From: Chryseobacterium taklimakanense
GTDB taxonomy: Bacteria > Bacteroidota > Bacteroidia > Flavobacteriales > Weeksellaceae
Direction of reading: 5' to 3'
NCBI RefSeq assembly: GCF_900187185.1
Contig: NZ_LT906465.1
Span: 2,542,001 to 2,606,000 of the forward strand
Length of the DNA: 64,000 nucleotides
Shown here: one piece after another, positions 1 to 64,000 of the stretch
Layout: each line of letters begins with the position of its first letter
Position numbering within the stretch: position 1 is the stretch's first letter
The notes under the pieces: model-generated
What the model was told of the DNA's origin: nothing
Database searches by the model: none
Seen by the model: only the letters and a program-made list of their open reading frames with translations
Position numbers and translations under genes: made by a program

Positions 1-570
1 TCTGTCTCCGATTAATAAACAATTTTGAAAATTTTCTTTAATATCGAAAAGATAATTTACATCGTGGACATTTGCGGGCGAAAAATCAAAAGAGTGAAAG
101 ATTCCATTCTTATCACAAACTGCATGTAGTTTATAGCCAAAATATCTTGACTTCTGCGCCGCACAATATCCAAATGCAGGTTTGATTTCATCCGTAGAGC
201 AAATTGCGGAACGATTTGCCCTGCTTATTTTACATATTTCAATGGGTGTTGAATCCACAATGAAGACGTCGGTAAAGTCTGCAAACTTTCCGCTCAGAGT
301 TTCCCGAATTTTCTCAATGTAAGGGAAAAGTTTTCTTTTCCTTCTGTTATATACGCTTCTTTCTATCTTTTCGTCCAAACCAGTTCCCGAAATACACCTA
401 AACAACTGTAGTTCAGAGTTAATCGACATGTATTCTGCGGTAATATTAAGTGCCACAAGTTCCAAGTCGGACATTTTTGGAAGTCTGATTTGCTTCTTAG
501 TGGTAATATGGTTGCAGGTTTTTGTCAATTCTTTTAAAATAATTTCGTAGTTTTGAATGAGATTGTTCAT
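1..570 (-). CDS. IS982-family transposase, 3' part beyond the window
   Basis: The reading frame is open from an ATG at 570 to the window edge (190 codons). It reads as a DDE transposase of the IS982 type: an N-terminal segment beginning MNNLIQNYEIILKEL, then a catalytic block with VDSTPIEICK (first Asp), and LIGDR at the very edge, where the second Asp of the DDE triad is expected. The family acts in cis on its own terminal repeats. No internal stop is visible, so the element may be intact outside the window. Family assignment is by motif recognition. Confidence 0.85.
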   Translation of the reverse strand, partial: MNNLIQNYEIILKELTKTCNHITTKKQIRLPKMSDLELVALNITAEYMSINSELQLFRCISGTGLDEKIERSVYNRRKRKLFPYIEKIRETLSGKFADFTDVFIVDSTPIEICKISRANRSAICSTDEIKPAFGYCAAQKSRYFGYKLHAVCDKNGIFHSFDFSPANVHDVNYLFDIKENFQNCLLIGDR

Positions 571-871
571 GTATTTAATGGCTTGGTAACCAATTAAATA
601 TACGATTTTTTAATCAAATGAACAATCTTTTTTCTTTTTAATTTCTAAATGCACAACAGGTTATATAATACAATGAAGAAAAATGAAAAACAATGAAGTG
701 TGAAGAGCGCTTTGCGTTGAAAATATTTATTTCAGCATTTTTTTTCTGAAAGAAAAAATAAAAATTTTCTTTTGGTGAAATTTGGTTACTTTACTTACTT
801 TGAGAAAGTAAGGAGTTTCAGTGGAAATCAATGAATATGTTCCAAGTATACTTGAGTGAACGGTCTAATCA
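571..871. other. intergenic stretch with IS end and one small hairpin
   Basis: No convincing gene. It holds the presumed IS end (to about 661), AT-rich sequence, and a perfect 8-bp stem with a GAG loop (CTTACTTT / AAAGTAAG, 794-812). No T-tract follows on the minus strand, so it is not a standard terminator for the antiporter operon that ends at 872. Confidence 0.5.
641..661 (-). repeat. probable terminal inverted repeat of the IS982-type element
   Basis: Read on the minus strand, the sequence just upstream of the transposase begins ACCTGTTGTGCATTTAG. IS982-family ends typically start with AC and lie 50-100 bp before the transposase start, as here. The partner repeat lies outside the window, so the exact boundary is inferred. 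Confidence 0.4.
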
Positions 872-2113
872 CTATTGTTCTCTCAACACTCTTTTAGAAA
901 ATCTTCCGATGGTAATCCCCTGAATGAGAATGCTGAACACCACTGCAATGTACGTAACTACCAAAAGAATATCGCGGGTTTCATTATCGGGAAGTGACAG
1001 CACCAAGGCCAACGACAAACCTCCACGCAAACCGCCCCAAATGATGATTTTTGCTTCGTCTTTACGAATGTCCAAAAGCCTTGGAAACAGTCTTCTCGGC
1101 ACACTCACCGCCAAAAAGCGTGAAAATATGAGGATAAGGACGGATAAAACACCCAAAATCAAATATTTAATATCGAAATCAATGACTACCAAAACCAAAG
1201 CGATTAGAATAAATAAAAGCGCATTCAGTATTACATCCACCAATTCCCAAAATTTAGCGACATACTCTTCGGTTCTGTCGCTCATAGCCTGTCCTTTCCG
1301 AAAATTACCGACCATCAAACCCATAATTACCATCGCCAAAGCCCCGGAAATATGCAATGTCGAAGAAATAAAATAGCCCAACATCACAAACGCGAGGGTT
1401 AATAAAACTTCGGTTTCATAATGGTCTATCGTGGAAAGTAAATAATGTAAAGTGTAACCGATAACCAGTCCGAAAATAACTCCGCCCACGGCTTCCTGAA
1501 GGAAGAGCCACGCAAAATGACGGGCATCAAAGCCCACCGCATTTACGCCAATCATTTCGGTAAGCGCAATGAACAAAACCACGCCAATACCATCATTAAA
1601 TAGCGATTCGCCCACAATCGTAATTTCCACTTTTTCAGGAACCTTGGCTTCTTTCAGAATGCTCAAAACTGCAATTGGATCCGTTGGCGAAATGAGCGCC
1701 CCGAAAATAAAACAGTAAAGCATCGGAATATCCAATCCTAAAAGCAATGCGACATAATGAAAGACAAACGCAATGAAAATCGTGGAAAACAGAACTCCGC
1801 CAACTGCCAAAACGCTGATGTTTTTCAGGTGGTTTTTCAGTGCAAACCAATTAGTGTGAAGCGCGCCGGCAAAGAGCAGAAAACCCAAAAAGATATTTAA
1901 TACCGAACTACTGATGTCGGATTGTACCACCAAATCACGAATCTGAAGAAAAGGTTCCGCATAAAAATTTTTCGTGATTATTACCACAAGCGACAAAACG
2001 ACAGAGAGAAAAAACAAACCAATAACGAAAGGCAGTTTGATAAACCGCTGATTGACATACGCCAAACCCGCAGACAACGAAATAAGAAGTATTAAATAGT
2101 AATAAGGTATCAT
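872..2113 (-). CDS. CPA1-family Na+(K+)/H+ antiporter
   Basis: A 413-residue polytopic inner-membrane protein of about 12 hydrophobic segments. Family motifs are visible: ISPTDPIAV near residue 140, ESLFNDG near 170 and GGLRGGLSLAL near 365, all typical of NhaP/CPA1 cation-proton exchangers. It would extrude Na+ or K+ in exchange for protons and so help pH and salt homeostasis. It is the last gene of the minus-strand block; its ATG overlaps the stop codon of the DUF389 gene by one base (TAATG), which suggests translational coupling. The cation specificity cannot be read from the sequence. Confidence 0.9.
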   Translation of the reverse strand: MIPYYYLILLISLSAGLAYVNQRFIKLPFVIGLFFLSVVLSLVVIITKNFYAEPFLQIRDLVVQSDISSSVLNIFLGFLLFAGALHTNWFALKNHLKNISVLAVGGVLFSTIFIAFVFHYVALLLGLDIPMLYCFIFGALISPTDPIAVLSILKEAKVPEKVEITIVGESLFNDGIGVVLFIALTEMIGVNAVGFDARHFAWLFLQEAVGGVIFGLVIGYTLHYLLSTIDHYETEVLLTLAFVMLGYFISSTLHISGALAMVIMGLMVGNFRKGQAMSDRTEEYVAKFWELVDVILNALLFILIALVLVVIDFDIKYLILGVLSVLILIFSRFLAVSVPRRLFPRLLDIRKDEAKIIIWGGLRGGLSLALVLSLPDNETRDILLVVTYIAVVFSILIQGITIGRFSKRVLREQ

Positions 2114-3393
2114 TATTTTTTTCTGTTGTAAAGTTCGAGTGTATCTACCTTCAGCCTAACCTGTAACCATTTTCTGAGTTTTTGTTTTTCGGCTTCCGGG
2201 AGTTCTTTTTCAGATTCGTATATCGCTACAGGAATTACAGCCGCAGAATCAGCATCAGAAAGGATTTCCTGCTTTGCAGCAGAAAGTGACTTCAACTCGG
2301 GGAATATTGCTTTGGCTTCGGAATAAAGATTTTCTGTATTAAAAGTATAGCGGTCTATTTTGGCGTTCAATTCGGCAGCGATCTTTGCAGCGTCATTGCC
2401 GGCTTCATTATTTTGAATTTTATTGGCATTGGCGAGGAAAGCACTGTCCTGACGAATAATCAGCTTGGTATTTTCCAAACCGAAGTCTGCCATCTTCTTG
2501 TTTTCTTCGGCAATCTGATCTGCAGTAAAACGCCTTGTCAGAAATGCCAGTTCTACTCGACGCGGATCACTGGAATAAAATGTTTTCCGGTAAACGATGG
2601 TATTTCCCTTATCTTCAAATTCTTTGGTGATATACTGCGAAACTTTGTCATAAAACCTCTGCTGCTGAATGAAACGATAGGCGAAATATACACTCGGAAT
2701 AATCATCAGCAAGGTGATTCCCGTAATCCAGTTTCTTACTGAACTTGCTTTTTTGTTATCCACCAACCCTGCTGCCGGATAATTGAGGTATTTCACAATA
2801 ATGAAAGTGGCAATACAGATAAAAACGCAATTGATGGTATAGAGAAACATCGCACCGGCGAAGTAGCCGAAGTTTCCTGTAGCCAAACCATAGCCTGCGG
2901 TGCAGAGCGGTGGCATCAAGGCCGTTGCAATGGCCACGCCCGGAATTGGATTTCCTTTTTCAACTCTCGTGACTGCAATTACGCCTACCAAACCACCGAA
3001 AAAAGCTATTAAAACATCGTAAATATTAGGTGCTGTTCTTGCTAAAATCTCAGACTGCGCTTCCTTGAAAGGCGAAAGTAAAAAGTATAAAAATGATACT
3101 ATTAAACCCACTAAAGTAGAAATCAGCAAATTTTTAAGCGATTTTCTTAAAAGCGTGAAATCGTAAATCCCTAAAGCGAAACCTGCGCCCACAATTGGTC
3201 CCATTAAAGGGGAAATTAACATCGCACCGATAACCACCGCCGTGGAATTGACATTGAGACCAACCGAAGCCACCATAATTGCACAGGCCAAAATCCAGAA
3301 ATTGGAACCCGAAAAAGAAATGCTATTTTTTACATTTTCAAGGACTTTCTCTTTGTTCTCTTCGCCGTTGTGAAGGTTGAAAAGTTTGTTCAT
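2113..3393 (-). CDS. DUF389 (TIGR00341-like) multi-pass membrane protein
   Basis: 426 residues. The N-terminal two-thirds is hydrophobic with the conserved DUF389 signatures GAMLISPLMGPIVGAG (about residues 56-71) and ATALMPPLCTAGYGL (about 155-170); the C-terminal third is a soluble, charged domain. The family is widespread but has no established biochemical activity. Here it sits between mechanosensitive channels and a cation/proton antiporter in an apparent operon, so a role in envelope or ion stress is a reasonable inference only. Confidence 0.85.
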   Translation of the reverse strand: MNKLFNLHNGEENKEKVLENVKNSISFSGSNFWILACAIMVASVGLNVNSTAVVIGAMLISPLMGPIVGAGFALGIYDFTLLRKSLKNLLISTLVGLIVSFLYFLLSPFKEAQSEILARTAPNIYDVLIAFFGGLVGVIAVTRVEKGNPIPGVAIATALMPPLCTAGYGLATGNFGYFAGAMFLYTINCVFICIATFIIVKYLNYPAAGLVDNKKASSVRNWITGITLLMIIPSVYFAYRFIQQQRFYDKVSQYITKEFEDKGNTIVYRKTFYSSDPRRVELAFLTRRFTADQIAEENKKMADFGLENTKLIIRQDSAFLANANKIQNNEAGNDAAKIAAELNAKIDRYTFNTENLYSEAKAIFPELKSLSAAKQEILSDADSAAVIPVAIYESEKELPEAEKQKLRKWLQVRLKVDTLELYNRKK

Positions 3394-3426
3394 TTACAGG
3401 GTACTTTAGGCCCTAAAATTACAATT

Positions 3427-4272
3427 TTATTCCTTATACCATTTCAGTTCCTGAATGTTGGCCGGCATAGAAATTCCGTTGGCAAGCAGATTGATTTTCA
3501 CCTGATCAATCATTTCGCTGCGAATCATCAGGGCATCGCGCCGGTAATCTTCGGCTGCTACCCAGAAAAAGACCTTGATATTGACGGAATTAACACTCAA
3601 TTCGTCCGTCATTACGAAAGGTTCGCGGTCTTCATCTTTTAAGGAAAGCGGATGACTGTTCATCGTGTTCAAAATGATTTTTTTGGCTTGGTCGATATCG
3701 TTTTCATAAGCAATTCCGACCATAAAATCCATCCGAAAGTAACCGTCTTCGGTAAAGTTGAACACCGGTTTTTTTATCACGTCGCTGTTCGGAATATAGA
3801 CATCTTTTCCGTCAAAAGTCTTCAGTTTGGTGTAGCGGAACTCCATGGATTTCACCCTGCCGAATATATCGCCAATGCTCACCGTATCATTAATGTTGAA
3901 AGGCCTGTTGAAGGACAGAATAATTCCCGAAATAAAATTTTCGCCAATATCTTTAAAGGCAAATCCCAAAATCACTGCGGAAGCACCTGCCGCTGTTAAA
4001 ACTCCTGTAGCAATTCCGTCCAAACCGGCAACTTTCAGCCCGAACATAATAACGATAATGACAAATACCGTTTTAATGGCTTTGATCAAAAAATTGCTCA
4101 TCAACGGGTCTGTCGATTTGCCTGCTATAAACTTCCGTGAAAGGTCCGTGAGTTTATTGGCTATAAAAATGCCCAATGCAATTACCAAAATAGCGGCAAG
4201 GATACTGGGAATCTGTTCTACAAAACTGTTCCAACTGTCCTGAAATGACTGTATTAATTTTCCGGTTTCCAT
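3427..4272 (-). CDS. MscS-family mechanosensitive channel (first copy)
   Basis: 281 residues with three predicted N-terminal membrane helices. The third contains the small-residue-rich pore helix (AAGASAVILGFAFKDIGEN), followed by the beta domain with FNRPFNINDTVSIGDIFG and a C-terminal alpha/beta domain. MscS channels open under membrane tension and release solutes during hypo-osmotic shock. This is the minimal MscS length (E. coli MscS is 286 aa). A second, different MscS paralogue lies directly upstream in the same operon (30-bp gap). Confidence 0.9.
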   Translation of the reverse strand: METGKLIQSFQDSWNSFVEQIPSILAAILVIALGIFIANKLTDLSRKFIAGKSTDPLMSNFLIKAIKTVFVIIVIMFGLKVAGLDGIATGVLTAAGASAVILGFAFKDIGENFISGIILSFNRPFNINDTVSIGDIFGRVKSMEFRYTKLKTFDGKDVYIPNSDVIKKPVFNFTEDGYFRMDFMVGIAYENDIDQAKKIILNTMNSHPLSLKDEDREPFVMTDELSVNSVNIKVFFWVAAEDYRRDALMIRSEMIDQVKINLLANGISMPANIQELKWYKE

Positions 4273-4302
4273 TTAGATTTTATATTAATTAATAAACCCT
4301 CA

Positions 4303-5133
4303 TCATTTTGCCTGGTGAACAACTCTCTGAGGAAAAGGAATTTCAATATCGTGCTCTCTGAACGCTTCAAAATATTTAACTCTCAATTCACTTTTGAGAT
4401 TTTCTACCCTGAACGGATCACTTGACCAGAAATAGACATTAAAAATAAGGGCAGAATCTGCATAATCATTAAATCTAACGAACGGTTCCGGTGTTTTTGC
4501 CACTTTCGGATTAGTGGCAGTTAAAGATTTTAAAAGATCCATAACAGTCTGAACATCGGAACTGTAAGCAACACCCACCTGAATATCAAACCGTGAATTG
4601 AGATTGCTGTGCGTCCAATTGAACAGATTGTTTTTGGTGAGAAAAGTGTTCGGCAGAATCACATATTTGTCGTCCCGCGTTAAAACGGTGGTGGTTCTCA
4701 AATTAATTTCCTTCACCTGACACACCAGGTTATCCACTTCAATAATATCGCCCACTTTAATGCTCGAATCCAACAGCAACACAATTCCTGAAACAAAGTC
4801 GCTGAAAATATTCTGCAAACCCAAACCAATACCCACCAATAAAGCTGCGGAAGCGCCCATCAAAACGGAAACATTTATGCCGATCATATTCATCCCGAGA
4901 ATGAAACCAACGACATACAGCACATATTTTATCAAACTGAAAACGGTAAATTTCTTGGATTCGTCGAGTTTCTGCGAACGGTAAATCAGTTTTCGGATAA
5001 GTTTCACAATGAAATTCAAAGCCAACATGAAAATGACTAAAAATATCAGCGAAGAAACCGAAATATCGGCTTTACCAATGGTAAAAAGTTTGAAGTTCAA
5101 GAGTTCTCTGAACGTAAATTCTATATCTTTCAT
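4303..5133 (-). CDS. MscS-family mechanosensitive channel (second copy)
   Basis: 276 residues. Hydrophobic N-terminal helices are followed by the pore helix GASAALLVGIGLGLQNIFSD, then LLLDSSIKVGDIIEVDN, typical of the MscS beta domain (often with a Q at the N of the NxF motif, as in YbdG/YnaI-like channels). It is clearly diverged from the adjacent paralogue, so this is an old gene pair rather than a recent duplication. It lies 5 bp downstream of the permease stop, which implies cotranscription. Confidence 0.9.
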   Translation of the reverse strand: MKDIEFTFRELLNFKLFTIGKADISVSSLIFLVIFMLALNFIVKLIRKLIYRSQKLDESKKFTVFSLIKYVLYVVGFILGMNMIGINVSVLMGASAALLVGIGLGLQNIFSDFVSGIVLLLDSSIKVGDIIEVDNLVCQVKEINLRTTTVLTRDDKYVILPNTFLTKNNLFNWTHSNLNSRFDIQVGVAYSSDVQTVMDLLKSLTATNPKVAKTPEPFVRFNDYADSALIFNVYFWSSDPFRVENLKSELRVKYFEAFREHDIEIPFPQRVVHQAK

Positions 5134-5138
5134 AATTT

Positions 5139-6878
5139 CTACATAATTAATCTTACACCACCCAAATCTGCCACACGATAACTAAACCGGTCGCTTGGCG
5201 AGGCTATGAACATAAAGTTTTTCGGTATATTCCAATGGCGGGAAAGTTCATCAATCAGTTGTGGTGTAAACTCGCCGGGAATTTCTACAAACTCGATATC
5301 AATTTCCGGATAGGCACGGTCCAAAACACGAAGGTCCGATTTTAAATCTCCGTTGTCATCCCCCGCTCTGAAAACATTTACCACTTTAAATTTTTTGGTG
5401 GTCTCGTTATTCTGCACATACTGCATCACCTTATTCATAATGGCCACATCATCTTTTTTTGTAAAAAACACGAACTCCTGCGAATGAATATTGCGGTTTA
5501 AACGCCGTAAATATCTGTTTGACCTGAAGAAAAATTTCCTGAAAGGTCTGGAAAATGCTTCTAAACCCGAAATTAAAGCCGAAATAATGATGGTTCGGTT
5601 CAGCATAACGCCCACCACCAATAATGCCGGAATTAAATATTGCAGAAACGTATAAAAAGCCGATTTGTTAAGCAAAATGTTACCAAAAAATGCTAAAACT
5701 ACAAACGAAACCGCAATCAGAACATTAAAAACCGGTGCTCTTTCGGGACGTGGAAGTTTTCGCCGCTTGATTTTCAGCAGTAAATTCCCTATTCCGAAAA
5801 GTGCCATTACCGAAAGAAATGAAAAGGTATAAACCCCTGCAAGCGAAGCCAAATCGCCTTTTGTAGCAAGCAATACTGAAACACACAGAATCAGAAAACC
5901 TATTGCAATTCTGTAAAAAGAGCCTTTTTTGTTGGTTTTCAGAAAATAATTGGGCAAGATTCTATCTAAAGTCATACGGTTTACCAAACCCAAAACACCC
6001 ACGAAAGACGTAAGAACCGCACCACAAAGCACCAAAACCGCATCAATGGAAATAATGGTTGCGAGCCAACTTCCGCCGGTTTTGCTGCCGAGGTAAGCCA
6101 ATAATGCCGAACTGTGCTCCTGAACGTCGGCCACAGGAATTATAAAAATCACTAAAAGCGCCATCACAGGATTGAAAAAACTAACTACGGCCCACATATT
6201 TCTTAATGTTTTCGGAAAGACGCCGTGCTTCTGTTCTTCCACAAAATTGGCTGAACTTTCAAAGCCTGAAATCCCCAGCATTGCTGCAGAAAATCCTAAG
6301 AAAAGTGCCGTGAGCAAACTTCCGCCCTTCACCGGCAAACTCCAATTGAGTTCGAAAACATCTAAACCATTTCCCAAAACAAACACAATTCCCGTAATAA
6401 GCAATAAACTTAAAGCGGCTAAATGGGTAATAAAAATTACCACCGCAACAATTGCCGATTCGGAAATTCCCATAATGGTTAACAGCGTAAAAATGGCTAA
6501 AACCACTACTGTTGCCAACATTACATTCACCGAAACTAAATGGTCAAGATAATGCATGGCTTCGGAAGCGGAGATCACCGCCGTTGCCATATAAGAAAGC
6601 ACTGTTAAAGCCGCCGCAACTGAAGCCACTTTTTTTGAGGACGTATTGAGCAATACATTGTAAGCCCCACCGTTTAAAGGCAAAGCACCCACGACTTCTA
6701 CATATATTTTCCTGAATAGAAACAAGACCACAGCAACTACCAAAAGTGAAATCCAAGCAAACTGACCGGCATACATCACGGTAAGCGCTGAAACATACAG
6801 ACAACTTGAACTAATGTCGTTTCCGCTGATTGCAGTGGACTGTAACTCGTTGAGTTTTTTATGAACGGACTTTTCCAT
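5139..6878 (-). CDS. APC-superfamily amino acid permease
   Basis: 579 residues with about 12 membrane helices in residues 20-430, and a soluble C-terminal tail of roughly 130 residues. The first helix region carries TAISGNDISSSCLYVSAL, consistent with the unwound TM1 substrate site of APC transporters. It probably imports or exchanges an amino acid or amine; the substrate cannot be read. Its start overlaps the end of the GNAT-nitrilase gene by 20 bases, so the two are probably translationally coupled and functionally linked. Confidence 0.88.
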   Translation of the reverse strand: MEKSVHKKLNELQSTAISGNDISSSCLYVSALTVMYAGQFAWISLLVVAVVLFLFRKIYVEVVGALPLNGGAYNVLLNTSSKKVASVAAALTVLSYMATAVISASEAMHYLDHLVSVNVMLATVVVLAIFTLLTIMGISESAIVAVVIFITHLAALSLLLITGIVFVLGNGLDVFELNWSLPVKGGSLLTALFLGFSAAMLGISGFESSANFVEEQKHGVFPKTLRNMWAVVSFFNPVMALLVIFIIPVADVQEHSSALLAYLGSKTGGSWLATIISIDAVLVLCGAVLTSFVGVLGLVNRMTLDRILPNYFLKTNKKGSFYRIAIGFLILCVSVLLATKGDLASLAGVYTFSFLSVMALFGIGNLLLKIKRRKLPRPERAPVFNVLIAVSFVVLAFFGNILLNKSAFYTFLQYLIPALLVVGVMLNRTIIISALISGLEAFSRPFRKFFFRSNRYLRRLNRNIHSQEFVFFTKKDDVAIMNKVMQYVQNNETTKKFKVVNVFRAGDDNGDLKSDLRVLDRAYPEIDIEFVEIPGEFTPQLIDELSRHWNIPKNFMFIASPSDRFSYRVADLGGVRLIM

Positions 6879-8568
6879 TTCTTACATTTTTTTCTTTAGG
6901 TTTTTCCTGCATAATTTCGTTGATGCCAATCATTCCTATAGTTCCGACCGGCATATCTACGCGGTTTCTAAGGCCGGTATAACGCGCCCCCACTTCTACA
7001 GGCAGTTTTCGTCCTGAAGCAATCTCTTTCACTTCAAGCACCTTGGTGCAGGACATAATTTTATAAAGATCACTTCTGCGGTCTTTCAGGTTTCTTACGC
7101 TGCCATATTCGTGGAGTTCGTCCAATAATTTTAAATCTACATCAGAAATCAAAATCATTTCAGTGTTTGGTGTGGATTCACTTTTCACGGCGTTACTCGG
7201 AAAAGCAAAATCACTTGGTGTGAAAACCGCACTTTGAGAATAATGAATATCCAGATTTTCCACCTGCGGAAGATTGCCCACATTTCCTGTAATTGCCACG
7301 TAACATTCGTTTTCTATGGCTCTGGCTTCGGCACATTTTCTTACACGCATATAGGCATTCTGCGTATCGGTAAGGTAAGGCACAAACAGAATCTGCATGC
7401 CCTGGTCTGCCAAGATTCTGGGAAGTTCCGGAAATTCAACATCATAACAAATTAAAACGCCCACTTTTCCGGCATCGGTATCGAAAGTTTTAATAGTGTC
7501 GCCACCTTTCAAGCCCCAATATTTGGTTTCGTCGGGCGTAATGTGAATTTTGTCGTAACGGTCTATTTTCCCGTTTCTGTGGCACAGGAAACCCGTGTTT
7601 TTCAGTTCGCCGTTTTCGTAGAAAGGCATACTTCCGGCAATGATATTGACGTTGTAAGCAACAGCCAATTCACTAAATTTATCCCGAATTTCAAGCGTGT
7701 ATTTGGAAAGCAAACGCATGGCTTCAGCCTCAGAAACATTTTTGAATTCCGCCATCAGCGAGGTGTTGAAATATTCCGGAAACAAGGCAAAATCGGATTT
7801 GTAGCCGGAAATGGCGTCGACAAAATACTCTGCCTGTGTAAACAAATCATCCAAGTTTTTATACATCCTCATCTTCCACTGCACCAAGCCGATGCGGACG
7901 TTTTTCTTTGGTGTTTTTTTGTCGGAATCTTCATCTTCATAAAAGACATTGTTCCATTCCAAAAGCGTTGCAAACTCCTTGCTCTGCACATCATCCGGAA
8001 TATAGTTTTTAATAATTTTCCTCACGTGGAAATCGTTGCTCATCTGAAAACTCAGCACCGGGTCATAAATTTCCTTGTGTTTTACTTTTTCAAGATATTG
8101 TTTTGGTGAAAGTTCATCGGCGTATTTGTGATAAAAAGGAATTCTGCCACCGAAAATGAAATTCTTAAGGTTCAGTTTTTCGGCAAGTTCTTTTCGTGCG
8201 TCATACAATCTTCTGCCTAATCTTAACCCTCTGTAATCCGGGTGGATAAATACTTCTATACCGTAAAGCGTTTTTCCGTTTTCATCAAATGTAGAAAAGG
8301 TGTAATTGCCGGTGATTTGCTCGTAGGTGTGCCTGTCGCCAAATTTTTCATAATCCACAATTAGCGAGAGTGCGCATCCGGCAACTTTTCCTTCGATAAG
8401 GACAACCAACTGCCCTTCCGGAAAAATTTGTGTTAGTTTTTGAATGGATTTTTCACTCCAATAACCGCCCTGCCAATTGGGATAGGCCATCTTCATGACG
8501 TCCAATAATTCTGAATACTGTTCAGGTTTTAAGGGACAAATTTCTATATGTTGTGTTGAGTTCATCAT
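6859..8568 (-). CDS. bifunctional GNAT acetyltransferase / carbon-nitrogen hydrolase
   Basis: 569 residues with two domains. Residues about 8-200 are a GNAT N-acetyltransferase (acetyl-CoA loop in HPDYRGLRLGRRLYDA). Residues about 225-500 are a nitrilase-superfamily amidase with the Glu-Lys-Cys triad visible: Glu in LFPEYFN, Lys in DRYDKIHIT, Cys in VLICYDVEFPE. The fusion is a recurring architecture in Bacteroidota and Proteobacteria. The nitrilase half should hydrolyse a C-N bond of an amide; the acetyltransferase half may act on the same metabolite. Substrate unknown. It is the first structural gene after the AraC regulator. Confidence 0.9.
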   Translation of the reverse strand: MMNSTQHIEICPLKPEQYSELLDVMKMAYPNWQGGYWSEKSIQKLTQIFPEGQLVVLIEGKVAGCALSLIVDYEKFGDRHTYEQITGNYTFSTFDENGKTLYGIEVFIHPDYRGLRLGRRLYDARKELAEKLNLKNFIFGGRIPFYHKYADELSPKQYLEKVKHKEIYDPVLSFQMSNDFHVRKIIKNYIPDDVQSKEFATLLEWNNVFYEDEDSDKKTPKKNVRIGLVQWKMRMYKNLDDLFTQAEYFVDAISGYKSDFALFPEYFNTSLMAEFKNVSEAEAMRLLSKYTLEIRDKFSELAVAYNVNIIAGSMPFYENGELKNTGFLCHRNGKIDRYDKIHITPDETKYWGLKGGDTIKTFDTDAGKVGVLICYDVEFPELPRILADQGMQILFVPYLTDTQNAYMRVRKCAEARAIENECYVAITGNVGNLPQVENLDIHYSQSAVFTPSDFAFPSNAVKSESTPNTEMILISDVDLKLLDELHEYGSVRNLKDRRSDLYKIMSCTKVLEVKEIASGRKLPVEVGARYTGLRNRVDMPVGTIGMIGINEIMQEKPKEKNVRNGKVRS

Positions 8569-8647
8569 ATTAATGATTTTAAATTTTAGATTTTAAATGT
8601 TAAATATTGTTTTCCTGAAGTTTAGGAAAACGGTTCGGACTAAAATT

Positions 8648-9529
8648 TTAATGCTGAAGATTCTTACGGAATGTTTCGGGTGTTTGACCTGTGGAATTTT
8701 TAAAATATTTCCCAAAATGAGAATTGTCGCTAAAACCCAATTCCAAAGAAATCTGCCTCACGGAAAGTTTTGTGTGCGAAAGCAGCCGTTTGGCTTCCAA
8801 TACAATACGGTTTTTAATGACGTTTCCGGCCGGTTTGCCAAGATATTCTTTTACCACTGCATTAAGGTAATTAGGCGTTACGGACAATTGAGCAGCGTAT
8901 TCCTTAGGCATTTTCTTCTCCCGAAACTGCAGATTGACCAGCTTACGGAACTCGGAAACTAATAAACCCTTGTGGTCTGAGACAGAAGCCTCGAATTTAG
9001 AATTCTCTGACGCCGAGGACATCTTCAGAACGCAGGTTTTCAGCAACAAACAGATGACTTCCCGAGAATAGCCTTCCTTTTTTTGGAATTCGAGTTTGAT
9101 GTTTTCAAAAATGTTCAGCCAAAAATGTTTCTCGTCTTCGGGTATGTCGATATATACCGGCAAACTTTCTACCGCCGTATCGCTTTGCACCAAATCATTA
9201 CCGGTAAATATAAGATTGTAAAAAGATTTTGAAAAAAGCAGGATATACCCTTCGACATCGGAAGCAATATTCCAAGAATGTACTTGGTCGTAATTGATAA
9301 AAAAAAGCCGGTTTGGTGCGATTAGATATTCTTCAAAATCGATGCTGTGCGAGCCATTACCTTTAATAGTATAAATTAAAGCGTAAAAATCGTGGCGGTG
9401 TGGTTCCGAAAGATGCGGGGCATCCTTCAAGAAGTGAGCAAACCTGTAAAAAGCAAAATCTACCACGTCCGCATCATGCTCCTTTATGTTCTTAATAGTA
9501 TATTTTATCAAGGTGTCAAAATCTTCCAT
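8648..9529 (-). CDS. AraC-family transcriptional regulator
   Basis: 293 residues from the ATG at 9529. An upstream in-frame ATG at 9601 would add 24 residues, but it lies inside the promoter/operator DNA, so the shorter start is preferred. The N-terminal part is a cupin-like sensor domain (EPHRHDFYALIYTIKG near the start). The C-terminal ~100 residues carry two helix-turn-helix units (SVTPNYLNAVVKEYLG and SVRQISLELGFSDNSHFGKY). The promoter carries three TATACCA elements, which suggests autoregulation. The gene sits between two minus-strand operons that it probably controls. Ligand unknown. Confidence 0.9.
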   Translation of the reverse strand: MEDFDTLIKYTIKNIKEHDADVVDFAFYRFAHFLKDAPHLSEPHRHDFYALIYTIKGNGSHSIDFEEYLIAPNRLFFINYDQVHSWNIASDVEGYILLFSKSFYNLIFTGNDLVQSDTAVESLPVYIDIPEDEKHFWLNIFENIKLEFQKKEGYSREVICLLLKTCVLKMSSASENSKFEASVSDHKGLLVSEFRKLVNLQFREKKMPKEYAAQLSVTPNYLNAVVKEYLGKPAGNVIKNRIVLEAKRLLSHTKLSVRQISLELGFSDNSHFGKYFKNSTGQTPETFRKNLQH

Positions 9530-9534
9530 AAGCG

Positions 9535-9549
9535 ATGTAAAATATACCA
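9535..9549. promoter_or_regulatory. operator half-site identical to one at the usp promoter
   Basis: The 15 bases ATGTAAAATATACCA lie between the -7 box and the start codon of the araC-like gene. The same 15 bases occur at 12147-12161, upstream of the usp operon, in the same orientation relative to transcription. Confidence 0.65.
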
Positions 9550-9557
9550 CAAAGATA
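9550..9557 (-). promoter_or_regulatory. -7 box of the araC-like gene
   Basis: TATCTTTG on the minus strand matches the Bacteroidota consensus TAnnTTTG and ends 20 bases before the ATG at 9529. It is flanked by an operator palindrome upstream and a further operator half-site downstream. Confidence 0.65.
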
Positions 9558-9589
9558 AAATATACCATAAAATAAATTATGGTATATTT
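9558..9589. promoter_or_regulatory. perfect 32-bp palindromic operator at the araC promoter
   Basis: Two perfect 13-bp arms (AAATATACCATAA and its reverse complement) are separated by AATAAA. The palindrome directly abuts the -7 box and covers the -12 to -45 region, where RNA polymerase and an AraC-type protein would compete or cooperate. It is very probably the binding site of the adjacent regulator. Confidence 0.7.
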
Positions 9590-9637
9590 CAACACTGCCA
9601 TGGAACAAATTATAAATTAAAATTATGAAACAGTTAA

Positions 9638-10765
9638 TTAGCAGATGCGTTCCAGGAAACGGTTTTTTCTTTTTTTTATATGACAGTGAACATCTGAAAT
9701 GACTTTCTTTTGTACGTAGGAAGAGTTCATAAGGCTCAACAACCCCATATAATTCAGTTCAAAAGCAACCATGTCTCCCACTTTATAGTTTTTGTAGGAA
9801 TTTTGCAGATCCAAGACCAACATATCGCTGCTTTGCCCCACAATTTCGAGGTTTTTATTGACGGGCTTAATATTGTTGGGTGACAAATCCAACAAACCAA
9901 TGTCCACAATGGCCCTTTTGGTATTTTTTATTTTTTTCAGGTTATTAAAATCTTTTTTTTCTCCGGTGAGGTTCGTCCCTAATTTCCCTTCAGGAATATT
10001 GGGTTTTTCTTTAATCTCAATAATTTCGGCGTTCAGTTTAAAGACATCGTGATGCATGCCTTCAATAAGGGAATCGTCATAAACATTGGTTCCAAAGAAC
10101 AAAGTTTCGCCAATCCGGAAATGGTTGATATACGGTGGCATTTCGCCGTTCAATAGCAACGGTATAGCCACAGATGCACCGCCCGAAATATAGGGAATAT
10201 GAACGTCGAACGTCTTTTCTATTTCTTGTTTTGATTCGTGAAGCAGTTTCATTTTGTCGTAGTCGGGCAATACGCCATTCATACAGCAAAGATTGGTGCC
10301 GATTCCCACCACTTCTATATTAGGAAGTTTCAATATTTTACCGAAAAAATCTAAAAGCCTTTCCCGAACGACACCTTCCCGCAATTCACCCATTTCAATC
10401 ATTATAACAACTTTATGAAATTTATTCAGCGACACTGCTTTACTGGACAATAAAGACAAGGTTTCTACTTCCGTATTAAAACTAACATCTGCATATCTTA
10501 CAACATCTTCTACAAAAGTAAGAGGAACAGGTTTTATGTAGACGATTTGAGCATCCGGGTTTAAGGCTTTTATTGTTTTTAAATTTGAAATTCTGGAATC
10601 GCAGAACTCATCAATGGGCAACGAAAGCACTTCTTCGAGAAAAGTTTCGTTTGCGCAAAGCACTTTAGTTACTACGCTCCATTCTATATTTTTTTCAGCA
10701 AAAAAACGATTAAGATAGTTGAAATTCTCCCTTAGTTTTCGTCTGTTGAGTGTTACTATTGACAT
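9638..10765 (-). CDS. alanine/ornithine-racemase-like PLP enzyme (fold type III)
   Basis: 375 residues. The N-terminal TIM-barrel type PLP domain has the Schiff-base lysine in SVVTKVLCAN (Lys34), and GGASVAIPLLLNG near residue 190 forms part of the phosphate-binding region. The set TKV, GTNLCCMNG and RIGETLFFGTNV resembles ornithine racemase and YhfX-type proteins more than catabolic alanine racemase, and the C-terminal beta domain is short. It probably interconverts L- and D-forms of a basic amino acid. The ATG lies 56 bases inside the upstream GNAT gene, so the two are coupled. Exact substrate is inference. Confidence 0.8.
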   Translation of the reverse strand: MSIVTLNRRKLRENFNYLNRFFAEKNIEWSVVTKVLCANETFLEEVLSLPIDEFCDSRISNLKTIKALNPDAQIVYIKPVPLTFVEDVVRYADVSFNTEVETLSLLSSKAVSLNKFHKVVIMIEMGELREGVVRERLLDFFGKILKLPNIEVVGIGTNLCCMNGVLPDYDKMKLLHESKQEIEKTFDVHIPYISGGASVAIPLLLNGEMPPYINHFRIGETLFFGTNVYDDSLIEGMHHDVFKLNAEIIEIKEKPNIPEGKLGTNLTGEKKDFNNLKKIKNTKRAIVDIGLLDLSPNNIKPVNKNLEIVGQSSDMLVLDLQNSYKNYKVGDMVAFELNYMGLLSLMNSSYVQKKVISDVHCHIKKRKNRFLERIC

Positions 10766-11204
10766 TTTTTTCGTTTGGCAGGCGCATTTCGAGATATTTC
10801 GAAGTGAAGCCTAATTTTTCGTAAAGGTATTTTGCAGGATTATCAGGTTCGCAATGCAGCGCAATAGCACCATCGCAAACCTTGATTGTTTCCTGCATCA
10901 GTTTTTTTCCAATTCCTCTCCCTCTGTACTGGTTGTGCGTGGCAATGTATACTAAAATGTTCTCCGGAATGTATCTTTGCATTCCTGTTTTATTTACCAC
11001 TACGGCGCCAACCATTACATCATCATCCATCGCGACAAGTAAATAACCCCCTTTTCCTGTTTCTTTATCATCAATATAATTGAGGGAAAGCATAATATCG
11101 TCTTTCGGATCGCCAAATTCTTGTAAATGCTCAAAAAGAAAATTAGCAACTTCGTGACGGTACGATAGCGGAATGTGTGTATTGGAAAACTTTATAATTT
11201 GCAT
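10710..11204 (-). CDS. GNAT-family N-acetyltransferase
   Basis: 164 residues. The acetyl-CoA binding motif is QYRGRGIGKKLMQE (about residues 91-104), followed by the usual PDNPAKYLYEKLGF segment of strand 5 and helix 4. It should acetylate an amine. It lies 15 bp after the Usp gene and overlaps the racemase gene, so the three form one operon. An amino-acid substrate related to the racemase product is plausible but not shown by the sequence. Confidence 0.85.
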   Translation of the reverse strand: MQIIKFSNTHIPLSYRHEVANFLFEHLQEFGDPKDDIMLSLNYIDDKETGKGGYLLVAMDDDVMVGAVVVNKTGMQRYIPENILVYIATHNQYRGRGIGKKLMQETIKVCDGAIALHCEPDNPAKYLYEKLGFTSKYLEMRLPNEKNVNSNTQQTKTKGEFQLS

Positions 11205-11219
11205 TTGTGTTCGTTATTT

Positions 11220-12131
11220 TTAGACCGGCATCATTGGATAAGGCATAGCAACATATTCCTGTGCGGGCGTAGCATCTTCTTCATTGCGGAAGAAAAAAAC
11301 TGGTCTTTTGGATTTGTAAACTATATTTTCAGTAAAATTATTTTTGAAGAGTTGGGTAAAAGATTTTTTCGTAGAAACATTAACCGCAATCAAATCTGAA
11401 TTATTCTGGTCTCCAAGTGCCAAAATATCGCTGTGGGGCTCCAAGGAAACTCTTAAATCCTCTTTAATAGCAGCAATTTTAGAATTGCTTAACTTTTCAC
11501 CAAGAAGTTGTACTTTATCTTCTAACTTTCGGATGTTGCTGTTACGCTCGAAAGCGTCAATAGCCACAAGACGAACATTGGCTTTATTCTTTTTGGCGAT
11601 CGGTATTACAGACTGCAGTTTATCTTCCACCGCCTTTACATTGCGAATGGGAAAAAGGATTTTTTCAAACTTTTCCTTATTGAAATTTTCAGGAATCGTT
11701 ATGACTGGTACCGCGCTGTTTGCGATAATCTCATAAGTATTCGAACTGATGAAGCCCGGTCTTCGTTTTGGATATTGCACAGGCATCAAAATGAGGTCTA
11801 TGTTTTTCTGATTGCTGTATTTCAGAACTTCTGTAGCGACAGATCCAATGGCGTGTTGGGCGATAACATCTTCATTTGTAATTTGACTCATCACCATTTT
11901 GAAAGTTGCCAACTGTTTTTCCGCAGATTCAATCATTGCGTTTCCGTGGAAAAAAAATTTTCCGCTTGATGCACTCCCCGTTCCCAACAATGAGTAAGGG
12001 ACCACATTAAGAACATGCACCTTAGCACCGTGACGGTTAGCCATCGCTGCAGCGATGTTCAGAAATTTTTCATTTTTACGGGTAAAGTCTAGGGGAATCA
12101 GTATATTTTTTATCGCATTATTCATCCTCAT
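11220..12131 (-). CDS. universal stress protein with two Usp domains
   Basis: 303 residues: Usp domain 1 (about 1-145, starting KNILIPLDFT) and a more degenerate domain 2 (about 146-285, starting FEKILFPIRN). Tandem Usp proteins are common in Bacteroidota; they bind ATP or act in stress signalling. It is the first gene of the usp-GNAT-racemase operon. Two in-frame ATGs exist (12131 and 12125); the first is used here. A -7 box and a regulator half-site lie just upstream, so it probably belongs to the AraC regulon. Confidence 0.88.
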   Translation of the reverse strand: MRMNNAIKNILIPLDFTRKNEKFLNIAAAMANRHGAKVHVLNVVPYSLLGTGSASSGKFFFHGNAMIESAEKQLATFKMVMSQITNEDVIAQHAIGSVATEVLKYSNQKNIDLILMPVQYPKRRPGFISSNTYEIIANSAVPVITIPENFNKEKFEKILFPIRNVKAVEDKLQSVIPIAKKNKANVRLVAIDAFERNSNIRKLEDKVQLLGEKLSNSKIAAIKEDLRVSLEPHSDILALGDQNNSDLIAVNVSTKKSFTQLFKNNFTENIVYKSKRPVFFFRNEEDATPAQEYVAMPYPMMPV

Positions 12132-12143
12132 AAAAGTTTAGTG

Positions 12144-12151
12144 CAAATGTA
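12144..12151 (-). promoter_or_regulatory. -7 box of the usp operon
   Basis: TACATTTG on the minus strand (TAnnTTTG) ends 12 bases before the first ATG. It overlaps the TATACCA operator element at 12147-12161. Confidence 0.6.
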
Positions 12152-12200
12152 AAATATACCATACTTTTAGTGTGGGAAGATTTAAGCGGATGATGGTATA
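12147..12200. promoter_or_regulatory. TATACCAT ... ATGGTATA operator pair at the usp promoter
   Basis: TATACCAT at 12155-12162 is mirrored by ATGGTATA at 12193-12200, i.e. an inverted pair with 30 bases between. The left element is part of a 15-base match to 9535-9549 at the araC-like promoter. This supports control of the usp operon by the AraC-family protein. Confidence 0.6.
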
Positions 12201-12284
12201 ATTTACAGCTGTGAGAAATAAAGACTTCCTATCTACCAGCGTAACCTTAAAACCTCGCGAAATTACATTATTATTTAGGTTATC

Positions 12285-12292
12285 TATATTTG
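12285..12292 (+). promoter_or_regulatory. -7 box of the CNNM/CorC gene
   Basis: TATATTTG, a TAnnTTTG match, 41 bases before the ATG at 12334; divergent from the usp operon. Confidence 0.55.
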
Positions 12293-12333
12293 TGCATAGC
12301 AAATTCGCTCCTTAGGAAGCAAAAGATTATTAC

Positions 12334-13617
12334 ATGGAAATATTGATTCTATTCTTACTGATATTATTAAACGGCATTTTCTCAATGAGTGAAATTGCGT
12401 TGGTATCCGCAAAGAAATTCAAACTTGAAAATTTGGCTAAAAAAGGGAGCGCCAATGCTAGAAAAGCAATAGCACTCGCCGAAAAACCGAACACATTTTT
12501 ATCCACCGTACAGATTGGCATTACCTTAATCGGCATCTTAACAGGTATTTACAGCGGCGATAAAATTACTGAAGATGTGAAAGTATACGTTTCGAGGTTG
12601 GAGCCACTGCAGCAATATTCTGATTCAATATCCGTGGTGTTGGTACTGGTTGTATTAACATTTTCTTCCATTGTTTTGGGCGAACTCATTCCGAAAAGAA
12701 TAGGCCTGATTTTTCCGGAAAAAATTGCCGTGATGATGGCCAAACCTATGACATTGCTTTCCACCATTGCAAAACCGTTTATTTGGTTGCTTACCAAGAC
12801 CAATAATTTTGTCCTTGGTATTTTCGGTATAAACGAAAAAAATGACGGACTGGTAACCGAAGAAGAAATAAAAGCCATGCTGCAGCAAAGTGTGGAAGGT
12901 GGTGATGTGAAAATAATAGAGCAGAATATTGTTGAGCGTGTATTCGCATTGGGAGACCGACGTGTGCGCGAACTCATGACGCCAAGGAAAGACCTAATTT
13001 ATTTCGACATTACCGACGGTTTGCAGATGATTAAAGAAAAAAGCAATATAGAATCCCATTCGATTTATCCTGTGGTAGATAAAAACCTGGATAATTTGAT
13101 AGGATATGTATCTGTAAAAGAGCTTTTTTCAAAAGTTACTGATTATGAAGAATTTCAACTAAAGCCATTTATAAGAGAACCACTATTTGTGCATGAAAAC
13201 ACTGCTGCTTACCGGGTTTTGGAACAGTTTAAAACTAAAAGAATACACTATGCATTTGTTGTTGACGAATATGGCTCCCTGGAAGGATTGATTGCGATGG
13301 ATGACTTAATGGATGCCTTAATAGGTGATGCAACCGAATATGGACAAAGAGACATGCAGATTTCTGAAAATACGGACGGCAGCTTAATATTGGACGGTCA
13401 ATTTTCCTACTACGAACTATTGCAAAAATTAGAATTGGAAGATGAGTATGAACCCGGTGACTATAGCACCGTGGGTGGCTTCCTCATCTCCCAACTGCAA
13501 CATTTCCCAAAAGAGCGAGAAGAAGTTTTTTGGAACGATTATGTCTTCACCGTACTTAAAACTGATAAGAAAAGGATTGAAAAAGTGAGCGTAAAGCCTG
13601 CAGCAGACCAGACTTAG
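12334..13617 (+). CDS. CNNM-type membrane protein with CBS pair and CorC domain
   Basis: 427 residues. The order is a DUF21/CNNM transmembrane domain (about 1-190, starting MEILILFLLILLNGIFSMSE), a pair of CBS domains (about 200-330; TPRKDLIYFD, VDEYGSLEGLIAMDDLM) and a C-terminal CorC/HlyC domain (about 345-425; GDYSTVGGFLI). Family members transport Mg2+/Co2+ or modulate such transport; the old label hemolysin is misleading. Transcribed divergently from the usp operon with its own -7 box. Confidence 0.9.
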   Translation: MEILILFLLILLNGIFSMSEIALVSAKKFKLENLAKKGSANARKAIALAEKPNTFLSTVQIGITLIGILTGIYSGDKITEDVKVYVSRLEPLQQYSDSISVVLVLVVLTFSSIVLGELIPKRIGLIFPEKIAVMMAKPMTLLSTIAKPFIWLLTKTNNFVLGIFGINEKNDGLVTEEEIKAMLQQSVEGGDVKIIEQNIVERVFALGDRRVRELMTPRKDLIYFDITDGLQMIKEKSNIESHSIYPVVDKNLDNLIGYVSVKELFSKVTDYEEFQLKPFIREPLFVHENTAAYRVLEQFKTKRIHYAFVVDEYGSLEGLIAMDDLMDALIGDATEYGQRDMQISENTDGSLILDGQFSYYELLQKLELEDEYEPGDYSTVGGFLISQLQHFPKEREEVFWNDYVFTVLKTDKKRIEKVSVKPAADQT

Positions 13618-13651
13618 TGCAAAACCATCTCAATTTTAATATATTTAAAAA

Positions 13652-14576
13652 TCACGATTTAAAGCGGAACGGAATTTCCTGCTGGACAGCACATACCTTC
13701 TTAGCCTCTGAACCCTCTTTATTTTTTGCATCTACTATTTCAGGTTCCAAAAAATTAACTGCGTACACATACGAGTTATTTTTCATCACCCGGTTGTAAC
13801 CGTGCTTCCGTAACGCTTTTCCCAATTTGTTTACAGAAGCATCCGAAATATTTAGATTTGCCCGGCTTGTTATCATTTGCAGAATTTGTGTGGTGTTTAA
13901 AAAGTACTGGGCGGTTTCTTTTTCTGCACTTTCAAACCAAGTCAGCAACAACTCTTCCTCCGGACTTCTCAACTGATATTGTTCATTATTCGCATTGATT
14001 TCTTTGATTTCCTCCTGGTTGAACCAGTGGCGGAAGCCTTGTTTTGAGTTTTAAAGCCTGAGAAAAAACTTTGTTGATGTCGATTTCGTGGGTGTATTCG
14101 ATATGCTCCACCTCGAAGCAAAGAAAACGGCGTGAGCCGGTGGTATCGTTCAGAAACTGGGCAGTGTTTACACTGCCGGCAAAAGATGCCCTTCGGGGCA
14201 TATTTTCGTTGTTGTGACCGTAGGCTTTTCTCATTCTGATGTGCGTTTTGGTGATAATTTCCTTAAGCGTTCCGATTTCTGTTTTGTTCAGGTTTTCCAG
14301 TTCGTCCAGGTTGATGAGCATACATTCTGCCAAATGAATGAGAGTATCTTTATTGCTTGGGTTAATGGTGCCGGAAAAGATGTACTCTTTCAATGGATTA
14401 GGCATGAGCTTTTCTATCCAGGTTGTTTTTCCCAATCCCTGTTTTCCGGAAAAAACGATTACGGTCTGGTTTACCTGTTTCTCGTCCAGTACGCAGGCTA
14501 CCATTGCCACAAACCATTTTTTGAAGCAGGTTCGCCAAAGTTCCTGCTTTGTGGTGATCTTCCAACAACAGTTCAT
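13652..14576 (-). pseudogene. virulence-associated E (VapE) protein, 5'-truncated and frameshifted
   Basis: Two adjacent frames are one broken gene. The upstream frame (13986-14576) has the VapE P-loop GKQGLGKTTW, Walker B MLINLDEL and FAGSVNTAQFLNDTTGSRRF. The rest of the same protein (FRHWFNQEEIKEINANNEQ, then LRSPEEELLLTWFESAE) is in another frame and ends at 13652. The frame change falls at an A-rich run near 14041-14047. VapE proteins are D5/primase-like ATPases of phages and integrative elements. The N-terminal part is missing; integrase sequence stands in its place. Confidence 0.8.
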
Positions 14577-14997
14577 CTGTTCCTACAAATTCTTTGAACT
14601 TATTCACCTGCGCCCGATACACAGTATAAGTGTTTTCAGATATGGTTTCGCGGATGTTCTTAAGTGTTTTGTCTGCATACTCAAAAAAATTAACTGAACT
14701 GGAACCTACAAGGGCCTGCTTCAATTTTTTGGCAGTTACATTTTTGGTTTTTCTTTCTTCATCCAGAACCTGAATAGAAGCATCGGCAAGTTTGGAAGCC
14801 AAAACGGCATTCATCCTGGTACTGTTGGGATAATTCTTTTTTACTTTCTGCTTGTCTTCGTCCCAATGCTGTGCTTCAAGTTTTATTCCGGTAGAAATAA
14901 ACTTGGCTTTTCTGTCTTTAATTAATCTGATGTAAAGCGGACATTTGCCGCTTTTGTCTTCCTGGTGGGTTTTCAGGATAAATTTCAATGTAGCCAT
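14560..14997 (-). pseudogene. tyrosine integrase, 5' remnant only
   Basis: From ATG 14997, about 140 residues read as the N-terminus of a Bacteroidota tyrosine recombinase: arm-binding domain (LKFILKTHQEDKSGKCPLYI, then TGIKLEAQHWDEDKQKV) and the start of the SAM-like core-binding domain (TYTVYRAQVNKFKEFVGTDELLL). The catalytic domain (R-H-R-Y) is absent. After about 14575 the DNA is VapE sequence in a different frame, so the long reading frame to 14398 is a chimera. This is a deletion scar of a mobile element, not a functional integrase. Confidence 0.8.
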
Positions 14998-15241
14998 TGT
15001 ATAAAAATTTAGGGTTAGTGTCTGCATTAAAAAATGCGACAGAAAGGATATTTATACGGCTCAATTTGGTACCAATACCGTGAAATAAAAGTATAATATT
15101 TAGTACAACAAATGCTTAATTTGGTTGCTTTTTGCTGCTTTTGTTTAAAAAGTAGAAAATTTTAAAGTGCCTGTTCATCGGCATTTGAAAGAAAAATTGG
15201 TATTTTGCCTGAATAATTCATATTTTTACAAAAATTTAAAA

Positions 15242-16675
15242 ATGTCCGAGATTAAGCAGTTCTTAACCCCTAAACAGAAGGCTTTAGCAATAAATCTTGA
15301 CCATAATATATATGGTACTTTTGCCGAAATTGGAGCCGGACAGGAGACTGTAAGGCATTTCTTCAGGGCGGGCGGCGCATCAAACACCATTGCGAAAGCA
15401 ATGTCTGCATACGATAAGGATTACAGTAACTCGATTTACGGTAAGGAGGAGAAAAACAGATTTGTAACGCAGAACCGTCTTAAAAAGATGCTGAAGCACG
15501 AGATAAAACTTATCGACGAGAGATTGGATAATACAGAAACGCCGAACCGACGTTTCTTTTCGTATGCCAACACAGTAACCACCATCAATTACCATAAAAC
15601 CTTCAAAGGTCACGGCTGGGTTGGGATTATGTTTCAGCATTCGCCGAATGGGGAATACAGCGAGATTCTCATTCACGTCAGGTTCCGGGAAAATGAAGCC
15701 AGTCTGCAGCAGGAAACTCTTGGTAGTCTTGGTGTAAACCTGATTTATGGGGCGTTCAATCTTTATGACAATCCGCGGGAACTGATAAAATCACTTTACG
15801 ATGATATTTCAGTAGATAAAATTGAGATCGATACCATTCATTTTGAAGGCCCGGCTTTTCCTTATGTTGACAACCGTTTGATGTCGCTTCAGCTTGTAAA
15901 AAAAGGAATGACGGATGCCGTGATTTTCAATTCAGAAGGTAAAAATATGCTGCCGGCTGATATTCTTTATAAAAAAGATGTATTTGCGGTGCGTGGAAGT
16001 TTCAGGCCGGTCACACTGGTTAATACCGATATGTTCGAGCAAGGCTTGAAGATGTTCCTGAAAGATACGGAGGGCAAGCCCGAAGATACTGTCATTATTT
16101 TCGAAATTACGACGTTTAACCTGCGTGCGACCGGTAAGATTGATGAAAGGGATTTCCTCGACAGGGTGGATGTGCTCGCCAAATTGGGCTACACGGTGAT
16201 GATTTCAAATTTTGCAGAATATTACCGCCTGGCAGAATATTTTACGACTTATAACATCCGTTATTTTGGCGTCGCAATGGGCGTTAATAACCTGCAGATG
16301 GTTTTTGATGAAGAGTATTATGAACACCTGTCAGGTGGTATTTTGGAGGCTTTCGGTAAATTTTTCAGGAAAGACATGCGGGTTTACCTCTATCCTTATA
16401 AAGATCCTGAGACCCACGAATTGCTGACCTCGAAAAACCTGAAAGTAAACGATAATGTGAAAGAGCTATATAAATATTTTATCGCCAACAGGAGAATTGT
16501 GGATATTGTAGATTATAATCCTGATTTTTCTGAAATTTATTCACGTGAAGTCCTTGCAAAAATCGCGAAACACGAAACCGGCTGGGAAAACCAGCTGCCC
16601 GAAGGCGTTGCCGAGATGATCAAGGAAAGGGGGCTCTTTGGCTATAAAGAAACTATACAAATCGAAGAATTATGA
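15242..16675 (+). CDS. conserved Bacteroidota protein of unknown function
   Basis: 477 residues from the ATG at 15242 (MSEIKQFLTPKQKALAINLD); an upstream in-frame ATG at 15167 adds 25 unlikely residues. Recognisable conserved segments are GTFAEIGAGQETVRHFFRAGG (19 of its residues shown in domain databases as highly conserved in Flavobacteriia) and TQNRLKKMLKHE. Databases label such proteins inconsistently (nicotinate-nucleotide adenylyltransferase or TonB receptor). I see neither a signal peptide nor a nucleotidyltransferase HxGH motif, so no function is assigned. Its stop overlaps the start of the GAF gene (ATGA), so the two are coupled. Confidence 0.8.
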   Translation: MSEIKQFLTPKQKALAINLDHNIYGTFAEIGAGQETVRHFFRAGGASNTIAKAMSAYDKDYSNSIYGKEEKNRFVTQNRLKKMLKHEIKLIDERLDNTETPNRRFFSYANTVTTINYHKTFKGHGWVGIMFQHSPNGEYSEILIHVRFRENEASLQQETLGSLGVNLIYGAFNLYDNPRELIKSLYDDISVDKIEIDTIHFEGPAFPYVDNRLMSLQLVKKGMTDAVIFNSEGKNMLPADILYKKDVFAVRGSFRPVTLVNTDMFEQGLKMFLKDTEGKPEDTVIIFEITTFNLRATGKIDERDFLDRVDVLAKLGYTVMISNFAEYYRLAEYFTTYNIRYFGVAMGVNNLQMVFDEEYYEHLSGGILEAFGKFFRKDMRVYLYPYKDPETHELLTSKNLKVNDNVKELYKYFIANRRIVDIVDYNPDFSEIYSREVLAKIAKHETGWENQLPEGVAEMIKERGLFGYKETIQIEEL

Positions 16676-17121
16676 GCGAGCTGAAAAAAAGACTGCTGTC
16701 TATCATAGAAAGTCCAAGTGCAGACACCAATGCCAAACTTGAAAAAATATGCCATCTGTTGGATCAGGAGATTCCTTATTATAACTGGACGGGTTTTTAT
16801 TTCAAAAATGGCGATAAGGATGAATTGGTTTTGGGGCCATACGTTGGTGCGCCAACTGATCATACAGTCATTCCTTTCGGAAAGGGAATCTGCGGACAGG
16901 TGGCTATTTCCAACGAAGCTTTTGTTGTGCCCGATGTTCATGAGCAGGATAATTATCTTTCCTGTTCAGTGGATACAAAAGCTGAGATTGTGGTTCCAAT
17001 CATCAAAGACGGAGAAAATATCGGACAAATTGATATCGATTCGCACCAGCTCAATCCTTTTACCGATGAAGACAGAGAGCTGCTGGAATGGCTTTGTGAA
17101 AAGGTCGCTGGGATTTTATAG
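16672..17121 (+). CDS. GAF-domain protein, free methionine-(R)-sulfoxide reductase-like
   Basis: 149 residues, a single GAF domain. YYNWTGFYF, LVLGPYVGAP and KGICGQVA, then YLSCSVDTKAEIVVPI, follow the fRMsr (YebR) pattern. Of the three redox cysteines of E. coli fRMsr, the second (Cys74, GICG) and third (Cys98) are present; the first position is Asp63/His64. Yeast-type fRMsr works with the latter two, so activity on free Met-R-SO is possible. Alternatively it is a sensory GAF protein. Coupled to the upstream unknown gene by a 4-base overlap. Confidence 0.75.
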   Translation: MSELKKRLLSIIESPSADTNAKLEKICHLLDQEIPYYNWTGFYFKNGDKDELVLGPYVGAPTDHTVIPFGKGICGQVAISNEAFVVPDVHEQDNYLSCSVDTKAEIVVPIIKDGENIGQIDIDSHQLNPFTDEDRELLEWLCEKVAGIL

Positions 17122-17123
17122 GA

Positions 17124-17846
17124 TTAATTAATTTGTGCGAGTTCCGACAGGTAGTTTTTAACTTTGGTTAAATGCGTGCCATACCATGAGAACGCTTCGC
17201 CATCAACAATCATAATTTTTGAGTTTGGGAATAAAGTCTCAAACTCTTTTTTATGTTTTTCCTTAAACGGATAAGGTTCCGTAGAAAGCAAAATGTATTC
17301 AGCATTTTTCAAATCTTCTGTATTGATTTTGGGATAACGTTTCTGATTGTCGAAAATATTATCGAAGCCGATTTTATTTAAAATATGATGAATGAAAGTG
17401 TCTGAACCTATCGTCATATAAGGATTGTTCCATATCAGATAGGCTGCTTTTTTTCTTTTTTCGGTATTTAAATTTCTGAAAATATTTGAAATTTCGCTGT
17501 TAAATTTCTCAGCCAGATCCTGTTTATGGAGTTTGCCGCCGAGTTCAGTGAGGAATTTTTCGTTGTCTTCCAATGTTTCAATATCGGTCACCCAAACGTT
17601 GAAATCCTGCATCAGTGCTTCAATCTGGTCTTTCTGGTTTTCCTCCTTATTGGCAATGATCAGATCCGGCATCAAGGATTTAATTTTATCAAGATTAAGG
17701 TTTTTCGTACCGCCAACAGTTTCAATTTCGAAAACCTTTTCTGTAGGATGTATGCAGAATTTAGTACGACCAACGATTTCAGTTCTATCTAAATCAAAAT
17801 CGAATAAAGTTTCTGTGATCGAAGGTACCGTCGAAATAATTCTCAT
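17124..17846 (-). CDS. BtuF-like helical-backbone metal/cobalamin receptor
   Basis: 240 residues from the ATG at 17846 (MRIISTVPSITETLF, the usual BtuF N-terminus); a start at 17858 adds four residues. It has the periplasmic-binding fold of class III: VGRTKFCIHP, GGTKNLNLDKIKSLMPDLII and YLIWNNPYMTIGSDTFI. Relatives bind vitamin B12 or iron chelates for ABC import. No signal peptide is visible and no permease or ATPase gene is adjacent, which is odd for a periplasmic receptor and may mean a cytosolic or re-purposed role. Confidence 0.75.
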   Translation of the reverse strand: MRIISTVPSITETLFDFDLDRTEIVGRTKFCIHPTEKVFEIETVGGTKNLNLDKIKSLMPDLIIANKEENQKDQIEALMQDFNVWVTDIETLEDNEKFLTELGGKLHKQDLAEKFNSEISNIFRNLNTEKRKKAAYLIWNNPYMTIGSDTFIHHILNKIGFDNIFDNQKRYPKINTEDLKNAEYILLSTEPYPFKEKHKKEFETLFPNSKIMIVDGEAFSWYGTHLTKVKNYLSELAQIN

Positions 17847-17893
17847 AAGCTGAAGCACTGTTTTCAGCCATAAAATTAATAAAATAAAGAGAA

Positions 17894-18511
17894 TTAAGGT
17901 GTGGTAATAAGTGCCTTTGGTGTATCGGGCGGTGTTTCGATAGCTGTGATGCGGTTCATAAGTCTTATTTCTCTCAGGATTTCATTCATAGCGCCTTCTG
18001 TCCCGATTTTGATGGAGTTGGTGGTACTGCCCAGCATTCTCCTGTTCTTCCTGTAAGTGTCGTAAGATGTTTCAGTGAGGAGTGTACCTTCAGAATTAAA
18101 CATCTTCATGCTGATCACTACTTGGTTTGAAAATACATATTTTCCCAGGCCAACTTTAAAATATTTAATTTTTGGAACGACAGCCAGATCAGAATTATTG
18201 TTATGGCAAATTTCTTTGATCGTCTGCACATCGATCGAATCATAAACCAGGGGAGTGTCTACTCTGGACAGTTTTAAATGTTCAAATTTGCGCAGTTTTT
18301 CAGTAACGCCATCAAAAAACGCCTGATAAGAGGGAAACTTTATCTCCTCGACATCCGGGTAAACTTCAGGATTAAAGTAAACAATCCGGTGCTTGTCGTG
18401 CTGCAGGTTGTCCAATGAATTTTCAGATAAATTCCTGGGAATGCTGATGCAGCTGGTAAGTACAAGTGTCCCGGCAGCGATAAAAAGGAGAGGGAGTAAA
18501 AGTTTTTTCAT
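17894..18511 (-). CDS. hypothetical lipoprotein
   Basis: 205 residues. A type II signal peptide is clear: KKLLLPLLFIAAGTLVL, then lipobox LTSC with Cys21. The rest is soluble, with a DLAVVPKIKYFKVGLGKYV segment typical of small outer-membrane-associated lipoproteins with an alternating beta pattern. I do not recognise the family. A -7 box (TATTTTTG) lies 15 bases before the ATG. Confidence 0.7.
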   Translation of the reverse strand: MKKLLLPLLFIAAGTLVLTSCISIPRNLSENSLDNLQHDKHRIVYFNPEVYPDVEEIKFPSYQAFFDGVTEKLRKFEHLKLSRVDTPLVYDSIDVQTIKEICHNNNSDLAVVPKIKYFKVGLGKYVFSNQVVISMKMFNSEGTLLTETSYDTYRKNRRMLGSTTNSIKIGTEGAMNEILREIRLMNRITAIETPPDTPKALITTP

Positions 18512-18526
18512 CTTGTTTTAGTGATG

Positions 18527-18534
18527 CAAAAATA
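18527..18534 (-). promoter_or_regulatory. -7 box of the lipoprotein gene
   Basis: TATTTTTG on the minus strand, 15 bases before the ATG at 18511. Confidence 0.5.
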
Positions 18535-18652
18535 GCACCATTTTGCTGATTTTAATTATAGATTTTAAGATTTTTTTAACGTTTTTCGTTATAAGCTTTA
18601 TCAAGAATATCTATAATGTTTGGCTGTTATTCAAAATAGTTGTATTTTTGCA

Positions 18653-18660
18653 CCTCGTTA
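18653..18660 (+). promoter_or_regulatory. -7 box of rpsO
   Basis: TATTTTTG (TAnnTTTG), 26 bases before the rpsO ATG. Confidence 0.65.
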
Positions 18661-18686
18661 CATAATAATCATTAATTAATATTGGC

Positions 18687-18956
18687 ATGTACTTAACATC
18701 AGAGAAAAAAGCAGAAATCTTCGCTAAACACGGCGGAAAGGCAGAAAACACAGGTTCTGCAGAAGGTCAAATCGCATTGTTTACCTTCAGAATCAACCAC
18801 CTTACAGGTCATTTAAAAGCTAATCACAAAGATTATGCTACTGAAAGAGCCCTTGTAAAATTGGTAGGTAAAAGAAAAAGATTGTTAGATTATCTTAAAA
18901 ACAAGGATATCGCAAGATACAGAGCGATTATCGCTGAATTAGGATTAAGAAAATAA
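18687..18956 (+). CDS. rpsO: 30S ribosomal protein S15
   Basis: 89 residues, the standard length. Family signatures are NTGSAEGQIALFTFRINHLTGH (short form: GSAEGQIALFT) and VGKRKRLLDYLKNKD. S15 binds 16S rRNA early in assembly of the 30S platform. It has its own promoter and a strong terminator, so it is monocistronic. As in many bacteria it is near pnp, but here a minus-strand membrane-protein gene lies between them. Confidence 0.98.
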   Translation: MYLTSEKKAEIFAKHGGKAENTGSAEGQIALFTFRINHLTGHLKANHKDYATERALVKLVGKRKRLLDYLKNKDIARYRAIIAELGLRK

Positions 18957-18970
18957 ATCTCTTACGGACA

Positions 18971-19003
18971 AAAAAAGCAACTCAGCCCGAGTTGCTTTTT
19001 TTT
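18971..19003 (+). terminator. rho-independent terminator after rpsO
   Basis: Perfect stem AAAAGCAACTC / GAGTTGCTTTT with an AGCCC loop (18973-18999), followed by a T-run. Confidence 0.85.
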
Positions 19004-19009
19004 AATTTT

Positions 19010-19276
19010 CTAAACGCGCCTGCCGGAGACGAGATTAATTATTGCTAAAAGCACGATGGAACCCACAGCTCCTGTTAAAATCTGGCCTATGATTTCTGTG
19101 CCAAAAGTATTTCCCAAAAGCCAGTAACCGATAAATCCGCCTACGATCCCAACGATGATGTTCCCGATCAATCCAAGGCTGCCGCCTTTAAAGATCTGGG
19201 AGCCCAGCCAACCTGCAACGGCTCCGATAATGATAGTCCATAAAATTCCCATAATAATTTTTTTAATGATTTCCAT
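19010..19276 (-). CDS. GlsB/YeaQ/YmgE-family stress-response membrane protein
   Basis: 88 residues with three hydrophobic, glycine-rich helices (IIGAVAGWLGSQIF, GLIGNIIVGIVGGFIGYWLLG, TGAVGSIVLLAIINL). This is the transglycosylase-associated/GlsB family, small inner-membrane proteins linked to general stress in other bacteria. Its transcription converges on rpsO; the rpsO terminator lies only 7 bases from its stop codon and may serve both. Confidence 0.88.
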   Translation of the reverse strand: MEIIKKIIMGILWTIIIGAVAGWLGSQIFKGGSLGLIGNIIVGIVGGFIGYWLLGNTFGTEIIGQILTGAVGSIVLLAIINLVSGRRV

Positions 19277-19384
19277 TTGTTAAATTCCAGTTTTATGCCA
19301 TCAGATTTGTAAATGGGAATTATGAAAATCTGGAATTCAAATTTTTAACGGGTTAAATTTCAAAAAAAATCCCTCATTTTTACG

Positions 19385-19392
19385 TATCTTTG
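19385..19392 (+). promoter_or_regulatory. -7 box of pnp
   Basis: TATCTTTG inside ACGTATCTTTGCC, the same 13 bases that precede the DEAD-box helicase gene at 62355. The predicted leader is about 60-65 nt. Confidence 0.65.
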
Positions 19393-19424
19393 CCCTCGAA
19401 ATTTAAAAAGTTTAAATATTTAAC

Positions 19425-19442
19425 GCAGTCAATACGGACTGC
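19425..19442 (+). promoter_or_regulatory. hairpin in the pnp leader
   Basis: A perfect 6-bp GC-rich stem (GCAGTC / GACTGC, loop AATACG) ends 17 bases before the ATG. In E. coli, PNPase autoregulates through a leader hairpin; by analogy this could be a control element, but its stem is short. Confidence 0.35.
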
Positions 19443-19459
19443 AAAAGACAGATCAATTT

Positions 19460-21649
19460 ATGAATGCTCCAGAAGCAATTATTGAAAAATTTCAGTTAAA
19501 AGACGGGAGAGAAGTCTCCATCGAAACAGGTCGTCTCGCAAAACAGGCGAACGGTTCTGTGGTTGTAAAATGTGGCGGCACGATGCTTTTGGCAACCGTT
19601 GTTGCTAACAAAGATGCTAATCCGGGAGTGGATTTTCTTCCTCTGACGGTAGATTACAGAGAAAAATTCTACGCTGGCGGTAAAATTCCGGGAAATTTCT
19701 TTAGAAGAGAAACAAAACCTTCTGATGATGAGGTGCTTACGATGAGACTGGTGGACAGGGTTCTCCGTCCATTATTCCCTCAAGACTTCCACGCGGAAGT
19801 GCAGGTGATGATTTCCCTTATTTCTTACGACGAAAAAACAATGCCTGAAGCGCTTGCAGGGCTTGCAGCGTCTGCAGCGATTGCCATTACAGATATTCCG
19901 TTCAACGGGCCGATGTCAGAGGTTAGAGTGGTGAGGATCGACGGCGAATATTCCGTAAACCCAAGCATCGAAAATCTTAAAAAAGCTGACCTTGATATTA
20001 TGGTGGGTGCTACCAAAGACTCCATCGTAATGGTAGAAGGTGAAATGAAGGAAATTTCTGAAGCCGAAATGCTTGAAGCCATTAAATATGCTCACGAAGA
20101 AATCAAAGTTCAGATCGAGGCTCAGGAAAGACTGGCTGCAAGAATTCCGTCTTCACAGGTAAAAAGAACCTACGAGCACGAAACGCACAATGAGGAAATC
20201 CGCGAAAAAGTGTGGAAAGAAACTTATGATAAAGTTTACGCTGTAGCGAAAACACCTTCTGCAAAAGAAGAAAGACACGAAAATTTCGCGGCTGTTTTAG
20301 AGGAATTCCTTTCACAATATTCTGAAGAAGAAAGAGAAGAGGTAGAGCCATTCGCGAAAGTGTATTACCACGATGTGGAAAAAGAAGCGATGCGCCAGAT
20401 GATCCTTAACGAGGGAATCCGTCTGGATGGCCGTGATTCTAAAACCATCCGCCCAATTTGGTCTGAAATCGACTATTTACCAGGCGCGCACGGTTCCGCA
20501 ATCTTCACCAGAGGTGAAACCCAGTCTTTGACGGCAGTAACTTTAGGTTCTGTAAAGGATGCGAACATGGTGGACTCCGTAGCGATCAATTACGACGAAA
20601 AATTCTTCCTTCATTATAACTTCCCGCCATTTTCTACTGGTGAAGCAAGACCCTTAAGAGGAACTTCAAGAAGGGAAGTTGGTCACGGAAATCTGGCGCA
20701 GAGAGCTTTAGCAGGAATGATACCGCCAGAAAATCCTTATACGATCCGTGTAGTATCTGATATTTTGGAATCCAACGGTTCGTCTTCTATGGCAACAGTT
20801 TGTGCCGGTACTTTAGCATTGATGGATGCGGGTGTGCAGATTACGAAACCAGTTTCCGGAATTGCAATGGGATTAATCACTGACCCAAAAACAGGAAAAT
20901 TCACAGTGCTTTCTGATATTTTAGGTGATGAAGACCACCTTGGAGATATGGACTTTAAAGTGACGGGTTCTGCAGACGGAATTACGGCTTGCCAAATGGA
21001 TATTAAAATCCAGGGCCTAACGATGGATATCATGGAAACAGCACTAAACCAGGCAAGAGAAGGGCGTCTCCATATTCTTGGTGAAATCCTTAAAACGATT
21101 GATAAACCAAGAGCCGATGTGAAACCTCACGCACCGAAAATGGAAATTTTGGAAATTCCGAAAGATTTCATTGGGGCGGTAATCGGGCCTGGCGGAAAAA
21201 TCATTCAGCAGCTTCAGAAAGATACTGATACCGTAATTGCGATTGAAGAAATCGGCGAGATCGGAAGAATTGAAATCGCAGGTACAGATCGCGAAAAAAT
21301 CAATGCAGCGATTGCGGCCATCAATGAGATTACTTTTGTACCTGTTGTAGGTAATGTTTACACTGGAAAAGTAGTAAAGGTGATGGATTTCGGAGCTTTC
21401 GTAGCGTTGGCAAAAGGAACGGAAGGCCTTCTTCACATTTCTGAAATCGACTGGAAGCGTACGGAAAAAGTACCTTATGCCGAAGGCGATGAGGTAGAAG
21501 TGAAATTCCTAGGTTATGATGACCGTAAGAAAATGAGGCTTTCAAGAAAAGTTTTATTGCCAAGACCGCCAAAACCGGAAAGCAAACCTAGACAGGATAA
21601 ACCAAGAAATCATAATCAGGAAGGGCAGCAGCCAACTGAGAATGCATAA
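19460..21649 (+). CDS. pnp: polyribonucleotide nucleotidyltransferase
   Basis: 729 residues. Two RNase PH-like domains (about 10-225 and 320-550; [33 protein letters not shown]), a KH domain (about 556-620; [17 protein letters not shown]) and an S1 domain (about 625-695; [15 protein letters not shown]) end in a short charged tail. PNPase degrades RNA 3' to 5' by phosphorolysis as a trimer in the degradosome. Monocistronic, with its own promoter and a structured leader. Confidence 0.98.
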
Positions 21650-21654
21650 AAACG

Positions 21655-21682
21655 AAGCCTCCTTTTCAGGGGCTTTTTTATT
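21655..21682 (+). terminator. probable terminator after pnp
   Basis: Imperfect stem AAGCC(T)CC / GGGGCTT followed by TTTTTTATTT. Confidence 0.6.
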
Positions 21683-21751
21683 TACAAGATTTCTACGTGC
21701 GGCGGTTTTGGCTCACAAATTGCAAAAAGAAAAGTAAATAAAAATTAAATT

Positions 21752-21886
21752 ATGAATCCAACACTTTTAAGAAGAATCCTGATGTGGGTTGCGCCGATCG
21801 CTATCGGTTTTATCGTAAAAAAATACGAAGAGAAGCAAAACCGCAAACAGCAGGAAAAGGCCATGGCACAGCGTGTTGCGCCTTAA
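21752..21886 (+). CDS. small single-helix membrane protein (44 aa)
   Basis: ATG at 21752 opens a 44-residue frame starting MNPTLLRRILMWVAPIAIGF: a positively charged N-terminus, one hydrophobic helix (about residues 8-21), then a highly charged basic tail (VKKYEEKQNRKQQEK). It is isolated between two clear terminators, has plausible codon use, and is preceded by an AT-rich leader. This strongly suggests a genuine small gene of unknown function. Confidence 0.6.
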   Translation: MNPTLLRRILMWVAPIAIGFIVKKYEEKQNRKQQEKAMAQRVAP

Positions 21887-21891
21887 TGTTA

Positions 21892-21922
21892 AAGACCTCA
21901 CAGCATTCGTGAGGTTTTTTTA
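21892..21922 (+). terminator. terminator after the 44-aa gene
   Basis: Perfect stem ACCTCAC / GTGAGGT (21895-21901 and 21909-21915) followed by seven T residues. Confidence 0.8.
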
Positions 21923-21982
21923 TTTTCATCTTAAACTGATAAATTTCAAACCAGTACATTTCTTCTATTGCCCAATTACTGC

Positions 21983-21990
21983 TAAATTTG
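21983..21990 (+). promoter_or_regulatory. -7 box of fhs
   Basis: TAAATTTG (TAnnTTTG), 19 bases before the ATG. Confidence 0.6.
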
Positions 21991-22009
21991 TGAGTATTAC
22001 AATCATATT

Positions 22010-23689
22010 ATGAGTTTTCCTACAGATTTAGAAATTGCGCAGAATGCCGACATCCGGCACATTCGGGAAATAGCAGAAATAATTGGTATCCACCGCGATG
22101 ATTTAGAATATTACGGTAAATACAAAGCCAAAATCCCACTCACTTACATCGACGAAGAAAAAATAAAAAAATCCAAACTGGTTTTGGTTACCGCTGTTAA
22201 TCCGACTCCCGCCGGTGAGGGTAAAACGACGGTCTCTGTTGGGCTTTGTGACGGACTGAATAAAATCGGCAAAAAAGCAGTTGCTGTGCTCCGCGAACCG
22301 AGTTTGGGTCCGGTTTTCGGGATCAAGGGCGGTGCTGCCGGCGGTGGTTATGCCCAGGTGATTCCTATGGTGGATATTAACCTGCATTTCACAGGAGATT
22401 TTGCAGCGATTGAGAAAGCCAATAACTTACTTTCAGCTTTGATTGATAACAATCTTCAGAATAAAAAATTCTCTTTAAATATAGATCCCAGAACCATCGT
22501 TTGGAAGAGAGTAATGGATATGAATGACCGTTCGCTCCGCCAGATTGTTATCGGCCTGGGAGGCTCCAACAACGGGATCACACGCGAAGAAGGCTTCAAT
22601 ATCACTCCAGCATCGGAAGTGATGGCAATTCTTTGCCTTTCAAAAAATTTCGAGGATTTAAAAAACAGGCTGGGGAATATTTTCGTGGGGTATACTTTCG
22701 ATAAAAAACCGGTTTTTGCCAGAGATTTAAAAGCCGAAGGCGCTATGGCAATTCTTTTGAAAGATGCCATTAAACCAAATCTTGTACAGACGTTGGAGGG
22801 AAATCCTGCGATTTTGCACGGCGGCCCGTTCGCAAACATCGCGCAGGGTACCAACACAATCATTGCTACAAAAACCGGTCTGTCACTTGCGGATTATGTC
22901 GTGACTGAAGCTGGTTTCGGTGCAGACTTAGGCGCAGAAAAATTTCTTCACATCAAATGCCATTACGGTAAAATGAAACCCGATGCGTACGTCATCGTGG
23001 CAACGATCAGAGCATTGCGCTATCACGGCGGTGCGACCAAAAAAGGGGAGTACGGCCAACCGAACCTCCAGTTTGTTAAAAATGGAATTGACAATCTTAA
23101 AAAACATATTGAAAACGCCTTTAAATTTGGTTTAAAACCGATCATTGCCATCAACCACTTTGCGACAGATGCTGAGGATGAAATTGAATTCGTTAAATCT
23201 GAATGTGAAAAATTGGGCGTAAAAGCCATTCTTGCTGATGAATTCGTTCATGGTGGCGAAGGAATGAGGGAGCTTGCCGAAGAAGTGGTTTACTGTGCTG
23301 CCAACTGCGGTAATGATTTTCAGCCATTATATAATGTTGAAGATACGGTGGAGCACAAGATTGAAACCATTGCTAAAGAAATTTATGGTGCTGATGCCGT
23401 GAATTATTCTCAAAAATCAAAAGCTCAGCTTAAGACGATTTACGATTTGGGATTCGATAAACTTCCGGTGTGCATGGCGAAAACGCAGAAATCTCTAACT
23501 GACGATGAAACCAAAATCGGGCGGCCAACTAACTTCAAGGTGACCGTGCGTGAGTTTGAGTTTGCAGCCGGTGCAGGATTCATCATTCCCATCTTAGGTG
23601 ATATGATGCGGATGCCTGGTCTGCCAAATGTTCCGGCTGCTGAAGGCATGGACATTGACTTAAATGGTGTGATTACCGGATTAAGTTGA
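22010..23689 (+). CDS. fhs: formate-tetrahydrofolate ligase
   Basis: 559 residues, the usual length. The ATP-binding P-loop TPAGEGKTTVSVGL (about residues 66-79), EPSLGPVFGIKGGAAGGGYA, and the late segment FIIPILGDMMRMPGLP are diagnostic. The enzyme makes 10-formyl-THF from formate, THF and ATP for one-carbon metabolism (purines, fMet-tRNA). Monocistronic between its own -7 box and a strong terminator. Confidence 0.98.
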   Translation: MSFPTDLEIAQNADIRHIREIAEIIGIHRDDLEYYGKYKAKIPLTYIDEEKIKKSKLVLVTAVNPTPAGEGKTTVSVGLCDGLNKIGKKAVAVLREPSLGPVFGIKGGAAGGGYAQVIPMVDINLHFTGDFAAIEKANNLLSALIDNNLQNKKFSLNIDPRTIVWKRVMDMNDRSLRQIVIGLGGSNNGITREEGFNITPASEVMAILCLSKNFEDLKNRLGNIFVGYTFDKKPVFARDLKAEGAMAILLKDAIKPNLVQTLEGNPAILHGGPFANIAQGTNTIIATKTGLSLADYVVTEAGFGADLGAEKFLHIKCHYGKMKPDAYVIVATIRALRYHGGATKKGEYGQPNLQFVKNGIDNLKKHIENAFKFGLKPIIAINHFATDAEDEIEFVKSECEKLGVKAILADEFVHGGEGMRELAEEVVYCAANCGNDFQPLYNVEDTVEHKIETIAKEIYGADAVNYSQKSKAQLKTIYDLGFDKLPVCMAKTQKSLTDDETKIGRPTNFKVTVREFEFAAGAGFIIPILGDMMRMPGLPNVPAAEGMDIDLNGVITGLS

Positions 23690-23710
23690 TTTATAACGAA
23701 GTAAATTAAA

Positions 23711-23740
23711 TCAAAACTCTGCATAGGCGGAGTTTTTTTT
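23711..23740 (+). terminator. terminator after fhs
   Basis: Stem AAACTCTGC / GCGGAGTTT (one wobble) with an ATAG loop, then eight T residues. Confidence 0.8.
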
Positions 23741-23962
23741 GTATTAAACAAAAAATTAATGAAAAATTAATGACAAAATATCACTTTTTTACTTATCGAA
23801 ATTAAATAAATGTTTAACTATTAAATAATTGGTTATCAAGTTGATAGGTCTTTTTCCCGGTATTTATTGACCTGCTGCAATCTCTTTTGGCACAATGTTT
23901 TCAATTAAGACATCAGTAAAATTTAAAATTAATTTAAAATTAAAAGAGTAAAATTTAAAATT

Positions 23963-24526
23963 ATGAAAACAATTAAAAAAACAGTTCTTCTTTTAGGATT
24001 AGCAACAACAGGAATAGTAAGTGCCCAAAGTGCAGATATGACAAATATGCTTAAAATTGGTGCTAATGCTGGTGTTGCATTGCCCGCTGAAAATGCTTCA
24101 GCAGCTGCAGGTGTTGATGTAGCCTATCAAAATCTTGCAACTCCGGGCTTCGGTTTTGGTATTGCCACCGGATATACACATTATTTCGGTAAAGAAAATA
24201 ATGGGTTGAATAATAATGACTTTGGTGTGGTACCGGTAGCAGCGCTAATTAGAGTTTACCCTAAACAAACAGGTTTTTATTTGGGTACTGATTTAGGTTA
24301 CGGATTTATCACTGGTGATAAACAGGTTGCTTCAAACTCAGCTGTAGAAAGACCAGACGGTGGATTTTACATCAAGCCGGAAATCGGTTACCACAATAAA
24401 GACTGGAACTTTGCCCTACAGTACCAAAAAGTATTTACAGGTGACAAAGGAGAGATAGGAGGCCAAAAATACAGTGCAGGAGCACTGGGTGCCGGAGTAT
24501 CTTATAATATTCCTCTAGGCAAGTAA
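23963..24526 (+). CDS. outer-membrane beta-barrel protein
   Basis: 187 residues with a signal peptide (KKTVLLLGLATTGIVSAQ, cleavage near residue 22). The mature part alternates polar and hydrophobic residues and has glycine/aromatic-rich strands (GFGFGIATGYTHYFG, GFYLGTDLGYGF, SAGALGAGVSYNIPLG), typical of an 8-stranded porin-like barrel. The function is unknown. The C-terminal end is not phenylalanine but a short GK after the last strand. Preceded by an unusually AT-rich 220-bp leader region, followed by a strong terminator. Confidence 0.8.
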   Translation: MKTIKKTVLLLGLATTGIVSAQSADMTNMLKIGANAGVALPAENASAAAGVDVAYQNLATPGFGFGIATGYTHYFGKENNGLNNNDFGVVPVAALIRVYPKQTGFYLGTDLGYGFITGDKQVASNSAVERPDGGFYIKPEIGYHNKDWNFALQYQKVFTGDKGEIGGQKYSAGALGAGVSYNIPLGK

Positions 24527-24545
24527 TTTAACACAGATATCAAAC

Positions 24546-24578
24546 GGACTTCCCAATTTTTTGGGAAGTTTTTTTTTG
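24546..24578 (+). terminator. terminator after the beta-barrel gene
   Basis: Perfect 9-bp stem ACTTCCCAA / TTGGGAAGT with a TTTT loop and a long T-tract. Confidence 0.88.
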
Positions 24579-24625
24579 CAGCCTAAAAAGAATATTTTTT
24601 TATCTTTACAAGTAAACATTTTTAT

Positions 24626-25684
24626 ATGTGCGCTAAAACCAAATTCCCATTATATTTACCTGGCAGAGACTGTCCTACGAATAAAAATACGGCAGTAATT
24701 GCGGCCGATTTACGCAGAAAAAAAAGTAAAATATCTGTATATAACTGTTCCGAAGGGGATATTCAACTAAAAGTAGAGGCTGATTACAATACTGAAGATT
24801 TCCCTGATTTTTCTGCGATAGCACAAAAATTCATTTCGGATTACCAAATCAGCGGCATCGAAAGGATTTCAATCGCAGTTCCCGGTCCGGTGATTTCCGG
24901 AAGGTGTGAGACTGAAAATCTGCCATGGGTTATTGAAGCGGAAGTGGTGCGGACGGATTTGGGATTCAAAAAAGCTTATTTAATAAATGACCTTGAAGCA
25001 ACCGCCTACAGCCTGGCCGATGTTTACGACAATAAATTTGAAACAATACACACTTCAAAAAACAGGGTTCGTGGTAATGTGGCTATTTTAGCTCCCGGAA
25101 ATGGTTTGGGTGAAGCCGGTTTGTTTTATGATGGCGTAAGTTTGAGGCCTTTTGCAACCGAAGGCGGGCACAGCGAATTCTCGCCAAGAACCGATTTTGA
25201 AATCCAGTTTTATCAGTTTCTGAATAAAATTTATGGCATTGTAACCTGGGAAAGTGTTTTGAGCAAAAATGGGATTTATAATATCTACAGATTTCTTCGC
25301 GATGTCGGCCGTCATAAGGAGGATCAGGGCTTGAATGAAAAAGTGCATAATGAAGATTTCCTCGATGTGATCGCGGGTTACGGGCGGGAGAATTCATCGA
25401 GGCTGGTTGATCTTACGGTTGAAATGTTCCTGCAATTTTTGGCAAGAGAAGCCAATAACTTAGTTCTTAAACTGAAAGCTACCGGGGGGCTCATTATTAC
25501 TGGTGAAATTACCGACAAAATCCACAGTCTGATCGACAGGGAAAAATTCTATAAAGATTTTAAAATCTCTGACCGGATGGAGCATTTGCTTAAAGACATT
25601 CCTATATATATTTTACGGAATGAGATGGGCATCATCGAGGGTGCAGCCTACTACGGAACTTTCATAGAAACCGGTAATCAGTAA
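24626..25684 (+). CDS. glucokinase-family protein with altered phosphate loop
   Basis: 352 residues of the Glk (not ROK) family: AVPGPVISGRC, LPWVIE, YLINDLEATAYSL (the catalytic Asp environment), APGNGLGEAGLFYDG and EGGHSEFSPRTDFEIQF. These would bind glucose and ATP for glucose 6-phosphorylation. The N-terminal phosphate-1 motif, normally DxGGTK, reads DLRRKK (residues 28-33), so two glycines and a threonine are lost. Either this clade binds ATP differently or the protein is a non-catalytic sugar sensor. No other glycolytic gene is adjacent. Confidence 0.8.
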   Translation: MCAKTKFPLYLPGRDCPTNKNTAVIAADLRRKKSKISVYNCSEGDIQLKVEADYNTEDFPDFSAIAQKFISDYQISGIERISIAVPGPVISGRCETENLPWVIEAEVVRTDLGFKKAYLINDLEATAYSLADVYDNKFETIHTSKNRVRGNVAILAPGNGLGEAGLFYDGVSLRPFATEGGHSEFSPRTDFEIQFYQFLNKIYGIVTWESVLSKNGIYNIYRFLRDVGRHKEDQGLNEKVHNEDFLDVIAGYGRENSSRLVDLTVEMFLQFLAREANNLVLKLKATGGLIITGEITDKIHSLIDREKFYKDFKISDRMEHLLKDIPIYILRNEMGIIEGAAYYGTFIETGNQ

Positions 25685-25693
25685 ATAATAATC

Positions 25694-25719
25694 GAGCCTT
25701 ACAAACCTAAGGCTCTTTT
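25694..25719 (+). terminator. terminator after the glucokinase-like gene
   Basis: Perfect 8-bp stem GAGCCTTA / TAAGGCTC, loop CAAACC, then TTTTCTT. Confidence 0.75.
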
Positions 25720-25757
25720 CTTATCATAGATCAATGTACTTGCCGCTTTTTTAGGTC

Positions 25758-25765
25758 TAATTTTG
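25758..25765 (+). promoter_or_regulatory. -7 box of the YceI-like gene
   Basis: TAATTTTG (TAnnTTTG), 19 bases before the ATG. Confidence 0.55.
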
Positions 25766-25784
25766 CGTAAAATAATTTTAAGCA

Positions 25785-26345
25785 ATGAAAAAGATAATCG
25801 TTGGAGCGGTTCTTGTAAGCGGACTTGCATTCGGACAAACAAAAAAAGTATTGGCATCTAATGTAAACTGGTGGGGGTACAAACTTGCTAAGACAGAAGC
25901 ATCTCAGCACACCGGCACCGTTGGCGTAAAGTCAGGAAATGTTATTTTGAAAGGTAATAATGTTGTTGGCGGAACTTTCGTGCTGGATATGAATTCAATC
26001 AATGCGACCGACCTTACCGGTGAGTACAGAACAAAATTGAACAATCACCTTAAAAACGGCGATTTCTTCGAAACCAACAAATACCCTACAGCAGTGTACA
26101 GAATTACTTCTGTAAGGAAAATTGCAGGAAATAAATATCAGGTAAACGGTAATCTTACCGCTAAAAACAAGACCAATCCTGTGTCTTTCCCGGCTGTAAT
26201 TACGGTTAATAACGGTGTGGTACGGCTGGTTTCTGATAAATTTAGCTTCGACAGACAGAAGTTCGACATTGCATACAAATCAACAATGAAGGACGTAGTG
26301 GTGAAAGATGATGTGGATATGAAGGTAGATATTACTGCAAAATAA
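25785..26345 (+). CDS. YceI-family secreted protein
   Basis: 186 residues. Signal peptide KKIIVGAVLVSGLAFGQ, then the YceI beta-barrel: VNWWGYKLAKTEASQHTGTV, GGTFVLDMNSI, LNNHLKNGDFFETNKYPTAVY and FSFDRQKFDI. YceI proteins are periplasmic lipocalin-like barrels that bind isoprenoid or other amphiphilic molecules. Single-gene unit between its own -7 box and a terminator. Confidence 0.92.
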   Translation: MKKIIVGAVLVSGLAFGQTKKVLASNVNWWGYKLAKTEASQHTGTVGVKSGNVILKGNNVVGGTFVLDMNSINATDLTGEYRTKLNNHLKNGDFFETNKYPTAVYRITSVRKIAGNKYQVNGNLTAKNKTNPVSFPAVITVNNGVVRLVSDKFSFDRQKFDIAYKSTMKDVVVKDDVDMKVDITAK

Positions 26346-26366
26346 GTTTTTTTATGTGTTAATGGG

Positions 26367-26398
26367 AACCTCTGCTATTTTTTGGCAGAGGTTTTTTA
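26367..26398 (+). terminator. terminator after the YceI-like gene
   Basis: Perfect 9-bp stem AACCTCTGC / GCAGAGGTT followed by TTTTATTTT. The T-rich tail also supplies the -7 box of the next gene. Confidence 0.85.
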
Positions 26399-26405
26399 TT
26401 TTTTT

Positions 26406-26413
26406 TATTTTTG
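26406..26413 (+). promoter_or_regulatory. -7 box, predicted leaderless start of the 26418 gene
   Basis: TATTTTTG followed by AGTC and then the ATG. The 4-nt spacing puts the transcription start at or next to the A of the start codon. Confidence 0.55.
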
Positions 26414-26417
26414 AGTC

Positions 26418-27059
26418 ATGAAAATCTATGTTATAAGCGGGCTTGGCGCAGATTTTAAAGTTCTGGAAAAACTGAAATTTCCGGAGGTGCTGGAGGTCGT
26501 ATTCTTAGATTGGATGATTCCTGATTCTAATGAATCTTTTGAACATTACGTGCAAAAAATGGCAGACAGAATTGATGATTCTGAACCGTTTTACCTTTTG
26601 GGCTATTCTTTCGGCGGAATTATGGTGCAGGAAATCCATAAGATAAAACCGGCAGAAAAAGTGGTGATCTTAGCAAGCATCCGTTCAGATAAGGAGAAAT
26701 CTCGTTTTATAAAAATGGGCGAAATTACGGGCCTTCCGAAATATATACCGCAAAGAATTTTCAACGGTAAATCTTCGCTACTTTATTCATACATCCGTAA
26801 TTTTTTTGATCCAAAAAATCCAAAGGTCTTAGAATATTTCAGGGTACGCGATCCCTATTATTTGAAATGGAGTATCGAAAAAATTTCAGCATGGAAGTGT
26901 GAAGAAATCCCCGATGTAGTACAGATCATGGGCGATAAGGATATCGTTTTCCCACTCAAAAATTCTAAGCCGGATTACGTAATCAAAGGCGGCACACATC
27001 TGTTCCCGGCCACAAAACATAAGGAGGTATCGCTTATTCTCGAAAAAATTCTTCAATAA
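26418..27059 (+). CDS. alpha/beta hydrolase
   Basis: 213 residues, no signal peptide. The nucleophile elbow is LLGYSFGGIM (Ser in GYSFGG), with likely acid in MGDKDIVFP and His in GGTHLFPATKH. It is a small cytosolic alpha/beta hydrolase lacking most of the lid domain; substrate unknown. It starts immediately behind the YceI terminator and appears to be translated from a leaderless mRNA. Confidence 0.8.
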   Translation: MKIYVISGLGADFKVLEKLKFPEVLEVVFLDWMIPDSNESFEHYVQKMADRIDDSEPFYLLGYSFGGIMVQEIHKIKPAEKVVILASIRSDKEKSRFIKMGEITGLPKYIPQRIFNGKSSLLYSYIRNFFDPKNPKVLEYFRVRDPYYLKWSIEKISAWKCEEIPDVVQIMGDKDIVFPLKNSKPDYVIKGGTHLFPATKHKEVSLILEKILQ

Positions 27060-27117
27060 TTGTTGTCAGGTTTATTTTTCACGTACGGAAGGCTTTTATC
27101 GTGTGTTGCATAATGAT

Positions 27118-27125
27118 TATATTTG
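27118..27125 (+). promoter_or_regulatory. -7 box of sdaA
   Basis: TATATTTG (TAnnTTTG), 18 bases before the ATG. Confidence 0.6.
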
Positions 27126-27143
27126 TACAATAGCTAACTATTT

Positions 27144-28562
27144 ATGCAATCGATATCAGTTTTTGAAATTATAAAAGTAGGTATTGGCCCTTCCAGCTCA
27201 CACACTATGGGTCCCTGGAATGCTGCCGAGATGTTTTTGGATTTAATCAGGAGAAACCGTTCCATCCAGGACGTGCAGGAAATTTATCTTGAATTTTTTG
27301 GGTCGCTTGCAAAAACCGGAATTGGGCACGGAACTGATATTGCCGGGATGCTGGGACTTTCCGGAGAAAATTTTAAACGGATTGATACCACAAAGATTGA
27401 TGAAAAAATTGCTGAAATAAAAGTAAGCAACCAGTTAAATCTCGGTGGGGAAAAGATCATTCCGTTCGTATATGGGCATCATTTGGTTTTAAATATGAGA
27501 AATTCTCTTGATTTTCATCCCAACGGAATGATTTTCAAAGCTGTTTTTTCGGACGGTACTTCTCTCGAACAGGATTATTACTCTGTTGGTGGAGGATTCG
27601 TGGCAACCAAAGAGGAAAACTCTATACAGAGCCATTGTGTGCGAACACTATATCCTTGTCACAGCGGCAGTGCAATTTTAAAAAATATCGAAAAATTAAA
27701 ATTGAACCGGGTTTCGGACCTGGTTTATCTGAACGAGGAAAGTTGGAGGACAAAAGAGCAGACCGATGCGGAAGCGCTCTACATCTGGCAGCAGATAAAA
27801 GAATGTATTTACAAAGGTGTGAATAAAGAAGGCGTTTTGCCAGGTGGTTTGAACGTTTCGCGAAGGGCAGCTGGTTTAAATAAAAAGCTCCTTGGCGGAA
27901 AAACCTACACCAATATCGATGAATGGTTCAAGCTGGTGGTCGATGCCGAGGAAACTTTCAATACCATCAATAAATGGGTTTCATGTTTTGCCCTGGCCGT
28001 GAATGAAGAAAATGCAAGTTTCGGAAGAATCATCACGGCTCCAACCAACGGTGCCAGCGGCGTAATTCCGGCAGTGCTGATGTATGCACAGGCTTTCACC
28101 GATCATGTTTCCGATGACGATATAATACGTTTTATTTTGGTTGCCGGTGAAATTGGAACCTTATTCAAGAAAAATGCAACAATTTCCGCAGCCATGGGTG
28201 GATGCCAGGCAGAAGTGGGAGTTTCTGCGGCAATGGCTGCAGCCGGTTTAACAGAAATTATGGGCGGAACGCCAGGCCAGGTTGTCATGGCGGCAGAGAT
28301 TGCAATGGAACATCATCTCGGAATGACCTGCGACCCGATCGCGGGACTGGTTCAGATCCCTTGTATTGAAAGAAATTCAATGGGGGCAATGAAGGCGATT
28401 ACGGCCGCAAATATCGCCATAGAAAGTGATCCGAATAAAGCCCGGGTTACCTTGGATGAAGTCATTCAGTCGATGTGGGATACCGCTCAAAGTATGAACG
28501 AAAGATTTAAGGAAACTTCGGAGGGTGGCCTTGCGATAGCGGTGAACGTAGCTGAATGTTAA
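27144..28562 (+). CDS. sdaA: L-serine ammonia-lyase, single-chain iron-sulfur type
   Basis: 472 residues combining the beta and alpha domains of the [4Fe-4S] serine dehydratases: IGPSSSHTMGPWNAAEMF at the N-terminus, GRIITAPTNGASGVIPAVLMY in the middle, and the cluster-binding cysteines in MTCDPIAGLVQIPCIERN near the C-terminus. It converts L-serine to pyruvate and ammonia. Monocistronic. Confidence 0.96.
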   Translation: MQSISVFEIIKVGIGPSSSHTMGPWNAAEMFLDLIRRNRSIQDVQEIYLEFFGSLAKTGIGHGTDIAGMLGLSGENFKRIDTTKIDEKIAEIKVSNQLNLGGEKIIPFVYGHHLVLNMRNSLDFHPNGMIFKAVFSDGTSLEQDYYSVGGGFVATKEENSIQSHCVRTLYPCHSGSAILKNIEKLKLNRVSDLVYLNEESWRTKEQTDAEALYIWQQIKECIYKGVNKEGVLPGGLNVSRRAAGLNKKLLGGKTYTNIDEWFKLVVDAEETFNTINKWVSCFALAVNEENASFGRIITAPTNGASGVIPAVLMYAQAFTDHVSDDDIIRFILVAGEIGTLFKKNATISAAMGGCQAEVGVSAAMAAAGLTEIMGGTPGQVVMAAEIAMEHHLGMTCDPIAGLVQIPCIERNSMGAMKAITAANIAIESDPNKARVTLDEVIQSMWDTAQSMNERFKETSEGGLAIAVNVAEC

Positions 28563-28580
28563 ATTTGAGATAAAATAGAC

Positions 28581-28602
28581 AACGGCTTCAAGCCTGTTTT
28601 TT
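28581..28602 (+). terminator. weak terminator after sdaA
   Basis: Short stem GGCT / AGCC with flanking pairs, then a T-run. It lies in the convergent gap with tyrA. Confidence 0.4.
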
Positions 28603-28619
28603 AATTAAAGCACGTTGAT

Positions 28620-29474
28620 TCAGGATTTATTCTCGAGAATCGGGCGTATCCGATTGGCATTTAAAATCAGCTGCTCCAGCAAATCATAATTTTCTTTTTC
28701 CAGCGCAGATTTAAACTTTCGGAGCTGCGTGATGTGTTCATTCAGAACATCCAGCACATTTTCTTTATTCTGCTTAAATATCGGTACCCACATTTCCGGA
28801 TGCGATTTTGCCAGGCGAACCGTACTGGAAAAACCGGAACTCGCCAGCTGAAAAATCGTGTCTTCTTCACGTTCCTTTTCCAAAACGGTGTTGGCTAAAG
28901 CGTAAGAGGTAATATGCGAAATATGAGAAATGTAAGCGGTGTGAATGTCATGGTCTTCCGCGGTCATGTAAAGCAGATTCATTTCAAGATATTCTGCGAT
29001 TTTTTCGACAGTTTTTAAGGCATCTGGTGCGGAATCTTCCTTGTCGCAGATCACTGCGGCCCTACCGGAAAAACTGTCTGCTGACGCGGATTTTGGGCCA
29101 CTGTTCTCGGTTCCCCACATCGGATGAAATGCTACGAAACGGTTCCTCTTTTTGTGTGTTTTTATGGCCTCCGTAATTCCCGATTTGGTAGAGCCTACAT
29201 CCATTACCGTTTGATTTTCTGAAATTTTGTCAAGGATTTCAGGAAGTAGGACTCGGGTGGAATCAACAGGAATCGCAATGATGATCAGGTCAGCGTTTTC
29301 AATCCCTTTCTCAAGATCAGCGGCTTCGTCAATGATATTGAGCTGAAGTGCTTCCTGAAGATGCCTTTCATTTTTATCAATACCAAAAACATAGGAAGCC
29401 AAAGCTCTCTGCCGTAGTTTCAGCATCATCGAACCGCCTATTAATCCAACACCCACAACCGCGATTTTCATCAC
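28620..29474 (-). CDS. tyrA: prephenate dehydrogenase
   Basis: 284 residues. NAD-binding Rossmann motif VGVGLIGGSMMLKL at the N-terminus; AFHPMWGTENSGP is the family's prephenate-site segment, and the helical domain (ISHISHITSYALANTVL) follows. It oxidises prephenate to 4-hydroxyphenylpyruvate for tyrosine synthesis. No chorismate mutase or ACT domain is fused. It overlaps the upstream small gene by 4 bases (ATGA), so the two are coupled. Confidence 0.93.
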   Translation of the reverse strand: MMKIAVVGVGLIGGSMMLKLRQRALASYVFGIDKNERHLQEALQLNIIDEAADLEKGIENADLIIIAIPVDSTRVLLPEILDKISENQTVMDVGSTKSGITEAIKTHKKRNRFVAFHPMWGTENSGPKSASADSFSGRAAVICDKEDSAPDALKTVEKIAEYLEMNLLYMTAEDHDIHTAYISHISHITSYALANTVLEKEREEDTIFQLASSGFSSTVRLAKSHPEMWVPIFKQNKENVLDVLNEHITQLRKFKSALEKENYDLLEQLILNANRIRPILENKS

Positions 29475-29842
29475 TTAATTTTTTTTATTGTATTGAAGAT
29501 AGCTTCCTCCCTGCATTTTTCAAAAGTAATTTCGAAACGCGGATTTTTTTTCGGATAAACTAAAGTATAATCTGGGCAGGGAACTTTCTGGGCATGACTT
29601 CTGGTAAAATCGATTTCACCTTTGGTAATGATGCTGTCTTTCAGGAATTTTTCATCCATTTTTAAGGCAGAAATCTCATTTTTAAAATTTTCAGAAAATT
29701 TAAAATCTTTGCTCAGTGTTTCCGCGATCACGCGGCTGTTTGGCAGATAACCGGAACAGGTTGCCCCCTTTTTATTAAGAATGAAAAACACGAAAAGCAA
29801 TCCCGGAATCAATCCGATAAAAAAGAATTTAAGTTTGCGCAT
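29471..29842 (-). CDS. small membrane-anchored protein, possibly DUF4258-type
   Basis: 123 residues. An N-terminal signal anchor (KFFFIGLIPGLLFVFFIL) is followed by a soluble domain with GATCSGYLPNSRVIAETLS, DEKFLKDSIITKGEIDFTRSH and PCPDYTLVYP. Three cysteines could form a redox or metal site. It resembles DUF4258-like proteins in Chryseobacterium relatives, but that is from memory only. Its stop overlaps the tyrA start. Confidence 0.65.
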   Translation of the reverse strand: MRKLKFFFIGLIPGLLFVFFILNKKGATCSGYLPNSRVIAETLSKDFKFSENFKNEISALKMDEKFLKDSIITKGEIDFTRSHAQKVPCPDYTLVYPKKNPRFEITFEKCREEAIFNTIKKIK

Positions 29843-29894
29843 ATATTTTACTTCGTCAGAATTTGATTTTCAGCGAAGTTTTTTTGGTTTAAAT

Positions 29895-31085
29895 TTAAAA
29901 AATCAAAAGATTGATGTCGTGGTAGGTGAGATCAAACCTTTCACATATCGCTTTGTTGGTGTGGCGGCCCTTGTACATGTAGAGACTGTCTTTCATTTGT
30001 TTTTTGTGGATCAGCATATTAGCGAAGCCTCCTTCCTCATCATAATTTAAAAGATAAGAAAGGAAAAAGTTTGAAATCGCCTTCGTTGTCGTGCGTGGAA
30101 TTCTGGAAGTGATATTTGGCAAAGCACAGTGAATGACACCATGTTTTATAAAATACGGGTTATCCAGCGTCGTCAGTTCAGAGGTCTCAATCGCCTTTCC
30201 GTTGTCGATGGTTACATCGATAATTACGCTGCCTTTCTTCATTTTCAGAACCATATCTTCCGTTACCACAGGACACTGGCACATTCTCGGTAATGCGGCG
30301 ATCACGACATCAGCACGCCTTAAGCTCTTTGACAGTTCCTTTGGATCTATAATTGAAGTTGGTACCCGGGCATCGATCAGGGTATGAAGTCTTCTTAATT
30401 TTGAAAGTGAATTGTCGAAAATCCGCACATTTGCCCCTAAACCGATGGCCGCTTTAGTAGCAAATTCGCCCACAATTCCCGCACCTATAATCACCACTTC
30501 TGTGGGGCGTATGCCGGTAATTCCGCCCAGCATCAGCCCGTTTGAAAGTGCCAAAAGTTCAGATGCATAAAGTACCGAAGTCGTCCCGGCAATTTCGCCG
30601 ATGAGTCTTACCAAAGCCAGTTGCTCGTAATCATCCACAATAAATTCAAAGGCGATGGCATTGACTTTTCTTTCACCAAGCCTTTTAAAATATTCCTTAT
30701 CTCGCAGATTGATCTGCAGAGCCGAAACCAAGTAAGCATCAGGTTTCAGATATTCAATTTCTTCATCGGTCGGCGGATTGATTTTCAGAACAAGATCCTG
30801 TCCGAAAGCTTCCTTTGGGTCGCTGGTAATTCTCGCACCAGCTTCGGAGTATTGCTGGTCGGTAAAAAAAGAGCCTTTTCCGGCTTCAGATTCTATGATG
30901 ATTTCGTGGCCGTTTAATGCCAAAACCTGCACTGCATCTGGGGTTATGCATGTCCTGCGCTCATTCAGGCAGGTTTCCTTCGGTATTCCGATGGTGAATT
31001 TTTTTCCTTTTTTTACGACCTCCAGTTTTTCTTCCTTTGGTAATAAATCTTCTTCCTTAAAAGGGGTGAAAATCGTTCCGCTCAT
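29895..31085 (-). CDS. ald: alanine dehydrogenase
   Basis: 396 residues of the AlaDH/PNT family: IGIPKETCLNERRTCITPDAV, EAGKGSFFTDQQYSEAG, and the NAD-binding VVIIGAGIVGEFATKAAIGLGA (short: GAGIVG). It catalyses reversible oxidative deamination of L-alanine to pyruvate and ammonia. The N-terminus carries about 25 extra residues. Located after tsaE, an arrangement common in Flavobacteriia, but with its own -7 box. Confidence 0.9.
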   Translation of the reverse strand: MSGTIFTPFKEEDLLPKEEKLEVVKKGKKFTIGIPKETCLNERRTCITPDAVQVLALNGHEIIIESEAGKGSFFTDQQYSEAGARITSDPKEAFGQDLVLKINPPTDEEIEYLKPDAYLVSALQINLRDKEYFKRLGERKVNAIAFEFIVDDYEQLALVRLIGEIAGTTSVLYASELLALSNGLMLGGITGIRPTEVVIIGAGIVGEFATKAAIGLGANVRIFDNSLSKLRRLHTLIDARVPTSIIDPKELSKSLRRADVVIAALPRMCQCPVVTEDMVLKMKKGSVIIDVTIDNGKAIETSELTTLDNPYFIKHGVIHCALPNITSRIPRTTTKAISNFFLSYLLNYDEEGGFANMLIHKKQMKDSLYMYKGRHTNKAICERFDLTYHDINLLIF

Positions 31086-31111
31086 TATAAAAAGTTGAAA
31101 GAATTAATGAG

Positions 31112-31119
31112 CAAAGATA
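31112..31119 (-). promoter_or_regulatory. -7 box of ald
   Basis: TATCTTTG on the minus strand, 26 bases before the ATG at 31085. Confidence 0.55.
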
Positions 31120-31148
31120 CACAACCTGCAAGAATTAAACTTTATAAT

Positions 31149-31556
31149 TTAGCTGAAAAAAACTTCGCGCAGATCACCCGTATTTTCGATGGTCATGGTA
31201 TGGTGAGGCAGCGCCTGCAGTTCCTCTTCATAAATTTCCGGCCATTCGATGATGCATAGAAAAGCATTGTCGAGATATTCATCCATTCCGATATCATACA
31301 CTTCACCAACCGACTTCATCCGGTAAAGGTCAAAATGAAAAACATTTCCTTTTGGAGTACGATATTCATTAACAATTGCATAGGTGGGCGAGGACACTTC
31401 ATCCGTGCTGCCCAGATTTTTGAGTAAAAATTGGGTAAAAGTTGTCTTTCCAGCACCGAGATTACCTTTTAAAAGTAATAAATTATGCTCAAGTTTCGGC
31501 AGAATTTGATTTACAACTTCCTGCCAGTCCTCGATTTTATGAATTTTGAAAGTCAT
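31149..31556 (-). CDS. tsaE: tRNA threonylcarbamoyladenosine biosynthesis ATPase TsaE
   Basis: 135 residues. Walker A LKGNLGAGKTTFTQFLL, then SSPTYAIVNEY and FDLYRMKSVGE, typical of TsaE. With TsaB and TsaD it drives t6A37 modification of ANN-decoding tRNAs. The usual length of the family. ald follows downstream in the same direction. Confidence 0.95.
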   Translation of the reverse strand: MTFKIHKIEDWQEVVNQILPKLEHNLLLLKGNLGAGKTTFTQFLLKNLGSTDEVSSPTYAIVNEYRTPKGNVFHFDLYRMKSVGEVYDIGMDEYLDNAFLCIIEWPEIYEEELQALPHHTMTIENTGDLREVFFS

Positions 31557-31625
31557 TTAAACTCTAAAATTTTATAACTGCTTATCTGTTTTCCAACTGC
31601 TGGTTCCAAACTTCAATCTTTCTGC

Positions 31626-32621
31626 TTATTTATAAATCTCTACCTCAATTTCGCCCTTATCTGTGATCGCACCTCGGTACATTCCGGCCGTGTTCATTTC
31701 CATGGCAATGTTTCCGTTATTATCTAATGCTATGAGGCCACCATCACCACCCATTTCCCCTATTTCTGCGATCACTTCCTGGGTTGCTGTTTTCACATCT
31801 TTGTGCTGGTATTCCATTTTTGCGGCAACAGTTCTGGCAGCGGTGGAACGTATGAAAAATTCACCCCAACCCGTTCCGGAAATTCCGACCTGAGCGTTCG
31901 CATAAGTTCCGGCGCCGATCACCGGGGAGTCGCCGATGCGGTTCCATTTTTTATTGGTCATGCCGCCCGTAGAAGTTCCTGCGGTGATATTGCCTTCTCT
32001 ATCCAAAGCCACTGCGCCTACCGTTCCAAACTTTTGGTCAATTTCAAGGTAGTCCGGCTTTTTGTTCTGGGTGGTTGCTTTTTTCAGTTTTTCTTTTTCC
32101 AAAGCTTTCTGCAGCCCGTTCCACCTGTCCTGGGTCCAAAAATATTTTGGATCTACAATTTCAAGCTTCTGTTCTTTTGCAAATTCTTCAGCGCCTTTAC
32201 CGGAGAGCATCACGTGTTCAGATTTCTGCATCACGGCAATCGCTGCCTTGATTGGATTTTTAATGGTATGTACCCCTGCGACAGCACCTGCAGATTTGTC
32301 TTTACCATACATAATCGATGCGTCCAGTTCATTCCTTCCTTCGTGGGTAAACACAGCGCCTTTTCCGGCGTTGAACAGTGGTGAGTTTTCCATCACGACA
32401 ATCGCAGACTGCACCGCATCAACTGAAGTTTTTCCTTTTTGAATTTCTGCGTAACCGGCTTTCAGAGCTTCGGTTAACTTGTCTTTGTACGCTTTTTCCT
32501 TTTCAAACGTCATATTTTCTTTGGTAATTGTTCCAGCTCCCCCGTGTATCACCAAAACATATTTTTTCTGAGCTGAACACAGTAAGGAAAGTACCAGGAA
32601 AAAGGAAGTGAGAATTTTCAT
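31626..32621 (-). CDS. secreted isoaspartyl peptidase / L-asparaginase (Ntn hydrolase)
   Basis: 331 residues with a signal peptide (LTSFFLVLSLLCSAQ). VLVIHGGAG and PLFNAGKGAVFTHEG mark the alpha subunit. The autocleavage site is FG-TVGAVALD with nucleophile Thr200, followed by TSTGGMTNK and RIGDSPVIGAGTYA. It would cleave itself into two chains and hydrolyse isoaspartyl dipeptides or asparagine in the periplasm. No other peptidase gene is adjacent. Confidence 0.95.
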   Translation of the reverse strand: MKILTSFFLVLSLLCSAQKKYVLVIHGGAGTITKENMTFEKEKAYKDKLTEALKAGYAEIQKGKTSVDAVQSAIVVMENSPLFNAGKGAVFTHEGRNELDASIMYGKDKSAGAVAGVHTIKNPIKAAIAVMQKSEHVMLSGKGAEEFAKEQKLEIVDPKYFWTQDRWNGLQKALEKEKLKKATTQNKKPDYLEIDQKFGTVGAVALDREGNITAGTSTGGMTNKKWNRIGDSPVIGAGTYANAQVGISGTGWGEFFIRSTAARTVAAKMEYQHKDVKTATQEVIAEIGEMGGDGGLIALDNNGNIAMEMNTAGMYRGAITDKGEIEVEIYK

Positions 32622-32668
32622 TTTTTATAGGAAATTATTATTAAAAATATAAAATTTTTGGCAAACAA

Positions 32669-32691
32669 AAAGCCCTTCTTTGAAGGACTTT
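32669..32691 (-). terminator. terminator after the DedA gene
   Basis: Read on the minus strand: AAAGTCCTTC / GAAGGGCTTT (one wobble), loop AAA, then TTTGTTTG. Confidence 0.75.
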
Positions 32692-32713
32692 CGTATAATT
32701 ATTTTAGTGAATC

Positions 32714-33403
32714 CTAGATGTTTGGGGATTCATTTTCATCGCTTTGCTTTTTACCAAAAATAAATTTGATGATCACCGGCACCGTCGTAATCAAAACAAT
32801 AATGATGATAATCATTTCAAGATGTTTCTTCAAATCAATATCAAACTGCGTTTTGAAAAGTTCGTTAAGATAGTGTCCGGCAAAAATCAGCGAAAAAGCC
32901 CACAGGAAAGCGCCAATTATATTGTCTCTCAGGAATTCTTTTTTATCCATCTTTACAATTCCCGCAACAATTGGCATAAACGTCCTTACAATCGGTAAAA
33001 ATCTCGCCATAATTACTGCTAATGCGCCGTGTTTTTCAAAAAAATCGTGCGCCTGGAACAGATATTTTTTCTTGAAAAATGTGGAGTCTTCCCGTTTGTA
33101 TAAAGTGGGGCCCGCCTTCAGACCGAACCAGTAACCAACTTCATTACCTATAATTCCGGCCACCGCTACGCAAGTCGCCAAAATTGTTGTATCCAGAAAG
33201 TCGCTGCCGGTACTGCCAAATGTTTCGGCGATAAGCTCCTGGGCATAGATTCCGGAGACAAAGAGCAGCGAGTCGCCGGGAAGAAAAAATCCTACGAAAA
33301 GACCGGTCTCTGCGAAAATAATGAATAAAATAAGCCAAAATCCCCCAAGTTTGATGTAGAATTCAGGATTGAGGAGGTCCTTCCAACTTTCAAAATGCTC
33401 CAT
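32714..33403 (-). CDS. DedA-family membrane protein
   Basis: 229 residues, five or six membrane segments. FVGFFLPGDSLLFVSG, GYWFGLKAGP and ARFLPIVRTFMPIVAG are the DedA signatures, including the conserved acidic and Arg residues. DedA/VTT proteins are half-transporters or lipid scramblases (undecaprenyl-phosphate or phospholipid flippases) needed for envelope integrity. A -7 box lies 17 bases upstream of the ATG. Confidence 0.93.
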   Translation of the reverse strand: MEHFESWKDLLNPEFYIKLGGFWLILFIIFAETGLFVGFFLPGDSLLFVSGIYAQELIAETFGSTGSDFLDTTILATCVAVAGIIGNEVGYWFGLKAGPTLYKREDSTFFKKKYLFQAHDFFEKHGALAVIMARFLPIVRTFMPIVAGIVKMDKKEFLRDNIIGAFLWAFSLIFAGHYLNELFKTQFDIDLKKHLEMIIIIIVLITTVPVIIKFIFGKKQSDENESPNI

Positions 33404-33420
33404 AAATTTTCTTAATTTCG

Positions 33421-33428
33421 CAAAAATA
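33421..33428 (-). promoter_or_regulatory. -7 box of the DedA gene
   Basis: TATTTTTG on the minus strand, 17 bases before the ATG at 33403. Confidence 0.5.
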
Positions 33429-33634
33429 ATGTAATTAAATCCTTAACAAAAATTATTAAGATTTTTTAACAATTAATTATTTATTCTTTATCAGTGCATT
33501 AAAATATGCCCATATTTTGCATTGCGATTTCAGAAGAGGTGATTTGTGCAACCATAGCTTTCTCCAACCCTTAAACTCAGTGTACACGTCTCGTAAAAGT
33601 AAAGCAGAATAATTAATATAAAATAATAAAAAAA

Positions 33635-33669
33635 GCCCCGAATTCACCAATAATTTGTGCATTCGTGGC
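33635..33669. repeat. 35-bp palindromic dispersed repeat, copy 1
   Basis: GCCCCGAAT, 17 bases, ATTCGTGGC: arms pair at 8 of 9 positions. A second copy with identical length and spacer length is at 47635-47669. It lies in the gap after prfB. Confidence 0.6.
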
Positions 33670-33691
33670 AAATATTCCTTTTTAGTTATAT

Positions 33692-34804
33692 CTACAAATC
33701 GAAGTCGTCTTCGGATACTGCTGTTCCATCCGCCATCAAAAAAGCTTTAAGGAAAGGCGTGATTTCTCCGTTCATCACAGAATCCACGTCCGAAGTTTCG
33801 TATCCGCTTCTTACATCTTTCACCAGTTTGTAAGGATGCATCACATAATTTCTGATTTGGCTGCCCCATTCAATCTTCATTTTGTTGGCTTCGATCTCGT
33901 TTCGGGCTTTCATTCTTTCTTCCAGTTCTATCTCATAAAGTCGGGATTTCAATAACTGCATCGCTTTTTCCTTATTCTGCAGCTGCGAACGGCTTTCTGA
34001 GTTTTCAATAATAATCCCGGTGGGTGCGTGGCGGAGGCGAACTGCAGTTTCTACTTTGTTTACATTCTGTCCACCAGCTCCGGAAGCACGCATCGTTTCA
34101 AAAGAAATATCCGCCGGGTTGATCTGGATATCAATGGTGTCGTCAACCAAGGGATACACATACACAGAAACGAAACTTGTGTGTCTTTTCGCATTGGAGT
34201 CGAAAGGTGAAATTCTCACCAAACGGTGAACCCCGTTTTCGCCTTTAAGATAACCGAACGCATATTCGCCGTCGATTTCGAGAGTTACGGTTTTCACTCC
34301 GGCTACGTCACCTTCCTGAAAGTTCAGTTCACGAATTTTGTAGCCTTGCTTCTCCGCCCACATCACATACATTCTCATCAGCATCGAAGCCCAGTCGCAA
34401 CTTTCCGTTCCACCGGCTCCGGCGGTAATTTGCAGCACAGCCGAAAGTTCATCACCTTCATTGGAAAGCATATTTTTAAACTCCAGGTTTTCGATTTTTT
34501 CAACCAGTTGGGGAAACTGAATATCGAGTTCCTGTTCAGAATCCGGATCTTCTTTAGCAAATTCCATCAGCACCTGCAGATCTTCAAATCCAGCGTGAAT
34601 ATTTTCGTAATCTTCCACCCACTTTTTCTTGGAACGGAGCTGCTTCAGGAAAACTTCGGCTTCCTTCGGGTTGTTCCAAAATTCGGGAGCGGCTGTTTTT
34701 TCATCGTCATTGGAGATTTCGATTTTCTTTCTGTCTATCTGCAAAAATTTATGTAGATCCTCTATCCTGGACTGTATTTCTTTCAGTTGGTCGCTGTTAA
34801 TCAT
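33692..34804 (-). CDS. prfB: peptide chain release factor 2
   Basis: 370 residues. SPF stop-codon recognition tripeptide (199-201) and catalytic GGQ (244-246, [14 protein letters not shown]) are present. RF2 terminates at UGA and UAA. Unlike E. coli prfB, the gene is one uninterrupted frame: the region around codons 19-25 (KFLQIDR) has no in-frame UGA, so there is no programmed +1 frameshift autoregulation. The -7 box ends 4 nt before the ATG, which predicts a leaderless mRNA. Confidence 0.96.
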
Positions 34805-34808
34805 TTTG

Positions 34809-34816
34809 CAAAAATA
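34809..34816 (-). promoter_or_regulatory. -7 box, predicted leaderless start of prfB
   Basis: TATTTTTG, then CAAA, then the ATG (minus strand). Confidence 0.6.
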
Positions 34817-34934
34817 GTGATTTTGAATATTTGAATTCAGAGTTTGGGTTTAATGCTGTTATTGGATTTAGAAATTTTTGTCTGAAACTTTTCAAAATGA
34901 ATTTAACAATGATTATAAATTAGGAAACATTTAT

Positions 34935-34942
34935 TATTTTTG
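34935..34942 (+). promoter_or_regulatory. -7 box of mntH
   Basis: TATTTTTG, 17 bases before the ATG; its last three bases are part of the operator palindrome. Confidence 0.6.
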
Positions 34943-34959
34943 TTAGTCTAATCTAACAA
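34940..34959. promoter_or_regulatory. DtxR/MntR-like operator overlapping the mntH start
   Basis: Perfect inverted repeat TTGTTAG-TCTAAT-CTAACAA ends at the base before the ATG. The TTAGnCTAA-type core resembles DtxR/IdeR/MntR boxes (TTAGGTTAGCCTAACCTAA). It spans the predicted transcription start, so a bound metalloregulator would block transcription when manganese or iron is plentiful. Confidence 0.65.
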
Positions 34960-36294
34960 ATGAAAAATCTTTTACAAAGAGCCTGGCGGCAGGAGCGCAG
35001 CTCTGATTCCCTTGCAGAAGTATTTTCCTCGGTAGAAATTCCAAAAAATGCAAACTTTTGGAGAAAGCTTATAGCGTTTTTAGGTCCGGGTTTGATGATT
35101 TCAGTGGGTTATATGGATCCCGGAAACTGGGCTACGGATATTGCCGGCGGTGCTCAGTTTGGTTATACGTTGCTTTCGGTCATCCTGATTTCAAATCTTT
35201 TTGCGATTGTATTGCAGCATTTGTCATTAAAGCTCGGAATTGTTGCTGAGCGTGATTTGGCGCAAGCCTGCAAAGACCATTTTCATCCCGTTGTAAATTT
35301 TATTTTATGGGTTTTCTGTGAAATTGCAATCGCAGCTATGGATCTGGCGGAGGTACTGGGAACCGCGATTGCACTGAATTTGCTTTTCGGAATTCCTTTA
35401 ACTTGGGGCGTTGCAATAACAATTATCGATGTTTTTGTTATTTTATTGCTGCAGTCAAAAGGTTTTCGCTGGCTTGAAAGCGTGGTGGGCGGTTTGATTT
35501 TTATTATCTTAATCTGTTTTGGTTACCAGATCATTATTTCAAAACCAGAGATTTTCCCAATTCTGAGTGGTTTGGTTCCACAAAAGGAAATTGTCTCTAA
35601 TCCGTCCATGCTTTACATCGCAATTGGAATCTTGGGGGCTACGGTGATGCCGCACAACCTTTACCTGCACAGCAGTATCGTGCAAACCAGAAATTATGAG
35701 CGGACCGATGAAGGTAAAAAAGAAGCCATAAAGTTTGCCACTATCGACAGCACGGCGTCTTTGCTGTTGGCGTTTTTCATCAATGCCGCGATTCTGATCG
35801 TTGCGGCAGCGACTTTTCACACTTCTGGAAATAAGGATATTGCGGATATATATGATGCACACCGTATGCTCGAACCGCTGCTAGGGACATCGTTCGCAAG
35901 TATTGCTTTTGCTGTGGCGCTTTTGGCATCGGGCCAAAACTCAACGTTGACTGGTACACTGGCCGGACAGATTGTGATGGAAGGGTTTTTAAATTTAAAA
36001 TTAAAACCATGGCTAAGGCGATTGATTACCCGCTTAATTGCAGTGATTCCGGCATTTTTCGTCACATTATTTTATGGTGAAAAAGGAACTTCGGAACTTT
36101 TGGTTCTGAGCCAGGTAATTCTTTCGATGCAGCTAAGTTTTGCGGTCATTCCGTTGGTGATGTTTACGAATGATAAACTGAAAATGGGAAGATTCGTCAA
36201 CAAAAACTGGTTCAGAATTTTGGTTTGGATCATTAGCATGATTATCGTTATTCTCAATCTTTATCTCCTGTTTGAAACTTTTTCCGGAAAATAG
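34960..36294 (+). CDS. mntH: Nramp-family divalent metal transporter
   Basis: 444 residues, 11 or so membrane helices. The metal-site motifs are intact: TM1 [11 protein letters not shown] and TM6 [13 protein letters not shown] (Asp-x-x-Asn and Met-Pro-His). It imports Mn2+ (and Fe2+) driven by protons. The N-terminus is a 30-residue charged cytosolic stretch. Regulation is visible: a DtxR/MntR-like palindrome lies directly on the transcription/translation start. Confidence 0.94.
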
Positions 36295-36366
36295 CAACGT
36301 GACTAATTGTCCACAAATTGTCTTTGGCAATAGTTTTGAAAATCTATCAATATTAAAATTAAAATT

Positions 36367-36906
36367 ATGTCAGAAAATCACGATAAATACGACGAAAATC
36401 TGGAGAATCAGGAGGAGACAAATCTGAATACTGAGACTGAAAACGCTGCAAATGTGACAGAGCAGCCTTCCGCTGAAGACCTTTTGGCAGAAGAAAAAGA
36501 CCGTTATATCCGTCTGTATGCTGAATTTGAAAACTATAAAAAAAGGACTGCCAAAGAGAAAATGGAGTTCTTTCAGTTTGCCAATCAGGACATGATGATT
36601 TCGATGCTTGGTGTTCTTGATGATTTTGAAAGAGCCATCAAAAATATTTCTGAAAACGGAGACGAATTCACGTTGCAGGGTGTGGAACTCATCTACCAGA
36701 AATTCAAGTCAAAACTTGGTGAAAAAGGCCTGAAAGTAATGGAAGTGAAAGCCGGAGACGATTTCAATGTCGATCTGCACGAAGCAATCACGCAGATTCC
36801 CTCACCTTCACCGGAGCTGAAGGGTAAAATCGTAGATGTAATCGAAACAGGCTATACGCTTTATGACAAAGTGATCCGTTTCGCAAAAGTGGTTACAGGA
36901 AACTAA
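36367..36906 (+). CDS. grpE: nucleotide exchange factor GrpE
   Basis: 179 residues. An acidic, disordered N-terminus (about 1-45) and a long coiled coil (RYIRLYAEFENYKKRTAKEK) precede the C-terminal beta wing (GVELIYQKFKSKLGEKGLK, VIRFAKVVTGN). It releases ADP from DnaK. It lies 93 bp before dnaJ and is probably cotranscribed; dnaK is not in the window. Confidence 0.96.
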   Translation: MSENHDKYDENLENQEETNLNTETENAANVTEQPSAEDLLAEEKDRYIRLYAEFENYKKRTAKEKMEFFQFANQDMMISMLGVLDDFERAIKNISENGDEFTLQGVELIYQKFKSKLGEKGLKVMEVKAGDDFNVDLHEAITQIPSPSPELKGKIVDVIETGYTLYDKVIRFAKVVTGN

Positions 36907-36999
36907 TCCGTAGTCTATTTGCTGGGCAGTGAATTAAAAGGTGAGGCTTAATTCACAATTCACAGCCAGCGATTCATTCAAAGAAATTCACTATAATTT

Positions 37000-38124
37000 A
37001 TGTCGAAAAGAGACTATTACGAAGTGCTTGGCGTGTCCAAAAGTGCTTCCGCAGAAGAGATAAAGAAGGCTTACCGTAAACAGGCTTTAAAATATCATCC
37101 CGATAAAAATCCGGGTGACAAGGAGGCTGAAGAAAAATTCAAGGAAGCAGCCGAAGCTTATGAAGTTTTGAGCGATGATAACAAGAAAGCACGCTATGAT
37201 CAGTTTGGTCACGCAGGAATGGGTGGTTCCGGCGGATTTGGCGGAGGTTTCGGTGGCGGAATGAATATGGAAGATATCTTCTCCCAGTTTGGAGATATTT
37301 TCGGTGGACATTTCGGCGGCGGATTTGGCGGTTTCGGCGGCGGCGGGGGCCGACAGCAGTTGCGTGGTTCCAATTTGAGAGTCAGAATCAAGCTCAGTCT
37401 TGAAGAGATGGTGAACGGTACGCAGAAAACGATTAAGGTTAAAAAGCTGAAAGGTGCGCCGGGAGCAACTTCTAAAACATGCCCTACCTGTAACGGAAGT
37501 GGCGCTCAGATCAAGGTAATGAACACCATGTTTGGGCAAATGCAGACGCAGACGACCTGTGGAACCTGCCAGGGAATTGGGAAGGTTGCCGACAAAATTC
37601 CGAGCGGTGCCAATGAACAGGGCCTTGTAAAAGAAGACGAAGAAGTAACCATCAACATTCCGGCGGGAGCGAGAGAAGGAATCCAACTGAACGTCCGGGG
37701 AAAAGGTAATGATGCGCCTTTTGGCGGAAACCCGGGAGATTTGCTCGTGGTTGTAGAAGAGGAGGAAGACAGCAAGATCAAGCGTGAAGGTGATAATCTT
37801 CACCAGGAATTATTCATTTCTTTTGCAGAAGCAGCTTTGGGAACCTCAAAGGAGATCTCAACCGTTGGCGGAAAAGTGAAAATAAAAATTGATGCAGGAA
37901 CGCAATCCGGTAAAATTTTACGACTGGCCGGGAAAGGTTTGCCAAGTATAGACAGTTACGGCAAAGGCGATATGTTTGTACACATCAACGTGTGGACGCC
38001 ACAAAAATTAACTCCAGAGCAAAAAGATTTCTTCGAAAAACAGATGCAGAACGGTGAAATGGACGCTGAACCGTCAGGAAAAGAAAAATCATTCTTTGAT
38101 AAAGTAAAAGATTTATTCAGTTGA
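37000..38124 (+). CDS. dnaJ: DnaJ co-chaperone with only two of four zinc motifs
   Basis: 374 residues: J domain (1-70, HPD at 33-35), Gly/Phe region (about 72-118), zinc region, and C-terminal substrate-binding domains. Canonical DnaJ has four CxxCxGxG motifs; motifs 1+4 form zinc centre I and motifs 2+3 form centre II. Here only CPTCNGSG (161-168) and CGTCQGIG (187-194) remain, spaced like motifs 2 and 3. The expected positions of motifs 1 (GAPGATSK) and 4 (IPSGANEQ) have no cysteine. It stimulates DnaK ATPase. Followed by a terminator. Confidence 0.95.
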
Positions 38125-38132
38125 TGAGCAAT

Positions 38133-38161
38133 AGAGAGACTTTTAAAGAGTCTCTTTTTTT
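38133..38161 (+). terminator. terminator after dnaJ
   Basis: Perfect stem AGAGACT / AGTCTCT followed by seven T residues. Confidence 0.8.
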
Positions 38162-38227
38162 AGATGTGTAGAATAATTTTTAGTGTGAAAAGATACTTTA
38201 ATGGTACAGATTTTTAAATAATGAAAT

Positions 38228-39103
38228 ATGAAGAAACATATTTTAAATTATCATTTCTGGATTCTTGGAATGATGGGCATGCTCCTTTCATCCTGTATCA
38301 CAGCGCAAAGGGTTGTTAATGAAGAAGGTTCAAAAAAAAATTACAATTATAAATACGGTGTAGATAAAAGGAATGTAATGGATGTCTTTCTTCCTCAGAA
38401 TCATTCGGAAGATTCCCCATTGGTAATGATTGTGCACGGCGGAGCCTGGAAATTTGGAAGAAAGGAACATATGAAGATGATTCAGAAAAGACTTTTTAAA
38501 GAAAATATTCCGACAGTAAATATCAACTACCGTTTGGTTAGCTCAAAAAAAGGAATTACGTATCAACAGCAGCTGGAAGATATTGAATCGGCTGTTAAAG
38601 AAACCAAAAAGCATTCTCAAGAGTGGAAATTTAATCCTGGTAATCTTATACTTCTGGGAGAAAGTGCCGGTGGACATTTGGCGTTGCTGTACGGATATAA
38701 CAATCCGGATAAAGTGAGCAAATTAATATCAATGAGCGGACCGACCGATTTTTATTCAGAGCGTTTTACGTCAACATTAAATTCCAAATATACTTCGCCC
38801 ACTATTCAGGATGTGGTAGGAACTAAATTTAAACGCGGCAACATTGCGGAGGAATTTCGGAAAGCGAGCCCACTATGGCAGGTCAGTCATGTACCTACTT
38901 TGATTTTTCAGGGAGATTTAGATCATTTGGTAAACAAGAATCAGGGTTTGTCGCTGGCATCAAAACTGGAAGAAAAGCAAATTCCGCATAAGCTTGTTTA
39001 TATGAAAAATGCGGGTCATATGCCCAGATTGTTCAGCAAAAAGAAACGCGACAGTTTAATCTTTCCAAATATCATCGAATTTATCAGGGAAGATTTCAAA
39101 TAA
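38228..39103 (+). CDS. lipoprotein alpha/beta-hydrolase (esterase, BD-FAE/HSL type)
   Basis: 291 residues. A lipoprotein signal ends in LSSC (Cys about residue 23). Oxyanion motif VHGGAWKFG, nucleophile GESAGGHLAL, acid in FQGDLDHLV and His in NAGHMPRLF are all present. It is likely an envelope-anchored carboxylesterase; the substrate is unknown. It converges on clpP and shares a bidirectional terminator. Confidence 0.88.
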   Translation: MKKHILNYHFWILGMMGMLLSSCITAQRVVNEEGSKKNYNYKYGVDKRNVMDVFLPQNHSEDSPLVMIVHGGAWKFGRKEHMKMIQKRLFKENIPTVNINYRLVSSKKGITYQQQLEDIESAVKETKKHSQEWKFNPGNLILLGESAGGHLALLYGYNNPDKVSKLISMSGPTDFYSERFTSTLNSKYTSPTIQDVVGTKFKRGNIAEEFRKASPLWQVSHVPTLIFQGDLDHLVNKNQGLSLASKLEEKQIPHKLVYMKNAGHMPRLFSKKKRDSLIFPNIIEFIREDFK

Positions 39104-39131
39104 AAAAGCGGCCAAAAGCCGCTTTCTTTTT
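39104..39131. terminator. bidirectional terminator between esterase and clpP
   Basis: Perfect 8-bp stem AAAGCGGC / GCCGCTTT with A-rich and T-rich flanks on both sides. Confidence 0.8.
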
Positions 39132-39141
39132 AATCTGTTTT

Positions 39142-39831
39142 TTAGTTCTCACCTGTAGGTTTTTTTTCCAGAACTTCATCCACCATCCCCATTTCCTTAG
39201 CTTCGGATGATGTCATCCAGTAATCTCTGTCAGACGCTTTTTCTACCCATTCATACGGCTGTCCGGAGTGGAGAGAAATGATTTCGTAAAGTTCCTTTTT
39301 CAGTTTAAGCATCTCTCTTAGGTTGATTTCCATGTCTGATGCTACGCCCTGCGCACCGCCAGACGGCTGGTGGATCATCACTCTGGAATGCTTCAATGCT
39401 GAACGTTTACCTTTTTCACCGGCTACCAGAAGCACAGCACCCATACTTGCAGCCATACCTGTACATATCGTCGCTACATGAGGTTTGATGATCTGCATCG
39501 TATCATAAATTCCCAAACCTGCATAAACACTTCCGCCCGGCGAGTTGATGTAGATCTGAATATCTTTCGATGGATCAGCACTTTCCAGGAAAAGAAGCTG
39601 AGCCGTGACGATGTTAGCTACCTGATCGTCGATTCCGGTTCCCAGAAAAATAATCCTGTCCATCATCAAACGGGAGAAAACGTCCATCTGAGCTACGTTC
39701 AGCCGTCTTTCCTCCATAATGTAAGGTGTAAGGTTAGTGGGGCCGTACATCCCCATATACTGGTCTGTTGCCAAACCGCTGTTTCCTAAATGTTTTACAG
39801 AGAAATCTCTGAAATCTTTTTTTATATCCAT
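39142..39831 (-). CDS. clpP: ATP-dependent Clp protease proteolytic subunit
   Basis: 229 residues from the ATG at 39831 (MDIKKDFRDFSVKHLG); an upstream in-frame start at 39891 lacks homology. Catalytic Ser in GMAASMGAVLL, His in VMIHQPSGG, and Asp further on complete the triad; INSPGGSVYAGLGIYDTM is typical. It forms the tetradecameric chamber with ClpX or ClpA-type ATPases. The N-terminal ~35 residues before MEERRLNVAQ are longer than in E. coli, as is usual in Flavobacteriia. Confidence 0.96.
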   Translation of the reverse strand: MDIKKDFRDFSVKHLGNSGLATDQYMGMYGPTNLTPYIMEERRLNVAQMDVFSRLMMDRIIFLGTGIDDQVANIVTAQLLFLESADPSKDIQIYINSPGGSVYAGLGIYDTMQIIKPHVATICTGMAASMGAVLLVAGEKGKRSALKHSRVMIHQPSGGAQGVASDMEINLREMLKLKKELYEIISLHSGQPYEWVEKASDRDYWMTSSEAKEMGMVDEVLEKKPTGEN

Positions 39832-40002
39832 ATATAATCTTTTATCTGTTCGTCTAATAATTGTTTTACTTCCTGTTCCGGCACAGGCCAAAGTTTTTTA
39901 TAACTCACCACGCCAGTTCATCAGAAACCTGGATTGTTTCAGATGTTTCTTTTCGGGAGTATTTTAACAAACCTTATTCCACAAAATAATTCTGACCTTT
40001 TG

Positions 40003-41919
40003 TCACAAAATCCTGTGCAGCGCTTCGTCGATCTCATTTTTCAGCTGGTTCAGACGCAAGATTTTCATATAAGTTTCTGTGTTGTCGGCTTCGGCTTTCA
40101 GTGTATCTTTTAAATCATTGATCATTTTCACCGTAAATTCCCGTTTATGGCGGATGATGACGTCTTCAATGATTTTTGGAACCAGTTCCTGTTCTTTGCT
40201 GAAAAAGATATTATGCTTGCTCCAGTCGCTGTTTTCATACGGCTCCAAAAGTGCATCTGCCACACGGTCCGAAACCTCTTCATCCATTAAAGTTAAGAAA
40301 AATTTCCCGGCCCGCAGCTCATCCGATTCAATCCCGGATTTTATTTCTGAAATGATTTTTTCATTTACGGGAGACTGAATTTCATAACCGTCTTCGTCAA
40401 AATGTGCCAGTATTTCTTCAATCACTGTGATTTGGTAGGGCTGGTTTTCATGGTCGGACCGCGTTAAAACATGGTCGCCGTACTTCAGCATCAGCTCGAC
40501 GAGTTTTTCCTCCAAAACAATCAATGGATTTACTGCGAAAACGGTCTCCCCAACAACTTCAAGTTTTGGTTGTGGTTTTGGGGCTTCCGATCTTTGGTTT
40601 TGCTGAGCGATTTGCTTCTGCACGCCCAGTTCATTAAATAAACTTTGTTCGCTCAACCCAAATTTACTCGAAACTTCTTTTAGATAGACCTCACGTTTCA
40701 GGGCATTTGTAACAAAAGCGACCGATTTTACAATGTCGCGGATTGCTTCCGCTTTTTTTATAGGATCGCCTCCTGCTTCTTTAAGTAAAATTTCAGCTTT
40801 GAAGTCGATGAAATCCGTTGCTTCGTTTTTAATATAGTTTTCAACAAACTCCTGCGGATGTTTTCTGGAGAAAGAATCCGGGTCGTCACCGTCAGGAAAC
40901 AGCAGCACGCGGATATTCATTCCTTCCGACAACAGCATGTCAATACTTCTGAAGCTGGCTTTTATTCCCGCAGCATCACCATCAAAAAGGATGGTCACAT
41001 TTTCTGTAAGCCTTTTGATGAGCTTAATCTGTTCGGTCGTCAAAGAAGTTCCTGAACTTGAAACCACATTCTCGATTCCTGCCTGATGAAGGGCAATCAC
41101 ATCCATATAGCCCTCAACCAAAAGGCAAAGATTATTTCTGGAAATCGACTGTTTGCTTTGGTTTAAGCCATAAAGAACGCTGGACTTGTGATAAATTCCC
41201 GTTTCCGGAGAATTGAGATATTTGGCAGTTTTGACATTGTTTTTAAGAATTCTGGCCCCAAAACCCAGCACTCTGCCCGAAAAACTGTGAATCGGAAAAA
41301 TCACACGTTCCCGGAAACGGTCGATGCCGTTGGATGAATTTTCCGGAAAAATGGAGAGTCCGGATTTTTCTAAAATATCTTTGGAATAGCCTTTTTCCAG
41401 AGCGTATGCGGTAAATGCATTTTTCTGTTCGGGTGAATAACCCAACTGAAATTTTCGGATGATGTCTTCACGAAGTTCGCGCTCTCTAAAGTACGCAAGC
41501 CCTATGTTCTGGCCTTCCTCAGTGTCATACATCTGTTCCTGAAAGAAATTATTGGCAACCTCGTGAATTTTATAAAGTAAATCTTGCTCCGTTTGTGCAG
41601 CTTTTTGCTCTTCGGTTTGTTCAGCCTGCGTTTCTTCGATTTCAATGCCGTATTTTTTCGCGGCGTGGCGAAGCGCCTCAGGATACGTAAAATTTTCAAT
41701 TTCCATTAAAAAAGAAATTGCCGTTCCTCCTTTCCCGGTCGAAAAATCTTTCCAGATCTGCTTGCTTGGCGATACCACAAAACTCGGCGTTTTCTCATCC
41801 TGAAATGGGCTCAGCCCTTTGAAGTTGGAGCCTGCACGTTTCAGCTGCACATATTCGCCGATGATTTCTTCCACGCGGATGACGGAAAAAACCTTGTCGA
41901 TGGTCTCTTTGGAAATCAT
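40003..41919 (-). CDS. dnaG: DNA primase with a ligand-less zinc-finger domain
   Basis: 638 residues: N-terminal CHC2-type domain (1-95), TOPRIM catalytic core (about 250-345, LVEGYMDVIALHQAG, LFDGDAAGIKA) and a C-terminal helicase-interaction region. It synthesises RNA primers at the fork. The zinc ligands of the N-terminal domain (C-x2-H-x17-C-x2-C) are replaced, at exactly conserved spacing, by Ser37, Gln40, Asp58 and Thr61 (GLSPFQDEKTPSF, WKDFSTGKGG). The fold is evidently kept without zinc. A near-consensus -7 box predicts a leaderless mRNA. Confidence 0.96.
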   Translation of the reverse strand: MISKETIDKVFSVIRVEEIIGEYVQLKRAGSNFKGLSPFQDEKTPSFVVSPSKQIWKDFSTGKGGTAISFLMEIENFTYPEALRHAAKKYGIEIEETQAEQTEEQKAAQTEQDLLYKIHEVANNFFQEQMYDTEEGQNIGLAYFRERELREDIIRKFQLGYSPEQKNAFTAYALEKGYSKDILEKSGLSIFPENSSNGIDRFRERVIFPIHSFSGRVLGFGARILKNNVKTAKYLNSPETGIYHKSSVLYGLNQSKQSISRNNLCLLVEGYMDVIALHQAGIENVVSSSGTSLTTEQIKLIKRLTENVTILFDGDAAGIKASFRSIDMLLSEGMNIRVLLFPDGDDPDSFSRKHPQEFVENYIKNEATDFIDFKAEILLKEAGGDPIKKAEAIRDIVKSVAFVTNALKREVYLKEVSSKFGLSEQSLFNELGVQKQIAQQNQRSEAPKPQPKLEVVGETVFAVNPLIVLEEKLVELMLKYGDHVLTRSDHENQPYQITVIEEILAHFDEDGYEIQSPVNEKIISEIKSGIESDELRAGKFFLTLMDEEVSDRVADALLEPYENSDWSKHNIFFSKEQELVPKIIEDVIIRHKREFTVKMINDLKDTLKAEADNTETYMKILRLNQLKNEIDEALHRIL

Positions 41920-41923
41920 TTGG

Positions 41924-41931
41924 TAAAAATA
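41924..41931 (-). promoter_or_regulatory. -7 box, predicted leaderless start of dnaG
   Basis: TATTTTTA (one mismatch to TAnnTTTG), then CCAA, then the ATG on the minus strand. Confidence 0.45.
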
Positions 41932-41953
41932 ATGAACATTTTCGGAAAAGTTT

Positions 41954-41961
41954 TATTTTTG
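41954..41961 (+). promoter_or_regulatory. -7 box, predicted leaderless start of the 78-aa gene
   Basis: TATTTTTG, then ATAT, then the ATG. It is divergent from dnaG within a 46-bp gap. Confidence 0.55.
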
Positions 41962-41965
41962 ATAT

Positions 41966-42202
41966 ATGAAGACGATTGAAATAAAAGCCCAGCAGTTTTT
42001 TGAACTTTTAAAGATAAGAGATACTTCCATGTGGGAAATTTTTGCCCAGATGATTGATGGCGAGGAGAAGGAAATTATCTTTTTAGATAACGAGGAAAAA
42101 GTGCTTTTCAACTACACGCTTCCGGATGATCTTGAAAAATTGAAGGCTGACCAAAAAGTTTTCGCAAAGGAGTACGCTGAAAAAATTGCGCAGAATAATT
42201 AG
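41966..42202 (+). CDS. small conserved-looking protein (78 aa)
   Basis: 78 residues, soluble and acidic (KTIEIKAQQFFELLKIRD, MIDGEEKEIIFLDNEEKVLF). No motif is recognised. It is divergent from dnaG, with a -7 box at the leaderless spacing, which supports a real gene. A 42-bp gap separates it from the M28 peptidase, so the two may be cotranscribed. Confidence 0.65.
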   Translation: MKTIEIKAQQFFELLKIRDTSMWEIFAQMIDGEEKEIIFLDNEEKVLFNYTLPDDLEKLKADQKVFAKEYAEKIAQNN

Positions 42203-42244
42203 CATCAGATTTCAGAAAACGAAACCAAATTAAATTCATTTAAT

Positions 42245-43714
42245 ATGATCAAAATCAAAACTTTGACATGGTTTTTCCTGGCTTTTGTCGGGTTTGCCAA
42301 TGCGCAGACTTACAAAAAGCCGTTGGTTTCCGCCATCAAGGAAACCGACCTGCGTACCGACATGTTTCAGTTGGCTGCAGACCAGTTTTGGGGTAGAGAA
42401 GCCGGAACTTTGGATGAACTGAAGGTCTCCATGTGGCTGGCTAACAAAGCCGCGGAAGCAGGTATGAAACCTGCTGGAGATAACGGTACTTTTTTCCAGT
42501 TCTTTGATATGTACCGGCATCAGGTTGCACCGCAAAGCTCAATAAAGATCAACGGCAGTGAACGCAAAATCTGGAAAGATATTCTGGTAGCGGATGTGGT
42601 AAATGCTGCATACAGCGGTGAAATCATACACGCAGGAAAAGCCGAGCCTGCAGACCTGGCAAAACTTAATATAAAGGGCAAAGTTGTGGCTATCAATGTT
42701 TCCGATAAAGATGTGGCAAAGGAAATGACGCTTTTTGAGCGCCGATATCCAGGATTCATCCGGACGAAATACTATAAAACTGCGGAAAACCTTGGCGTGA
42801 AAGGAATCATCTTCATCACCGACGATATTTCAGAAAAAAGCTGGGTTGAAGTGGTGCCGCAAATGACGCGCGGGCAGTACGGTGTGGAAGGCCTTCGTGA
42901 AAAAGTTTCGAATACAGTTCCTGTTTTCTGGATTCAAAGAGCCAACGAAAATTGGGTGAAAAATAATGCAAAAATTGATTTCAAACTAATTACTGAAACA
43001 TATAAATATCCTTCGGTAAATATTATTGGGAAAATTGAAGGCACAGATCCAAAACTAAAAGATGAATATGTGCTGGTTTCCGGTCACCAGGATCACGACG
43101 GTATTCGCCATCCTGTGAAGAATGATACGATCTACAACGGTGCTGATGACAATGCGAGTACCTGTGTGGCAATGCTGGCGATGGCGAGAGCGTACAGAAA
43201 ACAGCCCGGAAAACGAAGCATTCATTTTGTATTTCACGGTGCCGAAGAGCGCGGATTGCTTGGTTCCAGATGGCATGCCGCACATCCTGTGGTTCCAAGG
43301 GAAAATATTGTTGCCGTGCTGAACGGCGATATGATCGGCAGAAATAATTTGGATGAAGCTGCACTTTTAGGGGGTACTTCGCCGCACAAAAATTCCGATG
43401 ATTTGGTAAGAATGGCCGAAGAAGCCAACAATGAAAGTACAAAATTCAAATATCTGCGAGAATGGGATTTGCCGGAACATCCGGAATATTTCTACTTCAG
43501 GATTGATCATGTTCCGTATGCGAAGCTCGGTATCCCGTCGTTATTTTTCACCAGTGTGCTGCATCATCAGTACCACCAGCCGCAGGATGAATCTGAAAAC
43601 ATCAATTACAAAAAATTGTATAAAATGACCGAATGGATGTACCGAACGAGCTGGAAAGTTGCCAATGAACCTGAACGTCCTAAGCTTCTGCCCAACGTGA
43701 AATTTGAAAGATAA
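42245..43714 (+). CDS. secreted M28-family metallopeptidase
   Basis: 489 residues with a signal peptide (TLTWFFLAFVGFANAQ). A PA-like insert domain (about 130-230) precedes the catalytic domain with its metal ligands: VSGHQDHDGI (His and Asp), YNGADDNAST (bridging Asp), HGAEERGLLGS (catalytic Glu and ligand Glu), NGDMIGRN (Asp) and HHQYHQP (His). It should be a di-zinc aminopeptidase acting in the periplasm or outside. The N-terminal extension resembles PepQ/PSMA-like peptidases of Bacteroidota. Confidence 0.9.
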   Translation: MIKIKTLTWFFLAFVGFANAQTYKKPLVSAIKETDLRTDMFQLAADQFWGREAGTLDELKVSMWLANKAAEAGMKPAGDNGTFFQFFDMYRHQVAPQSSIKINGSERKIWKDILVADVVNAAYSGEIIHAGKAEPADLAKLNIKGKVVAINVSDKDVAKEMTLFERRYPGFIRTKYYKTAENLGVKGIIFITDDISEKSWVEVVPQMTRGQYGVEGLREKVSNTVPVFWIQRANENWVKNNAKIDFKLITETYKYPSVNIIGKIEGTDPKLKDEYVLVSGHQDHDGIRHPVKNDTIYNGADDNASTCVAMLAMARAYRKQPGKRSIHFVFHGAEERGLLGSRWHAAHPVVPRENIVAVLNGDMIGRNNLDEAALLGGTSPHKNSDDLVRMAEEANNESTKFKYLREWDLPEHPEYFYFRIDHVPYAKLGIPSLFFTSVLHHQYHQPQDESENINYKKLYKMTEWMYRTSWKVANEPERPKLLPNVKFER

Positions 43715-43718
43715 AATA

Positions 43719-43752
43719 TTAAAGCGGAATGATTTCCGCTTTACTTTTTTAT
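43719..43752. terminator. bidirectional terminator between the M28 gene and folP
   Basis: Perfect 9-bp stem AAAGCGGAA / TTCCGCTTT, loop TGAT, T-tract on the plus side. Confidence 0.8.
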
Positions 43753-43753
43753 A

Positions 43754-44614
43754 TCAAAACAATGAGGTCACATATAAATCTAAAGTTTTCTTCGCTTCCG
43801 CAACATCATGAACACGCAGTATTTTTGCGCCCTGCTGCAGGACTTTCAGGTGTAGTTTCTGGGTTTCTTCGTTGATATCGAGCGGTCCCTTTCCTAAGGG
43901 TTTATAAATGAATGATTTCCTTGAAATACCGATTAAAACCGGGAATTTTCCAAGTCCGATGAATTGGGTTTCCTCAATCATTTTGTGCTGGTCTTCAAAC
44001 GTTTTCCCGAAGCCGAAACCGGGATCAAGGATAATATCCTTTACACCAATTTTTAGAAGTTCCCGGGCTTTTTCGAGCAAAAATTTATTAACGGCAACCG
44101 TGACGTCATCATACGCAATCTTCTCATGCATACTTTTGTAGGTGGGGTTTACGTGCATCAGAATGTATGGCAAACCGGTCCCGGCAACCGTTTCAAAAAG
44201 TTTCGGATCGTACTGCCCGGCCGAGATGTCATTTACAATATCAATCCCCTCATTGTAAGCATATTTCACGGTTTCGGACCAAAAAGTATCAACGGAAAGT
44301 AAACTTTCGGGGAATTCTCTTTTTATGGTTGAAATGATTTTTCCCAAACGGGCGATTTCTTCATCAGAAGATAAAAACTCAGCATTGGGCCGGGTCGACT
44401 GTGGCCCGATGTCAATGATTTCAGCACCATCTGCCAGCATTTTCTCAGTTTGAAGAAGCGCATTTTTTTCATCATTGAACTTTCCGCCGTCCGAAAAGGA
44501 ATCCGGTGTCATATTCAGGATTCCCATAATTTTTGGAACCGATAAATCTATCAGTTTACCGTTGCAGTTCATGGAAAAGAAAGGCAGTTCAAGTCCCGAT
44601 TCAGTAGGTTTCAT
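43754..44614 (-). CDS. folP: dihydropteroate synthase
   Basis: 286 residues. IMGILNMTPDSFSDGG, DIGPQSTRPNAEF (the DIGxxSTRPG loop variant with Asn), ILDPGFGFGKTFEDQ and GISRKSFI are the classic DHPS motifs. It condenses pABA with DHPP in folate synthesis. The -7 box ends 4 nt before the ATG at 44614, so the mRNA is predicted to be leaderless, which supports this start over Met15. Divergent from the DUF1599 operon. Confidence 0.95.
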   Translation of the reverse strand: MKPTESGLELPFFSMNCNGKLIDLSVPKIMGILNMTPDSFSDGGKFNDEKNALLQTEKMLADGAEIIDIGPQSTRPNAEFLSSDEEIARLGKIISTIKREFPESLLSVDTFWSETVKYAYNEGIDIVNDISAGQYDPKLFETVAGTGLPYILMHVNPTYKSMHEKIAYDDVTVAVNKFLLEKARELLKIGVKDIILDPGFGFGKTFEDQHKMIEETQFIGLGKFPVLIGISRKSFIYKPLGKGPLDINEETQKLHLKVLQQGAKILRVHDVAEAKKTLDLYVTSLF

Positions 44615-44618
44615 GCTG

Positions 44619-44626
44619 CAAATTTA
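44619..44626 (-). promoter_or_regulatory. -7 box, predicted leaderless start of folP
   Basis: TAAATTTG, then CAGC, then the ATG on the minus strand. Confidence 0.6.
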
Positions 44627-44674
44627 GCAAAAGAAAACTTCGGGCACTTGCTTCCATCTTCACCGTAAATTCAG

Positions 44675-44682
44675 TATCTTTG
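44675..44682 (+). promoter_or_regulatory. -7 box of the DUF1599-tpiA operon
   Basis: TATCTTTG, 17 bases before the ATG at 44700. Confidence 0.6.
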
Positions 44683-44699
44683 AAACATTAAGAAAAGAT

Positions 44700-45266
44700 A
44701 TGACAAGAACTTCGATTCAGTTTGATGAGGTTATCGGTGAGTGCCGCGATCTGTTTGAAAAAAAGCAGTCAGATTATGGCGCGTCATTCCGGGTTTTGCG
44801 CACCATTTCTGTTGTGGATCAAATTCTTATTAAGGTTAAAAATCTAAGGAATTATCAGCTTACGGGAATCTCTAAAGTTGGTGATTCTGAAAAAGATAAT
44901 TTAACAGCAATAGTAAATTACTCCGTCATTGGCCTGATTCAGTTAGAGAAAGGATTTGCAGAAGATTTTGAAGGTACAAAAGCGGAAATCATGACGATGT
45001 ACGATCAGTATACTGCTGAAGCCAAAAGCTTGATGGAAAAGAAAAATCACGATTACGGTGAGGCTTGGCGGGATATGGAGCTTGAGTCGATTACCGATTT
45101 GATTTTTCAGAAAATCTTAAGAATGAAATCCATTCACAGAAATAATGGGCTCACACAAGCCTCCGAAGGTTTAGATGCCAACTTTTTCGATATGCTGAAT
45201 TATGCGGTGTTCTGCTTAATTAAAGTTTCTGAAAATCAGGAATCTTCCAAACCCAAATTTGTATGA
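44700..45266 (+). CDS. DUF1599 protein with an internal duplication
   Basis: 188 residues. Two similar halves are visible: LFEKKQSDYGASFRVLR (about 19-35) matches LMEKKNHDYGEAWRDME (about 111-127), each followed by a helical segment and a NYSVIGLIQLEKG / NYAVFCLIKVSEN end. DUF1599 is a nucleotide-modification-associated domain family; its activity is not established. It is the first gene of an operon with a DoxX-like protein, a TerB-like protein and tpiA, next to folP, which is a conserved layout in Bacteroidota. Confidence 0.85.
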   Translation: MTRTSIQFDEVIGECRDLFEKKQSDYGASFRVLRTISVVDQILIKVKNLRNYQLTGISKVGDSEKDNLTAIVNYSVIGLIQLEKGFAEDFEGTKAEIMTMYDQYTAEAKSLMEKKNHDYGEAWRDMELESITDLIFQKILRMKSIHRNNGLTQASEGLDANFFDMLNYAVFCLIKVSENQESSKPKFV

Positions 45267-46339
45267 TGAAAGCAATTCTACGATATATCATCGCGCTGAT
45301 TTTCATTGCTTCCGGCTTCGTGAAGGCAGTAGATACCGTTGGTTTTTCTTTTAAGCTGGAGGAATATTTTTCACCATCAGTCTTCAATATGCCGTTTATG
45401 GAAAAATTTGCGTTAGTAATTGCGGCATTTGTCAGCGGTTTGGAGATTGTTTTAGGTGTCATGCTGCTGATGAAAATTCAGCTTCGCAAAACACTCGCCT
45501 TGCTGATTGCACTGTGTGTATTTTTTGCATTTCTTACGTTTTATTCTGCCTATTTTAATGTTGTGACCGACTGCGGTTGCTTTGGCGACGCCCTGAAAAT
45601 GACACCGTGGCAAAGTTTCTGGAAGGATGTCTTGTTGCTTGCTGGTCTCATTGGTTTATGGTTGGCCTACAAAAATTCCGGTAAATTCGAAAAGCCTGCA
45701 GGACGCATTAAGTCACCAATCCTTTGGATGACAGTTTTTTTAACCACTTTCATCATTTGTTGGGGAATTAAAAATGAACCGCTGGTCGATTTCAGGGATT
45801 ATAAAATTGGTACCGATATAAGGCTTGAAAAACAGAAAATTGAGCAAAATCCGTCGGAGTACAAGACATTCTATATACTTAAAAACAAATCGACGGGCGA
45901 GGAAAGAAAGGTAAGTTCAGATGATTTTGTTTCAGATAAAAAACTTTGGGAGCAGGGCACACCTTGGGAAATTCAGAAAGATAAAACCACTTCTGAAATC
46001 GTAAAAAAAGGCTACGAATCCGAGATCTCAAAATTCAGGATTGATGATGAAAAGGGCAATGATATCACCAGCCAAATCCTTAATGCCCAGGAAGCGGTTT
46101 TGGTGTTTTCCTATAAACCGCAAGCGTTGACCAATGAGGAAATCCAGAACGCAGAAAATGCAGTGAGTGGAAAACCTTTTGTTTACGGTGTTTCTACCAA
46201 TCCAAATACTTTTACAAGAATTCCGAACGCAACCATGGACGGGACCGCAATCAAGACCATCGCGAGGAGCAATCCTTTTATTTTGGTTTTAAATAAAGGT
46301 AAAATTGTCGAGAAAATACCCGCACAAGATTTCAAATAA
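45263..46339 (+). CDS. DoxX/MauE-like membrane protein, BT_3928 family
   Basis: 358 residues. The N-terminal DoxX-like domain has four helices (LRYIIALIFIASGFVKAVD to about residue 140) with DCGCFGDALK, a Cys-containing motif typical of the MauE-like subgroup. Helix 5 follows at about 150-165. The C-terminal soluble part (about 170-358) resembles a thioredoxin-like fold but has no CxxC motif. Overlaps the DUF1599 gene by 4 bases. Probably linked to envelope redox or respiration; unproven. Confidence 0.82.
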   Translation: MMKAILRYIIALIFIASGFVKAVDTVGFSFKLEEYFSPSVFNMPFMEKFALVIAAFVSGLEIVLGVMLLMKIQLRKTLALLIALCVFFAFLTFYSAYFNVVTDCGCFGDALKMTPWQSFWKDVLLLAGLIGLWLAYKNSGKFEKPAGRIKSPILWMTVFLTTFIICWGIKNEPLVDFRDYKIGTDIRLEKQKIEQNPSEYKTFYILKNKSTGEERKVSSDDFVSDKKLWEQGTPWEIQKDKTTSEIVKKGYESEISKFRIDDEKGNDITSQILNAQEAVLVFSYKPQALTNEEIQNAENAVSGKPFVYGVSTNPNTFTRIPNATMDGTAIKTIARSNPFILVLNKGKIVEKIPAQDFK

Positions 46340-46375
46340 ATAATTTTAAATATAAACACAACAAATATAATTGCT

Positions 46376-46726
46376 ATGCAAAAATCAAATAAATCCATTG
46401 CAGGTTACCATCTTCTAATGATTTTGTCATCAGTTGACGGCGAATTTGCGCCTGCAGAAGGCATGAAAATCCAGGAATATCTTGCTGAAGAGTTTCCGTT
46501 CCGCGTAAATCTTGACAACGAACTTGATGTAATCGCAACCCTGAAACCAGAGGAATGGAAAGACCATTTCGAGTTCCACGCCAGATGTTTCATGGAGGAT
46601 TCCGAGGAAAATGAACGCGCAAAATTTTTGGATTTTGCAAAATCTTTGATCAAGGCTGATGATGATGTCAGCGATGATGAGCACCGATTCTACAGGCTTT
46701 TGAAAAATATGTGGACTAACCAATAA
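46376..46726 (+). CDS. TerB-like helical protein
   Basis: 116 residues, all-helical, with LLMILSSVDGEFAPAEGMKIQEYL at the N-terminus (SVDGEFAPAE is the TerB-like acidic motif) and LIKADDDVSDDEHRFYRLL near the end. TerB-like domains bind metal or act as scaffold modules; the function is unknown. It lies between the DoxX-like gene and tpiA, 15 bp before tpiA, so it is in the same transcript. Confidence 0.78.
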   Translation: MQKSNKSIAGYHLLMILSSVDGEFAPAEGMKIQEYLAEEFPFRVNLDNELDVIATLKPEEWKDHFEFHARCFMEDSEENERAKFLDFAKSLIKADDDVSDDEHRFYRLLKNMWTNQ

Positions 46727-46741
46727 AAATATTCTAATCAA

Positions 46742-47500
46742 ATGAGAAAAAACATCGTTGCAGGAAACTGGAAAATGAACAAGGATTTCGCTGGTGCGCA
46801 GTCTCTTATGGAGGAGCTGGCCGCTTATGCTGCGAACAGTTCTGCCAATTGTGAAATTTACATCGCACCACCTGCACTTTATACCGTAACTGCAAAAAAT
46901 ATTTTTGAATACAGCAAAGTAGAAGTTTTCACCCAGGATATAAGCGAGCACGAAAGCGGCGCATACACCGGTGAAATTTCTGCCGATATGATAAAATCTG
47001 TAGGCGCGAAAGGCGCCATCATCGGACATTCTGAGCGCAGACAGTACCACGGCGAAACCGACTCTCACTGCAATAAAAAAGTGAAACTGGCTTTGGATAA
47101 AGGTTTAACGCCAATTTACTGCAACGGCGAAACTTTAGAACAAAGAAAAGCCGGGCAACACCTCGATGTAGTGAAAAACCAAACGGAAACCGCACTTTTC
47201 ACGCTCTCAGCCGATGAAATCAAGAAAGTAGTGATCGCTTACGAACCGGTCTGGGCAATCGGAACCGGCGAAACCGCAACTCCGGAGCAGGCGCAGGAAA
47301 TTCACGCGCACATCCGTTCGCTCATTGCTGCAAAATACGGCCAGGAGGTCGCTGACGAAGTTTCTATCCTTTACGGCGGTTCTGTAAAACCGGATAACGC
47401 CAAAGAAATTTTCTCGCAGCCGGACATCGATGGCGGACTGATCGGCGGTGCAGCTTTGAAGATCGAGGATTTCTCAAAAATCATCGGGGCTTTCAATTAG
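46742..47500 (+). CDS. tpiA: triosephosphate isomerase
   Basis: 252 residues. Asn/Lys in GNWKMNKD, catalytic His in GHSERRQYHGETD, catalytic Glu with loop 6 in AYEPVWAIGTGETATPEQAQE, and the phosphate-binding LYGGSVKPDNA are all present. It interconverts DHAP and glyceraldehyde 3-phosphate. Last gene of the DUF1599 operon. Confidence 0.98.
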   Translation: MRKNIVAGNWKMNKDFAGAQSLMEELAAYAANSSANCEIYIAPPALYTVTAKNIFEYSKVEVFTQDISEHESGAYTGEISADMIKSVGAKGAIIGHSERRQYHGETDSHCNKKVKLALDKGLTPIYCNGETLEQRKAGQHLDVVKNQTETALFTLSADEIKKVVIAYEPVWAIGTGETATPEQAQEIHAHIRSLIAAKYGQEVADEVSILYGGSVKPDNAKEIFSQPDIDGGLIGGAALKIEDFSKIIGAFN

Positions 47501-47510
47501 TTTTTTCAGG

Positions 47511-47634
47511 AGCCGGGAACCTGCTCTCCGCTATTACTCCTCGCGCCAAGGCGGGCAGGCATAGCCTGCCGAAGCTTGGCTGCGGGGTAGCCGCTGCGAT
47601 CAGGGCTATGGGTTTCTGCACCATAATAAAATTA
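47511..47634. repeat. GC-rich fold-back element between tpiA and prmA
   Basis: Markedly GC-richer than its surroundings. It contains a nested hairpin: outer GCCAAG (47545-47550) / CTTGGC (47575-47580), inner perfect GGCAGGC (47554-47560) / GCCTGCC (47564-47570) with an ATA loop. Flanking CTCCTCGC / GCGGGGTAG can extend it. No reading frame. It looks like one of the dispersed repeats of Chryseobacterium-type genomes; that it recurs elsewhere is inferred. Confidence 0.5.
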
Positions 47635-47669
47635 GCCGCGAATCATTAAGAAATTAGTGCATTCGTGGC
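47635..47669. repeat. 35-bp palindromic dispersed repeat, copy 2
   Basis: GCCGCGAAT, 17 bases, ATTCGTGGC. Same arms (8 of 9 pairing), same spacer length and same 3' half (GTGCATTCGTGGCAA) as the copy at 33635-33669. It abuts the fold-back element. Confidence 0.6.
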
Positions 47670-47720
47670 AATTTTATTTCTTCAGTTCCTGAAATCGCAG
47701 CAAAGCAAAATCGTATTCCT

Positions 47721-47728
47721 TATTTTTG
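47721..47728 (+). promoter_or_regulatory. -7 box of prmA
   Basis: TATTTTTG, 14 bases before the ATG at 47743. Confidence 0.55.
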
Positions 47729-47742
47729 CTAAAAATATCACG

Positions 47743-48573
47743 ATGCAGAATTATCTAGAATTCAATTTTAAAATAAATCCCGTTCAGCCCTGGAGCGAAA
47801 TTTTAATGGCCGAACTTATTGAAGTCGGGTTCGACAGCTTTACGGAAGAGCACTACGGCATTCTGGCCTATGTTCAAAAAGATGCTTTCAATGAAGATGA
47901 AATGAAATCTTTGTACATTTTTAATAATCCTGATGTGGAGATTACCTATGATTTTAAGGAAATGCCGAACATCAACTGGAACGAGGAATGGGAGAAGAAC
48001 TTTGACCCTATTTATGTTGCAGATAAAGTTCTGATCCGTGCAGAATTCCACGCGCCCAATGCAGATCTGCACGAAATCGTAATTCAGCCCAAGATGTCTT
48101 TCGGAACCGGCCATCACCCCACAACACACCTGATGATTCAGCAGATGCTGGAAATGGATTTCAGGGATAAGTCTGTCCTGGATATGGGTTGTGGAACTTC
48201 GGTTTTAGCCATTTTTGCAAAACAGAAAGGGGCCGGCAGGACGGTAGCGATAGATATTGATGAATGGTCCGTAGAAAATTCCAGGGAAAATGCTGCCAGA
48301 AATGGGGTAGAGCTCGATATTTCTCAAGGAACTGCAGACAATCTGGGCAGTGAAAAATTTGATATCATTTTGGCCAACATCAACAGGAATATTTTGATTT
48401 CTGACATTCCGGTTTATGTTTCGGTGCTGAATGACGGCGGACAGCTTTTGCTATCTGGGCTCTGCTTCTTCGATGTGGACGATATTCTGGAGGTTTGCTA
48501 TGAAGAGGGATTAACCCTGAAAAACAGGCAGCAGCGCGAAGAATGGATGTCGCTTTTACTGGAGAAAAATTAA
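47743..48573 (+). CDS. prmA: ribosomal protein L11 methyltransferase
   Basis: 276 residues from the ATG at 47743 (MQNYLEFNFKINPVQPWSE); an upstream in-frame ATG at 47665 falls inside the repeat and the promoter. N-terminal L11-recognition domain (1-115), then the SAM domain: FGTGHHPTTHLM, SVLDMGCGTSVLAIFAKQKG and ILANINRNIL. It trimethylates L11. Its stop codon overlaps that of the convergent glycosyltransferase gene. Confidence 0.95.
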   Translation: MQNYLEFNFKINPVQPWSEILMAELIEVGFDSFTEEHYGILAYVQKDAFNEDEMKSLYIFNNPDVEITYDFKEMPNINWNEEWEKNFDPIYVADKVLIRAEFHAPNADLHEIVIQPKMSFGTGHHPTTHLMIQQMLEMDFRDKSVLDMGCGTSVLAIFAKQKGAGRTVAIDIDEWSVENSRENAARNGVELDISQGTADNLGSEKFDIILANINRNILISDIPVYVSVLNDGGQLLLSGLCFFDVDDILEVCYEEGLTLKNRQQREEWMSLLLEKN

Positions 48574-49784
48574 TTGCGGTTTTTCTCCTCAATCCATTTT
48601 CCGAGATATTTCGAGCTTAGTAAAGTGTGGTGCTGCAGGATCTGCCCAAGGAAGTTCCGTTGTCTGTGCTCATCAGTATTTTCTAGAAGATCTTTGATTT
48701 TTTCAGAAAAAGAAGGTAAAAAATTCTCTTTCTTAAACCTTGATTCAATGATTTTATAGCCATTTTGCTGCGCCTTTTTCCATTCATTTTCGTTGCTGTA
48801 AAGATCAACGGCTTTTTTTACAAAATCAGAATCGTCATCGGTGATGTGGCCGTTCCAGTCCATGTTTCCGTTCATTCCTTCCGCGCCGATGGTGGATGTC
48901 ACGCTTGGAAGCCCGTTTACCATACTGTCGAGCAATTTTCCTTTTATACCGGCACCGAATGGAATCGGAGCGAGTAACAGTCTGGCATTTTCAAAGATTT
49001 TTTCCACGCTTTCTGCGCGTCCTTTTATCATAAATTTATCCTTTCCGTTATGCAGTTGTCTGGCTTTTTCTGTGACGTAGGCACCGTAGATATGCATTTC
49101 AGCTTCCGGCAGTTTCTTCCGGATTTCCGGCCATATTTTTTTGAGTTTCAAAACCGTTTGCCAATTTGGTTCATGCAGAAAATTCCCAATGCTAACGAAA
49201 TTTTTTCTTTCGTAAAATGATCTTTCAGCCGGTTTTATTTCCGCAAACAGCGGCAGGTAATGCAGTATCGTTTCATTAATTTTAAATTTTTCGGTGAGCA
49301 GCTTCATTTCAAATTCAGAAATGATCAACGATAAGTCGCAACGCAGGATTGATGCGGTTTCACGTTTAAAAACATCTGAGATTAAATCTTTGTCCTCCGC
49401 AATTTTGTTCTGCTTAAAGGAATTTTCACGTGCTTTCCTCAAAAAATGCAAATCTTCTGTATCAAGAATTCTGACAGCCTCTGGGCACATTTCCGACACT
49501 TTCCAGCCGAACTGCTCTTCGGTGGTAAATCGGTCAAAAATGACAACGTTTGGGTTTAAATCTTTTATTAAAATTTCAAAAGAACTGTCATTAAGCAAGA
49601 TGTTGTGCAAATCAACGCCAATGGAATTTAAATCGAAACTGAACTCGGAAATTGAGGCTGCAGAGAGAAATGTTACTTTGTAATTTTCAGACTGAAAAAA
49701 ATCAATCAACTGAAGCATTCTTTTCCCGGCGGCGGTAGAGTTGGGCTCTGGAATTACGGTTCCGATGATTACAACGTGCTTCAT
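48570..49784 (-). CDS. glycosyltransferase, GT4-like (GT-B fold)
   Basis: 404 residues from the ATG at 49784 (MKHVVIIGTVIPEPNSTAAG). N-terminal Rossmann domain with TAAGKRMLQLIDFF; C-terminal domain with FVSIGNFLHEPNWQTVL, and LLLAPIPFGAGIKGKLLDSMVNGLPSVTSTIGAEG (short: PFGAGIKGKLLDSM), the sugar-nucleotide site of GT4-type enzymes. Probably a surface glycan enzyme. The -7 box ends 4 nt before this ATG, which supports the start and predicts a leaderless mRNA. Confidence 0.85.
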   Translation of the reverse strand: MKHVVIIGTVIPEPNSTAAGKRMLQLIDFFQSENYKVTFLSAASISEFSFDLNSIGVDLHNILLNDSSFEILIKDLNPNVVIFDRFTTEEQFGWKVSEMCPEAVRILDTEDLHFLRKARENSFKQNKIAEDKDLISDVFKRETASILRCDLSLIISEFEMKLLTEKFKINETILHYLPLFAEIKPAERSFYERKNFVSIGNFLHEPNWQTVLKLKKIWPEIRKKLPEAEMHIYGAYVTEKARQLHNGKDKFMIKGRAESVEKIFENARLLLAPIPFGAGIKGKLLDSMVNGLPSVTSTIGAEGMNGNMDWNGHITDDDSDFVKKAVDLYSNENEWKKAQQNGYKIIESRFKKENFLPSFSEKIKDLLENTDEHRQRNFLGQILQHHTLLSSKYLGKWIEEKNRN

Positions 49785-49788
49785 CAGG

Positions 49789-49796
49789 CAAAAATA
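49789..49796 (-). promoter_or_regulatory. -7 box, predicted leaderless start of the GT4-like gene
   Basis: TATTTTTG, then CCTG, then the ATG on the minus strand. Confidence 0.6.
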
Positions 49797-49844
49797 GTTA
49801 AAAACCACGGATTGAGCCGTTGCTGCATCTTGTTTTAATTTTTC

Positions 49845-49852
49845 TAAATTTG
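49845..49852 (+). promoter_or_regulatory. -7 box of the cupin gene
   Basis: TAAATTTG, 22 bases before the ATG. Confidence 0.55.
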
Positions 49853-49874
49853 TGCTTTAAACAAAGAAATTTAA

Positions 49875-50243
49875 ATGGAAAGCAGTCAAAATGGAATATA
49901 TCTGGAAGTGGGAAAAAGGCCTTGGGGCGAATATTACGTGCTGCAGGACGAGGAATATTTTAAGCTAAAGAAAATAGTGGTGAACCCTGGACAACGGCTT
50001 TCCTACCAATACCATTTTAAAAGACAGGAATTCTGGACGGTCGTTAAGGGCAATGCTGTGGTAACCCTGGAAGGCGAGGAACATCTTTTGGGCTACGGAG
50101 AAAGTATTTTCATTCCCCGCGAAGCTAAACACAGAATTGAAAACCGCTCATCGGAAACTTTAGAATTTGTAGAGGTGCAAACGGGCTCTTATTTCGGAGA
50201 GGATGATATTGTCCGGATCGAGGACGATTATCAGCGCGATTAA
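49875..50243 (+). CDS. cupin protein, type II mannose-6-phosphate isomerase-like
   Basis: 122 residues, a single cupin. RPWGEYYVLQDEEYFKLKKIVVNPGQRLSYQYHFKRQEFW (short: PGQRLSYQYH) and PREAKHRIENRS match the C-terminal isomerase domain of bifunctional GDP-mannose pyrophosphorylase / phosphomannose isomerase. The metal ligands Gln/His and His are visible. It lacks the pyrophosphorylase part, so it may be a stand-alone phosphomannose isomerase. It lies in the surface-glycan cluster and has its own -7 box. Confidence 0.85.
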   Translation: MESSQNGIYLEVGKRPWGEYYVLQDEEYFKLKKIVVNPGQRLSYQYHFKRQEFWTVVKGNAVVTLEGEEHLLGYGESIFIPREAKHRIENRSSETLEFVEVQTGSYFGEDDIVRIEDDYQRD

Positions 50244-50249
50244 GAAAAA

Positions 50250-50285
50250 AAGAGGAACAGAAAGGTTTCTCTTTTGTTTTTTACA
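50250..50285 (+). terminator. terminator after the cupin gene
   Basis: Stem AAGAGGAA / TTTCTCTT (one wobble) then TTGTTTTTT. Confidence 0.65.
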
Positions 50286-50291
50286 AAATAT

Positions 50292-50330
50292 AAAATAAAA
50301 AAAGAGAAACCATAAAATGATTCCTCTTAA
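50292..50330 (-). terminator. terminator of the tRNA cluster
   Basis: Minus strand: AAGAGGAAT ... TTTCTCTT with a CATTTTATG loop, then TTTTTATTTTA. It is the mirror of the cupin terminator. Confidence 0.65.
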
Positions 50331-50332
50331 AG

Positions 50333-50406
50333 TGAGCGCGAAAGGATTCGAACCTTTGACCGTCTGCTTAGAAGGCAGATGCTCTATCCAGCTGAGCTAC
50401 GCACCC
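50333..50406 (-). tRNA. tRNA-Arg (UCU)
   Basis: 74 nt. Acceptor stem GGGTGCG / CGCGCTC (one G-U), D arm GCTCAGCTGGATAGAGC, anticodon loop CTTCTAA in stem TCTGC/GCAGA, T arm with TTCGAAT. The anticodon TCT reads AGA/AGG. CCA is not encoded. Last tRNA of the cluster. Confidence 0.95.
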
Positions 50407-50451
50407 TAAAGTTTTTGATTATCAAAAATTCTGCTGAATTTTTAGAATTTG

Positions 50452-50526
50452 TCGGGGTGGCAGGATTCGAACCTGCGACCTCCTGGTCCCAAACCAGGCG
50501 CGATGACCGGACTACGCTACACCCCG
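50452..50526 (-). tRNA. tRNA-Pro (UGG)
   Basis: 75 nt. Acceptor stem CGGGGTG / CACCCCG, anticodon stem CCTGG/CCAGG with loop TTTGGGA (anticodon TGG), T loop TTCGAAT. CCA is not encoded. Confidence 0.95.
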
Positions 50527-50539
50527 AGTTTTTCTGTTG

Positions 50540-50624
50540 CGGAGGGTATGAGATTCGAACTCATGCGACACTTGCGCGTCGACAGTTTAGCAAACTGCTC
50601 CGTTAACCACTCCGGCAACCCTCC
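50540..50624 (-). tRNA. tRNA-Ser (GCU)
   Basis: 85 nt with the long variable arm of class II tRNAs. Acceptor stem GGAGGGT / ACCCTCC, anticodon loop TTGCTAA (anticodon GCT), T loop TTCGAAT. CCA is not encoded. First tRNA of the cluster. Confidence 0.95.
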
Positions 50625-50664
50625 CTGCAATTTTTGTAAGAACTGCTTTTCTTAATTGCGAGTG

Positions 50665-50672
50665 CAAATATA
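50665..50672 (-). promoter_or_regulatory. -7 box of the tRNA cluster
   Basis: TATATTTG on the minus strand, with a TTTG (-33 like) element about 20 bases upstream; 40 bases before tRNA-Ser. Confidence 0.6.
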
Positions 50673-50755
50673 TAAACCTTTTCCATTATTACCAAAAAAA
50701 TTTGCTTAATTTTTTTTGTATTTTTACCCCAACAAATCACTCAAAACTACTATTT

Positions 50756-51784
50756 ATGCGTAATTCATTACATATCATCGCATTAGGGATGCTTGTAATT
50801 TCGTGCGGAACCACGCAGAAACCCGTGCAAAAAGTTGCGGCGAAGCCTGTTCCGAAACCAACCACCACTGCACCGGTAAAAACTCCGGTACAGACTCCTG
50901 TAAAACCGCAGATGGATAACCAGGGAAGTAATCATTTTTATAAAGTTAATATTGCAGATGCTTCAAAGGGCGATAACACCATCAGTTACGGATCGGTCGT
51001 TTCTGCCAATCCAGGCCGCTACAAAGTGGTTCACAGTTTTTTTCCTTCAGTTGGGCAAAATTTCAGACAGCGCTATATTATTCTGCATTACACAGCTTTG
51101 GATCACGATAAATCGGTAAGAGTGCTGACCGAGCAAAGTGTGAGCTCCCATTATTTGGTTAATGACACTGATGACAGGGAAATTTATCAGCTGGTTGATG
51201 AGAATAAAAGAGCTTACCACGCAGGTATTAGCGAATGGCGAAAAATTACCAATCTTAACGACACCTCAATCGGAATTGAAATTGTAAACCCCGGTTATAC
51301 GGCTGATGCGCAGGGCGTGAAAACTTTTTATGACTATCCGGAATGGCAGTTTAAGAAAGTTGGTGAACTCGTAAAAGATCTTGTGAAAAGATATGATATT
51401 AAGCCACAAAACGTGATCGCACATTCGGATATCGCGCCAACAAGGAAAGAAGATCCGGGTCCGAAATTTCCATGGAAGCGCCTTTATAACGAATATGGCG
51501 TGGGAATGTGGTATGATGACACTGCAAAAATGGCTTTTATGAACCAAATGACGCCGGAAACCTTTGCGTTGGAAAGTGCTAATTCAACCTTTATCTTTAA
51601 ATATCAAACGTTTCTAAATGATTTTGGTTACGGAATTATGCCAAGCGGAACTTATGATAATGCTACAAAGCGGACTATAGAAGCCTTTCAGTACCATTTC
51701 AGGCCAGAAAAATACGACGGCATTATGGATTTGGAGACATGGGCGATTCTGCAGGCACTTTTACAAAAGTATCCTGCAAAATAG
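50756..51784 (+). CDS. N-acetylmuramoyl-L-alanine amidase (AmiD-like lipoprotein)
   Basis: 342 residues from the ATG at 50756, chosen because it opens directly into a lipoprotein signal ending in VISC; the in-frame ATG at 50702 is unlikely. A Pro/Thr/Lys-rich linker (about 20-60) precedes the amidase_2 domain: IILHYTALDHDKSV (first zinc His), YHAGISEWR and IAHSDIAPTRKEDPG (second His, Asp). A C-terminal peptidoglycan-binding domain (about 275-340, FGYGIMPSGTYDNATKRTIEAF) follows. It cleaves the amide between MurNAc and the peptide, probably for wall recycling. A weak -7 box TATTTTTA lies at 50719-50726. Confidence 0.92.
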   Translation: MRNSLHIIALGMLVISCGTTQKPVQKVAAKPVPKPTTTAPVKTPVQTPVKPQMDNQGSNHFYKVNIADASKGDNTISYGSVVSANPGRYKVVHSFFPSVGQNFRQRYIILHYTALDHDKSVRVLTEQSVSSHYLVNDTDDREIYQLVDENKRAYHAGISEWRKITNLNDTSIGIEIVNPGYTADAQGVKTFYDYPEWQFKKVGELVKDLVKRYDIKPQNVIAHSDIAPTRKEDPGPKFPWKRLYNEYGVGMWYDDTAKMAFMNQMTPETFALESANSTFIFKYQTFLNDFGYGIMPSGTYDNATKRTIEAFQYHFRPEKYDGIMDLETWAILQALLQKYPAK

Positions 51785-51801
51785 CTTCGAAAACAGGTTT
51801 A

Positions 51802-51834
51802 AAAAGCGTATGGTGATCATGCGCTTTTTTTGTT
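51802..51834 (+). terminator. terminator after the amidase gene
   Basis: Ten-bp stem AAAAGCGTAT / ATGCGCTTTT (one wobble) followed by T residues. Confidence 0.85.
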
Positions 51835-51878
51835 TTGTATTCTAAAAAAATCTTAACTTTTCACTCAAATATTTTTTA

Positions 51879-53276
51879 ATGGTAAGTTTCAGAAAAGAAA
51901 GCGATTTATTGGGTGAACTGAATGTTCCCGCAGGTGTTTTTTATGGGGTCCAAACGCAGCGTGCGATTGAAAATTTCAAAATATCAGGTCAAAAGCTGTC
52001 ATCTTACCCAAAATTCATTAAGGCATTGGCTTTGGTGAAAAAATCGGCTGCAAAAACCAATTACGAGCTGGGATTGCTTGAAGAACATTTATATTTTAAA
52101 ATTGCCGAAGCCTGCGACGAAGTGGCATCCGGAAAGTACGATGACCAATTTCCGCTCGATATGATACAGGGTGGTGCCGGAACTTCAGTCAATATGAACG
52201 CCAATGAAGTGATCGCAAATGTTGTCCTTGAGAAGCTTGGGAAAAATAAAGGCGATTATCAGTTTTGTTCCCCAAACGACCATATCAACCTTTCACAGTC
52301 AACCAACGATGCTTATCCTACTTCCCTGAAACTGGCTTTACTTCAGGAAAATGAAGAATTGGTTGAAAAATTGAAAGCGATTGTTGAAGCCTTCCGTGCA
52401 AAAGGTAAGGAATTTTCCGATGTTATTAAGATGGGCAGAACCCAGCTGCAGGATGCGGTGCCGATGACATTGGGCCAGGAATTCGAAGCTTTTGCAGCAA
52501 ACCTGGAAGAAGACATTGAAAAACTTAACAACAACGCTAAGCTCTTTGTAGAAATCAATATGGGCGCAACCGCGATTGGTACCGGTTTGAATGCTCCCAT
52601 AGGTTATGCAAAATTATGTGCTAAGAACCTTGCTGAAATTTCCGGTTACCCGTTCGTTTCCGCGCCGGACTTGGTTGAAGCCACGCCCGATACCGGTTCG
52701 TATGTAATTTATTCATCAGCTATGAAACGCCTGGCGGTAAAGCTTTCCAAAATCTGTAATGATTTGAGGCTGCTTTCATCTGGTCCCAGAGCTGGGCTTT
52801 TTGAAATCAATTTGCCACCAATGCAGCCTGGATCATCAATTATGCCGGGGAAAGTAAATCCAGTTGTTCCCGAGGTGGTAAACCAGGTATGCTATAAAGT
52901 GTTTGGAAATGACCTTACGGTAACTTTTGCCGCCGAAGCCGGCCAACTGCAGCTGAACGTCATGGAACCTGTGATGGCTCATGCGATTTTGGAAAATATC
53001 CATTTCCTTGGGAACGCACTGGAAACACTGCGCGAAAAATGTGTGGTTGGAATTACAGCCAATAAAGAGGTTTGCCTGAATTTGGTGAAGCACAGCATCG
53101 GGATCGTAACGGCTCTCAACCCTTACATTGGATATAAAAATTCAACAGAAATTGCCAAGGAAGCTCTGGAAACCGGCAAAAGCGTTTATAATCTGGTGCT
53201 GGAAAAAGGACTTCTTTCACAGGCAAAACTGGATGAAATTTTAGATCCTAAAAATATGCTTCAACCGCATAATTAA
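51879..53276 (+). CDS. aspA: aspartate ammonia-lyase
   Basis: 465 residues, the standard length. GGAGTSVNMNANEVIAN, SQSTNDAYPTSLKLA, GRTQLQDAVPMTLGQEF and the signature GSSIMPGKVNPVVPE identify the aspartase/fumarase superfamily; the flexible loop with catalytic Ser is in GSSIMPGK. It converts L-aspartate to fumarate and ammonia. A glycosyltransferase gene follows 5 bp later and may be cotranscribed. Confidence 0.95.
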   Translation: MVSFRKESDLLGELNVPAGVFYGVQTQRAIENFKISGQKLSSYPKFIKALALVKKSAAKTNYELGLLEEHLYFKIAEACDEVASGKYDDQFPLDMIQGGAGTSVNMNANEVIANVVLEKLGKNKGDYQFCSPNDHINLSQSTNDAYPTSLKLALLQENEELVEKLKAIVEAFRAKGKEFSDVIKMGRTQLQDAVPMTLGQEFEAFAANLEEDIEKLNNNAKLFVEINMGATAIGTGLNAPIGYAKLCAKNLAEISGYPFVSAPDLVEATPDTGSYVIYSSAMKRLAVKLSKICNDLRLLSSGPRAGLFEINLPPMQPGSSIMPGKVNPVVPEVVNQVCYKVFGNDLTVTFAAEAGQLQLNVMEPVMAHAILENIHFLGNALETLREKCVVGITANKEVCLNLVKHSIGIVTALNPYIGYKNSTEIAKEALETGKSVYNLVLEKGLLSQAKLDEILDPKNMLQPHN

Positions 53277-53281
53277 ACGCA

Positions 53282-54166
53282 TTGAAGATCCTGATCATCA
53301 TTCCCGCGCACAACGAGGAAAAAAATATTTTCTATTGCCTGAAATCACTGGAACAGCAAACGTTTGAGGATTTCAAGGTTGTGGTCGTGAATGATGGTTC
53401 GACGGATAAAACTGCTGAAATTGCGAAAGAATTTATTTCAAAAAATCCAAATTTCGAGCTTTTAAATCTTGAGAAATCTGAACATCAGCCGGGTGCGAAA
53501 GTCGTCCGTACCTTCAATGCCGGACTGAAATCCCAGAGCCTAACCACTTTTGATATTATATGTAAATTTGATGCTGATATCATTTTTCCACAGAATTATC
53601 TGAAAAAAATCAGTGAGGTTTATACCATTAATCCTAAGGCAGGAATGGTTTCGGGAATTGTAAAAATCAAGAAGTCGGTTTTTGAAAAAGACCTCGCCTT
53701 TGATTTTCAGGACGAAAAAAGGCAATGGCAGTTTGAGAATTTGTCCTCCAAAGATCATGTTCGCGGTCCGGTAAAATCTTATCGGAAGCAATGTTTTGAT
53801 GATATGAACGGTCTCCGTACCGTTTTGGGATGGGATAATATCGACGTCATGCTCGCACAGAAACACGGTTGGGAAGTGGTTACCGTTAAATCTCTTTGGG
53901 TAAAACATCTTCGGCCAACCGCTTATAAATACAAAAACCAAAAGGCAGAAAAACTTGGTGAATATTTTTATAATATTGGTTTAAATTTGCCTCTGGCAGC
54001 TGTTTCTTCATTAAAATCTTCACTGAAGAATAAATCGCTGAAAGAATTTTTCATCACCATGAATGCGTTTCTCAGACAAAAATCGCGACGGGTATTAACT
54101 TCGGAAGAAATCTCGTACATCCGCGGTTTAAGATGGAAAAACATGTTCAGCAAATTCAAGATTTAA
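53282..54166 (+). CDS. family 2 glycosyltransferase (TTG start)
   Basis: 294 residues. GT2 motifs: IIPAHNEEKNIFYCLKSL, VVVNDGSTDKTAEIA and the DxD-like KFDADIIFP. It probably transfers a sugar to a surface polysaccharide or lipid. There is no ATG nearby: the frame opens with TTG at 53282, 5 bases after the aspA stop, and the protein reads KILIIIPAHNEEK immediately after it. No transmembrane segment is visible. Confidence 0.88.
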   Translation: MKILIIIPAHNEEKNIFYCLKSLEQQTFEDFKVVVVNDGSTDKTAEIAKEFISKNPNFELLNLEKSEHQPGAKVVRTFNAGLKSQSLTTFDIICKFDADIIFPQNYLKKISEVYTINPKAGMVSGIVKIKKSVFEKDLAFDFQDEKRQWQFENLSSKDHVRGPVKSYRKQCFDDMNGLRTVLGWDNIDVMLAQKHGWEVVTVKSLWVKHLRPTAYKYKNQKAEKLGEYFYNIGLNLPLAAVSSLKSSLKNKSLKEFFITMNAFLRQKSRRVLTSEEISYIRGLRWKNMFSKFKI

Positions 54167-54168
54167 TT

Positions 54169-55836
54169 ATGAAAAATGTACTTTTCTTATTTGCTTTAGC
54201 AATAATTTCTGGCTGTGCTTCCACCAATAAAGAAAATGCCGACCAGATCATTCACAATGCGAAAATCTATACTGTGGATAGCAAATTCTCTGTCGTGCAG
54301 GCCATGGCGGTGAAAGACGGTAAAATTCTGGCATTGGGGACCGATAAGGAAATTTTAGAGAAATATTCTTCAGATAGAATTTATAACGCGTACGAGAAGC
54401 CGGTCTATCCCGGATTTATTGATGCTCACGCCCATTTCTTCGGCTACGGCGGTAATCTTCAAAACGCCAATTTGCGCGATACGAATTCCTGGGATGAAAT
54501 TCTCACTGTTTTACAAAATTTTGCAAAAACACATCCCGAAGGCTGGCTTCTGGGCAGAGGTTGGGACCAGAATGACTGGGCTGTAAAAGAATTTCCAACG
54601 AAGGAAAAACTCGATCAATTATTCCCGGACAGGCCAGTTTACCTCACAAGAATTGATGGCCACGCAGCGATTGTAAATCAAAAAGCGTTGGATGTGGCAG
54701 GGATAAACACCACCTCGAAGATTGCAGGTGGCGACTTTATAAAACAGAACGGTAAACTGACAGGTGTTTTGGTGGATAATGCGATGGAACAGGTCTCCCG
54801 TAAGATTCCGCCACCCAATAAGAAACAGGTGGAACAAATCCTTTTAGATGCACAGAAAAATTCGTTTTCGTACGGACTTACCACGGTTGTAGATGCGGGG
54901 TTAGATTACGATTTGGTGAACGAAATTGATGCTCTGCAAAAAGCCGGAAAACTAAAAATGAGACTGAACGTCATGCTTTCGGACTCCCAGAAAAACATAG
55001 ACTGGCTCATCAAAAAAGGGAAGATCAATACCGGAAGGCTGCATGTAAACGGTTTTAAATTCTATGGGGACGGAGCGTTAGGTTCGCGCGGCGCGTGTTT
55101 GCTGGAAGATTATTCGGATAAGCCCCATCAGCGAGGTTTTTTGCTTTCTGATATTCCACACTTCAAAAAAATGGCTAAAATTATGTACGATAATGGTTTC
55201 CAGATGAATACACACGCTATCGGTGACTCTGCAAACCGTGTTCTGCTGAAAATTTATGCCGAAATCTTAAAAGGTAAAAACGACCGTCGCTGGAGGATTG
55301 AACACGCCCAGGTGGTGAATAAAAATGATTTCGATTATTTTGGAAGATACTCCATTGTGCCTTCTGTACAGCCCACTCACGCCACTTCAGATATGTATTG
55401 GGCAGGAGAGAGGCTGGGAAAAGAACGCTTGAAATATGCCTATGCATTTAAGGATTTAATGAAACAGAACGGCTGGATTCCTTTGGGGACTGATTTTCCG
55501 ATTGAGGAGGTGAACCCGATTCTCACATTTTACGCCGCAGTTTCCAGGAAAGATGCCAAAGGTTGGCCAGCCAGCGGTTTCCAGAAAGAAAATGCACTCA
55601 CGAGAGAAGAAACACTGCGCGGAATGACGATCTGGGCTGCAAAAGGAAGTTTCGAGGAGAAAGAAAAAGGAAGCCTCGAAGTAGGCAAATATGCTGATTT
55701 TGTGGTGCTGAACCGAGACCTGATGACGATTCCGGAAGATCAGATTTTGGCAACGAGAGTTTTTAAAACCTTCATCAATGGGGAGCTGGTTTTCGATTAC
55801 GAAACGTTCCTCGAGAACATAAAACTTGGTAAGTAA
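54169..55836 (+). CDS. amidohydrolase family protein (YtcJ-like), lipoprotein
   Basis: 555 residues from the ATG at 54169, two bases after the GT2 stop; the earlier in-frame ATG at 54133 lies inside the GT2 gene. The signal peptide ends in the lipobox ISGC. Metal-ligand motif FIDAHAHFFGYG, then ERHAAIVN-like RIDGHAAI, the lysine/His region MNTHAIGDSANR, HAQVV and the C-terminal IPLGTDFPIEEVNP (Asp). It should hydrolyse an amide or ester outside the inner membrane; substrate unknown. Confidence 0.88.
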   Translation: MKNVLFLFALAIISGCASTNKENADQIIHNAKIYTVDSKFSVVQAMAVKDGKILALGTDKEILEKYSSDRIYNAYEKPVYPGFIDAHAHFFGYGGNLQNANLRDTNSWDEILTVLQNFAKTHPEGWLLGRGWDQNDWAVKEFPTKEKLDQLFPDRPVYLTRIDGHAAIVNQKALDVAGINTTSKIAGGDFIKQNGKLTGVLVDNAMEQVSRKIPPPNKKQVEQILLDAQKNSFSYGLTTVVDAGLDYDLVNEIDALQKAGKLKMRLNVMLSDSQKNIDWLIKKGKINTGRLHVNGFKFYGDGALGSRGACLLEDYSDKPHQRGFLLSDIPHFKKMAKIMYDNGFQMNTHAIGDSANRVLLKIYAEILKGKNDRRWRIEHAQVVNKNDFDYFGRYSIVPSVQPTHATSDMYWAGERLGKERLKYAYAFKDLMKQNGWIPLGTDFPIEEVNPILTFYAAVSRKDAKGWPASGFQKENALTREETLRGMTIWAAKGSFEEKEKGSLEVGKYADFVVLNRDLMTIPEDQILATRVFKTFINGELVFDYETFLENIKLGK

Positions 55837-56880
55837 CTGAAAAAAATTGCCTACATAGAGCTCGATACCCACGCGGAAATAGCTTCAAACTTTAAAGAAT
55901 TGACTAAAAGTTCCGAGGAGTTTGAAGTTGATTTCTATTTCTCGGAGAAAATTCTGAAACAGCTGGGACTTTCACAATCGGATAACGTTTTTCACAGTTC
56001 CGCAGCAAACCTGCTTCATCAACTCTCGCGAAAAAAATACGATCTGGTCATTATCGGTACGGTGCACCGTTATTTCAATGTTTTCAATGAGGTTTGCACG
56101 AAATACAGAACTTCGGTCATCGTGCATAACCTTAATTTTTCCAGGCTTTCAAAATTTCACCTGTTTGCAAAAATTTTCAAAAAAGATTTTACTTTCCGCT
56201 TCAAATTATTGCTGAAGGAAGGTCTTTTGGAGGCACCTGAAATTTATAAAAACGCCAGCCATCTTTTGGTTTTGGATGAAAATTTAGCAACAGAAAATTT
56301 GAGATATTTGCCCGTCTTCTATACCAGATCTCAAAATAATGAAAAGCACTCGGTTTTTACGGTTGTGATTCCTGGGGCGGTTTCGCAAAAGCGCCGAGAT
56401 TACCGGATGATTTTCAGTACAATTCCTGCATTTCCAAAAAATCAAAGGTGGGAATTCGTATTCTTAGGAAAGGCAACAGGAAATGAGCTGAAATCTCTGC
56501 AGAACCTGGAGCATACAAAGCCGGAACACGTTGAAATCAGGTATTTCACCGAAAAAGTAAATCAAAAAGATTTTGATGAATGGATGGAAAAGGCGGATAT
56601 CCTTTGGTGCCCCGTTCAGTCTAAAACGGAATTCTTCAGCAACCCTGAAATTTACGGTAAAACCAAAATGACCGGTAATATTGGTGATGCCATCAAATAT
56701 TCTAAACTTGCTGTAGTTCCGGAAGATTATTACAGCTCCTTCAAGTTTATAATTCCCCAGGAAAAAGATATTGTCCGGCAGTTTTTAGCTTTGAAAGAAA
56801 AGTATTTTGATTTTGAAAAAAAATATTCTTACGAATTCGTTTCCAGGGATTTACATCAGCTTTTGCACTCCATCATCTGA
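55837..56880 (+). CDS. glycosyltransferase-like protein with a CTG start
   Basis: 347 residues if translation starts at the CTG at 55837, directly after the preceding TAA. The frame reads KKIAYIELDTHAEIASNFKE upstream of the first TTG (55900), which looks like a natural N-terminal Rossmann strand and helix; no ATG or GTG is available. The C-terminal half (VVIPGAVSQKRRDYRM, FVFLGKATGNELK, WMEKADILWCPVQSK, IKYSKLAVVPEDY) resembles a GT-B glycosyltransferase, though the key acidic motif is weak. Likely part of the surface glycan cluster. Confidence 0.7.
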   Translation: MKKIAYIELDTHAEIASNFKELTKSSEEFEVDFYFSEKILKQLGLSQSDNVFHSSAANLLHQLSRKKYDLVIIGTVHRYFNVFNEVCTKYRTSVIVHNLNFSRLSKFHLFAKIFKKDFTFRFKLLLKEGLLEAPEIYKNASHLLVLDENLATENLRYLPVFYTRSQNNEKHSVFTVVIPGAVSQKRRDYRMIFSTIPAFPKNQRWEFVFLGKATGNELKSLQNLEHTKPEHVEIRYFTEKVNQKDFDEWMEKADILWCPVQSKTEFFSNPEIYGKTKMTGNIGDAIKYSKLAVVPEDYYSSFKFIIPQEKDIVRQFLALKEKYFDFEKKYSYEFVSRDLHQLLHSII

Positions 56881-56976
56881 TTTTCCATAATTAAAAGATA
56901 GATTTTCAAAATTCTCATCTATCATTTTATTGGCACATTTTCTGGCAATTATTCAGCAACCTTTAAAATGAACATT

Positions 56977-57429
56977 ATGAAAAATTATATAGCAGGCTTT
57001 TTATTAGCATTTACTTTTACAACCGTTTCAGCGACAGATTTGCCTAAAGATATCATACCGGCCGCAGCAGTTTATCATCCAGAAGTTGAACTGGTTTTTA
57101 ATTTTAATTCAGATTTCCCGGAATCGAAAGCTCTGAAATGGACGGCCGGTCAAGGCGCAGTTTTCGTGGAATTTTTGAATAAGGAAAAAGTAAAATCTTT
57201 TGCGGTTTATAAGAATGGTGAGTTGATTGAAACTTACTACGGAATTGATGTCAACAACCTCCCGACCATTTCTAAATCACATTTGAACACAAAACAGTCC
57301 AAACATAAAGTGGAAAAAGCTTATATCATTAAAGAAGCAGACGGGGACGAAAAATTTCTGGTGGAGCTTAACGGAACTTACGATGTGATGTATTCTAAAG
57401 ACGGTTATCTCCTGAGATATATAAAATGA
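56977..57429 (+). CDS. small secreted protein of unknown function
   Basis: 150 residues from the ATG at 56977 (a start at 56968 adds three). Signal peptide KNYIAGFLLAFTFTTVSA. The mature part is one small domain with alternating beta pattern (ELVFNFNSDFPESKALKW, KVKSFAVYKNGELIETYYG, KFLVELNGTYDVMYSKDG), reminiscent of the PepSY-like or BLIP-type repeats in Bacteroidota secreted proteins. No function assigned. Followed by a weak terminator. Confidence 0.65.
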   Translation: MKNYIAGFLLAFTFTTVSATDLPKDIIPAAAVYHPEVELVFNFNSDFPESKALKWTAGQGAVFVEFLNKEKVKSFAVYKNGELIETYYGIDVNNLPTISKSHLNTKQSKHKVEKAYIIKEADGDEKFLVELNGTYDVMYSKDGYLLRYIK

Positions 57430-57433
57430 AAGT

Positions 57434-57460
57434 AAAGCGGTTTTTTAGCTGCTTTTTTTT
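57434..57460 (+). terminator. terminator after the small secreted protein gene
   Basis: Stem AAAGCGG / CTGCTTT (one wobble) then eight T residues. Confidence 0.6.
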
Positions 57461-57463
57461 GTT

Positions 57464-58942
57464 TTAAAATTTAATCAGGCTCCTAAAGAAGTTTTTATTG
57501 AAGTACTTTTCGAGCGGATAAATTTTCATGAAATAATTTCCTGTTCCAATAATGGCCAGGACCACTGCGGGTTTGTATATCATGTTCACAAAGGCATTTT
57601 TGCTTTCGGGCAAAATGATTGAAAGGGTAATTCCCAGGCAGCACAGTATTGTAGTGTAAACCATTTCCATAGAAAGAGGCAAAACTTTGAATTTCCAATA
57701 ATTAAAGGCAATCTTTACAATATTAAAAAGTGTCAGCGAAACTGCAGTCGCCATAGCCACGCCAACAATTCCGAAATCTGTGTTTTTGATAAAATAGATA
57801 TTCAGAACTATGGTGGTTACTGCCAGAAAGAGCATCACGACGATATTGAACCTGTAATACTTGGAAAGTGAAATAATATGACCGTTGAAGCCAGTGGCCA
57901 AATCAAAGAGCATCGCTGAGCCTAAAATCCAAACTACAGGAGAGGCCAGCCGAAGCTGTTCACCATTCTTTATAAAATGCGTTAAATAAGGAAAGCCGAT
58001 TAAAATACATGAAAACAGAACTGCGCCCAGGAAGAAAAGTGTTAGCGAAGTTTTTTTATGAAACCGGTCGAGTTCTTCAAAGTTATTTTCATAAATAGAC
58101 TGATAGATGATTGGTGCAGAAATATTAAAGAGCCCCATTTGTGGAATCATGATGAAGGAAAGAACAGAAAGGAGAATGCCGTAGGCGCCATTCTCCTCAA
58201 AAGAAAGGAATTCGCCTATCATAAAATTATCGACACGGAAGGCGATATAATTTCCAATGTTTCCCAAAAATCCGAAGAAACTGTAACTCAAAACCTCACG
58301 CCATAAATTATTTTTTTTAATGTAATCAGTAGTAAAATCAGGCTTTATTTTCTCCAGCTTGTTGGCATAAAAAATATATCCGAGAAAAGCTGTAAAAAAC
58401 ATTGCAAAGAAAAAAGCATAGGATGTTTTCTCAGTTGCGCCCATCCAAAAAAACAGGACGAAAGCGCCTAAATTAGCAATCTTGGGGAAGATGTTTTCAA
58501 AAATGTTGGGGACAACAATCCGCTTAAAATTGGAAATATATTTATTCAGCACCGCGGAGAGTGCCAAAATCAATATTAAAGGAAGAATCAGGCCTTTCAT
58601 TTCCCATATCTGCCATGCTTTGAAGGAGGGGAAGAAATAGAAAAAGGCAAAAAACAATCCCAGAAATATGATAAAATTGATGATGACTCCTACCAACGAC
58701 AGCGAAAGAAAATTCTGGTGTTTGCCGTCTTTCTGGCTTTGCAGAAAAAATTTTACATTGGAAAATGAGAGCCCAAATACCACGATCGGCAAAAGCATTT
58801 CCGCAGTTGGGAGCACGTAGCGCAGCTTTCCGTAGAACTCCATATCAAACGGAAAAATAAATACCGAAGAAATGGTTCCCAGTAGAAAACCAAAATAACC
58901 AATCAGCGAATACTTAAATCCTTGTCTAGCTACAACACTCAT
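57464..58942 (-). CDS. polysaccharide flippase (Wzx/MOP superfamily)
   Basis: 492 residues with about 14 membrane helices, consistent with MATE/MOP-type Wzx flippases (QGFKYSLIGYFGFLLGTISS at the N-terminus, SFFGFLGNIGNYIAFRVDNFMIGEF in the middle). It would flip undecaprenyl-linked glycan across the inner membrane. Its start overlaps the FkbM gene by 4 bases (ATGA), so the two are cotranscribed and probably act on the same polymer. Confidence 0.88.
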   Translation of the reverse strand: MSVVARQGFKYSLIGYFGFLLGTISSVFIFPFDMEFYGKLRYVLPTAEMLLPIVVFGLSFSNVKFFLQSQKDGKHQNFLSLSLVGVIINFIIFLGLFFAFFYFFPSFKAWQIWEMKGLILPLILILALSAVLNKYISNFKRIVVPNIFENIFPKIANLGAFVLFFWMGATEKTSYAFFFAMFFTAFLGYIFYANKLEKIKPDFTTDYIKKNNLWREVLSYSFFGFLGNIGNYIAFRVDNFMIGEFLSFEENGAYGILLSVLSFIMIPQMGLFNISAPIIYQSIYENNFEELDRFHKKTSLTLFFLGAVLFSCILIGFPYLTHFIKNGEQLRLASPVVWILGSAMLFDLATGFNGHIISLSKYYRFNIVVMLFLAVTTIVLNIYFIKNTDFGIVGVAMATAVSLTLFNIVKIAFNYWKFKVLPLSMEMVYTTILCCLGITLSIILPESKNAFVNMIYKPAVVLAIIGTGNYFMKIYPLEKYFNKNFFRSLIKF

Positions 58943-59733
58943 TTTGCGGGCACAAAGATAATATTATTAATATACTCTGTGTACTGCTTCACATTTTCGC
59001 TGTTTTGCGCTTCGATTAGGTTTTTGGTAAGTTTTTCAAGGTTAAAAGAATTCCTGTCGAGATAATGCGCCTCAAATCCCCAGTTTTCTACTTCTGAAAT
59101 AATGTTCCAGCCCGGCTCCTCATGGTGTCTCTGTTCTATCTCAACCATTATTGTCGGCTTAAATTTCTGTAGGGTTTTCTTTGCACCCCGAAGTGTGTGT
59201 AATTCATTGCCTTCTACATCAATTTTTATGAAATTTAGCCTTGTAAAATCTTCAAGTTCAGCCCAGTCATCCAACCTGGTGACTTTCACCTTATGGATTT
59301 CAGAGGCGGATTCGCCTTCTTCCCTCAGTTTGGTTTGTAAGGTTCCCCTGGAGTGAATTTTTTTTCCGTTCATCACCGGCACTTTAAATTCTGCAAAAGT
59401 GTTCTCATCAGACAAAGCCAGCGGTAAGGTGTACACAGCAGGGAAAATACGTTTCAACCTTTTATAAAGTTTTTGATTCGGCTCAAATGCGTAAATATTT
59501 TGATGCTGAAGTTTGTTTTCCAGCTGGTAAAGGTAGGCACCAACATTGGCTCCTATGTCCATATACACATCATTTTCGCTGAGGTAATCTTTAATCCAAA
59601 GAAGTTCCGGTTCTACTCTTCTTTCAAGGATATTCTCACGGTTCAGGCCTTTCAGTTTTTTGAAAAACCTTTCCTTGTAAAAACTTGGGCTAAAATACTG
59701 CAGTTTCTCTGCAATGAGGCTGTATATCGACAT
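58939..59733 (-). CDS. FkbM-family methyltransferase
   Basis: 264 residues. SAM-binding VYMDIGANVGAYLYQLEN, IYAFEPNQKLYKRLK, and the family motif FIKIDVEGNELHTLRGA with IMVEIEQRH. FkbM enzymes O-methylate sugars or polyketides; beside a flippase it probably methylates a surface glycan. First gene of a two-gene minus-strand operon. Confidence 0.9.
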   Translation of the reverse strand: MSIYSLIAEKLQYFSPSFYKERFFKKLKGLNRENILERRVEPELLWIKDYLSENDVYMDIGANVGAYLYQLENKLQHQNIYAFEPNQKLYKRLKRIFPAVYTLPLALSDENTFAEFKVPVMNGKKIHSRGTLQTKLREEGESASEIHKVKVTRLDDWAELEDFTRLNFIKIDVEGNELHTLRGAKKTLQKFKPTIMVEIEQRHHEEPGWNIISEVENWGFEAHYLDRNSFNLEKLTKNLIEAQNSENVKQYTEYINNIIFVPAK

Positions 59734-59754
59734 ACTTTTGAGCTACGGGAAAAA

Positions 59755-59762
59755 CAAATATA
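59755..59762 (-). promoter_or_regulatory. -7 box of the FkbM-flippase operon
   Basis: TATATTTG on the minus strand, 21 bases before the ATG at 59733. Confidence 0.55.
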
Positions 59763-59871
59763 GAAAAATTTGTTAAAGAAATGTTAAAATCGCCATCAAA
59801 AATGGAATTTATTTGATACTCATATTTAAATTTCAAGTATTTCCGTAACTTTAAAGAACATTTTAAAAATT

Positions 59872-61503
59872 ATGAAAAAGACCTTATTCATTGGTGCTTT
59901 CGCATTGTTAACTTCCTGTACTGCGGTGCAGAATTCCGGATCCGATAAGCAGCCATTCGTTTGGGAAGGCGCCAATCTTTATTTTCTTTTAACCGACCGC
60001 TTCAACAACGGAAATCCAAATAACGACGTCAACTTCAACCGTACCGAGAAAACTGCGGTTTTACGTGGTTTTGAAGGCGGTGACCTGCGCGGAATCATTC
60101 AGAAAATTGATGATAATTATTTTTCAGATTTGGGAATCAATGCGATTTGGATGACGCCGGTTATTGAACAGATTCACGGGGCAACCAATGAAGGAACAGG
60201 AAATACCTATGGTTTTCACGGTTACTGGACCAAAGACTGGACTGCCCTTGATCCCAACTTCGGAACCAAAGCCGATTTAAAAGAACTCGTGGATAAAGCC
60301 CACAAAAAGGGAATCCGGATTGTTCTGGATGCTGTCATTAATCATACAGGTCCGGTGACGCCGGTCGATCCGGTTTTTCCAAACAGTTGGGTGCGAACTT
60401 CCCCACAGTGTAAATATGACAATTACATCAATACCACTGCCTGTACCCTGGTGGCTAACCTGCCGGATATTTTAACGGAAAGCAATGCGCCTGCAGATTT
60501 ACCGAAACAGTTGGTTGATAAATGGAAATCTGAAGGCCGTTATGAGAAAGAAATGCAGGAACTTGATGCTTTTTTCACCAAAACAGGTTATCCAAGAGCG
60601 CCAAAATATTATATCATGAAATGGCTTGCCGATTATATTGCCGAATTTGGAATTGACGGATATCGTGTTGATACTGTGAAACATACCAATGAAGATGTTT
60701 GGAAGGAATTCCAGAAAGTCTGTCAGGCCGCTTTTGATGAATACAGGAGAAATAATCCAAATAAAGTGTTGGATAACAGTAAGTTTTTTACCGTGGGTGA
60801 AGTATATGGCTACGGAATTTCGCAGAAGCAGATTTACGATTTTGGAGACAGAAAAGTAAATTATTTCGATAATGGTTTTGCCTCTTTGATTAATTTTGAT
60901 TTTAAAGGTGATGCCACGAAATCTTATGAAGAAATATTCAGCAAATATTCGAAGATTCTCAATTCTGATCTGAAAGGTTTGAGCGTGATGAATTATACCG
61001 CCTCTCACGATGATGGCTCACCATTCGATAAAGATCGGAAAAAAACCTATGAAGCCGGTACCAAAATTCTTCTTGCTCCCGGAATTTCGCAGGTTTATTA
61101 TGGTGATGAAACCGCAAGAACCTTAACCGTTGCGGGTGCAGAAGGTGATGCCAACCTTCGCAGCAATATGAACTGGAATGATGTGAAAAATAACCACGGA
61201 ACCCAAAAACTCTTGGAACATTATCAGAAATTAGGAAAATTCAGGGCCAATCACCCGGCGGTGGGCGCGGGGATTCATAATATGATTTCACAGTCGCCCT
61301 ATTGGTTTACAAGAACTTATGGAACAGATAAAGTTTTGGTGGGTCTGGATTTGAGTTTTGGCTTAAAGGAAATTTCCGTAGCAAACATTTTTGCAGACGG
61401 AACAAAACTCCGCGATGCATACAGCGGAAAAACCACCACCGTGAAGAACGGAAAAGCCGCTATAGACACCGGTTTTGGAATAGTTTTGTTTGAGAAAATA
61501 TAA
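59872..61503 (+). CDS. GH13 alpha-amylase-family lipoprotein
   Basis: 543 residues, lipobox LTSC (Cys about residue 16). The four GH13 regions are visible: I DAVINH, II GYRVDTVKH (nucleophile Asp), III VGEVYG (acid/base Glu) and IV ASHDD. ANLYFLLTDRFNNGNPNND at the N-terminus is typical of maltogenic-type enzymes. It degrades alpha-glucans at the outer membrane or periplasm. No SusC/SusD pair is adjacent, so it is not in a classical PUL. Confidence 0.93.
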   Translation: MKKTLFIGAFALLTSCTAVQNSGSDKQPFVWEGANLYFLLTDRFNNGNPNNDVNFNRTEKTAVLRGFEGGDLRGIIQKIDDNYFSDLGINAIWMTPVIEQIHGATNEGTGNTYGFHGYWTKDWTALDPNFGTKADLKELVDKAHKKGIRIVLDAVINHTGPVTPVDPVFPNSWVRTSPQCKYDNYINTTACTLVANLPDILTESNAPADLPKQLVDKWKSEGRYEKEMQELDAFFTKTGYPRAPKYYIMKWLADYIAEFGIDGYRVDTVKHTNEDVWKEFQKVCQAAFDEYRRNNPNKVLDNSKFFTVGEVYGYGISQKQIYDFGDRKVNYFDNGFASLINFDFKGDATKSYEEIFSKYSKILNSDLKGLSVMNYTASHDDGSPFDKDRKKTYEAGTKILLAPGISQVYYGDETARTLTVAGAEGDANLRSNMNWNDVKNNHGTQKLLEHYQKLGKFRANHPAVGAGIHNMISQSPYWFTRTYGTDKVLVGLDLSFGLKEISVANIFADGTKLRDAYSGKTTTVKNGKAAIDTGFGIVLFEKI

Positions 61504-61510
61504 TTACAGC

Positions 61511-61541
61511 ATCCTTCAAGGATTTCAAACCGTTGAAGGAT
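61511..61541. terminator. hairpin between the amylase and DUF2461 genes
   Basis: Perfect 9-bp stem ATCCTTCAA / TTGAAGGAT with a 13-base loop, in the convergent gap. No T-run, so its role as terminator is uncertain. Confidence 0.4.
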
Positions 61542-61549
61542 CAGATAAA

Positions 61550-62209
61550 TTACCCGAAAGAAGCATTCAGAAAATCTACAAACTTTGACATTTTCCTGAA
61601 GTTTTCTGCAACAAATTTTACCGATTCTGTGTTCATTAAATCTTCATCTTTGATGTTTTGTGATACCACCAGATGTTTCATTTTTAGATACTCTGCCATG
61701 GGGTTGTCTTTCTCAAAACCCTGTGGCACACGCGAAAGTTTTTCATTATTGAATTCAAAATTCCTGAAGTTCCTATCCTGAATTATTGATTTAAATTCGT
61801 CTGCATTGACGGAAATCTCCTTGCGAAGGTCTTTAAATTTTTTCGGATCGCACCTGTAAACTCCAGCTGCAGTAAAACATTCTCCAGGCGATATGTGCAG
61901 GTAATAACCCGCACTGCCGTCTTTTTTTCCGAAACTATTGATCGATGCGCCGAAATTGGTTTTGTAAGGTGATTTGTCTTTAGAAAATCTTGTGTCGCGG
62001 TAAATTCTGAACAACGTTTTCCTCGGATCCAGTTTCGCGAAGGTTTCGTCAAATTTTGACATTTCTTCCAACAGTTCAGTCACGTATTCCAACACATTCT
62101 GTTGTGCTGCAGTGTAAAGTGTTTTGTTTTCGTTAAACCATTCGCGGTTGTTATTCTTTTCAAGTTTTTTCAGAAAACTGAGAGTTTCTTTTGTGATGGT
62201 GGCGGACAT
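61550..62209 (-). CDS. DUF2461 protein
   Basis: 219 residues. FLKKLEKNNNREWFNENK at the start, FRIYRDTRFSKDKSPYKTNFG, GYYLHISPGECFTAAGVYRC and FEKDNPMAEYLKMKHL are the DUF2461 signatures. The family is widespread, with no established activity. The gene is convergent with the amylase gene. Confidence 0.9.
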   Translation of the reverse strand: MSATITKETLSFLKKLEKNNNREWFNENKTLYTAAQQNVLEYVTELLEEMSKFDETFAKLDPRKTLFRIYRDTRFSKDKSPYKTNFGASINSFGKKDGSAGYYLHISPGECFTAAGVYRCDPKKFKDLRKEISVNADEFKSIIQDRNFRNFEFNNEKLSRVPQGFEKDNPMAEYLKMKHLVVSQNIKDEDLMNTESVKFVAENFRKMSKFVDFLNASFG

Positions 62210-62320
62210 TTTATTCTTATTTATATCAAAATTAATAAAATTATCTCCTAAAAATTTGATTTACTTTTCTTTAACAAAAATTTAATAAAACACATCAAAA
62301 TTTATCAAAAATAAAAAACG

Positions 62321-62328
62321 TATCTTTG
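62321..62328 (+). promoter_or_regulatory. -7 box of the DEAD-box helicase gene
   Basis: TATCTTTG within ACGTATCTTTGCC, identical over 13 bases to the pnp promoter; 26 bases before the ATG. Confidence 0.6.
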
Positions 62329-62354
62329 CCGCTGAATTATAGACGATCATTTAC

Positions 62355-64000
62355 ATGAATTTATTTACGGAGACCAACTTAAGTCCTGAAATCTTGAAGG
62401 CAGTTGGCGATTTGGGCTTTGTGAGCCCTACAGAAATCCAAAAACAGACTATTCCTTTTATCTCTTCAGATATTCGCGATCTCATCGCACTTGCGCAGAC
62501 AGGAACAGGCAAAACAGCAGCATTTTCGCTTCCGATTTTGGATATGATTGACGACGGGAGTCGCAAAATCCAATTATTGGTGCTGTGTCCTACACGAGAA
62601 CTGTGTCTGCAGATTACCAAAGACATTAAAAATTATTCGAAATACCTTCCAAACATCAAAACCACAGCGGTGTATGGTGGAAGCAGCATTATGGAACAGA
62701 TCCGTTCCCTTAAGGAAAAACCACAGATTATTGTGGGAACTCCGGGACGTGTCATCGACCTGATTAACAGAAAAGCGCTTGATTTTTCTGAAATTCACTG
62801 GCTGGTTTTGGATGAGGCGGATGAAATGCTTTCCATGGGCTTCAAAGACGATTTGGAAACCATTTTAAGCGAAACACCGGAAACGAAACAAACCTTTCTT
62901 TTCTCGGCAACGATGAATAAAGAGGTGGAAAGAATCTCAAAAAATTACCTTACCAAACCGCACAGAATTTCTGTGGGTTCTATCAATGAGGTGAAGAAAA
63001 ATATTTCCCACGAATTTTATGTGGTAGGTTACAGGCAGAAAAAAGAAGCATTGAAAAGATTAATCGATGCCAATCCGAACCAGTATTCCATCATTTTTTG
63101 CCGTACCAGAATGGAAACTCAGGAAATTGCAGATTTCCTGATGCAGAACGGGTATGCGGCGGATGCGCTTCACGGCGATTTGTCGCAGGCGCAAAGAGAT
63201 ACGGTAATGAAGAAATTCAGGCTGAAAAATATTGATATTCTGGTAGCGACTGACGTTGCGGCGAGAGGTTTGGATGTCAATTCGCTTACTCACGTCATAC
63301 ATTATTCATTGCCTGATGACCCGGAAGTTTTCGTTCACCGGAGCGGGAGAACCGGTAGAGCAGGGAAAGACGGTATCTCTATGGCTTTGATTAAACCTGA
63401 AGAAACCAGGAAACTGAAACAGATCAAGTCCGTCACGAAGATTGATATTACTGAAAAGCAAATCCCGACTGGTGATGAAATCATCAAAGCCCAGGTAGAA
63501 GGTGTCTTTGAAAGATTATTTACCGAGCATGAGGACTTCTTTACATTTGATGACGCTTTGATTCCGGATTTATCAGAATTTTCAAAAGAAGAACTGGTTC
63601 ACAAGTTACTTCAGTTGCAGTTGAGAGATCTTTCAATGTTCTACAAAGACAAAAAAGATTTGGCAGCCCATAAACTTTCAGACGAAAGAGATGTGCCGTC
63701 AAGCAGAAGTGAACGCAGGCGAGATGAAAGGGACGGAAGACGTGGCGACCGTGATGGCGGCAGAGACCGCGGCGGAAAACCAAGGCGCAAAAATGATAAT
63801 ATGACGCGTTTCTTCTTCAATCTTGGTAAGAGAGACAACCTGAAAAAAGTTGATATGCTCGACATCATCAACAAAGCAACCAAGAAAGCCAGAAAACGCC
63901 CCGATATCGGCGATATAGAAATCCTGGAAAAATTCTCATTCTTCGAAGTTGAAAAAGACTTTACAAATGAAATCCTGAACAATTTGAGTTCCATGAAATT
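62355..64000 (+). CDS. DEAD-box RNA helicase with DbpA-like RNA-binding domain, 3' end beyond the window
   Basis: An open frame of 548 codons from the ATG at 62355 runs to the window edge. Core motifs in order: Q motif PTEIQKQ, AQTGTGKT (I), PTRELC (Ia), TPGR, DEAD (II), SAT (III), then IIFCRT, DVAARGLD (V) and HRSGRTGRAG (VI). After the core is a helical extension, an Arg/Asp/Gly-rich linker (about 455-480) and the start of a DbpA-type RRM (MTRFFFNLGKRDNLKKVDML). It unwinds RNA, probably in ribosome assembly or mRNA decay. A shared promoter sequence with pnp hints at joint control. Confidence 0.93.
   Translation, partial: MNLFTETNLSPEILKAVGDLGFVSPTEIQKQTIPFISSDIRDLIALAQTGTGKTAAFSLPILDMIDDGSRKIQLLVLCPTRELCLQITKDIKNYSKYLPNIKTTAVYGGSSIMEQIRSLKEKPQIIVGTPGRVIDLINRKALDFSEIHWLVLDEADEMLSMGFKDDLETILSETPETKQTFLFSATMNKEVERISKNYLTKPHRISVGSINEVKKNISHEFYVVGYRQKKEALKRLIDANPNQYSIIFCRTRMETQEIADFLMQNGYAADALHGDLSQAQRDTVMKKFRLKNIDILVATDVAARGLDVNSLTHVIHYSLPDDPEVFVHRSGRTGRAGKDGISMALIKPEETRKLKQIKSVTKIDITEKQIPTGDEIIKAQVEGVFERLFTEHEDFFTFDDALIPDLSEFSKEELVHKLLQLQLRDLSMFYKDKKDLAAHKLSDERDVPSSRSERRRDERDGRRGDRDGGRDRGGKPRRKNDNMTRFFFNLGKRDNLKKVDMLDIINKATKKARKRPDIGDIEILEKFSFFEVEKDFTNEILNNLSSMK

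Follow-up and report, generated by a model that had tools for sequence, protein, structure and literature searches.

The window, as the whole 64,000-nucleotide stretch of DNA analysed here will be called, carries on its minus strand a row of four genes in the order usp, GNAT acetyltransferase, Orr-like racemase and araC-like regulator (Table 1). Past araC, genes for a GNAT/carbon-nitrogen hydrolase, for an APC permease and for an MscS channel follow on the same strand. A divergent gene at 12334 encodes a CNNM-type membrane protein, and beside it the minus-strand ORFs at 13652-15027 resemble, by eye, pieces of a broken integrase and of a primase-type protein, and are perhaps a decayed mobile element.

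The C-terminal double helix-turn-helix of the regulator matches HTH_18 with 75.6 bits (cut-off 33.6) and the N-terminal sensor domain matches AraC_binding with 47.1 bits (cut-off 21.1); judged by these two domains, the protein is a member of the AraC/XylS family. A longer ORF starting at 9601 is disfavoured as the araC gene because the alignment with relatives begins at 9529 and because the operator would fall inside the gene.

Measured from the -7 box, the promoters of araC and usp are predicted to share one and the same three-site array, made up of two direct half-sites and one inverted half-site. In both, the direct half-sites (approximately GTAAWWYRTACCAY) lie 21 bp apart with the second reaching to about -33, and the inverted half-site runs into the -7 box. 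The coordinates of the array were set by taking the -7 box as -12 to -5, following PMC9723704, and the transcription start is inferred from the box. Half-site 2 of usp is weak when taken alone (1.9 bits, scored on the identical sequence of L033). Two more half-site-like sequences, of 10.0 and 10.1 bits, are found inside the start of the araC gene at 9453-9466 and 9495-9508, and could be either part of an operator cluster or a coincidence of codons.

Table 1. Genes and predicted promoter elements at the locus (window coordinates; positions relative to the inferred transcription start).
Feature	Coordinates	Strand	Position	Remarks
araC-like regulator gene	8648..9529	-		293 aa, start 9529; Pfam HTH_18 + AraC_binding
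Orr-like PLP racemase gene	9638..10765	-		Ala_racemase_N; NF040742 340 bits, below cut-off 480
GNAT acetyltransferase gene	10710..11204	-		Overlaps racemase start
usp gene	11220..12131	-		First gene of predicted target operon; Pfam Usp
araC extra half-site GTAAAATATACCAC	9537..9550	+	~-5 to +9	On predicted start; 21.8 of possible 21.8 bits; exact consensus match
araC -7 box TATCTTTG	9550..9557	-		Consensus TAnnTTTG
araC inverted half-site	9555..9568	+	~-23 to -10	Into -7 box; 17.6 bits; same place in many relatives
araC direct half-site 2	9579..9592	-	~-47 to -34	7.1 bits; forms palindrome with 9555-9568
araC direct half-site 1	9600..9613	-	~-68 to -55	9.5 bits; 21 bp upstream of site 2
usp -7 box TACATTTG	12144..12151	-		
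usp inverted half-site	12149..12162	+	~-23 to -10	Into -7 box; 20.3 bits; exact consensus match
usp direct half-site 2, TTAAATCTTCCCAC	12172..12185	-	~-46 to -33	Position -34 scores best after site 1 (27 promoters)
usp direct half-site 1	12193..12206	-	~-67 to -54	20.2 bits; the conserved one

The repeats by which the initial annotation had singled out the locus are all present where it placed them. The perfect 13+6+13 palindrome of the araC promoter has its arms at 9558-9570 and 9577-9589, the third half-site, at 9538-9553, repeats 9556-9571 in direct orientation (94%, 18 bp apart), and the inverted pair of the usp promoter (12148-12162 and 12193-12207) has arms of 15 nt that are 93% complementary and 30 nt apart. 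The 15-mer ATGTAAAATATACCA is indeed identical at 9535-9549 and 12147-12161, but the two copies do not correspond in position: the usp copy extends into the -7 box, and the araC copy sits on the predicted transcription start. The true equivalents are the inverted sites 12149-12162 (usp) and 9555-9568 (araC), which have the same offset from their -7 boxes. In terms of the array, the palindrome corresponds to sites 2 and 3 of araC and the usp pair to sites 1 and 3 of usp; one weaker half-site per promoter that had not been named (12172-12185 and 9600-9613) completes the 21-bp direct repeats.

The pairing of the motifs is far above chance level. TATACCAT-N(0-30)-ATGGTATA matches twice in the window, where shuffles give an expectation of 0.00, and a genome scan finds it only at these two promoters in the 2.76-Mb genome, each on both strands. 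The reversed control pattern has no match genome-wide. TATACCAT alone occurs seven times in the window (0.96 expected), and four of the seven are within the two promoters. Single copies at 2834-2841, 3435-3442 and 53621-53628 are not paired; these leave TATACCAT over-represented in the window outside both promoters as well (three against 0.96 expected), which may be chance.

When anchored on the Bacteroidota -7 box TAnnTTTG, the usp promoters of relatives can be aligned gap-free, and half-site 1 (consensus GTAAWWYRTACCAY) then occupies positions -55 to -42 counted from the box's first base. Its CCA lies at a constant distance from the -7 box in all 33 anchored usp promoters, window included, and the strict consensus of the half-site is found in 19 of the 33. 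L058, L059 and L069 have a GA-type box with the same half-site spacing, which brings the promoters with a fixed distance to all 36 of the usp promoters first aligned. CCA is likewise invariant in the 33 rows of alignment A1, which leaves out the window and L033-L036. When a weight matrix built from site 1 alone was run over 27 promoters, the best non-overlapping position was exactly 21 bp downstream (z of 4.0 over positions). The inverted site at the -7 box is missing in most of the distant usp promoters.

The racemase was found in 57 of 197 genomes of the family (1e-60), with the regulator within about 1.5 kb of it in 48 of the 57 (coordinates compared by eye, plus G052). Across 395 genomes of the order, the regulator is present at 1e-45 in 30: the family of the window accounts for 27 and one other genus for three. 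Of 40 fetched loci, selected for the most part because they had the best regulator matches, 35 retain the order usp-GNAT-racemase-araC; the exceptions are L038, L043, L060 and the two paralogue controls, L071 and L072. Judged by the racemase, the named relatives closest to the window are Chryseobacterium sp. Marseille-Q5410 (93%) and Kaistella montana (91%). In L061 (G169) a second usp gene lies upstream of the cassette, with model matches of its own at G169:C1:691579-691643 and 692797-692851.

Among the cassette loci fetched later, the composite pattern is present in nine of 11, one of which (L135) repeats the promoter of L063. The exceptions are L139, whose site comes with a GATCTTTG box, and L136, where the strong half-site lies closer to the box by 21 bp and is preceded, at a distance of 21 bp, by a poorer GTACTAC. 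In a set of 80 named loci, 26 have usp and araC. Eighteen of these had been covered previously, and 13 score with a slightly widened pattern; L205 has the pattern and was missed at first since its usp ORF had been called too long, L199, L200 and L235 fit a relaxed form, and L202, from the same genome as L136, has no match and lacks the standard geometry. All eight new usp and araC loci score with the pattern, the promoters of L212, L225 and L244 being 94-100% identical to earlier ones. L243 has usp and no araC on the fetched piece, and its promoter, identical to that of L069, carries the pattern; L218, which has usp without araC, does not carry it. The pattern is absent from all nine loci with GNAT and racemase without a usp or araC match, where four of the racemases are only 38-41% identical, and from all 52 named racemase loci without usp and araC (racemase strand of the fetched piece). 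These counts support the view that the predicted site and the regulator come and go together across genomes, with the loss of the site not assignable to araC alone because usp and araC nearly always co-occur.

Across relatives the regulator shows almost no change in its recognition helices, and the distant members retain 0.53-0.61 identity to the window protein in the DNA-binding part and 0.30-0.44 in the sensor domain. A GACCA variant of the site in L052, L054 and L055 coincides with an arginine in the second helix that no other aligned regulator has, probably a single event in the three loci. In the sensor domain (8651-9529), an HRHDFY/HRHNFY motif is kept in L034, L037, L040 and L042 and not in the distant members. 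The distant members have unchanged DNA-binding helices, and the ligand may have changed.

In the window, the promoter of the regulator gene itself contains the predicted half-sites of an operator, and among 50 non-redundant araC promoters 28 have a half-site above 4 bits, compared with a mean of 7.7 (maximum 16) for random pieces of the same loci. The commonest spacing of direct half-sites is again 21 bp (seven of the 50). The other 22 show no half-site above 4 bits; either autoregulation is therefore not universal or the sites have drifted. At many Chryseobacterium-type loci the place between racemase and araC holds a terminator-like hairpin. In L045, L046, L047 and L050 the hairpin is followed by T and one arm contains a half-site-like GCGGTATTTTTT or GTGGTATTTTTT, so that one palindrome may possibly double there as terminator and operator.

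The initial annotation had expected a small regulon that could be searched for genome-wide. All three exact occurrences of GTAAWWYRTACCAY in the genome are at the two promoters. R1, a model that uses sequence only and was trained with the window and its four closest relatives (L033-L036) left out, ranks the usp promoter first in the window genome with an E value of 2.1e-6; the next match (E of 0.024) sits inside a 445-aa ORF and was rejected as a further target. In 17 other genomes, the usp promoter is the top R1 match in all 11 that have the cassette (nine of the 11 promoters were in the training set), and the best E values in the six without it are 0.0019-0.23. The araC promoter is the second match in G099 and G169. 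Looser searches did not extend the regulon: up to one mismatch to GTAAWWYRTACCAY gives 27 matches (23 in the reversed control), and up to three mismatches to the -7-linked site give 23 (12 in the reversed control), with four matches of each set in the two promoters. The mismatch-tolerant matches elsewhere in the genome look like background or near-background. The paired-motif, consensus, -7-linked and R1 searches, at their stringency, thus yield no convincing further target in the genome. The regulon is smaller than the initial annotation suggests and appears to consist of these two transcription units, local at a search stringency at which weaker sites could be missed.

The operator that the initial annotation had proposed the regulator and the usp operon to share gains support, as a prediction, from the co-occurrence of site and regulator and from the held-out R1 ranking. 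The sites, their geometry, their conservation and this co-occurrence are seen in the sequence itself; we infer binding by this protein, the choice between activation and repression, and the ligand. We consider it likely that the local AraC-family regulator activates usp-GNAT-racemase and controls its own gene. Two regulator subunits, bound to the direct pair of the usp promoter with its 21-bp spacing (about -67/-54 and -46/-33), would recruit RNA polymerase and switch the operon on, much as AraC does at araI1/I2; the same array in the araC promoter would let the regulator control itself. Occupancy of the inverted half-site at either -7 box, or of the extra one on the predicted araC start, would block polymerase, so that araC would be autorepressed and usp would probably be repressed in its ground state. 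As the signal, the most probable candidate is an amino acid, or a derivative of one, handled by the racemase, the GNAT protein and perhaps the nearby APC permease.

The same strong inverted half-sites, extending into both -7 boxes of the window, could instead mean that the AraC protein mainly represses both promoters by blocking polymerase until a ligand relieves the block. Such a role would also suit the araC promoters of relatives, where 18 of 29 inverted matches extend into a -7-like box. Conservation in usp promoters is, however, highest for the upstream site at -67/-54 and not for the one at the -7 box, which most distant usp promoters lack, and upstream direct sites reaching -33 occupy the usual position of an activator in the AraC family; we therefore regard repression as the main role as unlikely. 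It is a good deal less probable still that another, unlinked regulator binds the predicted sites. AraC-type half-sites are not assignable to a protein from sequence alone, but the composite site is missing from both groups of loci that lack usp and araC, no other target stands out in the genome, and site and recognition helix change together in one lineage.

An equally slim chance is given to the palindrome 9558-9589 serving mainly to terminate usp-GNAT-racemase, its likeness to the usp promoter being partly coincidental. Folded as RNA, the palindrome has an energy of -16.6 kcal/mol (z of -5.5), and in several Chryseobacterium-type loci the corresponding place is taken by a hairpin with T after it. 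The stem of the palindrome, on the other hand, contains just two G-C pairs, a long T run is lacking, and these half-sites also occur upstream of usp, where there is nothing to terminate. A terminator scanner is silent here, but as it needs three G-C pairs this carries little weight. In G163, which has no racemase at 1e-60, araC and the palindrome are retained beside the APC and MscS genes without the upstream operon, which speaks for an operator over a terminator. Double use of the palindrome as terminator and operator is possible.

The proposed circuit of a local activator that controls its own gene resembles known systems. The repeat spacing of the araI half-sites is 21 bp, as is that of the direct repeat here (site 2 of usp being weak), and, as with E. 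coli AraC, the regulator gene adjoins its predicted targets. RhaS uses inverted half-sites upstream, unlike the direct pair here, and serves a sugar operon rather than an amino-acid operon; RhaS/RhaR share with the present case an AraC-family regulator beside an operon, and the sensor domain weakly matches RhaR structures (5u9e, E of 2.4e-4). The best NCBIfam match of the regulator is HpaA (TIGR02297), over the full length with an E value of 1.9e-31, although the score of 109.4 bits is below the cut-off of 274.65 and the targets are unrelated. According to the review PMC7408454, the araBAD direct half-sites are centred at -52.5; the corresponding centres here are -50 and -51. As at araBAD, the second direct half-site here, at about -46 to -33, overlaps the -33/-35 region. 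Differences from araBAD are the TAnnTTTG-type Bacteroidota promoter, the inverted half-site at the -7 box and the target genes, and no distant looping operator was identified at this locus.

The racemase matches ornithine racemase Orr (NF040742) over nearly its full length (E of 1.5e-101), although it scores below the cut-off of that family (Table 1), and a sequence search of solved structures gave none similar to it at an E value of 0.001. The GNAT-racemase pair is widespread in Bacteroidota and is found elsewhere beside a sodium:solute symporter, an M20 hydrolase and an alanine racemase. In Marinilabilia and Anaerophaga (L213, L232 and L234), GNAT/hydrolase, GNAT, racemase and CNNM genes stand in a row, so that genes neighbouring each other in the window are regrouped in a distant bacterial order. 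The substrate of the target enzymes would be an amino acid or an N-acyl amino acid. More tentatively, and with rather low confidence, the locus could be a Bacteroidota-specific switch: a single protein, acting through one three-half-site array present in both promoters, would flip between a block at the -7 box and activation from -67/-33 on sensing an unrecognized amino acid, perhaps a D- or N-acetylated one, so coupling a universal stress protein to amino-acid racemization and acetylation.

In the open-access papers searched, nothing was recognized as this cassette or operator. Taken together, the comparisons give good support to a circuit of an ordinary kind whose footprint in the sequence is unusually clear. 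For an AraC-family regulator of a Bacteroidota family, the analysis defines a precise predicted operator together with its promoter geometry. It also offers a regulatory handle on a widespread, uncharacterized GNAT-racemase module: knowing the regulator's ligand would probably show which substrate the enzymes use.
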